From Henricia sp. BOLD:AAB3569 (lineage: Eukaryota; Echinodermata; Asteroidea; Spinulosida; Echinasteridae), in contig JBBELK010000525.1 of NCBI GenBank assembly GCA_037783545.1, positions 248,001 to 312,000 of the forward strand: 64,000 nucleotides of DNA. The letters run 5' to 3'. The position numbers were made by a program, and so were the translations under genes. The first letter of the stretch is position 1; the number at the start of each line of letters is the position of its first letter. Positions 1-64,000 of the stretch are shown here, piece after piece. The notes beneath the pieces were generated by a model. It searched no databases, was not told the origin of the DNA, and was given only the letters and a program-made list of their open reading frames with translations.

Positions 1-750
1 GGTTTTGCGTGAAAAGCTTTTTTAACCCAGCTGAATTTGAAAAGAAAACAAAAATAGAGCAGAGGTCTTTGGCATGTCCGCACTGTGGGAACCTTACAAT
101 GTAGGTAACCTGACAAAGAATCTGGCCATTTGTGGATTCCAGCGGTTACCAAATGCTAGGTAACAGCAACATAAAACTCTTCAGACGTCCTGTATACATT
201 CGAGCTTTGTCTGTCCGACTATCTGAAGTATTAGTTCCAGCTCTACTTTTAAACACTCCACATTCCTCGATTTTGGGTTCTGTTCATTTGTGAATGATAA
301 TGTCAACAAGGGCTTGGAGATTGAACTATAATGGGGCATTAAAGGGACATGCAGACCATGAAAATTTTGTTATGTGTTCTAAAACAATTACCTGAAATAG
401 GTTGTTGAACAAGTTGCCTATTGTGCAGTAATTTGTTCATTTTTTGTGAAGTGATTCGGCTTGCATTTGGTAATTGTTCCCCCAAGCGATTTACGGTACA
501 TGTACACATACCACACAAAGTATTGTTCATGTGTGTACATAACGGTAATAATGTTCTGAGAAGCAAATTGCAATGGTACTGTTTATTTTAATGGTACTGA
601 ATATTTAGAAGCTAATGATGCATCAGACAATTTGAAGGTGTAGGCCCTACAATGTACGTACTTTCTCTGTAGAAATACTGTAAGGCCGACGGTATTTCAG
701 TGATTTTTGAATTGAATCTTGACAGTAAAATCTGGGTCATTTTGCCAGTT
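1..750. other. non-coding DNA, nothing recognised
   Basis: No exon, RNA gene or clear repeat was seen. The stretch is AT-rich with scattered TACATGTA-like words. Confidence 0.5.
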
Positions 751-1226
751 AAGGCCCGTTTACACTCGATTCGCCTTTGCCGAATCGAACTCCGCAATTT
801 CTAAAAAGGGGAGTTGAAGCCGGGTAGGCGCCAAGTGTAAACGCAAAAGGTGAATTGAAAAAGACCCGGGTCTGATTCGCCCTTTTCAAGTCACCTTTGG
901 GGTAGGGTTTAACCCCGCAATTGCGTGGTTGAATCCCGCAATTGTCAAGGTTGCTTGTAGTGTAAACGCTACCCTAATACAGATTCGCCAATTTGAGTGT
1001 CCTTGGGACGGTGCCCGCCGTGTAGTAGATTTAATTGACCAATCTGACACTAGTGCCACAACACCTAACAGCTCATGCATGCGCTGCAGTTATAATTAGT
1101 GGTGACTTTTGCGGTTTTTGATGGCGAGTTTGAGCCGAATCAAGGTACATGTAAATGCGGCAAATGTTCAATAAAAATGCTGGGTCTGTATCCACCATTG
1201 CCGGTTCGAGTGTAAACACGGTATTA
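751..1226 (+). mobile_element. non-autonomous inverted-repeat element, GTTTACACTCG family, copy 1
   Basis: The left end reads AAGGCCCGTTTACACTCGAT and the right end CGAGTGTAAACACGGTATTA, which are inverted copies of one another. The interior has GC-rich motifs (GATTCGCC, CCCCGCAATTGCG) unlike the AT-rich flanks. The same sequence occurs in the opposite orientation at about 26183-26692, confirming a dispersed element. No transposase is encoded. Confidence 0.8.
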
Positions 1227-1516
1227 GAAAACATGGCAGCTGGACACTCTTAATCAATATTTACTTTACCTGTAAATTACATTTCATGCCTTACTGCATC
1301 AGTGACTTTTGTGAATGACATCACTTCAGTATAGTCACGAGTTCAACCAATGTTGCACTTTTTTTCTATCACTTACTATTAGGGCCAGGTGTAGTTTAAT
1401 GTCGAAATCAATTTCCCAAAATAAATACATGTATGGAGGTAACACTCCCTGTATTTTTCCTAAGCAGATTGCTTGTGAAAAGCTCTAGAGCTACATGTAC
1501 AAGTACTAAGTTTAAA
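1227..1516. other. non-coding DNA, nothing recognised
   Basis: AT-rich sequence between two elements with no supported feature. Confidence 0.5.
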
Positions 1517-2281
1517 CCTTTCCACAGTAACAGGGTACATTTTTGTGACATGTATACAAGATCTTACAATGTACGTACATGTAGGTCCCAGTTCACTTCA
1601 AAATGTCTTAATTTTATCTTAAAATTATGCAGCTAAACTGAGGAAATACATACTTGTACAGATAACTTTTGTACCAAGGTGTAAGAAAAATAGTCCTACA
1701 TGTACAACATACATTTGTGAAAACCCTGTGCACAAATTGTCCCTTATGGATAATTCCCAAAATTAGGGGTCCAAAAGTGTGACATGCTTTTTAAGATTTC
1801 CAAATGTTTTTAGTGATTGAAAGTGGTTTATATTTCAACAAATTTAAATTTAATGTTTGTGTGTAGATATGGCACCAAGGTTAATGCAAACTCTTTTTAC
1901 AGCCAATTTTCATTGGCGTAGGTAACCCGGGACACCAAACTCCTATTCAATACCATGGAACAAATTATAAGCCTTTATGGTCTTTTGTTTTGAATATTTT
2001 TCAAGAATCAGAGAACAAAATATTCAAGAAAATGATGCTGCCCCCTATAATCGCAGGCCACAGTCCATTACTGAGAATTTTTGATCATGGTGATTTTTGA
2101 AGCAGAGAGTGTCGTACGTACACTGGGACACCAACAAAATTGTATGTTGTGGCAGCATTTTCTTACCTTTTTGGGCCAAAGTTATCTCCTGAAAAGAAAT
2201 TGTCTTTAATTTTGAAATAAACTAAAGACATCTGACAGGAATTATTTTTTCAAATGTACCCAATACTGTGGAAATACCCAT
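1517..2281. mobile_element. palindromic element of the CTGTCCACNGTAA family, interrupted by a second element
   Basis: The ends read CTTTCCACAGTAACAGGGTAC and GTACCCAATACTGTGGAAA (inverted). The internal sequence (AGGTCCCAGTTCACTTCA, CTAAAGACATCTGA) matches the complete copy at 36655-37096. About 395 bp near 1745-2140 are absent from that copy and instead match the left part of the element at 63160-63615, so one transposon has inserted into another. The inner element lacks its right terminus. Confidence 0.75.
1745..2140 (+). mobile_element. nested, right-truncated element of the GGTAATTCCC family
   Basis: It begins with AATTCCCAAAATTAGGGGTC and contains AGATATGGCACCAAGGTTAA, both shared with 63160-63615. 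The right inverted end present there is missing here, where the sequence passes directly into the host palindromic element. Confidence 0.7.
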
Positions 2282-2365
2282 GTTCGTGTAGGTGAGACTA
2301 CCCTGGGTATACTGTACCGTACATGTAGGCTATACAAACATTGTGGAAAGTTGGTCTACATGCTT

Positions 2366-2559
2366 AGGGGCCGTCCAAAGTTGTCAACATTTGAACAGTT
2401 CTACAGAGAGTAGTATTTTTCAAGACCCACTCCCTCCCTCACGCCCATAAACACTAATTATCAAAAATATTCTCTCTAAAAGGTACAATTTTTCTGTCAG
2501 TACCATCCTCCTCCCCCTTCCTATGCTTTGTCGAGCCTTGACAATTTTGGACGGTCCTC
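2366..2559. mobile_element. short inverted-repeat element (about 195 bp)
   Basis: AGGGGCCGTCCAAAGTTGTC at the left is mirrored by GACAATTTTGGACGGTCCTC at the right, about 22 bp of imperfect terminal inverted repeat. No coding capacity is visible. Only one copy was seen in the window. Confidence 0.6.
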
Positions 2560-3068
2560 AGTGTAAACAGAATTTGTTTGATACCTTCATTCCAACTGTA
2601 AATTGTGCAAGTAATAGAAAACCCTCCTGGTCCTTTAAAGCAATGTCCGATTACCATACTGAAATTAATACCATCTGGGATTTTGACCATGAGCACACCA
2701 ATACAGTCGCACGTGCGCTTCTGATTCTAATGTGTTGGTGTGTTTTTAGTAGACCTTGATCAGGAAACAATACTGGGCTTTAGTAATAGCAGATGTTTTA
2801 CGAAATAATAACCATGTAATTAATAATTGTGATTTCTGTTGGGGAAAACCCACTGACTGGAGTTGCAGTCATGCAAAACATTCAGATTTTTATTTTCTCT
2901 CATTTCAAAATGAACTGGTATTACTTACTGGAAAAATTGCTGCGATGGTCCAGAAAATTACAGGTCATAAAAAATGTATTTATGCTACAGTCACACTCAG
3001 TAAAATTGTCTAGACACAAAATACCCGGTACTCATGTGCCATGGATGAATAAATTAAAGTGAGCCTGT
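2560..3068. other. non-coding DNA, nothing recognised
   Basis: Open frames here have no recognisable domain or splice context. No repeat partner was seen in the window. Confidence 0.45.
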
Positions 3069-3601
3069 TAAGATTTTTTTAGAAAATGGATTTTGTTCTG
3101 ACCTAATGCACCTATCAATTGAAATAAAATTGTCTGTGCATTTGTATACAAGACGGGCATGTTTTGCACCCAAGGGTGGGGATTTTTGTCACCTAAATGT
3201 TGCCCCAGGGTTGGGGATTTTGTCACGCAAAAAGTGACGATCCCCACCTCATAGGTTGGGTAGCCCGGGGGAGGGTGGCGGGGGACAATTGATAGGTGCA
3301 TAACAATCAAATAAAATACATACCTCCCCAAAATACTATCCATGGGAAGGAAATGTAGGAAATTTGCAATCTCCAATTTGGATGTGGAAGCAAAAAGGTT
3401 TGTATTATAATCACTGCACTGCTTAATGGAAGCAGATATGTACAAAACATCGGTGTTTTAAAAAAATGATATCCTTGAAAATATACGGATTTTGAGCGCA
3501 AAATTTTAAAATGGCAATGAGAAAAATATGATATGATATGGTATCAAATCTCAACATCCATGCAAAAAATGGGGTTTCAAAAATGTGATCTTGAGCTTGT
3601 T
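3069..3601. mobile_element. dispersed repeat family D (GGATTTCGTTCTA...), copy 1, with nested insert
   Basis: Contains GGATTTTGTTCTGACCTAA, CTATCCATGGGAAG, CAATCTCCAATTTGGATGTG and GATATCCTTGAAAATATACG. These also occur in the same order at 6024-6362, 49705-50040 and 62925-63680. The run is interrupted by the element at 3107-3300. Confidence 0.75.
3107..3300. mobile_element. PIF/Harbinger-like miniature element with TAA target duplication
   Basis: A 194 bp insert has 15-bp inverted ends, TGCACCTATCAATTG and CAATTGATAGGTGCA. It is flanked on both sides by TAA. Other copies of the host repeat read CTAACAATC or CCAACAATC at this place with no insert, so the insertion site is directly visible. 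A 3-bp TAA duplication is characteristic of the PIF/Harbinger superfamily; the assignment to that superfamily is inference. Confidence 0.8.
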
Positions 3602-4137
3602 CGGATAATGCCTTATTTCGGTCATTACAACATTAACTTTGGCTGCCTGTGCGAGATCTAACAAGCTAGATATCTAACAAGCTAGGCTCGTGGAGTTTCT
3701 CGACTATTTATCAAGGAAGGCCTGCCTGATGAGCAAGGGGACACATGATCTGCTCAATGCCTTCATCAGACCCTGCCCTGTTAATCAGCCTCAAGCCAAA
3801 TTAAATCTCCAAGGTGAAGTCCATAATTTTGGTCTGGCTTATTGCTGAGGGATGTTTTCATTCAGGTGTGATTACAACTGGCAGAGTTGGGATTTCGTAA
3901 AGGGACATTTTGGGCAAGTGTAAGAGAAATATTCCCTATTAATTAACGAAGTGATTGTGCATTATAAATAATTTACTACTAGGGAATCACTACACCAAAT
4001 TTCATGGATCTCGTGATAATACCTTTCTGATGTTAGTTCTCCTGGAGATGCACACGGGAACATAAATATGAAATCATATTCATTGATTCTTAAATCAGAT
4101 GTGCTGTGAAACACTATTAAGTCAAATCTCAGGTGTA
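3602..4137. other. non-coding DNA, nothing recognised
   Basis: Only a short duplicated word (ATCTAACAAGCTAG, around 3656-3685) is visible. Confidence 0.45.
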
Positions 4138-4909
4138 TAAGGCCTTTATCACACTATGAACGTTCGACCCGTGTCAAATCTACACGGGTCCACTCTGTGT
4201 AGACTGTTTAATATTTCAACACGGGTCCAATCTGCTATGTTTTCACACGACTAAATGCAACACTGGCATTTTTTCTTCACGTGTAAAGTTTCGACCCGTG
4301 TATCGTGCGATCGTTTCACACTACACACACGGCCGACCGTCAACACGGGTCGAAATCGAAAAATCTCCCACATTACATTGTGGCGAGTCATCTTATTCTC
4401 CAAATATTGCTATTTCTCGTTGTTCCATTGAGCTGGTTTTGAATAGAATTGTCAGCCCAAATGGCCAACATACATGTAGAGCAGCTACATGTAGAGCAGC
4501 CTTTTGTCTGATTTCGGGCCCGATTTATCTGACATTAGAGTTGTAATACGTTTAGCACCGTAAAAAATATACACGAACTGCACTGAATAATGCGCAAAAA
4601 CCCAAGCTTGTTTGTTACATGTAGTTGCAAAACGGCATTTAGGCCTACATGTACATGTACTTAACTACAGTTGCGATGCTGCTGTGCTCCAAAATCTACA
4701 TGGGTCCAAACTTAACCCAGAGGCATTGAGATTGTGGTTTTCAACATGTGTCGAAAAAGTCTACATGTACAATGGTTTCAACCCACCTCCTGAGGTGGGT
4801 TAGTTTCAACACGGGTCGAGCGCTCTACACAGGTCAGTGCCGTGTTGAAATGTTGTAGTGTGAAAGTCATGTACAACCTGGAGATTTTTCATAGTGTGAA
4901 AATGCCTTA
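4138..4909. mobile_element. inverted-repeat element with internal ACCCGTGT tiles
   Basis: The ends TAAGGCCTTTATCACACTAT and ATAGTGTGAAAATGCCTTA are inverted. The interior repeats the words CACACT and CGACCCGTGT or ACACGGGTC many times in both orientations. A related copy begins at about 29842. No open frame resembles a transposase. Confidence 0.8.
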
Positions 4910-5579
4910 CCAGTACATGTATGTAGTGTTCATGTTATTGCAGACCCATCAGTATGTCAAGGTGACATTGAAATAGGGCACACACCCACATTACATGTAT
5001 GTGAAGTCCTTGCACAGTAGGCCTACATTGCATGTGTGTGTTCAATACTAATTGCCCCAGGATACATCATGCCTTTGTAATGTCACCTGCTAAAAAGATG
5101 AGTGAAGTTGAATGGATACAGTTCACATTCGCTGAGCCAATCTCTACAGTACACTTCACATCACAAGACCAAATTGAACAGAGAAATCATAATGTACAGA
5201 ACATGAAAACAGTAGGCCTACATGTACTGTAGGCTAGATGCATTTTCTAAAATTGGTAATATAACATTCATAACGTGATGTCGCAGTTGTCTGGCGTGTG
5301 ACGGCTTCTTGTTTTATTGATTTCTAGATTCAGGTTACAAGAGCGATAATTTTATATGGGGCTGTGGTGACCTTTACCGGTATCATTTTTCTTTATTTAC
5401 ATATCTCTAACTTCCATTTTTGTCCTCATTGCCAGATTATTAAATATTTTCATGTTACAAGACCAATTGCTTGGGGACAAATTTAGACTTGCTGGAACAT
5501 TCCCAGGATGATTTAACCCCACCTTCAACCATGACTTGTGTGCACACTCCCATGCAGGAATTTTGTTCCCTCCAGCTTG
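4910..5579. other. non-coding DNA, nothing recognised
   Basis: AT-rich with frequent TACATGTA words; no supported gene or repeat boundary. Confidence 0.45.
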
Positions 5580-5972
5580 AGTTTTTACACAGTAAAAGGG
5601 CATTTTGACAACACAGATCATATTTTCCAGACAATACCTTTGTCTGGTCTCAAAATAAAAGAAATAAGTTTGTTGTTCTGAAGAGATAACTAATTAGGCC
5701 CAAAAAGGGTTACAAATAGTGTGACAACGTGCCTTTCTAAAAACCCTGTGTACAAATTTCCAATATACATGTACGCTCGTAACCGGGACGGCCTAAAAAG
5801 TGTCTGTCCCGGTTACGAGCGTATATTGGAAATTTGTACACAGGGTTTTTAGAAAGGCATGTTTTCACACTATTTGTAACCCTTTTTGGGCCTAAGTTAT
5901 CTCTTCCGAACAACTTAAACTTATTTCTTTTATTTTGAGACCAGACAAAGGTATTTCCTCGAAAATGTACAT
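5580..5972. mobile_element. palindromic family A element, copy 1
   Basis: A long imperfect palindrome centred near 5800. The arms share CCCTGTGTACAAATTTCCAA and CGCTCGTAACCGGGACGG with their reverse complements. The outer arms include CCTTTGTCTGGTCTCAAAAT. Complete copies lie at 28829-29249 and 41576-42000, and a half copy at 20651-20906. The right terminus is truncated here. Confidence 0.85.
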
Positions 5973-6023
5973 GTACGGAAAATCATATTTAAATTTAGTA
6001 TGCTTAGCCAGCTTTTTTGGTCA

Positions 6024-6362
6024 ATTTAAAGGAGCTTAAGTCCAGATTTTTCCACAGAATGGATTTCGTTCTATCCCAACAATCTTATAAAATACCTCCA
6101 TAATACACTATCAATGGGAAGAAAATAGGAAATTTGCAATCTCCAATTTGAATGTGGAAGCAATTAAAAGGTTGGTGTAATCAATACACTGTTTTAAACC
6201 AGATAAATTAGTTATCGTTGATTGTTTGACAATATTTTTGAAAATATATGGATTGAGAGTGCGAAATTTCAGATTGGTAATGAGAAAAATATGACACATG
6301 GGGAAAATGGGATGGGGGGAGGGGTGCTCAAAAATGTAATCTGGACATGCTCCTAATTTAAA
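6024..6362. mobile_element. dispersed repeat family D, copy 2 (uninterrupted)
   Basis: The ends AAAGGAGCTTAAGTCCAGAT and ATCTGGACATGCTCC are inverted. The interior carries ACACTATCAATGGGAAG and CAATCTCCAATTTGAATGTG, shared with the other copies. It directly follows a family A element, an arrangement also seen at 41576-42095. Confidence 0.8.
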
Positions 6363-6890
6363 GGCCCAGTGGATCATTTGCAATGACCCCAAAAAGTAAT
6401 CGACGAGTTTACAGGGGAAAAGTTCTGAAAGTAAAGATTGAATTAATAGCAACTATCCATTGAAAGGTTTTCGCTCAAAATGATATAATTTTACCAGAAA
6501 ATAATCCGTAAAGATAAAATTATTTAGATTGTTTGCAAACGATTTACTTATTTTTGGTTCGCATCTACACGGTCCAAAATGCATGGGCGCTGTGTACTCC
6601 GTGTGCGTGTTCCAACGCGATGCATTTTTATGGATCGCGCGCACACGCAGTATGTGCGCCACAGAGTGCATGACGCAAGCCACATAGTACCCGATCAACT
6701 GAGAACGAATATTTGAAACACCCCGCCACAAGACCAGGAAAATGCATGTGGATTTTCATGGTTTTTTAAACGTGGTACATTTGACAAAGCTGAAATTTCT
6801 TCGGATGAGTTTGTTGATGTCTTTCTTTTGATTTATAATGGTTTTATTCGCAGAATCGCTCAAAAACCGATCATCTACAGGGCCTTTAAG
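6358..6890. mobile_element. inverted-repeat element, AAAGGCCCAGTGGATCAT ends
   Basis: TTAAAGGCCCAGTGGATCAT at the left is mirrored by GATCATCTACAGGGCCTTTAA at the right with two mismatches. The interior has a CpG-rich patch (GGATCGCGCGCACACGC). No coding capacity was recognised. Confidence 0.65.
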
Positions 6891-7529
6891 AACAATCAAT
6901 GAAGAACTTTTGCCATTTCAAACATGGTATGTTCCAGAGTTAAACATACGTAAAAATGGTAGAAACTCGGGAGTTGCTGAAAGATTGCACAACTGCTGCT
7001 TATGATCCAGACCAGTTTTCAAAAAAAACATAATAACAATATGTGCCAAATCGCTGAAAGATGCTGCTCTTTATTTGTCCAGTTCTTGTGAGCACCACAA
7101 ACCCCAAAAGCAATGCCGTAATTTGCAGTCTGTATTTTGGGACCAAATTTTCTAATTATCTGGGGAGGGCATCACTTCTAATCAGAGTAATCTGATCTCC
7201 TTCAATTCGAGACCTGAGGGAGAATAAATCATTCATTGCTGCCAATATCCTGCTTGGGGAAATGCTTGTCATAAATCCTAGGAAATAAATTGATCATGCA
7301 TAAAAATGGCCTGTGAGCCTGATATTACTTGGGAGTTAGGCAGGACCAATGGTGCACTTATGGAAAGGTCAGGAAAGTGGTAGGATTGCTCCATTAATAA
7401 TTGTATTTTTCATCATTTGCTTGTCGTCAGAATGGAGCACTTGCATTTAAACATCAATATTATTAAGCATCAATTTAGTTCAAGAATAGTCTTATGCAAT
7501 ATCTGGTGCCTAATCACCGTTAAAATGAA
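6891..7529. other. non-coding DNA, nothing recognised
   Basis: AT-rich with no supported feature. It ends at the target duplication of the next element. Confidence 0.45.
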
Positions 7530-8030
7530 CAGGGTTGTAACGAGTCTCCCTCTGCTCGAATCCCAAGTCAAGTCAAGCTGCCCTCGAATCCCAAGTCAAG
7601 TCAAATCAAGCTGCCCTCGACTCCCAAGTCAAGTCAAGTCAAACTGCCGTCGAGTTCCGTGTCAAGTCAAGTCAAGTCAAGTCAAATGGCCTTCGAGTCT
7701 CGAGTCGAGTCGGGCATATTGGTCGAGTTGAGTCAGGAATTATATTGGTCGAGTTGAGTCAAGTCAAATAGGCACGACAGTAAATTTGTTGAAGCTAATT
7801 TCAAAATGAGTCGAAATGCTGAAACTCACATTCATGTAGCTCTGGTCAAGGTTTCTGTACTGCTGAAATACAATTCGGTATGAAATACAATTCGCAAACT
7901 CAAGTCAAAAATTTTGAGTCGTTTTTTTGTCAAGTCATTTGAGGTTCGAGTCTCAAGTCGAAAATCATTGAAAATCGGGACTCGAGTCGACTTGAGTTCC
8001 GAGTCTAGAGTTAGAGTCATTAAAACCCTG
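7530..8030. mobile_element. hAT-like non-autonomous element with internal CAAGT/GAGTC array
   Basis: The ends are CAGGGTTGTAACGAGTC and GAGTCATTAAAACCCTG (imperfect inverted repeats). The flanking octamers are AAAATGAA (7522-7529) and GAAATGAA (8031-8038), a 7/8 match as expected for an aged 8-bp hAT target duplication. The interior is mostly degenerate pentamers (TCAAG, GAGTC) in both orientations. It encodes no transposase, so it would need an enzyme supplied in trans. A sister element lies at 47749-48337. Confidence 0.85.
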
Positions 8031-8038
8031 GAAATGAA

Positions 8039-8527
8039 ACAGCAAAACTTTATAGGATTAGAGAAAAATATATATTTTTTAAATCTCATGCCAAGAATTG
8101 TCTGGGAAGTGTACTTTTTACCTCGAAGAGGCAGAAAATAATATTATTGTACTGCCATTGTGTTTTCCAAGGAGCATGTCGATTCGAAAATTAAAGGTCT
8201 GTTGGGATATTGCAAAAAAGTACTGTTGTACATGTACTAGGGGCAAGAAATACCAAGACAAGGGGCAAGATTTCTGGCCTCTGTGTAATTTAGCACTCAA
8301 GAGGCCTATATAGCCCTAACTTAAAAGCCTTTTGACCGAAATTAATTGAATTTTACCAATTGGATATTCTAATCTCAAATAAATTCAGAGGATAAATGTC
8401 CAATCTGGTAAGATTATTTTCGGGGATCTCTTGGCAAGATCTAAACATCTAATTCATTGAAGTACTTGTACATGTAACTTCATTTGGAATTATTGTTTTT
8501 ATCCAAATATATTGTTTTGTCTTGCAG
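8039..8527. other. intron sequence before the first visible exon
   Basis: No repeat or RNA recognised. The last 30 bases form a conventional pyrimidine-rich acceptor. Confidence 0.5.
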
Positions 8528-8628
8528 CTTTTCAGCTCTGCACCATGCTGCACTCAATAGCAACTGTAACATCATGGCAACACTGTTGGACTGTAATCAG
8601 ATCTCGGTTGACATCAAAGATAATAAAG
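8528..8628 (+). CDS. caskin: caskin-like exon: ankyrin repeat (first visible exon)
   Basis: Internal coding exon of the caskin-like scaffold gene. It is preceded by a pyrimidine-rich acceptor (TTTTGTCTTGCAG) and followed by the donor G|GTGAGA. It begins with the last base of a split codon and ends with the first base of another, leaving 33 full codons. The peptide starts FSALHHAALNSN and ends VDIKDNK, which is the ankyrin TALHxAA pattern and closely resembles the second ankyrin repeat of vertebrate caskins. Caskins are cytoplasmic, synapse-associated scaffolds that bind CASK. The exon encoding the protein start should precede this one and was not found in the first 8.5 kb, so it is probably upstream of the window. 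Assignment to caskin rather than another ankyrin protein rests on the later SH3 exons. Confidence 0.85.
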
Positions 8629-9730
8629 GTGAGATATGGCACAGTTTGGTCTACCGGTACATACTGCAAACCATTTACCAGATGGCTTCAGTGAGAACTC
8701 TTATGGTAGGCCTGTATTTGGTTACATGCATGACCTACATACAAATGTTCTTCCTCTTCTGCTTCAGTTTCTTTTACAACTCCCATGAGATTTTTCTATT
8801 AAGCATTAATCTCAAAACTGTTAAATGTACCATCCAGTCATTACACCCTGGCACAATTTGTGAATGCATATGACTTATTATGAGGAACACCACATGAGAC
8901 ACTCGGGTATCATTTGGCTGTACTATAATGTGCCTGTACATATCTGTATGTGTGATCTCCTATTTCTCCTAATTAAGACATTAAAAATTAGGTCAAAATT
9001 ACATTAGACTGGGCACAAGAAGGCAGCGTACATGTATGACTGGGAGATTTCCATGCAAAACACCCTTCCACTAGTGGAAGGCAGACCAAACAACCTGAAT
9101 ACCTAATTTTGAAATGGTTCAATTTTAATTACAATGATGATCGTTCATAAAGATCTTAATTTGAGAAAAAGAGATAATACAAGGATTTTACAAAGGTGTT
9201 CTGTACTATAAATGGTAATAGAATGACACCTGAATGGCGTGGCTACATGTACATCTTACACACTAGTCAATGGTACATGTAGACGCTAGGTACGGTAGAT
9301 GGCCATTTGATAACTTTCCAAAGATATACATGTATGTGTAATTTTAACTTAGGCCAAATAATTAGATATGGCCTAAGTTTTCAATTGATACAGATTTTGT
9401 GGTTTTTTTTCTTCCACATGCGACTCAATTCCTAACTGAGAATTCGGCCATGTGCCTCAAATACACAAAGTACATCTGAGGTTCAGGTAATGACAGGTAT
9501 ATGAACAGGTGTGTGAGCCTCTTACTTAATGCACTTGTTATTTATTTGTCCTCTGCTTGTCACATTCCACGCCCCCTCATCCATTAACACCATCCGGTAT
9601 GGTGATCTGTACAAATGTTTTTATAGAAGAGATGGAGTTTTTCAAGTGTACAAGGTTCCAGCTGAAAATTTTGAAATAATAGCCAACATTTCAGCATAAT
9701 ATGCTCTTTTGCAACCCCAAACATATTTAC
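8629..9730. other. intron sequence, nothing recognised
   Basis: AT-rich intron with several TACATGTA words. No exon-like segment with ankyrin similarity and no repeat partner was seen. Confidence 0.45.
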
Positions 9731-9868
9731 TGTTGTTGTACCCAACCTCTGTGGCCCTGGTTCGAATCCCGTCTGGGTCGGTATGTGGATTGGGTTCTCT
9801 CAGTCCCTGCTTGATTCCGTGGGTGTTTTCCCCTATAGGCTACAGCATATTGTGTAGGGGTTTTCCTA
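9731..9868 (+). repeat. SINE-like fragment with B-box
   Basis: CTGGTTCGAATCCCGTCTGG carries a pol III B-box consensus (GGTTCGAATCC). It is followed by a tRNA-unrelated stretch with GTATGTGGATTGGGTTCTCT and GGGTGTTTTCCCC. No A-box was seen upstream, so this looks like a 5'-truncated SINE. Confidence 0.4.
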
Positions 9869-9984
9869 CATGTACCGTATTTTCCTGCGGATAAGACGCT
9901 CGGCGGACAAGACGCAGGACCCTAAAATGACCCAAAAAAATTCAAACGTCAGCAGACAAGGCGCACCGCCGCATAAGGCGCAGG

Positions 9985-11860
9985 TTTCAAACCCGGAAGT
10001 ACCGGTAAGGGCAGGTGTTTTCCCGCTAGCGGCCGCCGGACCGCCACATGTTTGTATATGATTTATAGGCCTACCGGGTAGCAAGGTTCATGAAGTCAAA
10101 GACTCAAAGTTACATGCATCTTATGTAGATTGTTTTGAAAATAAAGTTTATGTAACTTAGACATAATAAAAATACCTTTGAAGGATGTGCATAATAGGCC
10201 TAAAGAAAAATCTCGAAAAATTTACGGAGAGTTGAAGACGTCGATGGCGAAGTCCGCAAGTCAACAAATTCACCGGTTTCTCCGACGGCAGCCGCACAGT
10301 GCACAGACTAGTGCACAAAACACTGTAAGTATGAAGGCACATGTACAAACTGTACAGTGCCTTCACCTGGGACGGCCTGACGCATGTGCTATGTACGATA
10401 ACAGTTGGCCCAGTCGCTCCATTACGCCCACGGCGATTGGCTAGTTTCAGTGCACGTGGTGACTTTTAAGCGCAAAAAGCCGGCCGGATACCTTGCGTTT
10501 CGTCCGTGATCCGATCACGATAGCGCTATAGCGCACGTTATGCAGTCGCATCACAAGGTGTACGGGTTTTGCGATGCGTTTCGATGGCGATGTGGTCACG
10601 ATTTTGTGTAGGCCTACGTGTCCGTCGGAACGCAATCGCGTCTGTGGAATCGCAACGGAGTCGGAACGCAAGGTGTACGCGGCCGACTTCAGAGTACATT
10701 TTTCAGCGATTTCGATCTTACTGCCCAAAATAAAATATATAGGCCCTATGCCACACGTTTTAAAGGTATTTGATTCCCTTTTTATTGTACTATCGTACAT
10801 GGCTTTTGTCATGCGTTCGGTCCCATCCGATTCCCGAATAGGCCTAAACTAAAACCACAAAGGACTCTTTAGTGTGTTCCAAACAAAATCAATATTACTC
10901 TGGCTTCCTTATTTTAAATATCCACCCAGGATACAATCAATAAAACTCGGTCTCGTCCACTTCACCTGTATTTTAGGTGTGGCAAAGCAATAACACCTCT
11001 ATTTGCTTTTACCCTTCACTAACAGTAACTGCCTTTACACCATGTTTTCTCTTTGACTAACACCACTTGGCTTGGTTACAAAAACCACACTTCAAATTTA
11101 CACCATTTGTTATTCCTTAGTCACGACACTTCGCTTTCTTTCCAAAGCTACACTTATTTACACTTACATATATACTATTGGTTTCTTCTCACTAACAAAA
11201 CGGTTAACGCCACTTAATTTCTTTATGGTGAACGTTCAACTAATAATCAGTTCATTTCTTTCACAAGTGTTCATTGCGCGTACAGTGGTTAAAAACAAAA
11301 GTCCAACCCTGGCCTTGATTGGTGTCGTTCGATGTCGGGGAAATGTAGGGATTGCCGCTCCTGATGACACGCGACTGGTTCCCTGTCCTTGAGTGTGGTA
11401 CTATCCCCTTGTCTTGTCGCTCCTAGTCACGACTGGTTCTTGTCGGGGTTGTTTCACTCCGAGAGTGTGTGTGTGCTGAAACCCCAGACGTTTGGGCTAT
11501 CTGAGAATTACACAGTAAAGGACCAATTTCTAAAATAGTAATTCAAATACAATTGCTGGGGAACCTTTCAAAACATTTCAAAATACTTACGTAAAATAAA
11601 AAGTAAATTACAACCATCGGATTGATATAAGTAACACATTAATGTTCACATGATTGAGAAAAGGAAATAAGTATAAACTTACGGTTTTGCAGCACTTTTC
11701 CCCGTCATCCGATCCAGCTCACCAGCGCGCCGCCATAGGAGCCTGAATGCCCCAACAAACTACCACTGGCCAACAACGATGTAAACTGCTGGAGGATACG
11801 CCTAGCAAAGCCTTGGCTAACAAGGTTGTGTTTCGCAGACAGAGTCTAAATACTCTGATG
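9985..11860. other. interior of the composite, no gene recognised
   Basis: A CpG-rich segment at about 10470-10700 repeats GGAACGCAA and AAGGTGTACG words. 10178-10323 is an open frame ending at a donor-like ACT|GTAAGT but without a recognisable domain. 11000-11500 is AT-rich with no coding signal and could be retroelement leader or LTR sequence. Confidence 0.4.
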
Positions 11861-12754
11861 CTATAGCTTGCACAAGGCAACAGCAGCAGCAGTGTTGATA
11901 ACAAGTGCCTCTGGTGAACTCTCAGAACAGAGTGTCATTCTACCCAAATCTTCGGGTGAACGCTCCTTCAAAAAGACTGATAATTCTACATTACAACCGT
12001 TAATGAATTGTTCTCTCAAAACCAAATTCTTCAAGTCTTCATAGGTCAACTCTATTCTAGCCAAATCTATCCATCTATCAAAGTCATTCTCTAAGCGAAC
12101 TGCGAACTGCATTGGACTTTCATCTTTATCCGGTTTAGCAGTTCGGAACTTAGTGCGAAACCCATCTTCAGTCAAATTATATTGCTTGAATAAGGCCGTC
12201 TTAAGTGTATCATAGTCATCAACAAGCTCTTTTGGTACTCTTGTGGACACGTACAAAGCTTTACCTGTGAGGAGTGCGCATAAGTTAATGGCCCATGTTT
12301 GAGCTGGCCATCCCTGACTGATTGCATAACGCTCAAATCTCTGCAAATACGAGTCTAGGTCATCCTTGCCATCTTGAAATACAGGCAGTTTAGGCATTCT
12401 GACCTTGGTTACGAGTCCCATAGGCTTGACTTCCTTAGCCGTTTTACCTTCAGCCTCACTAACCTGGAGTCGTAACTCTAACACTTCTACCTCTTGCTTT
12501 TTCAAAGCCCTAAGCTCTGCTCTCTCTTCCTTTGCCATCATTTCTCTCTCTCTCATGAACTCAACCAACTCTTTGCCCTCCAAACCAATCTCTTTACCAA
12601 CCTCGACCCACTTCTCCATGATCACTTCCTGCACTTGACAACCAACTTCTGCAAGCAACACAGTGAGAAACACAACCACCAGTGCAGTAAGTAACACGCT
12701 AGGCAGCGGACGCAGCAAGGGCGATGCTGGTGAACTGGTTCCTGATGACGGCAT
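11861..12754 (-). CDS. gag: retrotransposon Gag-like protein (Ty3/gypsy, SCAN-related type)
   Basis: An open frame of about 297 codons if it starts at the methionine at 12754 (MPSSGTSS); an in-frame upstream methionine at 12814 gives 317. A charged helical stretch (EKWVEVGKEIGLEGKELVEF, MAKEERAELRALKK) is followed by a capsid-like domain with LPVFQDGKDDLDSYLQRFER, LTGKALYVS and DYDTLKTALFKQYNLTEDGF. This resembles the Gag of Gmr1-like gypsy elements, the family thought to have given rise to the vertebrate SCAN domain. No zinc knuckle is visible before the stop. It would assemble the retroelement particle if functional. A primer-binding site lies just upstream at 12875-12892. Confidence 0.8.
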   Translation of the reverse strand: MPSSGTSSPASPLLRPLPSVLLTALVVVFLTVLLAEVGCQVQEVIMEKWVEVGKEIGLEGKELVEFMREREMMAKEERAELRALKKQEVEVLELRLQVSEAEGKTAKEVKPMGLVTKVRMPKLPVFQDGKDDLDSYLQRFERYAISQGWPAQTWAINLCALLTGKALYVSTRVPKELVDDYDTLKTALFKQYNLTEDGFRTKFRTAKPDKDESPMQFAVRLENDFDRWIDLARIELTYEDLKNLVLREQFINGCNVELSVFLKERSPEDLGRMTLCSESSPEALVINTAAAVALCKL

Positions 12755-12874
12755 GAATCTGTACTGATAAATAATCTCAAACAGAAAAATTAATAAGCTC
12801 CCCCCGTGCCTCAAATATTATACAATGTATTTATCTAGGCTGACAACAGGGTTTTTTTTTTCCTTGCGAGAGGT

Positions 12875-12892
12875 CTCCCGCACAAGCCCCCA
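12875..12892 (-). promoter_or_regulatory. tRNA-Pro-like primer-binding site
   Basis: Read on the minus strand, TGGGGGCTTGTGCGGGAG matches the tRNA-Pro primer-binding sequence used by many retroelements at 15 of 18 positions. It lies about 120 bp upstream of the Gag start, the expected side and spacing. Upstream of it, where the end of an LTR is expected, there is integrase-coding sequence instead, so the element is rearranged. Confidence 0.6.
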
Positions 12893-12893
12893 T

Positions 12894-13046
12894 AAATGTC
12901 ACGAAGTGGTACAGCTTCAGGGTATCGGGTGGCGTAGTCAACAACTGTTAATACGAACCTATTACCCCTATCCGTAGCTGGATGGATTGGACCAACAATG
13001 TCCACAGCGATCCGCTGGAACGGTGCATCTATCAGTGGCATTCTTC
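12894..13046 (-). repeat. left arm of a 153 bp perfect inverted repeat in integrase
   Basis: Runs from AAATGTCACGAAGTGG to CATTCTTC and is the exact reverse complement of 13994-14146. It covers the first integrase catalytic aspartate region. Confidence 0.85.
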
Positions 13047-13990
13047 CAAGTGGTAGTTTAGAAACTTTTCCTTTCGGACAAGTGCGTTGGCAGATGTCAC
13101 ATGACTTGACAAAACGCCGTATGGAAGCATGGATACCTGGCCAAAAGAAGTTGGTAGTTACCCTGTCGCAAGTCTTCTGCGTTCCAAGGTGCCCTCCAAA
13201 GAGAGACTCGTGTGCTAGTTTCAGGACCTGGACCCTGTATGTTGTAGGTACCACTACCTGCAAAAATACATTATTATTGTCAACAGCCGGTGACTGAAAC
13301 TGGCGGTACAAAATACCCTTTCGGATTAGGAACTGGGTTGAATGGCCATTTTGACCAATTTTCACTTCACTATCCTTAGCCAATTCTCTACATCGATGCA
13401 ATGTGGGGTCAGACTCCTGTGCAATTTTAAGGTCCTCTGCAGTGATATCATCTGAAATGCAGCTTGGAACTTTCAAAGACTTCACAGGTTTTTTCTCCGC
13501 AGCCCTTTGAGCTCTCGTCTGAACAGCTAACACAAGGTCAGAACTAGTACACTGTTCAGGGTGCCAATTTGGGTCAGGATCGTTAGGATCCCGAATTCCC
13601 GGAACATTACCTAAAATAACATCATACACAGGCTGTTTCATACAGATGGCCTCAACTTCGCCACGATAGAAGGGAGTGTCAATACAGATCTTTGCTACCG
13701 GAGATTTCCTAATTGTTCCATCTATCAACACACATGCTCTTTGCTCACCTGTGAATTGGTTGTCCGAAACTAGGCTCTGTCGTACGACGACGCCACTGCA
13801 ACCACTGTCCCTTAGCACGGATACTGGCTGTATACCGACTCGCCCTTCTTTCACTGGCATACCAGTGTGATGCTCTCGGCAGACCGCACTCATGATGGGA
13901 AGTTGGTGTCCACATTTTAGGGTGACGTGGTCATCTTCCCTACAACAATTACTTAGAGAGGGGAGAGCATGTGAAACCATAGATGGAACA
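12894..13990 (-). pseudogene. pol: retrotransposon protease-integrase fragment (Ty3/gypsy)
   Basis: The minus-strand frame encodes an aspartic protease segment with the active-site motif LRDSGCSGVVV. A linker follows, then an integrase zinc-binding region (HESLFGGHLGTQKT with CDICQRTC). The start of the integrase catalytic core has VDIVGPIHPATDRGN and DYATRYPEAVPL. Only about 150 residues separate protease from integrase, with no reverse transcriptase between them, as in Gmr1-like elements where integrase precedes reverse transcriptase. The frame ends soon after VPLRD at a rearrangement junction, losing the rest of the core. Its upstream end reads into an antisense copy of its own integrase, so the first ~26 codons of the open frame are artefactual. 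Confidence 0.8.
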
Positions 13991-13993
13991 ATA

Positions 13994-14146
13994 GAAGAAT
14001 GCCACTGATAGATGCACCGTTCCAGCGGATCGCTGTGGACATTGTTGGTCCAATCCATCCAGCTACGGATAGGGGTAATAGGTTCGTATTAACAGTTGTT
14101 GACTACGCCACCCGATACCCTGAAGCTGTACCACTTCGTGACATTT
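13994..14146 (+). repeat. right arm of the 153 bp inverted repeat (integrase fragment on + strand)
   Basis: Starts GAAGAATGCCACTGATAG and ends CTTCGTGACATTT. On the + strand it encodes the same VDIVGPIHP...YPEAVPLRD segment as the minus strand at 12894-13046. Beyond the arm the frame continues briefly (ISIPRK) and stops. This indicates a second, inverted retroelement fragment. Confidence 0.85.
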
Positions 14147-15250
14147 CGATCCCACGAAAGAGTGCGCAGCTTGCCTAACTGTACAACCAAATATTCAATC
14201 ACCATCGCACGCACCCTGACCATCTTGACACGACTGCCGCTTGTGTTATTGTCGCCTTTCAAGTTGCCGAATGCCGATATGGTAAGCTCGGCCCCCGAAG
14301 GCACTCATTGGCTGCTTCACGCAGACCATGCACAGACCGACAACCAATAGGGAAGCTTTTTACAAACAACCCGTAATAACACCTCCAATAATTTGCGGTA
14401 ATTTAGCGCTCGCTGTCATGCATGCAGCTGGGCTTGAAAGGGCGCCCTCATTTGATGACGAAAGTTGGGCTTTTGTTATGGGACATGTTCAGTGAAAAAG
14501 CTGTTTCCTGCTTACCTTTTGGGCGTGTTTTATGCAGATACATGTACCCGTCCTCAGTCGGTTTCTGTCTGTATGACCATGGTATGACGAAGAAATGCTG
14601 TAAACCAGCGTCCAAAACAAATTTGCGTCCGCAATTCATTCTCTCGGTCTTTGCTGGGCTGCACTCCCGGCGACCAAACTGCCCAGGCGACGAGTTCTGT
14701 CCCATTTTCCCGAAAATATTCTACATTGCCTATTTATCAATTCCATGGTTTTTGGGCAAACATTCTAAAAATGCAGGCAAACTTTCTCAAAATGCAGCCA
14801 AACTAATTGCAAGATTTCCGATCACACGACCGGTTGCAAAGTTTGATGCACGATCAGCAGCAGAGTTTGAGAGAATTTGAGAGTCTATAGACTGAGTAGG
14901 CTTATCAAAAATAATCACACGCACACCAAATAAACTAGGCCAAAGCTTCTTTTAATGTATCATCACATTGTATTACATTGAGCTGCCAGCAGCGGCACAT
15001 CACAGAAACCACCACAGAGCACAGACAATGTAATACAATACTCCCCAAGTATCAATGGGCAGTGAATTCCCTCAAAGGGGAGCCGTTAATGTCGGCACTT
15101 CTAGAATAAGTGGACACAAAAGACGCATCCACGATCTTTTCTTGTTCTTCTTTCGTGGTTTTTGCTTTCGGAAACCATCCTTTTCATACGTTTTCAAACG
15201 TTTTCAAAGCTTTTCATACTCTCCTGGAATAAAACAAAAAGGTTGTTATA
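14147..15250. other. interior of the composite, no gene recognised
   Basis: A 152-codon open frame at 14422-14880 has no recognisable domain. No LTR pair could be matched. Confidence 0.4.
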
Positions 15251-15394
15251 TATTTTTTTAAATATGATACGCAGTGATCATCAACAAAAAAATCAATCGT
15301 CAGCAGACAAGGCGCACCGAAAGATAAGACGCACCGACGTTTTGGGGGTCTAAAAAGTCAGATAAGACGCGTCTTATCCGCAGGAAAATACGGT

Positions 15395-16092
15395 ACCACC
15401 TCTAAAACTGAGCATTTCTTCATCGTCTTCTCTTCAGGATTCTTCAGACTTACGAGCTACAGTGCTTCGGGCACTTGGTTTCAATACAAGAAAGAATTAT
15501 TTAATAATTGCTCATAATTTGTAAAAATTTGCCATTTCACTTTAACGGCTACTGACTGTAGGCAAAAATCCTGATTTGTTTTTTTTTCTCCTTGGATCCT
15601 TCACTTTTTTTGTTATACCGAAACGTTTTCTTTTGAAAAGCATTAACCATGATGTCAGGGGTGTGTAAATGTGCATTGTACATTTGTATATAAAATCAAG
15701 GACGGTGAATACGTTCGCTTCCACAAAATGGTGACAATATGCCTTTGACTGTCACAAACCTGTAGGTTTTCCTTGACTAAATTGTACAGAAATGTTTTAA
15801 ATGAAAATGGGGAAAAGGGTGCAATTCAGAATGGAATGCTTTTGTTGTTACATGTTGTCATCGATTTCTAAAAGATACACAACAAGTGGAGGGATATGCC
15901 TACACTTTCCACTGTACATTTGTAAATAGTGTGATTTGTGTTGATTGGTTTGTTTCTCATTTCAATAGATCTAAATATTGTACACGTGTGTATGTAACGG
16001 GGGAATCCACTCATAGATACAGTATTATTTTATCACCATAGAGAACAGCGCACATCCTTGTCTAAAATAAAGATCTCTAGAGGCAATTCCAC
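15395..16092. other. intron sequence, nothing recognised
   Basis: AT-rich with no supported feature. Confidence 0.45.
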
Positions 16093-16571
16093 CGTTATTA
16101 ACATTACATATTTAGCAATTTATTGGAGTTCTATCTTCTGTTACGTATATCATTACGCAAGCCTGTCAGTTCTCCATTTATGTACCATCAATAAATCTCA
16201 CCAACATCTACTGGACAGTAATTTATAACTAAAATCATTTAGCCCCATTTTGTGATCTGTAATAAAGATTTTAATCTTGGTTAGTAACGTTACAAAAAAA
16301 GGACATGGGGAAAAAAATGCATGTCTTAAAACAAAAAAAAGTTTCCTCAAGTGGGACACAACTGAAACAAACCAGTATATTCCTTTCATTGCTTGTTTAC
16401 TGGCGTGTGGTTTTGTAAATGCCAAGTCGCACCTTCTCTCACCAGTTTCAAGAACTATTAAAAAATCATGGTTAGCCGTCCCATGCCTACAAAATTTATG
16501 ACATTTCCCACATGAAAATAAATTTGTAGTACATGTACATTTTCCACAACAATTCATCACCAAACACATTT
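16093..16571 (+). repeat. dispersed repeat X, copy 1
   Basis: Shares long stretches in order with 52822-53292. Examples are ACATATTTAGCAATTTA, CATCTACTGGACAGTAAT, TTTAATCTTGG, ACAAAATTTATGACATTTCC and TCCACAACAATTCA. The nature of the repeat is unknown and no coding signal is visible. Confidence 0.75.
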
Positions 16572-18197
16572 TTGCAGGATCTTGTTTCATATGCTATCAT
16601 TTAAAGGTTTAGTGAAATGAAAATTATCTGTCGGTTGGTTTTATACACTAATCAAAAGATCAAACTGGTGTAGACAAAAGGGAAAACTCAAATTTGTTAT
16701 TACTTTATTAAAAAAGTGAACTTTTCTCTACTTAAAAATTGTCTTGATAGTCGAGGGCGCTGTTTATCACTGGCCATAGAGGGAACCCACAGTTGAAAAA
16801 CAAAGAAAGAACATTTCAAACTGAAACAGTAGCCAACTGATCCATTTTTGACTCAAACAAACTTGTTGGGATTGTTGCAAATGACATACTAAACAAACTA
16901 AGTGAATCATTACAGTTCATGATACCAAGAAGTCACCGAAAATGACACCAACTTTTGTACACGAAGTTTATGGATGATTCCTCTGTTGTCCTGAGATGAC
17001 ATCACCGCTTTGCTCATGAATATGGAAATTCTCATTAGCATAAACATAGAAAACTTGCAATTACACCAAAACGCATCTATTAAATTCTCTGAAATTGATT
17101 AAATGTGTAAAAAACATCCTCTACTATTATTTTATGTCATAAAAATCCTATTTCATACGTCCTTTAAAGTCAATTTATAAGCAAATATATAATTGCAAAT
17201 TTTGTGGAAATGTCCACCTGATCATCACGGAATTGCCTCTATGAAGGATCAGCATCGCAATTCAAATTGATGCAATTCAAACTTGTGTTCAAGTTATTGG
17301 TCGACCTTCCAGTAACGGAGGGACGTTTTGCATGGAATTGACCAATTTCACAAACAAATTGCTGCTTTTTTACTTGCACCTATGTAATTTCAATATTTCA
17401 TCTTCTGTATGAAAGCACTTTGGCGGATCCGTCATTCACACCTCAGAAAATCGTTGCAACTACCATAACAAACCACACTCATAACCCACCCTCTGGCATC
17501 AGGTGGTTTCCTAATACCTCATCAGTTTTGAACCACTCCTTCAAAAGAAAATTAAATCCACCTTGAAGGCCCAAATCAGCAGTTGTACATGTATTGTTTG
17601 TTATATATCAAGATTAACCTCTAAAATAAACAGAAAACCAAACCGCAATTTCCCACAGGCATTATGGGTGTGATTCGTGGCCTTTGGTTGCCTGGCCAAA
17701 AGAGGATTTATTAAAGTGCATGAGGTCTGTGGAAACTAAAAATATATAAATAAGACTAGTGAATACATGTACCAGCTATAGATCTAGATTTCCATTGACA
17801 TTATCAAATTTGAGCAGAAATTGGAATGGACTTCGCATACCTAGCTAGGTCTCACCTTTTCAACACAAAATATGACTTAATAAATAAATATAAATAAACA
17901 TGTATACATGTACACAGAACTTTGTAGTCAGAAGTTCACATACAACTGTGTAACAGTCTTTACTAAAGTCGTGATTTTGTGGAATTCCTCACGTGCTTGT
18001 AGCTTGCACACCTTGCAATGGTTCGGGTAGTCGTGTTTACCATTTTGGGTGATGATGGTAGTGGTGTGTATATGTATGTGAACTTCTGACTTCACTGTAC
18101 ATGGTGTAAAATGCTATGGTAAAAACTTAAACTACATGTAGCATTTGGAAGTTTTCGAAGTGCATTGGGTACATGTACAAATGTATATACAGTAACA
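16572..18197. other. intron sequence, nothing recognised
   Basis: AT-rich with no exon-like segment and no repeat partner identified. Confidence 0.4.
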
Positions 18198-18875
18198 TAG
18201 TCTCGTACCCCGACCTGCTGGGGATGCTCGCCCATCAGGTCTGGGTATTCGTGGTGAAAGCTCATCGCTTAAAGGTTGAACCATGGAGCTATGAAAGGTT
18301 CAATGTTGAACGTCATTACCCATTCGTCATTTAGTACTGCACTGCTATTGGTCATGTGATCAAATCAGCATGCTGCCATAGCAACAGAATGAGCCTTGGT
18401 ACATGTAGTAGTCGGGTGCCAAAAGATCATGCGATATGACGTGACACGGCGCTACATATACAGCTATTATAGACTCCGTCAGTGTTTCAAATGCGGTAAC
18501 TGTTCCCAACTGTTGTGATTGAAATTGACCGATATTGGGAGGGAATTCTTCGTGTTTGACGAGGGACAACGTCATAAAGAAGTGCCAGCTACTAAATAGG
18601 TACCTGTAATGTACATTTGTAATGTGGGCGAAGAAGGTACGTGTCATGTTTGTTGTAAAGACCATTTGGTGTGTGTTATGGTACTGATTTGTGTGCACGC
18701 AGCCTTCTGAGCTTTACCCGTGATGCTTACATGTATGTATGATAATGAGCCAAAAGCTTCGCAGGGATCCTGCACCGAAATTCGTTGCGGGCCTCAACCA
18801 ATTAGCGATGAGCTGTCATCGTGATTTCCCAGACCTGATTGGTGAGCATCCCCAGCAGGTCTGGGTACGAGACTA
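18198..18875. mobile_element. inverted-repeat element, TAGTCTCGTACCC ends
   Basis: The left end has TAGTCTCGTACCCCGACCTG and GCTGGGGATGCTC. The right end mirrors it with GAGCATCCCCAGCAGGTC and TGGGTACGAGACTA, about 32 bp with one or two mismatches. TA at each edge is compatible with a TA target duplication. A further inner inverted segment (GCTCATCGCT and AGCGATGAGC) extends the fold. No transposase is visible. Confidence 0.85.
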
Positions 18876-19330
18876 ACGGTAACACTGAATGGTCTTAAAC
18901 ATTATGACTATTGAGCTACCGTATAACATTAAGTATCCAGGCATTTTCCGAAATGGGCATCTAAATTCATGGAGCGTTGATTTTACTAAATTATAAAACA
19001 ACTAATTATCTTAGTTGACAATGTTGTTTCTTCAAACATTTCCATTGTACAAATGTACATACCGTAGGTCACAACATCCGCAAATATTTAAGTCCGTTTG
19101 AAGAAGACAAGAGCAAACACTGACGAATGTGAGATGTTTGAACAGGGAGATAACATTTTCTGACCAAATAAAATATTCGTTAACAGTCAATATGACTCCA
19201 TAAATACATTAAGTTGCATCTGATATTGATAAGCCCATGTGATCCAGTCTCTCTGAAATCAAATTGTACATACATTGTATGTAGGTCGATCCATTGAATT
19301 TGGATGCTGTCAATGTCTCGCTAACCAGAG
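18876..19330. other. intron sequence, nothing recognised
   Basis: No supported feature. Confidence 0.4.
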
Positions 19331-19800
19331 CATACAGTACATGTATCACTCCTGACATCCCATGTATTACATTTTTTGTGTAGGCCTAAGTAAAAATAGA
19401 GTGCGTGTACATGTACATGTAGCAAACTCAGGCAGATGTCAGAAATAACTGTTACATGTACTGTCCATATTTTCAGAACATCATGAAAGTAACCTAAAAC
19501 TGTCCACGAGTATAAAGTTTGCACTCTTAATAGCATGAAATTCAATCTACCCAAGAGGTATATATATACATTACTCTGTTGGTATTATTGATACATGTAC
19601 ATCACAAAATTCTGTTTCTTTTTCTAAATTGATGTAAATAGAAATTGAGCAGTACCTACATGTACTCCCCCAGACACAGCTGTCTAAAATAAGGTACAAT
19701 GTCAGAAAGTAACTTAAAACTATCCACGTGGCGAATATTTGCACTCTTAATAGCATGTAATCTAATCTACTCCTTGGGTACATGTACATTCCACATTACT
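19331..19800 (+). repeat. two diverged tandem copies of a ~220 bp unit
   Basis: AGTAACCTAAAACTGTCCAC with TTGCACTCTTAATAGCATG recurs about 221 bp later as AGTAACTTAAAACTATCCAC with TTGCACTCTTAATAGCATG. Flanking blocks correspond loosely. Confidence 0.6.
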
Positions 19801-20440
19801 CTTTTTTCTTGTTTTACTGGTACAACAGTACATATTACAACTCCTGCATCCCTGCCCTTCCTGCAAATATTTTAACAGAGAAGAGGGTGCATGTGTGAGG
19901 CAAAAGTGATTTATTGTGCTGTGCCCGTTTGTGCTCTCTGAGAGGGTAAAGCACATGGCTTGCTTTTTTGACAGGAAGTCTATAGGACAGGTGCCCGCCA
20001 GCCGTGATTTATTTGCATATTAATATCTGATTTATTGGCTCAGAGTTAGCAAACATACAAGTGCAATAATTTGTGTCAACTTTTGGTGGAAGTACAACCT
20101 CTGAGGTCTTGCTGACCCAATTTTAAATTTTTCTGTGTGTAAAATTTCCAATTTGTTAAATATGTGATTGAACTGACTAAATGCCTTATTTCAAGAGCAT
20201 GAGTATGGAGTACACTATGCTGTACATTGTGCGTTTGTAAAACCCATCAAATCGTGGACCGTAGAAGGAAGAGAACAAAAGAGGGACAATACATGTAGGT
20301 CCACGATTCACTCCAGGTCCACGATTCAAAGAAGTTAAGTAAAGTTTTTGTTCCTGTTCTTAACAATTTTCCCAATTATGTAATTTCTCTTTAACGATTT
20401 AATTATATTAAATTTTGTTATTTTCAATACTTTAATGCAG
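19801..20440. other. intron sequence before exon 20441
   Basis: A short inverted word around TCCACGATTC (20254-20330) is visible. Otherwise it is ordinary intron ending in a pyrimidine tract. Confidence 0.45.
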
Positions 20441-20586
20441 GAATGCGTCCTCTACATTATGCAGCCTGGCAGGGCAAGGTGCAACCAGTCAATCTGCTGG
20501 TCAAGTTTGGCTCTGCTCCTAATGAGGGCTCCCAAGATGGTGAAACACCCCTGCATCTGGCCTCCCAGTATGGCAGTCATTTGGTG
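20441..20586 (+). CDS. caskin: caskin-like exon: ankyrin repeats 3-4
   Basis: Coding exon after the acceptor TTTAATGCAG and before the donor GTG|GTGAGT. Its first two bases complete the glycine codon split from exon 8528-8628, giving the junction [15 protein letters not shown]. This exon therefore opens with an almost textbook ankyrin repeat. A second repeat starts at [16 protein letters not shown], and the exon ends in phase 0. The similarity to the corresponding segment of caskins ([12 protein letters not shown]) is the strongest family-specific signature in the window. The 11.8 kb intron before it contains a 5.5 kb transposon composite. Confidence 0.9.
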
Positions 20587-20650
20587 GTGAGTAGATGGCT
20601 AGTGTGTCACTCCTCCCGCTCCTCCTGCTCCCCCTCCCCCCCAACCCGAA

Positions 20651-20906
20651 TGTGTCGTAACTGGGACGGACACTCGTGTTACATTTTAGGCTGTCCCGGT
20701 TACGAGCGTATATTGGAAATTTGTACACAGGGATTTTAGAAAGGCATGTTGTCACACTACATGTATTTGTAACCCTTTTTGGGCCTAAGTTATCTCTTCA
20801 GAACAACTGAAACTTATTTCTTTAATTTTGATACCAGACAAAGAGTATTTTCTGGAAAATATGGTCCGTGTTGCCAAAATGCCCCCTTTACCGTGGAAAG
20901 ACTCGT
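20651..20906 (+). mobile_element. palindromic family A element, right half only (copy 2)
   Basis: Begins at the central loop (GTAACTGGGACGGACACT) and continues through CCCGGTTACGAGCGTATATT to the terminal AATGCCCCCTTTACCGTGG. The left arm is missing. It lies only about 65 bp after the donor of exon 20441-20586. Confidence 0.8.
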
Positions 20907-21565
20907 GTACTAAAATTATTCTGATTTCGTCACAAGTACGTGTGGATCAGGTTGTACCACCTTTCATTCAATCGATTTCCAGCGAAACCTCTGACTCATA
21001 GTTTGGCACAAGGCAAAATGCCATAAGTTTACCATTTAATAAGAAATCGCAACAGGTGTAAGATTTACAAGGCATGAATGACCCAATTCAATTTAAAAAC
21101 CCAAGTGGGGATTGTGCTTGAAAGTTATATTTATCGTTTTGGGTTTACCTCCTGTAGCCAGACAGTGAGAATTTGTTAATACGCCACCTGTTGGGCTGTC
21201 TTGTGTCATGACCTCCAAAAGTCTTGGAGGGGTCAAAAAAGAAATACCTCAGTTTCAGCACATTGTACATGCCTGCACCCTTATGAAAACTCTGAACCCA
21301 CTGTGTGGCAGGTGTAACCAAAATCCAAAGAAAAGAAAAACAATACATTTATAATTTAGTACAGAAACAATTTCATTTTCAAATTCTACTGGTTGAACTT
21401 GGACCATTGCTTTCAGTTTGATCAAGTACCTTGGGTTTTTAGTAAATACATTTTATGGCTTTGGGCTTGGCATTGCAAAAGTGATGATACACTGTACATG
21501 TATGTAATTGTTGTTCTATTGTTTTGCCATAGTTTACATACTCAGGTTTCATAACGAAAACCTGA
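20907..21565. other. intron sequence, nothing recognised
   Basis: No repeat or exon signal identified. Confidence 0.45.
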
Positions 21566-22509
21566 GTGAGTATACCACTATGCCTGATAACTCAGCTGGT
21601 AGATTATCTGCCCAGTGTGTCAAAGGTGTTTGGGGAAAACCCGAGGGAGTAGGCCTATACCACTGTGCTCGTAGCTCAGCTGGCAGAGCATCTGCCCGGT
21701 GTGTCAGACGTCTTGGGGGAACCTGAGGGAGTATACCACTGTGCATCATAGCTCAGCTGGTAGAGCATCTGCCTGGTGATTCAGAGGTCTTGGGGAAAAC
21801 CTGAGGGAGTATACCACTGTGCCTTATAGCTCAACTGGTAGATTATCTGCCCAGTGTATGTGTCAAAGGTGTTTGGTGGAAAACCCGAGGGAGTAGGCTT
21901 ATACCACTGTGCTCGTAGCTCAGCTGGCAGAGCATCTGCCCAGTGTGTCAGAGGTCTTAGGGGAACCTGAGGGAGTATACCACTGTGCATCATAGCTCAG
22001 CTGGTAGAGCATCTGCCCTGTGATTCAGAGGTCTTGGGGAAAACCTGAGGGAGAGTATACCACTGTGCATCATAACTCAGCTGGTACATGTGTTGAGCAT
22101 CTGCGTGGTGAGTCAGAGGTCTTAGGTGAAACCTGAGGGATATACATGTATGCCGCTGTGCCTCATACTCATAGCTCAGCTGGTACATGTAGAGCATCTG
22201 CCTAGTGTGTCAGAGGTCTTGGGGAAAACCTGAAGGAGCATACCACTGTGCCTCAAAGCTCTGGTAGAGCATCTGCCGGGTGTGTCATAGGTCTTGGGGA
22301 AAACCCCAGTGAGGGAGTACATGCATACCACTGTGCCTTATGGCTCAGCTGGTAGAGCATCTGCCTGGTGTGTTGGAGGTCTTGGGGAAAACCTGAGAGA
22401 GTAGGCTATACCACTGTACATCATAGCTCAGCTGATATATCCCAGATTGTTGGAGGTCTCAGGTTCAAATCCTGATGTGGACCATATGATTTTTCTCTCA
22501 TCTCATACT
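21566..22509 (+). repeat. tRNA-derived tandem array 1 (about 11 units of ~80 bp)
   Basis: Each unit begins with a tRNA-like A-box half (TAGCTCAGCTGGTAGAGCAT), then CTGCC, GAGGTCTTGGGGAAAACC and GAGGGAGTATACCACTGTG. Only the last unit (from about 22418) has a B-box (GGTTCAAATCC), followed by a tail including CATATGATTTTTCTCTCATC. Units 1-3 and 4-6 repeat as a block of about 240 bp. The array abuts the acceptor of exon 22512-22732. Confidence 0.9.
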
Positions 22510-22511
22510 AG
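22483..22511 (+). promoter_or_regulatory. 3' splice site embedded in a repeat tail
   Basis: CATATGATTTTTCTCTCATC, the pyrimidine tract, is identical to the tail of array 2 (reverse complement at 38472-38491). The acceptor AG follows nine bases later. The tail of a mobile repeat thus supplies the pyrimidine tract of a coding exon. Confidence 0.75.
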
Positions 22512-22732
22512 GTTGAAACCCTACTGAGGTTCCAAGCCAACCCCACATTGAAGAACAAAGGTGGCAAGACAGCGTTGGACCTCGCCGCCGAGTTTGGTCG
22601 TCTTAAGGTGGTGCAGCTCCTTATGAACAGTAGTCATTCTTCAGAACTTCTAGAGATTACGTCCAGAACCAGAGTCAGCATGCACACACCGTTGCACCTG
22701 GCTGCCAAAAATGGCCACAGTGATGTTGCAAG
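22512..22732 (+). CDS. caskin: caskin-like exon: ankyrin repeats 4-6
   Basis: Coding exon of 73 codons plus two bases. The acceptor is CTCATACTAG and the donor is AG|GTAGGT. It starts in phase 0 with VETLLRFQANP, finishing the repeat begun in exon 20441-20586. It then encodes KTALDLAAEFGRLKVVQLL, an insertion-like loop (SSHSSELLEITSRTRVS), and HTPLHLAAKNGHSDVA. The loop falls where vertebrate caskins also have a longer inter-repeat segment. The acceptor is unusual: its pyrimidine tract lies in the tail of the tRNA-derived tandem array immediately upstream. Confidence 0.92.
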
Positions 22733-22764
22733 GTAGGTTTTGTTTGTGTGTGATTCCTAATAAC

Positions 22765-23253
22765 TAAACTCGTCAAAAAAATTTCGGAAAGTCAAGTTTG
22801 ACTGACGATTTCTCTCTTGTTACTAAATCATTTCCCTTGAATTTGGTATCATTGGAAAGCCCTGTTATTCCTCTTTACAGTGATGTGTAATTTGTTATGA
22901 TTAGGCAATTGGGGGATGTGCAGTATAGCGGAAAACAGGGGTGGGTGGAAAGTGAAATGACACAAAATTCACTGCTATTGTCATGCAGTGCATTCCCCTT
23001 TTGCTTGGAGGATGGGAATGTGTCAATGCACTTTTTGACAATAGCAATGCATTTTGTGACATTTCACTTTACACCTGCCCCGTATTCAGCTGTGCCGCAC
23101 ATCCCCCAATTGCTTAATCATAACAAATGACACATCATCGTAAAGAGGAATAAGTGGGCTTTCCAATGATACCAAATTCAAGGAAAATGATTTAGTAACA
23201 AGAGAGAAATCGTCAGTCAAACTTGACTTTCCGAACTTATTTTGAGGAGTTTA
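22765..23253. mobile_element. fold-back element (about 490 bp) right after exon 22512
   Basis: TAAACTCGTCAAAAAAATTT and CGGAAAGTCAAGTTTGACTG at the left are mirrored by CAGTCAAACTTGACTTTCCG and TTTTGAGGAGTTTA at the right. Pairing continues inward for over 150 bp (e.g. GGCAATTGGGGGATGTGC and GCACATCCCCCAATTGC). It lies 33 bp after the exon's donor. Confidence 0.85.
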
Positions 23254-24439
23254 GAACATTTTTATTTCCCCCTCTTTAAATACAGAGTTTTCTATCTCAA
23301 AACACTCATAAGAAAAAATTATATACTCTTGATGATCACACACTGTAGTTTGAGTACATTCTTAATACAAACTATTTTATCTTCAGCGGCGTCAAAAGTT
23401 GTCAACGTTTTCACGATTCTACAAAGCGTATGGAGTGGGGTCGAGGGCTGCGTAGGACTTTACATGCACTAGTGTTGACACTTCATGGTACAAGTAGGCC
23501 TACATGTACATGTGTAGCCCGCAAGCGAGATAACGTATAAAACTGCTCTGCATGAAGCATAATGGGATTAAATGGAGCAAAGCGCCGCTCAGTGTGTTTG
23601 TGTTTACGTACGTCAAGTTCACTGTTCCGTAGTTTATATTGCACACTTCAACTGATTTGGCTGCAGTTACATGTAGCCCCCGGTACTGGAGCCACCTCCG
23701 AAGAGTTGCTGTCAAAGTATTTTTTTCAACATTTTTTTTATGGTAGCGAAGTACCTACCGTACCACATCAAATTCATGAAGCAACACTTTACAGCATCTG
23801 CCTTTTTAAAACAATTCTTTGAACCCTTGAGCGACGTGGTTTTGTTTACATCGCTAACGGTCATCTCATATTCGGTCTATTTGACAAGGTACCGGTACAT
23901 GTACTTTAACTTGTCAAAAATAATAGTTCGGAAGTTGGGAGGCATTCTTTGAATTAATCTGCATTTTATCTGCTTTAAAATCAATGAAGCCAGCTGTGAA
24001 ACAAAATGTCCTCCCACAAGCATTCATTGTGTTATTAATAGCTGAAGTCTACGAAACAGAACAGCTAAATTTAGTGTGACATTTCCACGTGTTTTGCATA
24101 CCGGATGTTGGCTTTTCAGAGATAATTACAATATGATGCAATATACTTACAAATGGCTAATCGCCTGCATGCTTGACTGAAAAACAAATCTTAATTTGAA
24201 AGTGTTGGAAGTTGCTGGTATTCTGGCTGATATCAAGGTACATACAGTACATAGATGTACATTCCTACACTGCATGCACGTGTACATTAATACACTACAT
24301 GTATGCCATCGTGTTTCTTTAAGTATATTCAGTTTGCCTGGCAGAATGACTACATGTTAAAAGTATATGTTTTTCAAAACAAACAACATATTATACTGTA
24401 CAAGCATTTTTGTGACAGGCATGGCAAACAGATTGACAA
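23254..24439. other. intron sequence, nothing recognised
   Basis: Slightly CpG-richer around 23400-23900 but without exon or repeat evidence. Confidence 0.4.
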
Positions 24440-24444
24440 CACTA

Positions 24445-24695
24445 TATAGGCCTTTTCACACTTGAAAAATCTCGAGGCTGATGCGGGGTTGAAAAAAGCG
24501 ACGTTTCACACTTGATAAATTTTAACCCCACGTCAACCCCGAGATTGGTTTCAACCCAGGTTGAACTCAACCCTGCTCGGGACCAGGGTTGAAATTTTCT
24601 GCCCCGAGTTGAAACGCTTGCCCCGGGTCGAAAACGGTAGTGTGAAACGAGCAGGGTTGAGTTCGCCCCGGGTTGAGATTCTTGCCACTGTCATG
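24445..24695 (+). mobile_element. CTTTTCACACTTG element with CCCCG/GGTTGA tiles, right end unclear
   Basis: Starts GGCCTTTTCACACTTGAAAA and repeats GTTGA, CCCCG and their complements in both orientations. AGTGTGAAACG appears internally. It is of the same plan as the elements at 4138, 29842 and 31517. No matching right terminus was found, so it is probably truncated. Confidence 0.6.
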
Positions 24696-24976
24696 CCAAA
24701 GCGCGCAAATTTAACCGTTTTTAAAATAATTCGCATGAATACTACCAGCTGAATGAATGTGTTTACATGTAGGTGCACGTTTTACAGCGACCCCCTGGGT
24801 AGCGGCGGCGTACATATGAACACGTATGCATGTTGTATACAAATGTGTGAAAATCGGAACTTCTATTTTTACATCGTCCATCATTAACTTTTACACTTTT
24901 CTGTAGTAAAAAAAATGGCACAAGCAGCAAAAAAAGAAAAACAGGGCAGAAAAGTGATGTTAAAATTAGGAAAATT

Positions 24977-25051
24977 TGTACATTATCACTTTGTACATTA
25001 TCACTTTGTACATTATCACTTTGTACATTATCACTTTGTACATTAATCAAC
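24977..25051 (+). repeat. 15 bp minisatellite, about 5 units
   Basis: The unit GTACATTATCACTTT is repeated four times without change, followed by a partial unit. Confidence 0.95.
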
Positions 25052-25755
25052 TTTCGATAATAGATCACCTCTCTTTCATACAAAGCCAATTAGGCCTAAT
25101 GATGTCTAAAATTATGGTTAAACATTTTTGTATTTTAACAAACTCATTGGGATGCCTTGAAACATTTTTGACTCGGCTGACACAACAGCATGATGCAACC
25201 TTCAACTATTGTTGTTTTTCACACCTGTTTACATACTTCCAGCTCTATTAGTAGTTCTTTGACGCAAATCAATTGAGTTACTTATTAACTTAATTCATAC
25301 AAAGTCTCCTGAATGAAGTTGCTGAAATCGTTTATCAAAATATTTGCAAATATTTATTCATTTTAAAAATATACAAAACAAAACAGATGCCAATCAAAGA
25401 TGTTTGCGTCATTCTTATTCTCTGGATGGTAACTGAAAGGGTTTAACAATCATTTTGCGGTTAAATAATACAAAAACAAAGATTTGCTGTCCGATCAAAA
25501 AATAACTTCCAAAACAGTTGTACAAAGCAAGGTCATTCACAAGATGTGTCATAGACTCCCAGATGTCTCCCAGATGAGGTTTAGTTTAGAAATGTAGTCT
25601 GTTGGGTAGATAATGCTGTGGCTACAAAGTATACACATACATTGTACCGTACATTGCTTTAAAGGCAAGATGTGTTACAATGAACTCGGGGCATATTTAT
25701 AAATACTTCTTCTGAGATAGGAAATAATAGCAAGAATTTAAAGAACCCTGAATGC
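25052..25755. other. intron sequence, nothing recognised
   Basis: AT-rich with no supported feature. Confidence 0.45.
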
Positions 25756-26046
25756 CGCAATAGGGCGACATTTCGGCAAGACTCTCACCGGAGACCACAA
25801 AAATTTCGGCAAGAGTCACTCAAAATGACACCTTATTTTTTTACCCAAAGCTTCCAAAAATGGTTGCAGACCGAAGAGAAACAGCTCCAGTCCCGATAAA
25901 AATGGTTCTCGACCTAAAAAAAAATGGTTTTTGACCTTAAAAAAAAGATTTTTAAACTCAAAAATATTAGGGCGACACCAAAATGTCGCCCTATTGAGCA
26001 GGTCGCCCTAATATAGCTTTTTTACACACGATTTGTCGCCCTATTC
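25756..26046. mobile_element. inverted-repeat element with AATAGGGCGACA ends
   Basis: AATAGGGCGACATTT at the left is mirrored by TTTGTCGCCCTATT at the right. Extra internal copies in both orientations (TTAGGGCGACACC, TGTCGCCCTATTGAG, GGTCGCCCTAAT) cluster near the right end. Confidence 0.7.
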
Positions 26047-26182
26047 TAGCATTGATAGTAATTTAAGAGAGAACAGGAACATCGTCTTGTATTGGCTGGA
26101 GTATAACCTTTTCACTCCCTCCCATTGCCTTCTCATATTACAATCTAAATGTTTCTAAAGACATCCACGAATGGTAGATTTA

Positions 26183-26692
26183 CACAGTGTTTACACTCGA
26201 ACCGGCAAAGGTGGATACAGATCCAGCATTTTTATTGGGACCACAAAACTGAACATTTGCCGCGTTTACACTACACCCCAAATCGCTTCAACTCGCCTTC
26301 AGAAACCGCAAAAGTCACCACTTAATGTAACTGCAGGGCATGCGTGAGCTGTTAGGTGTTGCTGCACTAGTGCCAGATTGGTCAATTAAATCTACTACAC
26401 TGCGGGCACCGCCCCAAGGACACTCAAATTGCCGAATCTGTATTCGGGTAGCGTTTACACTACAAGCGACCTTGACGATTGCTGGGTTCAACCCCGCAAT
26501 TGCGGGGTTCAACCCTACCCCAAAGGTGACTTGAAAAAGGCGAATCAGACCCGGGTCTGATCCGCCTTTCTCAATTCACCTTTTGCGTTTACACTTAGTG
26601 CCTACCCGGCTTCAACTCCCCTTTTTGGAAATTGCAGAGTTCGATTCAGCAAAGGCGAATCGAGTGTATAAACGGGCTGTTAGAGGCAGAAG
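26183..26692 (-). mobile_element. GTTTACACTCG family element, copy 2 (inverted relative to copy 1)
   Basis: Starts ACAGTGTTTACACTCGAACC and ends CGAGTGTATAAACGGGCTGT. The interior matches the reverse complement of 751-1226, for example GACACTCAAATTGCCGAATC and TTGACGATTGCTGG. Confidence 0.85.
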
Positions 26693-28490
26693 CATGGGTT
26701 TGTGTGTGTGTTCAATCTTTCACTTCCATCTGCTATTTCTCCTCATGTTTACATGTTCTGAAATGATGTTAAGTAGAAAAACAAGTACATGGAACAACTG
26801 TAAACACCAAAGTTTGTGCTGAGGCCAGGGTGGACAAGATCACACAGTTTTATTGCAACTGTAAATACCTGAAGGTTCCATGTTTACGTTGAATTTCAAT
26901 CTGTCTGCACATACTCCACCTTTTTAGTTGAATAACAAGGAAACGGACCTGATAGTGACAGTGTACAAATGTACATATCATCTCTCAGTACATGTGAAAT
27001 GTCACTGATTTTTATGGTGTACACTGAAAATGCTAAAGTTGCCTTCCTGATTTATAGGCTACACATACATGTATTCTCTTTCTTTCCAAAATAACGCTGG
27101 GCTTCAAAATCTTGGAGTTGTACCAAATATCCTATTTCTGGAAAAATTCTGTAGTTAAGTCTGTGTTTTAAGCCTGTGGGGGGATGAGCTAACCTCTGGA
27201 TTTTTGTCCGGGCGCTGACATATGCCCGGGCAAAACAGCCAGTGGAGAACGCTGCTTTGGTGCTGTTATCCAGTGTAGTGGAAACATGCTCTGTTTACCG
27301 ATGGAAGCAATGACACAAGAAAACGTACATGTACCCGGAGCGGTTTTTCGCTTATGCTTGCAATGGTAAATGCATTTTGGTGTATTTTAACACCTGGGGC
27401 GGATTGCAATATGCTGTCTAAGACCAGTCTATACAGTGTAGGCTTAGCCGGCTAACGCGGCGTCTACTAAGACCGGTCTATAATTATAGCCCGCTTGCAA
27501 TATCGTTGTCTTAAAGTTAGACCAGTTATAAAATTTAAGATCGATGTGCAGCCAAAATTATTTTTCATCTATAGTAAAAATACCCGTGATAACATTTAAA
27601 GACGTGTTCCGATGCATCACCAAAACGTCTGTAATGCTTCTACCTGCTGTAGAAACATCTCATAGTGACAGAACGCAGGTTACCTAAGGAAGTCACAAGC
27701 ATCCTACATAGCAATCAACAGCATCTCGAGGAAAGACATTTATATCCATTCATAAAATTGTAATGAACTCCTCGCGAGTGATTTCTCCCCGATTTTTAAT
27801 GGGTTTTGCATCCATCGGTCATTGCTCCTTACATCCAGACCGAGATGTTTTCTTCTCATCCTCGATGTCTCTGGCTAGCATCTCTCTCATCTCCCATGTT
27901 TATATCTTAGATGGCAGCACACCATGCACAAGCTGTCATCCTTATCAATTATACCGCTGATGCATTTTCCTCTCTTTTGAAACGTATGTCCAGCAAAGCT
28001 CTTAAGAGCCCTTTCTCCCATTTTCCAGATGAGGAAATTTGGGAAAGCTTTTAGGAGCACACCATACACAGGATGTTGTCCAGACCTGATTTCCATTGAA
28101 GTGACTTAACATTAAGAACTGGACCGTGCAGTAATTCAGTTATGTATGTCTTCTCGCATGCCTGCGCGCTAGAAAAGCTGTAATTTTTTTGTTAAGGCAG
28201 ATACATGCATGCAGTAATCACGGTCATCTGGATGTATGTATTGGAAATCTGTACACATGTATTTTAGACACGTTTGTATTTCTGAAACCAGATCTTCGTT
28301 GTCAAGTAGCATTATGAGCCATTTTCTTAGGGCATTCAAATTAAATGTGCAGGGATGTGATTGTTTTGGTTTTCCCCCTCTCTTCACGATAGGCCTTCAG
28401 TGTCGTGAAATTGGTTGGCATGGATTTACCCCAATGCATTGTTGGAAAAAGAGTGGCAAGCACGAGATTGTTGTGATGCTACGACGGGAT
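26693..28490. other. intron sequence, nothing firmly recognised
   Basis: A short duplicated motif (AGACCAGTCTAT and AGACCGGTCTATAA, 27420-27480) is present. No exon was found. Confidence 0.4.
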
Positions 28491-28563
28491 GCCCAGATAG
28501 CTCAGTTGGTAGAGCAATTGGCCATGTATGCCAAGGACCTGGGTTCGAATCCCAGTCGGGGCA
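28491..28563 (+). tRNA. tRNA-like sequence (tRNA-Lys-like head), probably a relic or SINE head
   Basis: 73 bases fold as a cloverleaf. The acceptor stem GCCCAGA/TCGGGGC has one mismatch, and the D arm is GCTCAGTTGGTAGAGC. The anticodon stem is TTGGC/GCCAA and the T arm CTGGGTTCGAATCCCAG is perfect. The 5' half resembles tRNA-Lys, but the 7-base anticodon loop CATGTAT has no U at position 33. An extra base precedes the anticodon stem. A working tRNA is therefore unlikely. Confidence 0.6.
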
Positions 28564-28828
28564 CTGCAATTTTCTTGTGTTTCTAAATTCATCTCCAATT
28601 GTCAATCCTATCATATCTTCGACTATGTTTTTGTGTCAATGGTTTGTGACAAAAATGTTTTGCTGGGAAGAACTGCAGCAAATCTCATCCCTAAAAGTAG
28701 TTTGTTTCTTGTATGCTTATGTTAATTTTGGAAAATGAGATGATTGTGTGTTATAAACTACATATGATTCCTACATGTACATGCACGTTAAATAAGTGTA
28801 CATGTACAGTACTTAACTTTTAATAACA

Positions 28829-29249
28829 GTCTTTCCACGGTAAAGGGGGCATTTTGGCAACACAGACCATATTTTCCAGAAAATACCTTTGTCTGGTCTC
28901 AAAATAAAAGTTTCAGTTCTGAAGAGATAACTAATTAGGCCCAAAAAGGGTTACAAATAGTGTGACGCCATGGCTGTGCCTTTCTAAAAACCCTGTGTAC
29001 AAATTTCTAATATACGCTCGTAACCGGGACGGCCTAAAATGTAACACAAGTGTCCGTCCCGGTTACGAGCGTATATTGGATATTCGTACACAGGGTTTTT
29101 AGAAAGGCATGTTGTTACACTATTTGTAACCCTTTCTGGGCCTAAGTTATCTCTTCAGAACTTAATTATTTTATTTTGAGACCAGACAAAGGTATTTTCT
29201 GGAAAATATGGTCTGTGTTGCCAAAATGCCCCCTTTACTGTGGAAAGAC
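28829..29249. mobile_element. palindromic family A element, complete copy 3
   Basis: Full element of 421 bp. GTCTTTCCACGGTAAAGGGG at the left is mirrored by CCCCTTTACTGTGGAAAGAC at the right. Nearly the whole length pairs with itself around a short loop near 29040. Confidence 0.92.
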
Positions 29250-29833
29250 CCATTTATGAACATTCACATATCATGTTGATGCGTAGTTACCAGAACACTT
29301 TATACTGCAGTTACCAGCACTTTTAGTAAAAGTGAGAAAAGCGTGCAGAAAAACAGGATTTTCCCCCCTGACTCTGAGAAGAATTCTGCACTGTTGGACC
29401 TCTCAACTGTTATAAAAATAAGCCAGCCATAATTCACCATTCCTACAGTGCATTCAGGTTAATTGTCAACCTCGCATCACCCCAGTGAACCTCCAATCAG
29501 GCATACATTCATCAATTTTACAGTTGAACGAGGGCATATTTTGATTGAAGATTTACTGCAGGACCTCCTGAACAATTGTTCACGAGCTTCCGTGGTCAAA
29601 CATTTTTGTTGGAATTCCAATTTATAAGGTCATCAGAGAGGGTCTTAAGGAATGCTCTGATTCTGGTCGCTTGGGAGCTGGTGTAAAATTTGAAATTTTA
29701 TCATCATTCAAGTGAAAGTTATTTTTGTGTTCTCCTGGGAAGGACGTTTTTCCTTGGTCGCATTTTGGATGCACTATGTAATGATTGTGGCACTTAAAAT
29801 GCATACCTTAGCATTTTTGTGCATGGAAACTAA
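29250..29833. other. intron sequence, nothing recognised
   Basis: No supported feature. Confidence 0.45.
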
Positions 29834-29841
29834 AGGCCTTT

Positions 29842-30180
29842 TCACACTATGAAAAATCTCCAGGTTGTACATGAGTCTGACCCGTGTTGACTTTTCACAC
29901 TACAACATTTCAACACGGCACTGACCCATGTAGAGCGCTTGACCTGTGTTGGATAGAATTGTTAGGCTGACAATTATATTCCAAACCAGCTTGATGGAAC
30001 AACAAGAAATAGCAATATTTGGAGAATAAGATGACTCGCTGCAATGTGGGGGATTTTCCGATTTGACCGGTGTTGACGGCCAGCCGTGTGTAGTGTAAAA
30101 ATGATCGCACGATACCGGGTACACGGGTCGAAACCTTACACATGTAGAAAAAATGCCGGTGTTGCATTTAGTAGGGTGAA
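29842..30180. mobile_element. ACCCGTGT-tile element, copy 2 (left part)
   Basis: Begins AAAGGCCTTTTCACACTATG and contains CGTGTTGACTTTTCACACTA and GGAGAATAAGATGACTCGC, shared with the inverted 4138-4909 copy. It runs into the fold-back at 30180-30750 before a right terminus is reached. Confidence 0.7.
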
Positions 30181-30750
30181 AATGTACTTCCAAATACTGA
30201 AAGGCAGAGGCCTGTTTTTTGCTGATATACATGTATGCTATGCTCTTCCATACTGGCAATGCCTTTCAATTTAAACGGTTTTTTTTCCCATCAAAATCGT
30301 TGCTCAAGTCATTTTACAGGAAATTGCAATTTTTTGGTAAAATACATACCTCCCTGGCCGTATTAATAGTCTCAAAACTGACGTACACACCTCAGTTTTT
30401 AACAATTTGACGATCAAATTCAACTTCATAAACTACATCGGCTCCCATCGTGATTTACAAATCCATGCCTGGCAGCCGATGTAGTTTATGAAGTTAAATT
30501 TGATCGTCAAATTGTTAAAAACGGAGGTGTGTACATCAGTTTTGAGACTATTACGGCCAGGGAGGTATGTAGAACGTGTAGAGATTTTGATTTTTCCTGT
30601 AAAATGACTTGCCTAAAGATTCCATTTTGAGCAACGATTTTGATGGGAAAAAAACACTTTAAATTGAAAGGCACGGCCAGTACGGAAGAGCATAGCATAT
30701 ATCAGCAAAAAACAGGCCTCTGCCTTTCAGTATTTGGAAGTTGTGAAAAT
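30180..30750. mobile_element. large fold-back (about 570 bp)
   Basis: CCAAATACTGAAAGGCAGAG at the left is mirrored by CTCTGCCTTTCAGTATTTGG at the right. Inner arms pair over GCCGATGTAGTTTATGAAGT and AACAATTTGACGATCAAATT, with the loop near 30455. Arms are nearly contiguous, so single strands would form a long hairpin. Confidence 0.88.
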
Positions 30751-31516
30751 GTAGCCGATTGGACCCGTGTAGAAATTTTAAAAAAAGTCGACACTGGGGT
30801 GGAACCGTATTACTGCATCTGGGCTACATGTAAGTGGCTGAAATTTGTACCAGGCAGTTCATCAACATTATTCTTTAGTTATGTAATGCTGTCGTCCCTG
30901 TCCAAGTTTTCCAACATGTAACCTGTCCCAGGTGGGAAAGCCTCCATGTATTTGTTGACATGGCTGAACATGGTGTATAGTGGGCCATTGGTAAACTAAA
31001 GGAGAGGGTTGAGACATCTAGTGCCAGTGTATAAATAAACATTCCTCAAGCTTACCCAGTAAGGGTCTTCCTCCCACCCACCCCTGGCTTCTTGTCCCAC
31101 CCCTGGCTTCTTGTCCCACCATTGCGTGCATCCAATGAAGAGTTCTGCCTTGGCTTATTAAAACCAGACAGAACCGGGTACAATGTTTGCTGCCCTCTCT
31201 TGACAGATTGCATCATGCATGTCTAATAGTTATTGCACAAGGTACTACATGTATTTCTCATTGGCGAAACCTTCAAACATCAAGTCCTTAGAAATTCCAA
31301 AGAATTTGTGGGCACCTCCCCTTTATTCTATTCCTTTATGAAATTATATGTATGGCTTCAACGTCTTTTCCCTATGATTACTTGCAATTTACCTGAAGTT
31401 AAAATGTCGCCACCTGCTGTCTCTTCTCAAAGTTCGTCTCTATAGGTAATTCTTTCCACAACATGCAGGTAGTGGCCCATTAGCAAAGAGAAACAAAATA
31501 GATTTTACAAAAAGCC
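30751..31516. other. intron sequence
   Basis: Holds a 19-bp direct repeat (CCACCCCTGGCTTCTTGTC, 31075-31120). Nothing else is recognised. Confidence 0.45.
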
Positions 31517-32052
31517 TTTTCCCACTCGGCAAAATCTCGGTGGTGGCCCCGGGGCGACGGCGGGGTGAAAATAAGCCCTGATTCCCACTTGCAAGTCTCA
31601 CCCCCGCGCCACCCCTGAGATTGCTCATTCCCCGGGGCGTGTTCAACCCTGCTCAGGACCAGGGACACTTTCCCTGGGGCGAAAATAGTAGTGTGAAAAG
31701 GGGCACCGCAGTGGTGAGTTCTCACTTGTTCAAGTGAGGGACGAGATGTCGATCTCCTGGGTGAGTTCGCCCCGGGGCGAGATTCAGTGTGAATCGACGC
31801 AGGCCCCCCGGGATTGCTCATTCCCCGGGGCGTGTTCAACCCTGCTCAGGACCAGGGACACTTTCCCTGGGGCGAGAATAGTAGTGTGAAAAGCGGCACC
31901 GCAGTGGTGAGTTCTCACTTGTTCAAGTGAGGGACGAGATGTCGATCTCCGGGGTGAGTTCGCCCCGGGGCGAGATTCAGTGTGAATCGACGCAGGCCCC
32001 CCGGGGCGAACTCGCCCCGGGGATTGTGGCCCTAGTGGGAAAAGGCCTAAAG
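31517..32052. mobile_element. GCCTTTTCCCACT element with CCCCGGGGCG tiles and an internal duplication
   Basis: The ends GCCTTTTCCCACT and AGTGGGAAAAGGC are inverted. The interior repeats CCCCGGGGCGA in both orientations. A 193 bp block (from TTGCTCATTCCCCGGGGCG at 31621) is repeated almost unchanged from 31814. Confidence 0.85.
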
Positions 32053-32489
32053 TATTTATTTTCTTGCCAGTAATTCCACTTTACAAATTTGATATATAAC
32101 CATGGCCTGACTGTTTTGAAAATTTGCCAAGGTTGGTCAGGAGATGGACCTGCTTCCTTAATATTGTTGGTGTTCCTTCCTGTGAATGGACTCCAGGACA
32201 CAAAAAGCATTGACCCTCAACGATTGTTGAGGTGGGTGGTGCACCTCTTAGGAAAAGAATGGCAGTGTTTTATTGAATATTTTTACAAATCAAAGGTACG
32301 TAATCCTTGGGTGGGATGTAGGCCTACCTACTGTATAAGCACTTGAGATTGTACCCTATGGGGAAGCATTGTATGTTCACTGCAGGGCGACACTTCAAGC
32401 AGTGGTTTTCAACCTTTTAAAAAGTAATCCAAGTGGTATAAACCTTTAAAGTTGAAACACATCATTGGTAATCTCAAAAATCAGAAAGG
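32053..32489. other. intron sequence, nothing recognised
   Basis: No supported feature. Confidence 0.45.
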
Positions 32490-32870
32490 TTCACAGATTT
32501 ACACATAACTTACCGGTACACAATATAAACATGACACAATATAAACATGATGACGGGAGTAAACTTCCCCTAAAATGGTTTTGTCTAAAGTGCTATAGTT
32601 TTGAGAAATGAGTAAAACAATTATTTTTCGTCTCATGAGACGAAAATTTACTTCGCCCCAAAACCATTTCGCCCTGCACCACTTCGCTCTGAACCACTTC
32701 GCCCCAAAAGCCACCTTGTCCCCAAACCACTTCGTCCTTACGCCACTTTGTCCGAATGCGACTGCGCCCCAAAATACTTCTTGCACAGGGCGAAGTTCAG
32801 GGCGAAGTGGTTCGGGGCGAAAGTACGGAGCTGGTTTTTGCTCAGGTTGGTTTTAATCATGCATACATGT
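32490..32870. mobile_element. dispersed repeat family C, copy 1
   Basis: ACAGATTTACACATAACTTA, AAGTGCTATAGT, TTATTTTTCGTCTC, repeated CCACTTCGCCC words and GTACGGAGCTG are shared with 40585-41020. CACTTCGCCC and GGGCGAAGTGG occur in both orientations. Confidence 0.75.
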
Positions 32871-32934
32871 ATCTTTAATGATTTGGCGAGCCATTCGATT
32901 GTGATTTAGTTCACATTTGGCAATCTTTCAGGGG

Positions 32935-33030
32935 TGTTACCATGTAATGTTTTGTTTTATGTCAATTTTCATCTGTGTGTACTGTACCTTTCATGTTTGC
33001 CCTGAGAAATAATAAATGAAATGAAATGAA
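32935..33030 (+). mobile_element. LINE 3' end fragment
   Basis: ACCATGTAATGTTTTGTTTT and AATAATAAATGAAATGAAAT resemble the 3' end and TGAAA tail of the LINE at 55780-57150. It is therefore probably a 5'-truncated copy of the same kind. Confidence 0.6.
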
Positions 33031-33289
33031 AATCACACAGGAAGATAAAACCATTTGTAACAGTTTGCCAATCAGGTGTTCTACCTTTAAGTATTCTATT
33101 CGAATGGTTGAGCTTGTATGCCTGAGGCTAATATAGACCTACATGTAAAACCGATGTTACCCAAAACATGGAATATTTTGTCAATTTAACTGCCCAAAAT
33201 GTTGACTCTTGCACTGACTTTAATGTAATCCATATTGCAAACTGTGTTACTCCGTGGTTTCCTTCAACAACTCAAATTGATTTAATAAA

Positions 33290-33745
33290 ATCGTTGGCGA
33301 CACAACGAACTGACAAGCAGTGGCACTTCCGAGCTCGTCTCGGGTACAAAGTGACGTCAGCACAAATTGTTTTCAAGAACTGACGCCAAACATTTTTGTT
33401 TTCACGAACTGACACCTATCGTAAATTAACAAATTAGAGAGTGTTTCAGTCATTTTTAAAAAGTATATTCGACGAGAAGGCCTATATGGAAGATATCATT
33501 CATGTCGAGCATATCATTCGTGTTGAGCAAAGCTTTTTTTTTTTTTTTGAATAAATTTATTATACTTGGGTGTCAGTTCATGGAAACCAAAATTCATGCG
33601 TCTTGAGTCCAGTGTACATGTACGGAGTGCGCGCGCACACTCGGATGTCAGTTCATGAAAACTTGTGTCCCCCACTGTGCGGTTTTCACGAACTGTAACT
33701 GAAGTGCACTTGGGTGTCATTTTGTGGTGTCAGCGATGAAATGGA
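33290..33745. repeat. region of scattered CGAACTGACACC / GTGTCAGTTCATG inverted words
   Basis: TTTTCACGAACTGACACC on one side and GGTGTCAGTTCATGG or GATGTCAGTTCATGAAAAC on the other occur at least six times in both orientations. This is the usual pattern of a non-autonomous element with subterminal repeats. Boundaries are unclear. Confidence 0.5.
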
Positions 33746-35459
33746 CCTGAAATTGACATGAAATTACATCTGAAATTGCAAAATTCAGATTGTTGGGAAA
33801 CAAATCTGAAAATGCCAAATTCTTCCAAACTGGGTTAAATTTTGATTTTCATTTATGCCAACCTGTAAGCTTGGAAGTGACAAGGGCTCGGTATATATTT
33901 TTATTCTTTCAAACGATCACAATCACAGGAAGTAGTTTGAGTAATTGTTCCTCCAGATTGCCAAACTGTGTCAGGTTTGTTTGCATAACCCCTGGGCATC
34001 AACACTACGCAGCTATCCATGGGGAGTTAAAAGTGGAAACATTGCAGAGAAAATTGTTTTATATGGGAAATGGAAGACATTTTACTTATTTCCTTACAAT
34101 GTACGTTCCTGTGATGGATTGCAATAAAGAAAGTTAAGATGTCTTAACTCTCAAGATGCCTCAGTTAAAAAATTGTAGATTAATTTTGTCTTGCAATTAC
34201 AATTTATGAGACATACCTTGTATATTGAGACACATACTACTTAGGACACCTGTGTAAAATATCTTATAAATGACATATGTGTTTTAGACTTTAAAGGTTA
34301 TATTGCAATCCACCCCAGAAGAATGCCTCTTCTATGATACGTACTCAAAGAGGTATGTTTTGTTCTCATATTTTGGCGTGGTACATGTAGTCCTAACAGT
34401 AACACTTAAAAAAGAATTTAGTACCCCAAAACTGGGAAATGAACCAAAGCAGAACTTCATAATTTTTCCTGCTAAATTTTTTATGGAAAATAGTGTTGGT
34501 CAATTTCTAAATTCTTGCCAGATATTTTAAAACTTAAACTGCCCCTATACTGGTTCACAGTTACCAAATTGTTACTTCATGAGTCGACAAGACAAACCTG
34601 ACTAAAAGTGTTGGTAACAAACATCACATGATTTTAATTCCCTGTGTAAAATGGTACCTTTGTGGGAGAAATTGCCAACTGGTCGTGCTTTTTTTAAAAA
34701 TAAATTGTCTGGAGACTTTTTTTACCATTCATTTTATGATTTAACACAAAAACCATGCGGGGATTTTTCAGGTTTCCTGAAGTATTAGTGCATACTATTT
34801 TGCTGACATTTCTACAAGGCAGTTTATCAACCTTGTTCTTTAGTAAACTAATGCTTTTGATCATGTTTCTAATATTGTAATCTGTCTTTAAACATTTAAA
34901 AGCTGTCCCTTTGAATCTTATTTTGCAAATTATCTGGCACAGTCTTTGTCACAAATAGATTAATATACTTGCTTGCCCAGCAATGGAAAATTTGTAATGG
35001 CATCCTCCTCAAAATGTCCAGAATAAATTTGATCTTGATGTAGTACTCAATCATCTCTGTTCTCTAAAACATCATCACCACAGTGTAACTGGCTGGGAAA
35101 CCTCCTACTCCTACCGTACATGTAGCTTCATTGAAGCACAATTCACTAGATTTCATATCTAGGCATGTAGCACCATCAGTGAAACCCGAAGCCTTTCAAC
35201 CTCAAGTATGTGGCTGTCTCAACATGATCATTTATCTGACATTCCTCCCCCTTCCCTGGAAGAGTTTATATTACCGCTGGGTATTGCAACACGAAACCAC
35301 CCTGTCTCATTTCATACTTGTATCCATAATATTGGAAATATTGAGTGCGAAATTCTCAACCCACTTTTTTAAGATGTCTTCTGGTGATATTATTCTTTAC
35401 ATGCATTGTGTTTGCATTCAAATCATATTCTCAATTGTCAGTGCTGTTTTGGCTAAGGG
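33746..35459. other. intron sequence, nothing recognised
   Basis: AT-rich 1.7 kb with no exon-like segment and no repeat partner identified. Confidence 0.4.
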
Positions 35460-35696
35460 TGGATTCACACAGCCCTTTTGCGCATAAATGCAACACGCGT
35501 CGCTTTGAGAAAAAGCGGTATGGTGGAAATTTGGAGTGAAACAACGCACTGTGAAAACCACAGAATAAATTTGGGTGAAAGTGTTTTGCAATTCTGTGAT
35601 TTTCTGTGCGTTGTTTCACTCCATATTCCCGCCACACTGCTTTTTATCAAAGCGGACGCGTGTTGCATTTGCGTGCGAAAAGGCTGTGTGAATTAA
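35460..35696. mobile_element. near-perfect palindromic element (about 237 bp)
   Basis: GGATTCACACAGCCCTTTTG is mirrored by AAAAGGCTGTGTGAATT. The arms pair through GCAACACGCGTC and GGAGTGAAACAACGCAC to a loop near 35580. Confidence 0.85.
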
Positions 35697-35815
35697 AGGC
35701 AGAGGCTCGTCAATGCGTGCGTGAGGCAAAATTCGTGCCTCGAAATATGCAGCTCTATAGCAAAGGCATGGAGCTGCATATTTCGTGGCACGAATTTGGG
35801 TCAACTTTCAATTAA
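35697..35815. mobile_element. miniature palindrome family B, copy 1 (diverged)
   Basis: AAAGGCAGAGGCTCGTCAAT then AAATTCGTGCCTCGAAATA, with the mirrored TATTTCGTGGCACGAATTT. Cleaner copies lie at 40322-40460 and 57977-58116. The right terminus is missing here. Confidence 0.75.
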
Positions 35816-36654
35816 ACATTTTGGCATTGGCGTTGAAAGTTTAGTCAATAAAATATTACATAACGAGCAACAAATTTTCCGTTTATAAAAAAATTGTTTG
35901 TTAATTGTTTTTTTTTAATTTTTATTTTATTTTAAAAGTGGACATTTAAATATTCACAACGGCTTCATTATAACTGCTAAAACTTCTCAAAATTCCAACT
36001 TTCAGATTGACTGCTTCTTTCAATCAAAAATTTGAGAAAATTTTTTGTTTATTCGTTGCTCCGTAGGCCTATACATGTACATAACAATGCATTGTTTGGA
36101 TCAAGTAATGAAAGTTCATACACTTTTACAATTTCCAGAGGTATACATTTAACCTTCAAGATATCCCCCCTTTTTTTTGGGCAAAGCTGCCTTTTCTGTC
36201 CATGTCAATTACCAAAAGTGTTGTGAACTTGAAAGGGTTGTCACTTTAGCTCATTGCAAATAGTAATTCTTAGGAATTGTGTTGTGTAAATGCCCCATGG
36301 AAAGTTGTACTTTACACATTGATATACAGTAGGGTTGTCCAGACAGACCCATTTACAGAATTATGGCTATTTTCATTGCCTCGTAAATTGCACAGATTTA
36401 CATGAATCTCCTGGGTAGTTACATGTACCATGAACATTTTGTTTTTATAGCCAGATCTCATTTTTTTCACATAAAAAAAGTTGGTACAGTCTTGATTATT
36501 TTTTCTGGGTTAGTTGGTCAAAATAACGAGTGTTCTACTTGTATGTAGGTTTATTTTTCCAAGGGTGAGGCTCCAAAGTGGGAGGACTTTATGCTTATAA
36601 ATGAAAGAGCAGTGCAAAACCATGCTTTTTTGTTTATTACATGTACTTGTACAT
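35816..36654. other. intron sequence, nothing recognised
   Basis: AT-rich with no supported feature. Confidence 0.45.
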
Positions 36655-37096
36655 GGGTCTGTCCACGGTAATGGGGTACAATTCTGTAACATTCAAGATC
36701 TTAGGTCCCAGTTCACTTCAAATGTCTTAATTTTATCTTTAAATTATCAAGCTAAACCGAGGAAATAACTTTTTCACCAAGGAGTAAGAAAAATAGTCCT
36801 ACAACATACATTTGTGAAAACCTCGTGCACAAATTTTCCTATTACGCATGTAACAAAGACAGAAAAAGATGTCACAAAATTGTCTGTCCATGTTACATGT
36901 ACATGCGTAATAGGAAAATTTGTGCACTTGCTTTTTAAAAATGTATGTTGTGGCATCAATTTGTTACTTTTTTGGGCAAAAGTTATCTCCTGAGAACAAA
37001 ACAAGGACATTTCTTTAATTCTGAGATAAACTAAAGACATCTGAAAGGAATTATTGACTTATTTTTCAAATGTACCCCATTACTGTGGACAGACCC
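36655..37096. mobile_element. palindromic element GGGTCTGTCCACGG, complete copy
   Basis: GGGTCTGTCCACGGTAATGG is mirrored by CCATTACTGTGGACAGACCC. Nearly all 442 bp self-pair around a loop near 36875. ACAT flanks both ends, which may be a 4-bp duplication or chance given the abundance of TACATG. An interrupted relative lies at 1517-2281. Confidence 0.88.
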
Positions 37097-37459
37097 ACAT
37101 GTATGTGCTCCAGAAAAGGCGCATCCTCTCTATGGACCCTTGCATCAAAGCCAAAATGTAGATGAAGAAATTTCATCCTTTTGAAATATATTTCCTTATC
37201 ATCCACATAAGTGGAATGGTACAAAAATGTGCACAAGTACAGTGGTTTTGGTAGACCCTACATTAAGAGGGGAAAATGTTCAGTTCTATTATTTATTTTT
37301 ATAATTAGACCAAGCCGGGCAGGGGTTACTGTTTGGGGCATATCTTAAGTGATCTCTGGGAGGGGTGGTTATTTCTCTGTCGGGCTCGCTAAGCTCACGT
37401 GATAGCCAATCCCAATCAGTGAGGAACGACTGCACTACCGTGATTTGAGACCACCAGTT
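37097..37459. other. intron sequence, nothing recognised
   Basis: No supported feature. Confidence 0.45.
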
Positions 37460-37532
37460 GGCTTCATAGCTCATACGGTAGGGCGTCTGCACGTTACGCA
37501 GAAGGTCCGCGGTTCGAATCCCGGTGAAGCCA
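37460..37532 (+). tRNA. tRNA-like sequence, probably non-functional
   Basis: 73 bases with a perfect acceptor stem GGCTTCA/TGAAGCC, D arm GCTCATACGGTAGGGC and perfect anticodon stem TCTGC/GCAGA. The T arm has two mismatches (CGCGG/CCCGG). The loop ACGTTAC would place GTT (Asn) as anticodon but has C rather than U at position 33. The B-box GGTTCGAATCC is intact. It is best read as a tRNA relic or SINE head. Confidence 0.6.
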
Positions 37533-37973
37533 AGTTGCTTTTTACTGCATCCAGATTTCCCAAACTCATATGGACATTTCTTTTACCCCGGTGGTCCCTG
37601 GGTCATAATCCCTAAAAATAATCACTTATTCATTATTTTGTTTACAAAACAGTCATTTACATTTAACTGTAACTTCACAGGTAACAGGTACTCAAATAAT
37701 TCCACGTGTATACACTGTAAGGCATTCTATTCACATGGACTATATTATTAGGTACTGATGATACCAGTAATATTTGTATCAATGTGTGATAGTTCTTGCT
37801 GTACATGTACATGTAGGTATTACAATCTCAGTACAAATGTAAGTTTTTGCCCAACATTGAAAGCAGTCATCAAGTGAACTGGCCAGTAATTGATGTGATG
37901 TTACCCACTACCAAGGGGTTAGCCCAAGTCTAAAAATAAAGAAAAGTTTCCATAATTTTTCTCTCCCCCACAG
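37533..37973. other. intron sequence before exon 37974
   Basis: Ends in a strong pyrimidine tract; nothing else is recognised. Confidence 0.5.
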
Positions 37974-38082
37974 AGTTCTCCTAGAATATGGTATTGATAT
38001 CAACCGAGAAACGCCAAACGGAACGGCTCTGCATGAGGCTGCATTAGCTGGAAAGTCAGAAGTTGTGCAACTATTGATAGCA
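37974..38082 (+). CDS. caskin: caskin-like exon: ankyrin repeats 6-7
   Basis: Coding exon after a strong acceptor (TCTCCCCCACAG), with donor GCA|GTGAGT. Its first base completes an AGA arginine codon begun at the end of exon 22512-22732. The next 36 codons read [12 protein letters not shown], then [19 protein letters not shown], which is a clean ankyrin repeat with the GTALHEAAL signature also found in caskins. The preceding intron is 15.2 kb, the longest complete one in the window. It ends in phase 0. Confidence 0.92.
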
Positions 38083-38471
38083 GTGAGTACATGGACTTGG
38101 GACTTTGGAACTATTGGGCAATTTGATTTCCTAGAATTGTGGTGTAATTAAGTTCATGAAATGGCCCCTTCTAGAGTCTCAGAATAGTGTTTTGGGGTCT
38201 GTTTTGATTCTGCAAATCAGTGACAAAAGCATCAGAATCAAAACAGACAAATTATCTCAAATTTTATTCAAACAAATCACATATTTTGACAAGTTAAATT
38301 TAAATGCTTTTAGCACTTCTCAGAAATCGGACAAATTCATCTTTTTATGAACTTAAAACTGATTGTACAGTTAGTTTTTAATGGATTTCTGGAACATGTC
38401 ATTCGAAAAAAAAACCCATTAAATTCCTTAATTGAAAAAAATCACCATGTCACTAGTGACAAATGTCATGG
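38083..38471. other. intron sequence, nothing recognised
   Basis: AT-rich with no supported feature. Confidence 0.5.
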
Positions 38472-39390
38472 GATGAGAGAAAAATCATATGATCCTCATT
38501 GGGATTCAAACCCTGGACCTCTGACTTCCTGGGTAGATGCTCTACCAGCTGAGCTATGAGGTGCAGTGGTATATTCCCTCAGGTTTCCCCAAGATATCGG
38601 ACACCAGGCAGATGCTCTACCAGCTGAGATATGAGACACAGTGGTATACATACATGTACTCCCTCAGGTTTTCCCAAGACATCTGACACACCAGCCAGAT
38701 GCTCTACCAACTGAGCTACATGTATGAGGCACAGTGGTCTACCCCCCTCAGGTTTTCCCAAGACCTCTGACACACCAGGCAGATGCTCTACCAGCTGAGC
38801 TATGAGGCACAGTGGTATGCATGTACTCCCTAAGGTTTTCACAAGACCTCTGACACACTGGGCAGATGCTCTACCAGCCGGTCTATATGATGCACAGTGG
38901 TATATTCCCTCAGGTTTCCCCCAAGACCTCTGACACACCAGGCAGATGCTCTACCAGCCGATCTAGATGATGCACAGTGGTATATTCCCTTAGGTTTCCC
39001 CCAAGACCTCTGACACACCAGGCAGATGCTCTACCAGCCGATCTAGATGATGCACAGTGGTATATTCCCTTAGGTTTCCCCCAAGACCTCTGACACACCA
39101 GGCAGATGCTCTACCAGCCGATCTAGATGATGCACAGTGGTATATTCCCTTAGGTTTCCCCAAGACCTCTGACACACCAGGCAGATGCTCTACCAGCCAA
39201 TTTATATAATGCACAGTGGTATATTCCCTTAGGTTTTCCCCAAGACCTCTGACACACCAGGCAGATGCTCTACCAGCCGAACTATAGGAGGCACAGTGGT
39301 ATATTCCCTTAGGTTTCCCCCAAGACCTCTGAAACACCAGGCAGATGCTCTACCAGCTGAGCTATGAGGCACAGTGGTGTACTCCCTCAT
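38472..39390 (-). repeat. tRNA-derived tandem array 2 (about 11 units, minus orientation)
   Basis: Same unit as array 1, read on the minus strand (TAGCTCAGCTGGTAGAGCAT ... GGGAGTATACCACTGTG). The unit at the low-coordinate end, which is last in the minus direction, carries the B-box (GGGTTTGAATCCC) and the tail CATATGATTTTTCTCTCATC. Three consecutive 80-bp units at about 38930-39165 look identical. Confidence 0.9.
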
Positions 39391-40321
39391 TAACTAGAAT
39401 GACATTATATTTTATTTATTTATTTATTCCATTTATTTACCCAGGGTGTGCCCAAACAGTTTACAAAAACTGGTTTCCATTGGGGCCCTGCAAACACACA
39501 TAAAACATATACTAAATTGAACAACTTCACAATCACAAACAAACTGGAATAAGATACATTTGTACAACAACTACAACATCAAAAAACTAATGGTTACAGA
39601 AGAACAACATCACAAGTAATTATTATACATGCACGTGACACTAAAATTTACGCTAATTACGGGAAGGGCAAAAAACTCGTAAAAACCCTTTTTAAGAGGG
39701 AAAAAAAACAAAATGGGAAAATTCCCCTCCGGCTCCAAAAATTAAAGTTTCATTTTAATATTGATGGGAACCTTTGAAACTAACCACACTGACTCCATGG
39801 GTGATTAATTTGGCAGAAAGCAAAGGTGTTTAGTTTTACCCACCCCTTGTTCCGCTGTAGTTTTTTCTAAGTGTGCCAGCCACATCCTCTTGTGTAGGAA
39901 ATCAAACTGCCTATACAAACAAACCTAAGCTGTAATTTATTAAGGCACTTTCAACCTCAATGGTTATTGGTTTTGATAACTTGACACAAGGGACACAGTG
40001 TTGTGTAGACATGATGCTCTGATGTTGCAAAAATAGATCTGCGATTCCTTTATAAAAACCCTTCATTAGTTGCAAAGCGTTTTGATTGGTCTGTTTAACC
40101 TTTTATTTATTTATGGGTGATGGTAAAGAAGTGTACAGTGCCATTGTCAAAATCACCCATGAGAATGAAATTGTTAGGCTAATTGTTTTTTTGTGACTAT
40201 AGGCGTCGATGTCATTTTAATCTACATGATCAGAATACAATGTACCCGATGGATCTAGAGATTCGTGTGTCAAAGAACAGAGCTTGGGAAACGTTTTTCC
40301 CATGAGCTTTTTGTGAGGCTT
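39391..40321. other. intron sequence with a TTTA microsatellite
   Basis: TTTATTTATTTATTTATT lies at about 39412-39430, followed by ACCCAGGGTGTGCCCAAACA, which looks repeat-derived. Nothing else is recognised. Confidence 0.45.
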
Positions 40322-40460
40322 AAAGGTACAGGCTCGTCAGCAATGCGCGCGCGCAAAATTCGTGCTACGAAATGCGCAGCTCTATAGCAAAGGAATGGAG
40401 CTGCGTATTTTGTGGCACGAATTTGGCGCGCGCGCATTGCTGACGAGCCTGTGCCTTTTA
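40322..40460. mobile_element. miniature palindrome family B, copy 2
   Basis: AAAGGTACAGGCTCGTCAGC is mirrored by GCTGACGAGCCTGTGCCTTT. Inner arms contain AATGCGCGCGCG and AATTCGTG, with a short loop near CTCTATAGCAAAGGAATGGAG. TA at both edges suggests a TA target duplication. Confidence 0.9.
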
Positions 40461-40584
40461 AGCGATAAATAAATAAATAAAATGGAGAATGAAAGATACA
40501 TTTTTTTTGTCAGGGTGTTTTCTAATTGACTCTGACCTTAAAGGTTCATGTATAATACATGATTGGTATCTCGAGGAATCAGAA

Positions 40585-41020
40585 ATTTTCACAGATTTAC
40601 ACATAACTTACACGATATAAACATGATGACGGCAGAAAACTTCCCCTGAAATGGTTTTGTCTTAAGTGCTATAGTCTTTGAGAAATGAGCAAAAAATTAT
40701 TTTTCGTCTCGCGAGACGTAAATTAATTTCACCCCAAAACCACCTCGCCCTGGTCCACTTCGCCCCTGAAGCACTTCACCCAAAGGCCATTTCACCCAAA
40801 AACCACTTCTTCCAAACACTACCTTGTTGCCCAAACGCCACTGCCCCAAAACAACTTCGTGCACAGGCCGTGGTTCGGGGCGAAGTAACTGTAAACAATT
40901 TTTTGACTGTTTTCTCAAAAGTTAGACGAAGTACGGAGCTGATTTTTGCTCAGGTTGGTTTTAATCAAGCATACCTTCAATCACACAGGGGGATAAAAAC
41001 TATTTGTAACGGTTTACTAA
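40585..41020. mobile_element. dispersed repeat family C, copy 2
   Basis: Matches 32490-32870 over its left part and 62690-62925 (inverted) over its right part (GCTCAGGTTGGTTTTAATCA, TTTGTAACGGTTTAC). The 168-codon open frame crossing it is just the CACTTCGCCC repeats read through. Confidence 0.75.
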
Positions 41021-41335
41021 TCATGTATACTATCTTTAATGCATACGTGTACATGTATATATATTTACTACATGTATATGTACCGGGTATGGCTGAAGAA
41101 AATTCACTTTCCCATAATGACATTAAAAGCCATTTCAAACAAACCTTTGCAAACAGCTGTAGGCAATTCATGTTAGTTTGTTAAAAACACAAGTCGGTGA
41201 TTTCAAAATGCTCTACTTAAAAAACCCTTCACTCCATATTCAACAAACCGAATGAGTGCTTTATGCCAGTTCAAATCTGTTCTGTCCTTATCATTCACTC
41301 CATGTTCTTCACCTTTCTCCCTCTTGTCTTGTCAG
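41021..41335. other. intron sequence before exon 41336
   Basis: No repeat recognised. It ends in a long pyrimidine tract. Confidence 0.5.
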
Positions 41336-41444
41336 AGTGGCATTGACGTCTACAAGAAAAACTCTCACAACCAGACGGCACTTGATATTGTAAATAAATT
41401 CACTCCAACCAGAGCTGCTCAGGATATTAAGCAGCTCCTTAGAG
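41336..41444 (+). CDS. caskin: caskin-like exon: last ankyrin half-repeat
   Basis: Coding exon of 36 codons plus one base. The acceptor is CTTGTCTTGTCAG and the donor is AGAG|GTATGT. It encodes [20 protein letters not shown] followed by [15 protein letters not shown]. This matches the capping end of the caskin ankyrin array, where NQTALDIVN and a KQLLR helix are typical. It has the same length (109 bp) as exon 37974-38082 but a different phase pattern. It ends in phase 1, giving a split glutamate codon with the next exon. Confidence 0.92.
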
Positions 41445-41575
41445 GTATGTAAGTTGGCTCTGACGACAACCAGAGCTTGTTATAATGGCTTAGTATTGGG
41501 AACAGAGCAGGTGATAGGTGTATAATGACCCCATTAACAGAATTTGAACAGGTGAATGTAAATGAGTCTTTCCAC

Positions 41576-42000
41576 GGTAAAGGGAGCATTTTGGCAACAC
41601 AGACCATATTTTCCAGAAAATACCTTTGTCTGGTCTCAAAATAAAAGAAATAAGTTTTAGTTGTTCTGAAGAGATAACTTAGGCCCCGAACGGGTTACAA
41701 ATAGTGTGACAACATGCCTTTCTAAAAACCCTGTGTAAAAATTTCCAATATACGCTCGTAACCGGGACGGCCTAAAATGTAACACAAGTGTCGGCCCCGA
41801 TTATGAGCATATATTGGAAATTTTTACACAGGGTTTTTAGAAGACATGTTGTCACACTATTTGTAACCATTTTGGGCCCAAGTTATCTCTTCAGAACAAC
41901 TTAAACTTATTTCTTTTATTTTGAGACCAGACAAAGGTACATGTATTTCCTCGAAAATATGGTCTGTGTTGCCAAAATTCCCCCTTTACTGTGGAAAGAC
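41576..42000. mobile_element. palindromic family A element, complete copy 4
   Basis: GTCTTTCCACGGTAAAGGGA is mirrored by CCCTTTACTGTGGAAAGAC. It carries the same palindromic body as 28829-29249 and starts about 130 bp after an exon donor. Confidence 0.92.
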
Positions 42001-42095
42001 CCATGTACATGTACGGAACATCATATTTAAATTTAGCATGCTTAGCCAGTTTTTTTGGTCATTTTAAAGGAGCTTATAAAATGTAAGTCCAGATT
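42001..42095. mobile_element. family D 5' fragment attached to family A
   Basis: CATCATATTTAAATTTAGCA, TGCTTAGCCAG and AAAGGAGCTTATAAAATGTA match the join at 5973-6050, so the A-D junction itself is repeated. Confidence 0.7.
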
Positions 42096-42568
42096 TTTCC
42101 TTTTTGAGATGTACATGTAGGCTCATGTTCAAAAGTAAAATGCAATTCCGTAATAGACCGTGTAGAACTTACGGTATGCTGCGAGATTCATCGACTTGCT
42201 GGGACCATGCAGTGCATAAACCACGCAGTGCATCCCTGGGAGTCCGCAAGTGGCGCGAATATTTTTGCGCGAATATACGATGCATTATCAAGGCTGTTTT
42301 CAAAAGTACTTGATTCGGCTACAGATGGTCTTTGCGATTTTTTTGTCCTTGTCGTGTGTTGCATGGTTGACGTCATTTTTCCTTTCAATATTTAAATATG
42401 GCGCAGCGCATAGCCGCATTGGCTTCAAAGTTTATCATCAAAATTAATTGTGTTGCCGGCCCTGGATTCCTATGAGGGTTTATGCATCAGGAATACATAC
42501 ATGTAGGTACATGTAGCATTTGTTATTAAATATGACGGTAATTCCAAACAAGTGTTTTCTCTCCCTTT
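42096..42568. other. intron sequence, nothing recognised
   Basis: CpG-containing but without a supported feature. Confidence 0.45.
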
Positions 42569-43482
42569 AAGACCGTGTTTACACTGGTCCCGAGCTCGGG
42601 ATCAAGATTGACCCCCTGATAAGAATGTGTTGAGGTTAACCGCAATGGTCTCGAGTGCCGCGTTTATATCTGTTGTTGATCCCGAGCGCGGAGCCAGAAG
42701 TTGCAGTCAAAGGTCAAGCTAACGCAGCAGAATTCCGAGATGTTCCGTCCAGTTTAGCCATTATTTCTGCGCTGGCCCAAATGTCCAAAAACTTCGCCAG
42801 TTTGTCGTTGCTCCACGAGCGCCCGCGAACTTCGTTTGCCATCTGTTTACACAAAGACAACTCGACTCGGCTACTTCGTCTTCGTCAACTTCTCTTCACG
42901 ACGAAATAATGTCAACTTATGCTATGTCGGAAATCGTTGAATGACACTCCGAAATCCTTGATATAACAACTAAAAACTGAGCTGTATGATAATGACAAAG
43001 TGTCGCTAGATAGTTGCAGAAAGTAGAGGAAATACAGAAACACTTTTTCTCAACGTGTGAAGTTTGTATCGGACACGCAAAAGAGATTGCTGAATGCAGG
43101 ATACCAATTACGTTTGTAGTACGTTGTGTTTTCGTAACGGACACCAGCGATCGAGATTCTCAGCGTTGCATCACATGAGTCGCGTCGGGGTATCATGCAT
43201 TTTGTCCAGGCATATATGCCTGTACATAATACGAGCGCCGGCTCCCCTGGAATTTTCGCGCGCTTTAGCCCGCAGCAGGATGTGGGGAAGATTTATTGCC
43301 CAGCTAACCGCAAACTGATCCCGAGCTCGGGATCGAACCCTCCGCCATCGCGAGACCAAAATCTCGGGGTCTGATCCGGGGCCAGTTTGGTTCCGAGAGC
43401 GTTTACACCTATTTGTGATCCGGGGCTGATCCCGAGCTCGGTGTTCGATCCCGAGCTCGGGATCAAGTGTAAACACGGTCTA
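42569..43482. mobile_element. inverted-repeat element with CCCGAGCTCGGGATC tiles, copy 1
   Basis: AAGACCGTGTTTACACTGGT is mirrored by AGTGTAAACACGGTCTAA. CCCGAGCTCGGGATCAA lies just inside both ends with several further copies near the right end. The CpG-rich interior lacks a recognisable transposase. A shorter relative is at 58226-58655. Confidence 0.88.
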
Positions 43483-44286
43483 AGGGTCTGTCCACACTAA
43501 TGGTTACAAAAGTGTGACATTTTGAGGGAACCAAGGACAGGAGTCGATGCATCAAAGTATTTGTCATGTTTTCTCTTTCTCTACATCCCATGTCCTTGGT
43601 AAAACATTGTCCACCAAAAAGTTGGAAAAACAATTCTTGGTATTCAAGAAATAACAGAGGATCATCTGCAAGATTTAACTTTCATAACATGAACAGACAT
43701 TTCATCATAAAGTGTAAATAGTAAAACGAAATGCATAAATTATCCCAAATTTTGTTCCTAATGCAAAGCTGTACACTGAGGGACTAACCACTGGCCTATC
43801 GTACATGTAGGTTAAATCTCTCGGTATTTTTTTAAACTACAGGGTGTACATCTTCAAGACGTCTGTTCATAACAGGGACAGACATTTGTCACAAAACATC
43901 TGTCCATGATATGAACGTTGTTTAAGAGACATCCTAATTTCACAAATGATAAATAAATTGCTTTAGTTTGGAGTGACAACAATTCTATATTTACCAAGTA
44001 ATATAATGGAACAAGGTCCAGATTAATTATAATAACAATATACCAGTATGATACAAGAATGTCTGTCCTATGTTATGAACATTATCGTCCGTTTCATGTT
44101 AAAGATGACCCAGTAATTTCCTACATATCCAGTGGATCAGGCTATTTATTTGTCAGTGCACTCGTAAATAATGCAGGAATGTCTAGAAAATAAATATTTG
44201 CAAAAAACCTGATTTGAAATCAACCTGCCATACATGTATCTCACCCCCAAAGTTATCAGTTGTAACCATTAGTGTGGACAGACCCT
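43483..44286. mobile_element. inverted-repeat element GGGTCTGTCCACACTAATGG
   Basis: The left terminus AAGGGTCTGTCCACACTAAT (then GGTTACAA) and the right terminus are perfect inverted copies over 28 bp. TA flanks each side. Internal inverted segments around CTGTTCATAAC and CTGTCCATGATATGAAC fold further. It directly abuts the previous element. Confidence 0.9.
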
Positions 44287-44972
44287 TAACATCATTGCAT
44301 CTTTTCAGCAGGTGCACACATTGAAACAGAATAATCACACTCTGACATCTTAATAATAAGGTAGCAGAGTGAAGCCAATCCATTAACAACAGGTTGATTC
44401 ACCTGTGAATCACTCACAGCACCTCAACAGGTGGATTCCATTCAGAGCCTCCATCCTTCCCCTCTGACAACCGTTTTGTTTAGTCTGCAATTACCCTGGT
44501 CAGGTCCAATGTTAATCACATGTCACTTGACCCATCCCTGAGGAGACATCCCGAGGTGCCACAGACAATTTTGCCTGGTGCCAGAGGCATTGCGATGGGA
44601 AACTTGATCATGCTGCTCGATTCCTGAGAGCTGCTCTGATTTGGCTGCTGGCTGTACATAAAAGTCACTACTCACTTAGGCCTACCGAGAAATGCCATCT
44701 TGTGCAGTTTCTTTGGGGTGAATGCTTATTTCTGCCGGGATCTTAAAGAAACAGAGTCTTGAAATTGAAGTACTTGCCTGTTGGGATTTTGCTCCGAGTA
44801 TACATTGGGATTTTGCTCTGTGTTCTGTCGATGTGAATTACCTGCAGTGAGGAACTTCCTACGCATTACTTTGTGAACACTTTGGGATAACAACTCGCTT
44901 CGTGTGTGCAGTGTGAACTAAGGGTAACAATGCAATTCCACTTTGTTTGTTCGTGAGTGGCAATAGAGTTTT
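44287..44972. other. intron sequence, nothing recognised
   Basis: No supported feature. Confidence 0.45.
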
Positions 44973-45363
44973 TGGCATTTCCATAAATTCAGATTTACAT
45001 TTCAGAGACTTTAAGGGCTTGTAATGTAACACGCATCAAGTTGTTTGATTTTAAACATGTTCTTCAAGCATCCTTGATGGAAGTGGAATTCCTGAAAAAT
45101 GTATTGTAATGCCTTTGCTCAATAAGTGAGGTACGTTTAAAAAAATGCCAGTTTCGTACGTACTCAATGAGTACGTCCGAAACCGAGAGTTTTTTGGACC
45201 TATTATGCTTGTTGAGAATGGGATCACAATAGGATTTTCAGGAATTACACTTCCATCAAGGATGCTTAAAAAACATGCGTTTAAAATCAAACAACTTGAA
45301 TATGTGAGGCATTACAAGCCCTCAAAGTCTCTGAAATGTAAATCTGAATTGATGGAATTGCCA
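44973..45363. mobile_element. fold-back element (about 390 bp)
   Basis: TGGCATTTCCATAAATTCAG and GGGCTTGTAATG are mirrored by CATTACAAGCCC and CTGAATTGATGGAATTGCCA. Pairing extends to a centre near TGAGTACGT at about 45165. Confidence 0.88.
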
Positions 45364-46098
45364 GTCTACTAAAGTGAAAATGTCGCCCTTTGTGTGTAGC
45401 TATGGTTATTGGGTCTACACTAAAACCAGTGAACTTGTTTTCTTGCGCTGTAGCAGTGGATGTTTAAGATGACCAGCGATTATTTACAGCCAATACCATA
45501 GCAAACGATGTCACACTTTAGTATTCTATGATATTGATTGCTAAAAGATCCTGAACAATTTGTCACTTATTTTTCTGAGGTTTTGACAGAACGCACTCTT
45601 TCCATGATTGGTCACCATTGTCCCCTTTTGTTCAAATGTGTACAATTTTTGGCAGGGCTATTCTCCAATTGACCTCTCAGGTCAACTGCCAAAAGGGACA
45701 GGTGTCCCCAGTAAAAACTCCAAAGTTGTTATTGGCTATGCAAGTTTGCACAGTCTAAGATGTGCAGCTAGCTGTGCGCGAATCATGGTCAGTATGTGTG
45801 ACAATTCTTTCTGGTCAGGATATTAATATTATATACAGAGTACTGATTCAATTGTTTCTGCCCGTGTGTTGTAAAGAACCACACATGTCAGAATTCCAAG
45901 CTTCCATACATTTTTTTGATTATGACCGTGTCCAGATTTATCTGGCTACTCCTTGAAATTACACACGAGTCTATGGAAAATGAGCTAGCCGTCTACCTTC
46001 TTGTGTATAACATTACCTTGTGTAGTATTTTAAACCTGAGACGTCTAGCTATTTAATCTGGATGGGGCTTTACATATTCTGACTTTTGTCTTGGCCAG
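45364..46098. other. intron sequence before exon 46099
   Basis: A second CCTCAGGTC-like short repeat only; nothing recognised. Confidence 0.45.
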
Positions 46099-46193
46099 AA
46101 TCAATTGGAGGATCTCAAGCAAGAGCGCTTCAGGATTACAGTCGGATACACGACAGATCAGCGCTGTCGTTTAAGGCAGGCGACATTATTGCG
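46099..46193 (+). CDS. caskin: caskin-like exon: linker and first half of SH3 domain
   Basis: Coding exon after the acceptor TTGTCTTGGCCAG, with donor GCG|GTAAGT. The first two bases finish a GAA codon. The following 31 codons give a short linker (SIGGSQ) and then ARALQDYSRIHDRSALSFKA with GDIIA. ALQDY occupies the ALYDY position of SH3 domains, with the first tyrosine replaced by glutamine. LSFKAGDII is the usual RT-loop/n-Src region. An SH3 domain directly after ankyrin repeats is the caskin layout and separates it from ANKS1-type proteins. Confidence 0.92.
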
Positions 46194-46313
46194 GTAAGTC
46201 TGTACGTCATACTCTTACTTAATACTGCTTTTTTTATTAACCCACTAGATCTCACTGGAAACAAGTAATGCGTCTTTTTACTTCTCGGAGCTTTTTGGTA
46301 ATTGACTTTTTAA

Positions 46314-46603
46314 AGGTCAATATACACCAATCCAGTAACTAAGGTCTCTTTGCCTGTTTCTGTTGCTGAAGCTGCATTTTGTTTACTTCGAACAAGTTGC
46401 GCGTCTTTGTAGAGTTGCGTGTATGCAAAGGAGGCGCGTCTTGTGCACACGCGGAGAAGGCGCGTTCGTGCATGTAATGGATGAGTGCTTTTCGTTCTAA
46501 CAGCAACACAAAACGCACAACCTATGCATTGGACGCCCCCCAGCTATGGCAGATATACAGGGAAGTAGACTTTCGTTACCGGATTGGTCTATACCAAATG
46601 ACC
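46314..46603. mobile_element. imperfect inverted-repeat element, GGTCAATATACACCAATCC ends
   Basis: GGTCAATATACACCAATCCA is mirrored imperfectly by CCGGATTGGTCTATACC then AAATGACC. The interior has GGCGCGT words in a CpG-rich stretch. Confidence 0.55.
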
Positions 46604-47252
46604 AAATGTAGCCACATTTAAGGAACATAAGATTTGAAAAGGGATGTTGATAGTGTGTTTTGAGGAACTTGAACTTCACAGAGTTGAACATGGACAAGAT
46701 ACAGGATGGTTTTGAGCGCTTTGAGGAGAAAGCTGCAGGGCAGTTTTGGATGTTGTGATGACTAATGGGTTGAAAAAAAGGGGGTAAGAAAGAAAAAAAG
46801 AGAGAGAGAGAGAGTTGAGATCGTGAAATCGTGAAAATGAGTAAAAAAGTTGCTGATTTGGCCTCCACCTCATTATGCGTTGGCAGTGTTTGTCATCCAA
46901 TCTCGTAAGACTTTGCAAAAGCACGCACGTTTTATTGTGGCGGAAACTATAGATTTGTTTCGTCTTATCTCTCCAGTGGCCGATTTCATGAAGCACTACG
47001 AACCTTCGTAACACCAGTTGCAATGGATAAACCACCGTGACATGCGTCTCGAGTAACGTGCATCTTGAGTTATGAAGGATCAAAGCGCTTCGTGAAATCG
47101 ACCCCTGTGGTTTTATTTTCCTGTTGCATACAGCCACACAAGACCTTTATGATGGGACATCTCATGAGTTGCACATCTCGTCGTATATAAACGATTAATT
47201 GAAACCTGAGTATACAGTGTTATATTAAAATTTGACATTTAATCATTCCCAG
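46604..47252. other. intron sequence with a GA run
   Basis: Contains an AGAGAGAGAGAG run near 46800 and CGTGAAATCGACCCC near 47090, resembling reversed GTCAATTTCACTAAAC at 59318. Nothing else is recognised. Confidence 0.45.
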
Positions 47253-47370
47253 ATTCTTGAGCGTAATCCTGATGGTAAATGGAAGGGTTCCATCAACAGG
47301 GGCAATGTAGAGTGCATTGGTTACTTCCCAGCATCCTACGTGGAGCCCTTCACAAGACCTGTATCTACAA
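47253..47370 (+). CDS. caskin: caskin-like exon: second half of SH3 domain
   Basis: Coding exon after the acceptor CATTCCCAG, with donor ACAA|GTAAGT. It starts in phase 0 and ends in phase 1. It encodes ILERNPDGKWKGSINRGN followed by GYFPASYVEPF, completing the SH3 domain. The tryptophan (KWKG) and the G-F-P-x-x-Y-V strand are present, so the fold and part of the ligand groove look intact, whereas the ALYDY motif in the previous exon is altered. After VSTR-like residues the protein should continue into the CASK-interaction region and tandem SAM domains. No such exon was recognised in the following 16.6 kb, so the gene probably runs past the window end. Confidence 0.92.
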
Positions 47371-47748
47371 GTAAGTCAGTTGTTTCATTTCATCTCTAGT
47401 AGATTTCTGTTTGTAGTTGAGAAATGTACTTTATGTCAGTGTTGTCATAAAAGCTTTTTAAAAGGCTGGTCACAATTGTGACTTCATCTCGAGGGAAGAA
47501 TGCCGTTGTTGCTATTCATTAAAATACACTACTCACAATAACAGTACAATAACATGTAACTTTTCAGCTGATAAGCTGATTTCCTCGTTTTTGTTTCCTC
47601 ATCTGTCCCATTGAAAATGAAAAAATACTGTACAAAGTTAGAGAAATTTTGCATTTTCCTCTTTTTTAAAAATTTATACTAATGACACAGTTGCATGCCT
47701 GCAATTATAGGGATATTGTGGGGTGTTTTATTTAGGGTATGCATTCAG

Positions 47749-48337
47749 CAGTGTTGTAGTGCTAGAGTCCAGGACTCGGACTCGAGTCCAACTCGAGTCA
47801 CAATTTTCGTGACTCGGACTCGACTCGAGTCGCATTGGAAAATGACTCGGACTCGGACGCGACCATGATGACTTGGACTCGAACATGGTGACTCGTGACT
47901 AACGAGTCACATTTTTTTAAAAAGGAAAAAAGATATATATTTGCCTGTTTATTACAGGATTCTTGGGGAAAAACAGTCCAATGCATGAATATGTGCATTG
48001 CCCTACCAGGCTGGCAAGGAGCGCATGAGTACGTCATCATTTCACATAAGTGTGTGAACGAAATATAGCAGATTCAGTTTCATTAATTTGGCGAACAAGT
48101 GACTCGTGACTCGGACTCGGACTCAGACTCGGACTCGAGAAGAGTGACTTGTGACTCGGACTCGGACTCGAGGCTAATGACTTGAGACTCAGACTCGGAC
48201 TAGAGGCTAGTGCCTCGAGACTCGGACTAGAGGCTAGTGACTCGAGACTCGGACTAGAGGCTAGTGACTCGAGACTCAGACTCGATTTTGGTGACTCGAG
48301 ACTCGGACTCGATTTTGGTGACTCGACTACAACACTG
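47749..48337. mobile_element. hAT-like non-autonomous element with GACTCGGACTCG array
   Basis: The ends are CAGTGTTGTAGTGCT and GTCGACTACAACACTG-like sequence (GACTACAACACTG). The flanks GCATTCAG (47741-47748) and GCATTCCG (48338-48345) form an 8-bp target duplication with one mismatch. The interior is two blocks of GACTCGGACTCGAGACTAG-type minisatellite separated by about 200 bp of unique AT-rich sequence. It has the same plan as 7530-8030 and no transposase. Confidence 0.88.
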
Positions 48338-48345
48338 GCATTCCG

Positions 48346-49704
48346 CTTGAATGATTTTGTATATGATTAGATAATTGTATCTGCATGACAGACACACATT
48401 GTCACAGGAATAGGTGAAAACAGTCATTTGAGAAAAAAATTCCCAAATTGACAACATACCATTATCAACTTATTGTGAGTAGTGTCGCTTACAGTTCTCG
48501 ACGTTAAAACCAAGTCCAATAGCCTAATGCCCTGCTGAGTTGTCCTCGATGGCCCTTGAAGATGGGTATACACTTTCTGAGGCCAACTTGGCCAGCATGC
48601 CCTATCCATGCCCTAATTCATTTTCATGATGCTGCATATATTTGGAACAAAGTTGGTCTTGACAAAACCGAGGCCAGAGGGGCCTGCCCTTATTCAACGG
48701 AGTCGATAGAGAACTATAGTTTAGACTGTCTGGACTGCTAAATCAATTTGCATTTTTTTGTTGACGAATGGCTTATAACATGCTTATAACTAGGTTATTA
48801 ACATCGGTACTTCGTGAAAGTAAGAGGTTGTATGGGCGTTTAGACAAAATAACCACCTGCAGCCTGTAGTAAAAGTTTTTAACCTGTAAATGGAATGGCG
48901 CCCTCTTATGGTGAATTTTTCTTCAGCAAGCCATTACAATGACGAACAGCTCCCTCATGAGTCTGGATCCAGCCAGTTTGTCCTTGAGACCACTCCATAT
49001 GCCTGTGTACACAATGCACATGTATACCTACCAGTACAAAGTGTGTATACATCACAATCCTTAATATCAACGCTTTCATTTGCTGCTTAATAGAAATTCT
49101 ACTCACATCAACAGTCATCGATTATCCACTTCATTTCACACATATTTAATTCGAGACTTATGATGGCTGCCTCAGTCCACTACAAGTTATAAATATTCCG
49201 GGGTCGTGGTGGCAGAGTTTGTGGCTGGCATGGCATGTGCTCTGCATTCCATTCATTCTGGGACTATCTAGACTAGAAGCGGAGAGAGGTTTTCAGACAA
49301 CTAGAAGACATTTAGGTTATCGCGGTCTGCTGGAAGCTGAGATAACTTCTCAGTTGAACTCCAGGATCAGTTTTCTTTACTACTGGAGTGATTACATTGT
49401 CTTGGCGCTTTGTGTGTCTTTCTTGTGATGGGCCTCTGGTTGGCACTGGACGACAAGAATTAAGATGCCGAGTAAACAGAAGCATTGGCAATGGGGTATG
49501 TATTGTGCAGCCTTAGACTTGCTTTGGTATTTGTAAACAGTGGTGTTACAGATAAGGATTTTCGGCAGTCTCTTGTATAAATTAGTAAATTTGAATTATT
49601 TATATAGTATGAGTACATGTACAGTAGTTTTTGACTTTTGAGAAAATGTGAAGATTGTTCTGACTTGTAAAGATTGTTTTTAATTATGCAATTAATGTGT
49701 TTAA
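48346..49704. other. sequence after the SH3 exons; one weak candidate mini-exon
   Basis: Mostly featureless. At 49465-49495 an ATG opens ten codons (MPSKQKHWQW) and ends at a good donor (G|GTATGT) in phase 1, discussed as a speculative alternative first exon. Confidence 0.35.
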
Positions 49705-50040
49705 GGGAGCGTGTTCAGAAAAATTGATTTCGTTCTAACCCAACAATCATATGAAATATCTCCCCAAAATACTATCCATGGGAAGAAAACGAGAAATTTG
49801 CAATCTCCAATTTGGATGTGGAAGCAAAAAGATTGGTGAAAGTTACTACACTGCTTTATGGAACGGATAAATTAGTTTACAAAACATCAGTGGTTTTTCG
49901 ACGATACCCTTGAAAGTATACGGATTGAGAACGCGAAATTTTAGAATGGTAATGAGAAAAATATTGGATTGATATATAGTATAAAAATCTCAACATTCGT
50001 TGGAAAAAAACGTGGGTTAAAAATGTGATCTGATCACAGT
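49705..50040. mobile_element. dispersed repeat family D, copy 3
   Basis: GATTTCGTTCTAACCCAACA, ACTATCCATGGGAAGA, CAATCTCCAATTTGGATGTG and AAATGTGATCTGATCACAG match other copies. The left end reads GGGAGCGTGTTCAG. Confidence 0.8.
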
Positions 50041-50147
50041 CCTTTATTTTGATAATGAGCACATTTTGATTTCTAACAATTTAGACCTAAAGTTGGAAAA
50101 TAATATATTTTGTGGTAGTTGAAATACATACACTTGTATATGTAATG

Positions 50148-50349
50148 TATAGGGCAGTTTCACGCTGTCACGGGTCACTAAACCAACCCCGGGTTTGTCC
50201 TCCAGATTGGGGGGAGAACAATAGAGCCACGTGCAGAAAGGCATGTGGCTGCTAGCAGAAAAGTGTGAGGCTCTATTGTTCTCTTGCCGATCTGGAGGAC
50301 AAACACGAGGGATGTTTAGTGACCCGTGACAGCGTGAAACCGCTCTATA
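50148..50349. mobile_element. palindromic element (about 202 bp), TATAGGGCAGTTTCACGCTG
   Basis: TATAGGGCAGTTTCACGCTG and TCACGGGTCACTAAAC are mirrored by GTTTAGTGACCCGTGACAGC and GTGAAACCGCTCTATA. The arms continue through TTGTCCTCCAGAT and AACAATAGAGCC. Confidence 0.9.
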
Positions 50350-50405
50350 GACAATATGCCCTTTGTTTATATCTAAAGCGCCCTCTGTTGAAAATTGGTC
50401 GTCGT

Positions 50406-50537
50406 TATGCGCGCGCATCCTGTTTTGGATAAATTTGGTTTGGTAATGATGCCAAAGGTCACAAGATTCAAAGACGATTTGGCATGCGACCTCAATCCTA
50501 AACCAAATTTATGTAAAACATGATGCATGCGCATAAC
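50406..50537. mobile_element. second short palindrome (about 132 bp)
   Basis: TTATGCGCGCGCATCCTGTT and ATAAATTTGGTTT are mirrored by AAACCAAATTTAT and GATGCATGCGCATAA. It follows the previous palindrome by 56 bp. Confidence 0.75.
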
Positions 50538-52258
50538 GCGGGGCATGTTTTGGGTTGTTGTGACGTCAGAGGACACATTGTCTATTGGCTTCAGTATTGT
50601 GGTTCAAAATTCTGTGGAATATGTCTGGGAATTTCTGTCTGGAAGCTGAAGCTGGCTTTTGATGCCCATAACTTAATCTTGTGGATTTGACAGTCTGGAA
50701 GGGGTTCACGACAGCAGTTGTTTGTCATTTTTGGAGTTTGTGGTTTCTTAGATTTTACACAGAACATTATCGCTTGACATTCCAGTACGTTTTCTCTCAC
50801 AACACATGAGATGTTAAATGTGAAATGTCTGTGATAAGATTGAATGGAGATACAGCAGAGCACGACCCACTAATGCAAGTCGTCTGTCAAGACATTTTGA
50901 AGACACTGATGGTTAAGATAAGAAACGAAGCGACTGTAAGTTCATTGAGATCATGTGGACAGCCTTCCCATCTGGTATGTTTGAAACATTCATGTTGGCC
51001 TATACGTGGGCGTTCAAGTACACTAGTGCTTGGCCTTGGTATGTGATGGGATGCGACATTCAGGAAATCTTTAATTGGTTGCCCCTGTCTGTTTTATACA
51101 TGTGTATATAGAGGACCCAGTGACATGTTTTTTAGTCAGATTTCCTTCTTCCCCTCTGCTTTCCTTGCCTTTTTTTAGGGCACTACATGTATCTGGATTT
51201 TTCGTTGGGGTGGGGGTGCCACCTCGGGGCCACTGGAAATATATAGGGTAGGCCTACATTGTTTTAAGTGTCTTACAGAGTTATTCAGGCAAACTTGGGA
51301 TGAGAGAAACAAATTGTTAGGGTTATTCGGGGTTGTGTACAATTTTACAGTACACTGCTCATTAGAATTGCAAGAGAAACGTTGGCCCAAATTTTCAATG
51401 TTTTTTTGTTTCATCCTTGAATTTTTTTCAGGTTTTTTAAAGAATTTATACTATCATCTGATGAGTTTATACTATCACTCATTAACTGTATCTCTTATTA
51501 CCATTTGCTGTAGAAAACATGAAAACATTTGAAATTGAGAAAACTTTGTTTGTGTTTATTTTTTTTGTTAGCAGTATTTTTCCAAGTTGAGGCCGGTTGA
51601 TACTTTATGCGAAATTAAACACGTTCAAGAATCTGACATAAATCTGACGTCAGGTTTCTTGCGGTGAACATTCGGTCAAGTTAAAACTAGTTCAACTTTC
51701 TGCGAATTCACGTCAATGTCGCTGTGACGTCAAATTTGCGTTCGCTTTTGCTTTGGCTTTGACATCAACTGAGGCCTTTGTTTTGCAGCTTCATTCAACT
51801 GTAGTGTTCTTTTCTGTAATAATCTTTCAAAAAAATTAACTTACTGAAATGATTTTGAAAGTAGGAATATATGTTGCAAGGGCCTTGCGTGTGATTGGGG
51901 ATTACACAGGCAGAAAAAGGTCGCTTAGCGACTGTTTGAATAAGGAGTGGGACTAAATCGGACAAAATCCCACCTCCTTCATCAGCTGGTGAACACCAAA
52001 CTAAACCAGCTTCTAGAAGGAGCATTGAAAGGTCATGAAGACTGTCAACACGTAGAGCTCTAAATCATGGCTTCAGTGGAAGCACTGTGCACCATGGGCT
52101 GTGGGATATTGACTTCTTCTCAGTTTACCATTGGGTCAGCGTTTAGATGAGGCCAAAGTGGATCTTTTTATGCAAGGAGATTCTCTTTGAATCTTGTGGC
52201 AAATTGGTTTGTGATGGGTTCCTTTTCGGCCATGTTTTTTGCAATGATTGGCACCCTT
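50538..52258. other. non-coding sequence, nothing recognised
   Basis: A small open frame at 50825-51046 has no domain. No exon matching caskin after the SH3 domain was found. Confidence 0.4.
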
Positions 52259-52567
52259 AAGCCGTGTCCGCATTGGACTTTTTGACACAGTAAAATTTTA
52301 CCGAGACCGTTGGAGAACATCACAGTGTCCCTTTGCAGTTTGACCTTCACGTCCCGGATGTACGCTTACAGAGCACATTTACCGCCTCGCTGTGTCCGCA
52401 TTCCCTGGTCAATTTTCCTGTGCAGAAGTTGGCCAGGAAAAGTGACCGCTGGACTCAGGAAAAGTTACTGAGAGGAAAACGTCCTAGGCTGTCCGCATTG
52501 GACTTAAAATGGGAAAAGTACCCATCGTATCGGTAAGTTTTCTCAAAAAGTCCAATGTGGACAGGCC
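52259..52567. mobile_element. inverted-repeat element, GTGTCCGCATTGGACTTTTTGA ends
   Basis: CCGTGTCCGCATTGGACTTT is mirrored by CAAAAAGTCCAATGTGGACA. An internal GTCCGCATTGGACTT copy lies near 52490. It has the same plan (terminal word repeated inside) as the CACACT elements. Confidence 0.8.
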
Positions 52568-52637
52568 TGTAGATAATTTGGCACTACACGTAAATCCTAA
52601 ACATGAAAAGGGGTCTGATGGGTAATTCCATGGTTAG

Positions 52638-52819
52638 CAGAGCTGCCAACCCTACCGGATTTTGCAACAGATTCTTCAGAAAATGACTAATTTTGTGATA
52701 AAAACCCCTCCTGGATTGTCAATTAACAACCTTGGGGATTTTTAGATGTGTTTGGAGTCACGGAATGAACCTGTTTTCCCAGATGTCCTCCCCAAAATCC
52801 AGGAGGGTTGGCAGCTCTG
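52638..52819. mobile_element. hAT-like miniature element CAGAGCTGCCAACCCT with GGTTAG duplication
   Basis: The ends CAGAGCTGCCAACCCTACCG and AGGAGGGTTGGCAGCTCTG are inverted. GGTTAG flanks both sides directly (52632-52637 and 52820-52825). The CAGAG...CTCTG ends are hAT-like, but the duplication reads as 6 bp rather than the usual 8. Confidence 0.75.
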
Positions 52820-52821
52820 GG

Positions 52822-53292
52822 TTAGTAACGTTACATATTTAGCAATTTACTGGAGTTCTATCCTCTGTTTTATCAACACGCAAGCCTGTCAGCTCTCCAT
52901 TTTGACACCATCAATGCATTTCACCAACATCTACTGGACAGTAATGTGAATTGTAATATAAAGATATTAATCTTGGTTTAACGTTACAAAAAGAAAGGAC
53001 ATGAGGAAAATAATGCATGTCTTGAAACAAAAAGTTTCCTTGAATGGGACACAACGGAAACAGACAATTATATTTCTTTCATGGCTTGTTTAATAGGCGT
53101 GTGTTTTTGTATATTGCCAAGTCACACCTGCTCTCACTAGGTTCAAGAACTATTGAAAAATCATGATTAGTCATGTTAATACAGTTAGTCACGTTACAGC
53201 TGTCCCATGTCTACAAAATTTATGACATTTCCCACGTACGAGAATAAATTTGTAGTACATTTTCCACAACAATTCAACACCAAACATGTTTT
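52822..53292 (+). repeat. dispersed repeat X, copy 2
   Basis: Corresponds to 16093-16571 with many small indels, for example GTTACATATTTAGCAATTTA and ACAAAATTTATGACATTTCC. The element at 52638-52819 inserted at its edge. Confidence 0.75.
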
Positions 53293-55404
53293 ATGTAAAG
53301 ACATTTTCCACACAAATATACTGGCTTAATTCCAAATTTTGTGGAAATATCCACCTCTTCATAAAATTGCCCTGATAATTACTTTATTATTGGTGCTGTA
53401 ATTAGACAGACTTTGGAAGGCAAATTATGTAAAAGTACTACTGTACATCAGCTCCCAACCCTTCCCTTCCCTTTACTAAATGATAAGTGATCTTGGCCAA
53501 ACTCTGCATCATCACTAACATTCCTCCCCTACATGTAGGCCTATATCGCCCTTCCATCTCCCAACACACATTTCCCTTGCGGTCCTCCATCTGGCATTAA
53601 CGATGCAATCATGTCTGGACTATGATAGGCCTACTCTTTTTCACTCTCACTGACAAACTGATATTTCAGCATACCCAATATCTGGAACAAAGTTCACCGA
53701 TAAGGGTCATTTGGTGTGCCATTGGGGCTCCCCTCCATGGACGTGTTCACACCTCTGGAACTTGCTAACTGAAGCCATTCTTTATTTACATCAGAAGTGT
53801 TAAATACAGTTTTCACTTGGCCTCATTTTTTTGTTTGGACCTCCTCCTGATGATATCTCTGTTTGATGCTCTGAATTGGTATCGCCTTTCAATTTAATTC
53901 TTTGAAGGCTCTATAATTGTGCTTTTAACTCTTTCAGTGCCAAGGCTGTACAAGTACGTACATGTACTCTGAAAGTGCCAATGCCGTACATGTACGATCC
54001 CGTTTTTTGTGCCGTGTCTATAGACTTGCCCAAGTTTCACTTGGAATTAGGTTTGTGACCTGCGGCGTGCAGCGAGTCCTCTGGACTAGTGGCCTGTCAA
54101 ATTAAATCTCTTTTCGTCTGTCTCGGAAGACTTTCTGAGACAGAAGAAACAAGATTGGAGAGGCCATCGATACGGAGGCAGTGTTCTCCACTGATAAAAA
54201 TTTTGTCCGTGCGTGCTGAGCAGCGCCCTTAAAATGAATGCATGCAACTGCCATTGGGTCGCCGTATTGGGTCGCCGATGCGATAGATATGCATGGTAAG
54301 TGAACGATAAATGAGCTGCAAATTGTTGTCGGGGCGCTAATGGTACTTCTGATGAATTTGTCTGGGTGTGCCGGGGAGAACGCTGGGAGGGGGTGCTGTG
54401 CGTGGCCCGCTGCACACCAGACACAGAATAGACTTGGGCAAATATATGCCTTGAATTATTGGCGGTCCGAAATAATTGTTCGATAACTACATGTAAATGT
54501 TGGTCAATTTTTTGTGTTGATGTCTCATTTAAAAGCGAATAACGTTTGTTTCTAGAAAAATATAAATTCAAAATTTGTTATCATTTTTCGATGTGCCAAC
54601 AAGTGCAGCCAAAACGCACGGACTGCAAGACCCGTGTGGTAAGAAACGTGTTAAACATACAGTTATAAAGAATGGAGAAAGCAAAAATAATGGAGTGATT
54701 ATTTCTCCGGAGAAATATTCACCGTTTTATTCATAAGTCTAGATAACTGTATTTCAATTAGATTCCTAAAATGTTTGGGTATTCATAAAATTGAGAGTTG
54801 GAATATTTGACCTTGTACTTGTAACGAGTGAGAGAATGGTACACAATGTATGACAGTTTTCAGTGCACTTTAGCAGAGTTCACTTCCAGTAATCTAGCTT
54901 TAGGACGTCACTACCTTTGTACCTTCTGGAAAGATTGTTGATAGACTTAGAATAACAGATGAATGAGGAAAGCATTTTACAATGATTTCTGCAGAATACC
55001 AAAGTCGGTTAATGTAAAAATGCACTTCCGGCAAAGGTTCATGGGCATGCAAGCATACCATGCATATAGGCATGTGTACATACTAAATGTCGTTACACAA
55101 GAGTATTTGCTGAAATTAGTCATGTGAAACTTACGTGCAGAACACATTTTTTAGTATCATACTTTGAGCATTGATCCAGAGAATGATGATTGGTGCAGAA
55201 GGCTCCGTGGGCATTTAATGGAACAGTAGTCTTGGTTTACATTATTCTGCTTATGTACAGTATCTCCAGCTGGAGAAATGATTACTTTCATCAGCTACTT
55301 TATTTTTATTGGCAGGAAGTTCATAACCTGTGATCTTTTGGGGATGGTGAACTGATTCTCAGAATCGGTTGAAGGAGAAAAAATAGGGACTATACATGTA
55401 ATAC
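53293..55404. other. non-coding sequence, little recognised
   Basis: TTGCCCAAGT at 54027 and its inverse ACTTGGGCAA at about 54432 bracket a GC-richer 400 bp, possibly a further element. A 161-codon frame overlapping it (minus) has no domain. Confidence 0.35.
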
Positions 55405-55475
55405 TGTGCCTCATACTTGTAGCTCAGTTTGCCTGGTGAGTCGGTGGTCGTGGGTTCCAACCCCAATATAGAGTT
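55405..55475 (+). repeat. solo unit of the tRNA-derived repeat (degenerate)
   Basis: ACTGTGCCTCATACTTGTAG continues with CTCAG and GTGGTCGTGGGTTCCAACCC. A shortened A-box region and a B-box-like GGGTTCCAACC occur with no tandem neighbours, unlike the three arrays. Confidence 0.6.
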
Positions 55476-55779
55476 CATTAGTTAAAAGAGTGTAACATTT
55501 TGAGTTGGACAAGCTGTTATGGTACACGATCTAATTTTTAATAACCTGGAAAGCTTTTACACAGTTTCTCAAGTATAAATTAAACCACGTATACGGTTTA
55601 CTATAGTCATGGCCTTGCACTTGAACTTGCCTGAATACCATGTGCTGCACCAATTTGCTTGTGACAAGAAAGATTGTTTGCAAGGGGTTAAGCAGATGTA
55701 CATATGTACTGTCGGCATTACTTGTGGGAAAAAAAATCTTGTCCTAAATTTCTTTGCTGAACTGTGTCTGTGCTGCAAA

Positions 55780-57150
55780 GTGCCAGACATTTTGAAGAAT
55801 TTGGTATAGTAATGTGCCCTAATGTCTATAGACCACTGTTGCACTTACTTCAAATTTTATGAAATTGTTTGAACGTTTGGTGCTGAAATATTTAAAGTCT
55901 GTTATTCCGAAGGATATTGACATGCATCAATTTGCTTACCGTGCTAATCGATCAGTTGAGGATGCAGTTAGTCTTACCGGTACAATTCACCATGTAGTGC
56001 AGCATCTAGACAGTAGACTGCTCATTTCCTACATATTGCAGACTACTGTTCATTGATTTCAGCTCTGCATTCAACACTATTTTGCCATCCAAATTGATGG
56101 AAAAGCTTTTAAATTTGGATGTATGTACGGTACATAAGTTGATGTATAGTTTTCTGACAGATCGGCCACAAGTTGTCCGTATTGGTGATAATGTATCTAG
56201 TATGCTTGTGTTAAATACTAGAGCTCCACTGTGTCATTTCTCCGCAACATTGTTCCTTACTGACATACGATTGCGTTTCTTCCTTTAAGGACTGTATAGT
56301 GACTAAATTTGCGGATGACACAACCATCGCTGGACTTATTTCGCACACTGATGAAACAAATTATCAGAATCAAGTCAAATGCCTTGTAAAATGGTGCTCT
56401 GAAAACGACCTTGAATTGAATGTCGCAAAAACAAAGGAAGTTATTATTGATTTTCGGCGTGGCCAAATGAACTTTTTTTAATTGTTGCTTAACAGAGAGC
56501 AGGTTGAAATTATAAAAAGTTGCAAGTTCTTGGGTATTTACATTTCGTATTCTTTGGAATGGGAGGAAATGGGATCATTGTGCGAGGAAAGCACAACCAA
56601 CGGCTGTACTTTCTTCGTCGTTTGAAAAAGTTCAATGTCCGTGTTGAGGTCTGACCATGTTCTACTGTGCTGTTATTGAAAGTGTCTTGACGCTCTCAAT
56701 GACAGTATGGTATGGGAACATCAATGTAGAAGAGAAACATAGGTTGAAAAGAGTTGTAGATACGGCATCTCGGATTATTGGGGTACTGATGACTCCTCTG
56801 GATGAAATATATAGGAAACGGGTTTAAAAAAAGGATGAGTTAATAGTAGCAGACCAATTTCATCATGCGAATGAATTATTCTGTAAAATAAGGAAGCTGT
56901 ACAGGTCCCTACCGGGGAAAATAAAGAAGTACGGTAACGGGTCGTTCTTCAACACTGCCATTAGATACCTCAATGTGTCTGAATGATTGGTGTTGCCTTT
57001 TTATGTTTTTAACTCCTTTTACAGTGTTATTAATGTTGTTAATTGTTTGTAATCAGCAATTTTTAATGAGCAGTCAAACCAAATTCTACTGGATTATGTA
57101 ATGTTTTATACGATTCATGTAGGAATTTAATAAATGAAATGAAATGAAAA
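55780..57150 (+). mobile_element. CR1/L2/Rex1-type LINE, 5'-truncated and broken
   Basis: Contains a decayed reverse transcriptase, a C-terminal region with FLGIYIS, and a 3' end AATAAATGAAATGAAATGAA. The short-repeat tail without poly(A) is typical of L2/CR1-like elements. Multiple frameshifts and stops show it is dead. Confidence 0.85.
55859..56481 (+). pseudogene. reverse transcriptase remnant of the LINE
   Basis: Fragments in three frames keep the order of non-LTR reverse transcriptase motifs. MKLFERLVLKYLKSVIP with FAYRANRSVEDAVSL is the fingers region. [15 protein letters not shown] (about 56043) holds the first catalytic aspartate. KFADDTTIAG (about 56304) is the A-DD motif, and AKTKEVIIDFRR (about 56426) follows. 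The conserved stretch normally reading G-C-V-L-S-P is degraded to [12 protein letters not shown], next to a frameshift. It cannot be active. Confidence 0.85.
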
Positions 57151-57976
57151 AGAAAAAACAATACATGGTACCGGTATATGCACCTGCACTTGACCGAAAT
57201 AAACCATTACGCCATTAATTTTAGCATGGAAAATATACCAACCCACACACATTTGAAATAGGTTCTGCAAAAAAGGAAATGCGTTTGAACTTTGTTATTA
57301 TACATCATTAATAATAATAATAATAATGTAGATTTATAAAGCGCCATATCTGTCAAAGACACTCCTAGCGCTTGAGCCCTGCCAATGACACAATGATTAT
57401 GCAGGCTTTGAAATTAAGTATGTTTTTAACAGAGTTTTGAATTTTGATCACTGAAAACCCATGGAAGCAGTTCAATGATCTTCAACTTCCTTGCTTTCTG
57501 TTAGTCTATCTTATGCTGTCAAGGGACTGTCAAAGCCTTGACTTTAAATGTGACTCTCTCTCCCCATGAAACCCTTTAACTTGGACCAGGTGTTCTGGGA
57601 ATTAATGGCTTAAGCATTGGAAGGTGCGTGTTACAAAGAAACAGTTGTAATCGGGTGTGAAATATGAGAGGTTTATGTTTAACACCAGTAGCAAGTAATA
57701 ATAGGTTGGCAGTTTGAATTTCATGTTTTTGAATTTCATGTTTTTCTTGAATACTAGTAAATTGTAAACGATTACTTTTTTGTAGACGCTGAAGGGGGCA
57801 ATACATGTATTTTATTTAATTCACCTTTAGTTGATAATTTGTCCCACAATGGTACCATTTTACACGAGAAAAAAAATTGTGGTGTTTGTTACCATTGCTA
57901 TCTACACTTTGTCTGGTTTTTCTTGTCAACTCGTGAAGTAAAAGTTTGGGTAACTGCAAATGATTAATTTGGGCTT
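57151..57976. other. non-coding sequence with an ATA microsatellite
   Basis: AATAATAATAATAATAATG is near 57310, followed by GATTTATAAAGCGCC, a motif typical of dispersed repeats. Otherwise nothing is recognised. Confidence 0.45.
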
Positions 57977-58116
57977 TAAAGGCACAGGCTCGTCAGCAAT
58001 GCGCGCGCGCCAAATTCGTGCCACGTAATACGCAGCTCCATAGCAAAGGCATGGAGGTGCGTATTTCGTGGCACGAATTTGGTGCGCGCGCATTGCCGAC
58101 GAGCCTGTGCCTTTAA
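57977..58116. mobile_element. miniature palindrome family B, copy 3
   Basis: AAAGGCACAGGCTCGTCAGC is mirrored by GCCGACGAGCCTGTGCCTTT. The body closely matches 40322-40460. TTTA and TAAT at the edges fit a TA or TTAA duplication. Confidence 0.92.
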
Positions 58117-58225
58117 TATATCTTCTGGTGGGTTGGTGCGAAAAGATTCAAGTCTAGTCCTCAAATGCAGCATTTTTTTATTGGGTTTTTTATTCATCTG
58201 ATTACTTTGGTTTTCCCTTTCATTT

Positions 58226-58655
58226 AGACCATATTTACACTGGTCCCGAGCTAGGGATCAAGATTGATCCCCTGATGAGATTGCGTCTGTGTTAACTGCA
58301 ATGATTCAGAGTGCCGCATTTACATTCTGTACGAGTGTGACGCCAGAAGTGTACATGTACAGTGTGCAAGGCCACTTGAATTTTGCGGGCTTTTCCCACT
58401 GAGCTGTGGCTTTCCCCGCAACGGCTGTGGAGCGGATGCAGTAAAGATTTATTGCTTATAAATCTAACTGCAAACTGATCCCTAGCTCAGGGTTTGACCC
58501 TCCACGACGTGCGACCAAAATCTCAGGGTCTGATGGGGGGGTGGGTGGGGGGTCGCCAATTTGGTCCTGAGAGTGTTTAAACTCGGTTTGTGATCGGGGT
58601 TGCTCGGAGCTCGGTGTTCGATCCCGGGCTCGGGATCAAGTGTAAACAGGCTGTT
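58226..58655. mobile_element. CCCGAGCTCGGG-tile element, copy 2 (shorter, diverged)
   Basis: TTTAGACCATATTTACACTG then CCCGAGCTAGGGATCAAG at the left, and CCCGGGCTCGGGATCAAGTG with TAAACAGG at the right. It shares interior words with 42569-43482 (GTTCGATCCCG, GCAAACTGATCCC). Confidence 0.85.
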
Positions 58656-59304
58656 AATGTGATGTAGATCACTGCAAATGATGTACCAGGGCTTTCAATG
58701 TTCATGAGCACTTGCAGCTTATTCATCACTTAAATGATTTAACTAAATACACTGTATGCAGGGTGATAAAAATAAAGATATTAAGTTATACAATTTAAAA
58801 TAGATGGAACAAGATAAAAACTCTAACCGATGGCAAGAATAAGAGGGACGTATATTCCTAAGTTGAGCAGTCACTCACTCGCATAATTTTACCACATTTA
58901 CATCTGAAAGAAAACAGCTCTCGGTTTCACGGCCTATGGGGGTTTTGTTTATTGGTCTTCTTGGTAGAACCTGCCCAAGGAACACAGTCCAGAGTTTCAA
59001 ACATTTATAAATAGTGTCCAGGGCAGAAGCGGTCAGAACAAAATGAACAAGAGCTAAGACAGAGAGTCCTTGTATCTTGTTTCATGGAGAGTCTGGTTGC
59101 CAGATGGTGCAATTTCAAGTACGTAGTATGTACGTGTACTGCTTCAGGCCAGTTCTGTGGTATCTGGGCTAATTTATGCTATTATGAGCACAGTTTTTGT
59201 GTGTACCAAAATATTAAATATTTATCAGAGTTGAGAATAGTCAAAGAGTACTTGCATAGCCTAAGTCTAAAAAAATGAATTGTTCCTGCACATTTATTTT
59301 AAAG
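58656..59304. other. non-coding sequence, nothing recognised
   Basis: No supported feature. Confidence 0.4.
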
Positions 59305-59840
59305 GAGTGTGTCCAGGGGTCAATTTCACTAAACTCTTCGTAAGTTAAGGTCCATAATAAGGCTTACAATGGATCGTGGCTACGATGGGTGCTGCGATGA
59401 ATTTCACCAAACCTATTGTAAGCGCGATGCGTTCGATTATCGATTAGGGATATTTGCATATTTACTCTGAGGCTGTTTGCTGTGCTGAATTATGTTTTTA
59501 ATAAAACAGTCGTCGGCTACACGAGTTCAAAAAGTCTCCGTGTCCATTCTGCATAGTTCAAGCGTGTGCGTTAAATGTGTCGCGCAGCTTATGGGATGCG
59601 TACCATACATCTCGTACAGTAACCAACCACTTGAGTGCTTTCTTTTTTGCGCGTTCTTAAGTCACACGTAGGACGCGTGTAGAACACAGTAGCATCATTC
59701 AAATTTTGTATTCCACGCGTGCACGACGTTGTGGCCGACGTAGACAGTGGATGGCCAACTGCACCGTAATCATAGCAAAATATTTAGGTTATATGATTAG
59801 GTTAGAACGAAATTCATTTTCTAGTAAAATCTGGCAAGCT
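59305..59840. mobile_element. family D-like ends around a different interior
   Basis: AAAGGAGTGTGTCCAG at the left and TTAGAACGAAATTCATTTTC with CTTCTTTAA at the right resemble family D termini. The interior (TTTCACTAAACTCTTCGTAA) is unrelated to D and probably represents a nested element. Confidence 0.5.
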
Positions 59841-60254
59841 TCTTTAAGACAAATATTTAAGACGTTTTTTATGTGAAAAATGCATTGGCAGTTGTGTATT
59901 GGACACTGTACTGTGGACTTTTGAACTTACAAGAAAATTAATTTTGTTCTCCTGCACAAGGATTTGTTTTATCTGCATCTTTGATCAGTTAGGAACAAAC
60001 CGAAGACACTTCATCATCCCTGAGGGAAGGGCATTGAAAGATTACAGTGACATGAAAAGATTGTCTTAAATGCAATCAAGAATTCCTTCCAGCAAGCCTC
60101 CCCCTCCGAGCTCCCCCTCCGAGCCCTCCCCCATCTCCGATACAGGGCTGCTTTGATACAGAAAAGCAGGAAGTATAGTCCTTTATGCTTTTTGTTATGC
60201 TTTAATTTATTTCTAAACCTAAGAAAGGTAAATTATATGCTGCTCTTAAAACAA
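59841..60254. other. non-coding sequence, nothing recognised
   Basis: A short CCCCCTCCGAGC direct repeat lies near 60100. Confidence 0.45.
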
Positions 60255-60735
60255 GAGTGCCTCATAGCTCAGCCAGTAGAGCATCTGCCTAGTGTGTCAG
60301 AGGTCTTGGGGGGAACTCAAGGGAGTATACCACTGTGCTTCATAGCTCAGCTGGTAGAGCATCTGCCCAGAGTGTCAGAGGTCTTTGGGAAAACCTGAGG
60401 GAGTATACCACTGTGCCTCATACCTCAGCTGGTAGAGCATCTGCCTAGTGTGTCAGAGGTCTTGGGTAAAACTTGAGGGAGTATACCACTGTGGTTCATA
60501 GCTCAGCTGGTGGAGCATCTGCCTGTTGAGTCGGACGTCTTGGGGAAAAACCTGAGGGAGTATACCATTGTCTCATAGCTCAGCTGGTAAAGCATCTGCC
60601 CGGAGTGTCAGAGGTCTTGGGGAAAACCTGAGGGAGTATACCACTGCCTCATAGCTCAGCTGGTAGAACATCTGCCTAGTGTGTCAGAGGACACGGGTTC
60701 AAATCCTGATGAGGACCATGTGATTTTAATGAGGC
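60255..60735 (+). repeat. tRNA-derived tandem array 3 (about 6 units)
   Basis: Same unit and same orientation rule as arrays 1 and 2. The last unit (from about 60650) has the B-box GGGTTCAAATCC and a tail GAGGACCATGTGATTTTA; earlier units lack the B-box. Confidence 0.9.
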
Positions 60736-60979
60736 GCCATACCAAATATATTTGCTACATATGCATTTTGTCTGCACTTTTCCTGCCGTTACATGTACAT
60801 TACAATCAAAGATTATTTTGCATAGACCCTTTGCATCAGTAGCCATGTTAGGGGTCAGGTTTTTATATTTAGTGCACATCACCGTAAATGGTTTGAGTCG
60901 GTTTGGAATGTGTGCGTGCGTAGTACGTCTTGTATTTGAACATAACACGCGCGATCGGCACAAACAAGTGCCTAAAACC

Positions 60980-61135
60980 ATGCAAATGAGGTGTCAAAAA
61001 TTATGCAAATGAGGTGTCCAAAACTATGCAAATGAAGGTGCCCAAAACTATGCAAATGAAGGTGCCCAAAACTATGCAAATGAAGGTGCCCAAAACCATG
61101 CAAATGAGGTGCCCAAATCTATGCAAATGAAGGTG
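60980..61135 (+). repeat. 23-24 bp minisatellite carrying seven octamer (ATGCAAAT) motifs
   Basis: The unit is roughly ATGCAAATGAAGGTGCCCAA plus AACT. ATGCAAAT starts at 60980, 61003, 61026, 61050, 61074, 61098 and 61121. The octamer is the consensus site of POU/Oct transcription factors; any binding here is inference. Confidence 0.9.
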
Positions 61136-61150
61136 CCATAAACTGTGCTA

Positions 61151-61899
61151 ATAGACTATGTAAGTCTCGCGGCAAAGGTCAAATCTGAGCTTCCGGGCAC
61201 AACACGACTAAAACGCCTATTCCTATAACACGGGCGAGATTTTGTTTTTTGTATATAAATTTTTCTGTCCAATCTTAAGTATACAACCGACCCGAAAGTG
61301 ATTCGGGTAACTAAAATGTTTTTTTACAATATATAATACATGCATAATTATCTCTAAAAACGATAACAAATTTGTTAAAATTTCGTGACCTGAATACATT
61401 TCTCTGCTAGCATATTCTTCATCCAATTTGAAATGGATGACCCAAGTGTGGATTCATGTGAAAATGAATGCTTCGAACTTGGGCACTCTAAAAAAAAGTC
61501 TGCAAGCTCTACTTTTGGTAGATGGCGTTTCGCCTATCGCTAGCGAGGTCTGTATGTACACTGTAGGCCTACGTACGTCAGCTGCTGTGCGTGTTGCACA
61601 TCTTTTGCTGCATGTAGTTTACGATCTTGAAATATTGACTTGTCGGCTCAGAAAAGATCGTGAATTTTTACATTTCGTTTGCTTATTTTTGATTATATAC
61701 CCCACTTCATCAATGGGAATGCAAGATTATATTTAGAGATACGCGTTTTGGGCCGTCTGAGTTTACAAAAACCTGCATAAACAAAATAATCCAAGAATTT
61801 CGCTCGCGACGTGCGTTGAAGAGATAGGGTCTTATGCCCGGAAATAACAGTGGTCTCGCGCGGTCTCGTACGTTCGCGAGGTCAACTTACATAGTCTAT
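61151..61899. mobile_element. inverted-repeat element ATAGACTATGTAAGT
   Basis: ATAGACTATGTAAGTCTCGC is mirrored by GAGGTCAACTTACATAGTCTAT (15 bp perfect, then imperfect). About 750 bp with no recognisable transposase; CpG-rich near the ends. Confidence 0.75.
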
Positions 61900-61947
61900 G
61901 AGAAGGCGCGGTTATGCACGCCCCGGCTCCGTTTCGGTTCTAGCTTT

Positions 61948-62098
61948 TAACACGTTGACTGCCGACTACGAGTATACTCGTAGGGACTCGTAGTAACAGG
62001 TGTACTAGATTCTGCCACTATGAGTATACTCGTAGAAAATGGGAACGCCCTCTGTGGGAATGCCCTGTGAAACTATGCTCGGCAGTCAATGTATTTAA
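61948..62098. mobile_element. short TTAA-flanked element, TTGACTGCCGA ends
   Basis: TTAACACGTTGACTGCCGAC is mirrored by CTCGGCAGTCAATGTATTTAA. Internal ACGAGTATACTCGTAG palindromes occur twice. TTAA edges are compatible with a piggyBac-like or other TTAA-targeting transposase, which is inference. Confidence 0.75.
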
Positions 62099-62689
62099 TA
62101 ATGGAGTTCTGTGATTTAGTGTGACAATAGATAAACAGCACCCAATCAAACATGACACATAGTGACAATGTGATTGCTCCCTAAGATGTCCACCGTGAAA
62201 GGGTCCACAGAATTTTCGTGGAACCGCATGCATTAAACTGTCTACCGTACGCATATTTTACGTTGTCTTCAAATACCGTTACTCTGCGTGGATGGTACTA
62301 CATGTAGAACCAAAGTGCTGTAGAAAATGGGGTCACTAAGTGAAGAGCTTGTCTGCATCTTGAGTTCTTGGTCGATGGACTGTCCTGAATTAGTCGTTTC
62401 CTGAAACACAATGCCTTGATGGCCGGCCTAGGACATACAGGAGGGTCCTTCATCGATTCTCAACTACTCTCTGATTCACCGCCAAAAAAGACAGGGGGTC
62501 CCACCACGTCAATGTAAGGTAAATAATGCATTGAGACGTCATGATTTATTCCCAGGCTCTCTCCACTTTACTCAGACCTGTGAAAATAGTTCATCTCTGA
62601 GGACCAGAATATAAATGTAGACCGACTTGGTTTTTATTTTGATGTTGGGGTTACTCATTTTTGGAGAGAAGGAACTACATATATAATTC
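62099..62689. other. non-coding sequence, nothing recognised
   Basis: No supported feature. Confidence 0.4.
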
Positions 62690-62924
62690 CATTGCCAGGA
62701 ATGGCAAGACTTCTTAAAGGTAGTATACATAATTGGTAAACCGTTACAAATAGTTTCTTCCCCCTGTGTGATTGAAGGTATGCATGATTAAAACAAACCT
62801 GAGCAAAAATCTGCTCCGTACTTCGTCTAACGTTTTAGAAAACGATCATAAAATTGTTTACGGTCACTTCGCCCTGGACCACTTTGCCCTGAACCACTGC
62901 CTGTGCGTGAAGTGGCATTCGTTC
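62690..62924 (-). mobile_element. family C fragment, inverted, fused to family D
   Basis: GTAAACCGTTACAAATAGTT, TGATTAAAACAAACCTGAGC and CTCCGTACTTCGTCTAAC are the reverse complement of the right part of 40585-41020. The sequence then switches to family D at TTCGTTCTAACC. Confidence 0.75.
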
Positions 62925-63680
62925 TAACCTAACAATCATATAAAATACCTCTCCAAAATTAATATCCCTGGGAAGAAAACGGGAAATTGACAATCCCCAA
63001 TTTGGATGTGGAAGCAAAAATGTTGGTGTGATCACTGCACTGCTTTACGGAATAAATAAATTAATTTACAAAACATTGCTGGTTTTTTTATGATATCCCT
63101 GGAAATATAAGGATTGAGACACAAAATTTCACAATGGTAAAAATATGACAAATGATAGGGTACACATTGGTAATTCCCAAAAAGGGGTCCAAAAGTGTGA
63201 CATACCTTTTAAGATTTCCAAGTGTTTTTAATGATCGAAAGTGGTTTCCCAGTAGAAAATAATTATTTTTATTTGAACAAATGCCACTCAAATTTAATGT
63301 TTGTGTGTAGATATGGCACCAAGGTTAATCATTGGCGTAGGTAACCCGGGACACTAAACTCCTATCCAATACCATGGAACAAATTATAAGCCTTTATGGT
63401 CTTTTGTTTTTAATATTTTTCAGGAATCGGAAAACAAAATATTGAAGAAAATGATGCTGCACTCCCTACCGGTATAATCACAGGCCACAGTCCATTACTG
63501 AGAATTTGTGGTCATAAGTGATGATCTTCGAAGCAGAGAGTCTGTGTTGTACGTAACTGGGACACCAAACATTTTTGGACCCCTAATTTTGGGAATTACC
63601 CACATGTATCAGAATCTCGTTCATCCATGGGAAAAATGGGGGTGCTCAAAAATGTGATCTGGACATGCTCCTTTAACCCT
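62925..63680. mobile_element. dispersed repeat family D, copy 4, with nested insert
   Basis: CGTTCTAACCTAACAATCAT through GGATTGAGACACAAAATTTC is family D. It resumes at ATGGGGGTGCTC and ends ATCTGGACATGCTCC. Confidence 0.8.
63160..63615. mobile_element. nested element with GGTAATTCCC ends (complete)
   Basis: TTGGTAATTCCCAAAAAGGG then GTCC is mirrored by GGACCCCTAATTTTGGGAAT then TACC. It sits inside family D. The truncated relative at 1745-2140 shares its left two thirds. Confidence 0.8.
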
Positions 63681-64000
63681 AACTCCCTAGGGTGTTAGTG
63701 AAATCGTATTGATTTTGGAGGATTGAGGAGTGTTGGGGTTAATATTACTAGCTAACCCGTGGTTTTCAGCGCAATTAGTTGAACTCGGCTTTAAAAAAAT
63801 CATCTGCAAAAATAATGAAAATTTGTTATTTTAAATAATGAAAATCATGACAAGATCAAATCTGCAAGAACATGCAATTTTATTGTAGTGTTTATAGCAT
63901 TTAACATGTGATTACTGTATGTACATGAACATCACTATTTTTTAGGAATGGTCATTTCATGATTGCTGTGTACTTGTGCTTGCAGAAATTGTTTTTCTCA
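63681..64000. other. non-coding sequence to the window end
   Basis: AT-rich with no supported feature. Confidence 0.45.

Follow-up and report, generated by a model that had tools for sequence, protein, structure and literature searches.

How might a dispersed repeat come to provide the splice-site context of a conserved coding exon? The question is raised by a 64-kb stretch of the Henricia sp. genome (the whole of it hereafter called the window), in which a coding exon at 22512-22732 (+) is closely preceded by the 20-mer CATATGATTTTTCTCTCATC. The exon has an open frame and a GTAGGT donor. It follows an intron of 1,925 bases (20587-22511, +) and the coding exon 20441-20586 (+), whose protein sequence ends in ...SHLV, whose donor is GTGAGT at 20587, and which differs at 2 of 146 positions from a second gene copy on contig C1102. 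The next exon, at 37974-38082 (+), has an acceptor of its own, CATAATTTTTCTCTCCCCCACAG, which is similar to the repeat tail described below. All three exons encode ankyrin repeats (Ank Pfam hits). The best PDB matches of the ankyrin part alone are ankyrins, and those of the SH3 exon near 46.1 kb are Caskin-2 (E 6e-4) and Caskin-1 (E 8e-3). The order by which a caskin is recognized, ankyrin repeats and then a caskin-type SH3 domain, is present, and judged from its predicted protein the host gene is caskin-like. The caskin tail domain PF16632 had no match in the assembly; the same search matched none of 14 control genomes.

Between the 20-mer and the exon lie nine bases, TCATACTAG, with an AG at 22510-22511 (+) inside an in-frame TAG; an acceptor at just this spacing had been predicted in the preliminary description, and both the spacing and the AG are found in the sequence. 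The upstream exon ends in phase 0 (GTG|GTGAGT), exon 22512 opens with GTT GAA, and the predicted junction 20586/22512 reads SHLV|VETLLRFQ, gapless in the ankyrin frame. Because the TAG stop directly abuts exon 22512, longer intron retention would stop translation in that frame, which rules out acceptors upstream of 22511. The putative site has the features of a U2-type 3′ splice site, namely TAG|G, a polypyrimidine tract (16/20 pyrimidines at -23 to -4), and an AG-free zone, the nearest upstream AG being 49 bases away. Matches to yUnAy in the window intron end occur at -37, -12, and -7 only. The best of them, CTGAT at -37, is deleted in C1102, whereas both gene copies share TATGATT, which lies in the tail ~23 bases before the exon; we infer that an A in TATGATT is the candidate branch point. 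The placement of the putative acceptor at 22511/22512 rests on frame, homology, and conservation in the second gene copy.

The 20-mer occurs exactly at 22483-22502 (+) and again at 38472-38491 (-), where, as had been reported, it ends a separate and independent array (~38472-39389); 100 shuffles gave no match with up to three mismatches allowed. We searched the assembly (740.7 Mb, 2,104 contigs) and found 1,828 + 1,850 = 3,678 copies of CATATGATTTTTCTCTCATC with at most two mismatches, against 0 + 0 for a reversed control pattern, and 1,431 + 1,479 exact copies of the core GATTTTTCTCTCATC. This copy number rules out an ancestral-intron origin of the 20-mer, and its earlier assignment to the repeat stands. 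We read 70 copies around the exact 20-mer, 68 from the assembly and 2 from the window. A typical copy has a tRNA-like head, ending in GGTTCGAATCCCGATAAGGCC, upstream of the tail. Downstream of the 20-mer, copies commonly run on as CCA(A/T)GTTTGGTTGTTTCATTTC and diverge at different points; homology extends 8 or more bases beyond the 20-mer in 65/70 copies, window included (BLAST). An A-box-like core could be aligned in 35/70. Rfam gave three tRNA hits of 32-34 bits (gathering threshold 29) in two of the six family loci given. One of these hits (L059, 542-609) is a head joined to the tail and the other two are neighbouring inverted heads; the window arrays gave no tRNA hit for the repeat itself. 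This organization identifies CATATGATTTTTCTCTCATC as the 3′ tail of a dispersed repeat derived from a tRNA. With its tRNA-like head and high-copy dispersal (1,828 + 1,850 tails), the family is filed, on sequence features, as a tRNA-derived SINE that in places forms tandem arrays of ~78-base units.

In the host intron, the array with its terminal unit spans 21545-22511 (+; ~ten copies, TRF periods of ~77-88 bases) and forms the 3′ half of the intron (967/1,925 bases); family homology begins at GGTTTCATAACG. The terminal tRNA-derived unit occupies 22418-22482 (+), with a B-box-like GGTTCAAATCC at 22462-22472, and is followed by the tail at 22483-22502 (+). As in the other two arrays of the window, the tail is kept by the last unit alone. 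The last intron bases, to at least 22502, are repeat tail, and the AG-free, pyrimidine-rich stretch ending in TAG is kept in both gene copies. The repeat appears to supply the pyrimidine tract of the putative acceptor of exon 22512 and probably its branch region. The earlier proposal that a tRNA-derived repeat serves as the tract of an ancestral coding exon is supported.

Other copies of the family vary in structure. The third array of the window (~60257-60712) has a related tail with an internal deletion (CATGTGATTTTAATGAGG). Two tail copies on C24 (L024, L025) lack the tRNA head and have an inverted tail copy upstream, which makes a foldback. Tails ending in CATCCCATGCTAGGT or CATCCATTGCTAGGT recur on C244 (L112, C244:279100-282100) and also on C637 and C683, spaced ~1-9 kb among the matches listed; the L112 stretch on C244 holds the repeat array and a GC-rich 15-base minisatellite.

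The caskin-like exons also match contig C1102; the 30 kb of C1102 that were compared are colinear with the window. A rare tail variant is present at both C525:654222 and C1102:650371, so colinearity may reach ~400 kb. Most likely C1102 represents the other haplotype; it keeps the array, the tail, and the acceptor. In its terminal unit 12 bases are missing and CTCTCATC has become CTCACATC (one T to A change), with CATCTCATACTAG unchanged. The array is strongly divergent between the two copies, with 643 positions the same, 47 different, and 309 gapped; the rest of the intron is less so, with 904, 17, and 45, respectively. Exon 22512-22732 differs at 5/221 positions, 4 of the 5 differences being silent. 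On this comparison the insertion is older than the split of the window and C1102 copies, and in both of them the exon appears to be under constraint. An inverted-repeat element at 22764-23254 (177-base arms, 91% complementary), which begins 31 bases beyond the donor of exon 22512-22732, was not found in the C1102 gene copy and is probably haplotype-specific.

We consider it likely, from the sequence evidence, that a tRNA-derived SINE landed at the far 3′ end of this intron of the caskin-like gene and that the following coding exon came to rely on the sense-strand tail of the element for its 3′ splice site context. The spliceosome would then use TTTTTCTCTC as polypyrimidine tract and the A in TATGATT, ~23 bases before the exon, as branch point, and splicing would join 20586 to 22512. 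The tail (TATGAT, then TTTTTCTCTC) would be a ready-made acceptor context, so that sense insertions just before an AG could be tolerated and could later become necessary; this would also be a reason for their recurrence.

The arrangement had been described as unusual, and in this respect the description needs revising. A one-off is not supported: in the same genome the tail precedes the acceptors of ten additional exons or exon candidates. With the window included, we count eleven distinct loci with the tail before a putative acceptor, eight with an assigned protein family (caskin, VPS35, RUVBL2, RBPJ, kinase, oxidoreductase, PHR, and CUB, the last below threshold) and three recognized by reading frame only (C131, the coiled-coil exon of C184/C1791, and C337/C359). 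The VPS35 exon, present on C151 (L093) and C168 (L098), has 30/32 residues identical to a PDB chain (E 1e-13). The RUVBL2 exon (L135) matches TIP49_C (1.3e-16) and a PDB entry (2e-18), and the RBPJ exon (L136) matches BTD (3.9e-23), with 45/47 residues identical to a PDB chain. Further matches identify an F420_oxidored-like exon (L138, 1.2e-6), a tyrosine-kinase-like catalytic loop (L146, 2.7e-11), a PHR exon (L173, 2.5e-14), and a CUB exon on C453 (L117, E 7.5e-4, 20.2 bits against a cut-off of 21.4); the tails of the last two have no tRNA head. Turning to the loci read by frame, the exon on C131 (L082) had no Pfam hit, two of three neighbouring frames scoring for Calx-beta and one for Cadherin_3; when it was joined to a neighbour as a query, the match lay in the neighbour only and below the cut-off. 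The coiled-coil exon on C184 (L103) has a second copy on C1791 (L174), and the candidate exon on C337 (L115) recurs on C359, where exon and tail are both identical. Neither of these two exons matched a family or structure, each giving one sub-threshold Pfam hit.

The RBPJ and RUVBL2 exons each occur once in the assembly, and so have no alternative copy without the tail. In the two VPS35 copies the tail and intron end are nearly identical and the sequence farther upstream is strongly different, the pattern that constraint on a splice site derived from a repeat would produce. On C1791 the repeat consensus runs unbroken through CCATGTTTGGTTGTTTCAT and is followed by AG|GAAAAG. An alignment of 14 junction rows placed the end of repeat homology at -4 to +5 of the exon start in 11 rows, or 8 of the 11 loci, although these ends are soft, as alignments can be extended by chance where the native intron end is T-rich; homology ends at -6 (CUB), -14 (PHR), and -13 (C337) in the remaining loci. 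Where the core and the exon are at least 18 bases apart, part of the tract may be native. At the RBPJ, kinase, and oxidoreductase loci, an AG from the repeat's CCAAG lies 15-19 bases before the exon and could compete with the acceptor. Pyrimidine counts at the junctions range from 12 to 18 of 20, with 12/20 in the kinase tract, and on paper the recurrent acceptor sites are not all strong. The kinase insertion, in which 63/65 aligned positions match the repeat, is apparently young. An array is not needed: at four other exon loci (C131; C151 and C168, VPS35; C184; C337) the 479-600 bases upstream hold no A-box core or one.

The best reading of these sequences is a SINE family whose tail would work as a portable 3′ splice site and stands where introns of several conserved genes end. 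We lean slightly towards a broader claim, in which the SINE acts as a mobile 3′ splice site that has repeatedly replaced the native branch point and tract where introns of conserved genes end (caskin, VPS35, RUVBL2, RBPJ, and others, with single-copy genes among them), probably at dozens of places genome-wide, such that part of constitutive splicing would run on repeat sequence.

Many of the recurrent loci were chosen for an acceptor-like look. A pattern search for the core followed by an acceptor within 3-22 bases gave 133 matches for YAGGT (many in tandem arrays), 53 for YAGAT, 37 for YAGGC, and 35 for YAGGA. Exon candidates were found at 2 of the 20 YAGGT places read (L115, L117) and exons at 4 of 20 YAGAT/YAGGC places picked for their acceptor-like look (L135, L136, L138, L146); of the YAGGA places, 31 were new to the set, of which 20 were read and 2 had exons (L173, L174). 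Frames at L116, L121-L123, L153, L154, L163, and L168, and six frames of the contig-order sample described next, matched no family.

The contig-order sample comprised 86 of the first 91 places listed for the 20-mer; two places were dropped as the same place as L021, and C126, C176, and C185 lie outside the sample. We screened by eye for a reading frame after an AG, with Pfam for named frames; 6-7 pairs of entries are near-identical. Screened separately, C126 (L006) and C185 (L005) had no exon within 45 bases. In the sample, the tail lies at most 24 bases from an exon start in 4/86 entries, which represent three distinct loci (L082, L093/L098, L103), and 82/86 are not at an acceptor. Random sense insertion, with 150,000-400,000 acceptors assumed, predicts 0.26-0.68 loci within 30 bases and a probability of 0.002-0.03 for three or more. 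This excess over chance is weakened because the sample also has exons 44 to ~130 bases after the tail, at a similar density per base. They include L069 and L058, without a family, and exons resembling eIF3h (L088, C141; 1.7e-13), ferrochelatase (L034, C45; 3e-8), and Churchill (L084, C134; 4.3e-7), the tail lying ~80-130 bases upstream of these last three. All five were left out of the acceptor loci, as the exon is at least 44 bases off and the near tract is not repeat tail. The sample speaks for an absence of depletion near exons, not for targeting or a special peak at acceptors. At L070 (C103:668889) the family lies antisense, with its 3′ end ~6 bases after the apparent donor of a CDC27 exon (69 residues, PDB E 1.6e-30).

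These data bear on several alternatives. One is that the intron-end insertions were targeted by the integration machinery of a partner LINE rather than being random and filtered by selection. Repeat homology that ends, by local alignment, within -4 to +5 of the exon start at 8/11 distinct loci would fit targeting, but the chance lengthening of alignments in T-rich intron ends, the 82/86 contig-order entries away from acceptors, and the equal density of exons 44 to ~130 bases off all speak against it, and we give it little credence. It is also very improbable that the repeat is a bystander, with exon 22512-22732 skipped or spliced at a downstream AG such as CTACTGAG. The exon is conserved, with mostly silent changes in both copies, no gap is needed to fit its start into the ankyrin frame, and use of the downstream AG would remove six residues. 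If the repeat does serve the acceptor, it could have arrived by insertion at the intron end or the acceptor could have drifted into it, and both routes had been offered. Insertion fits better and drift less well, because repeat homology reaches the end of this intron and comes close to the exon start at 8/11 loci, and because a possible target-site duplicate, though not conclusive, flanks the array.

Under insertion, the acceptor AG itself has two candidate sources. We find it plausible, if somewhat short of probable, that the AG is repeat-derived, the tail having run on as CCATGTTTGGTTG and mutated to TCATACTAG|GTTG; the site before insertion would then be without CATACTAG. TCATACTAGGTTG and CCATGTTTGGTTG agree at 9/13 positions, a match as good as that of 161/63,987 window 13-mers, and the tandem family on C244/C637/C683 has CCATGCTAGGT in the same place. 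Against this, 5/9 intronic bases match, the other four matches being exon bases, and C1102 has GTGG where the window exon opens with GTTG. A dispersed CTAGGT subfamily was considered as the source and set aside: among the 100 matches listed, CATGCTAGGT/CATTGCTAGGT occur only on C244, C637, and C683, and so this subfamily does not settle the origin of the AG. It is possible, and we hold this with more doubt, that AG|GTT is instead the original acceptor, the 3′ copy of a CATACT(C)AGGTT target-site duplication, and that the repeat gave the tract and branch region alone. The 5′ copy at 21537-21548 would be a relict acceptor, in parallel with the canine merle SINE at the PMEL intron 10/exon 11 boundary, where a 15-base target duplication holds the original acceptor and poly(T) is the tract (PMC7349775). 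The candidate copies are CATACTCAGGTT (21537-21548, +), which reads CATACTCGGG in C1102, and CATACTAGGTT, which crosses the acceptor (22504-22514, +) and may alternatively be diverged repeat sequence (consensus CATGTTTGGTT). CATACTCAGGTT and CATACT-AGGTT agree in 11/12 columns, a score equalled by 80, 94, and 96 per 20,000 random pairs under three nulls and reached by 0/68 other copies' 5′ flanks. Within the family, 6/58 own flank pairs score at least 8, compared to 2.0% of swapped pairs. In C1102 the 5′ copy has lost its AG and lacks the pyrimidine-rich piece of 22 bases that precedes it in the window, changes that would suit a relict acceptor out of use. The match requires a one-base gap, however, an equal score occurs in 2/69 other copies' 3′ flanks, and a repeat end one base after the 20-mer would be atypical given the 65/70 copies that extend at least 8 bases past it by BLAST.

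Insertion of a SINE whose tail became acceptor context can be compared with several known systems. Introner elements are mobile DNA with splice signals that creates new introns; in the present case the repeat follows 958 bases of other intron sequence and makes up 967/1,925 bases rather than the whole intron. The exonization of transposable elements (TEs; Alu and others) makes new exons from TE sequence, mostly alternative ones, and was reported as anecdotal in the invertebrates studied (PMC2911107). The likeness is that repeat sequence gives splice acceptor context; the difference is that here the exon is ancestral and only the acceptor context is repeat. TE sequence in the mRNA, the mark of exonization, is not predicted, as the exon is ankyrin-repeat coding and the tail intronic. 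In OGDH reporters, SINEs can bring branch-point-like motifs (PMC7969005), although these are experimental insertions that compete with distant branch points and not natural replacement of a 3′ splice site. The nearest known case is the canine merle SINE in PMEL, which is likewise tRNA-derived, lies at an intron/exon boundary, and provides a pyrimidine stretch as polypyrimidine tract; it is antisense, its tract comes from the poly(A) tail, and it causes mis-splicing and a mutant phenotype (PMC7349775). The Henricia repeat, in contrast, is in sense orientation, draws its putative tract from the tail proper, is present in both gene copies, and stands before several conserved genes. Among the matches listed in the open-access literature, none described ancestral constitutive exons that have a SINE tail for their tract.

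In mammals, SINEs are depleted within 100 bp of exons, in the zone where the branch point and tract sit, and TEs less than 20 bp from exons favour the donor side (PMC3088655). Those underrepresentation zones likewise concern TEs within ~100 bases of splice sites, but here the tail lies directly before putative acceptors at eleven loci. If our reading is true, a mobile element can carry usable acceptor context and intron ends are replaceable parts. The loci would then be natural replicates, one of them (the kinase exon) apparently young, in which the turnover of 3′ splice sites could be studied, and both insertion-bearing and insertion-free alleles are predicted.

The remainder of the window holds further features. 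Frames at 11861-14088 (-) with Integrase_H2C2 (5.9e-20) and a sub-threshold SCAN match (26.9 bits, cut-off 27) are retroelement remains, and a 193-base tandem duplication with 97% matches lies at 31612-32005. A tRNA-Thr(TGT) is predicted at 28491-28564 and a tRNA-Asn(GTT) at 37459-37533.
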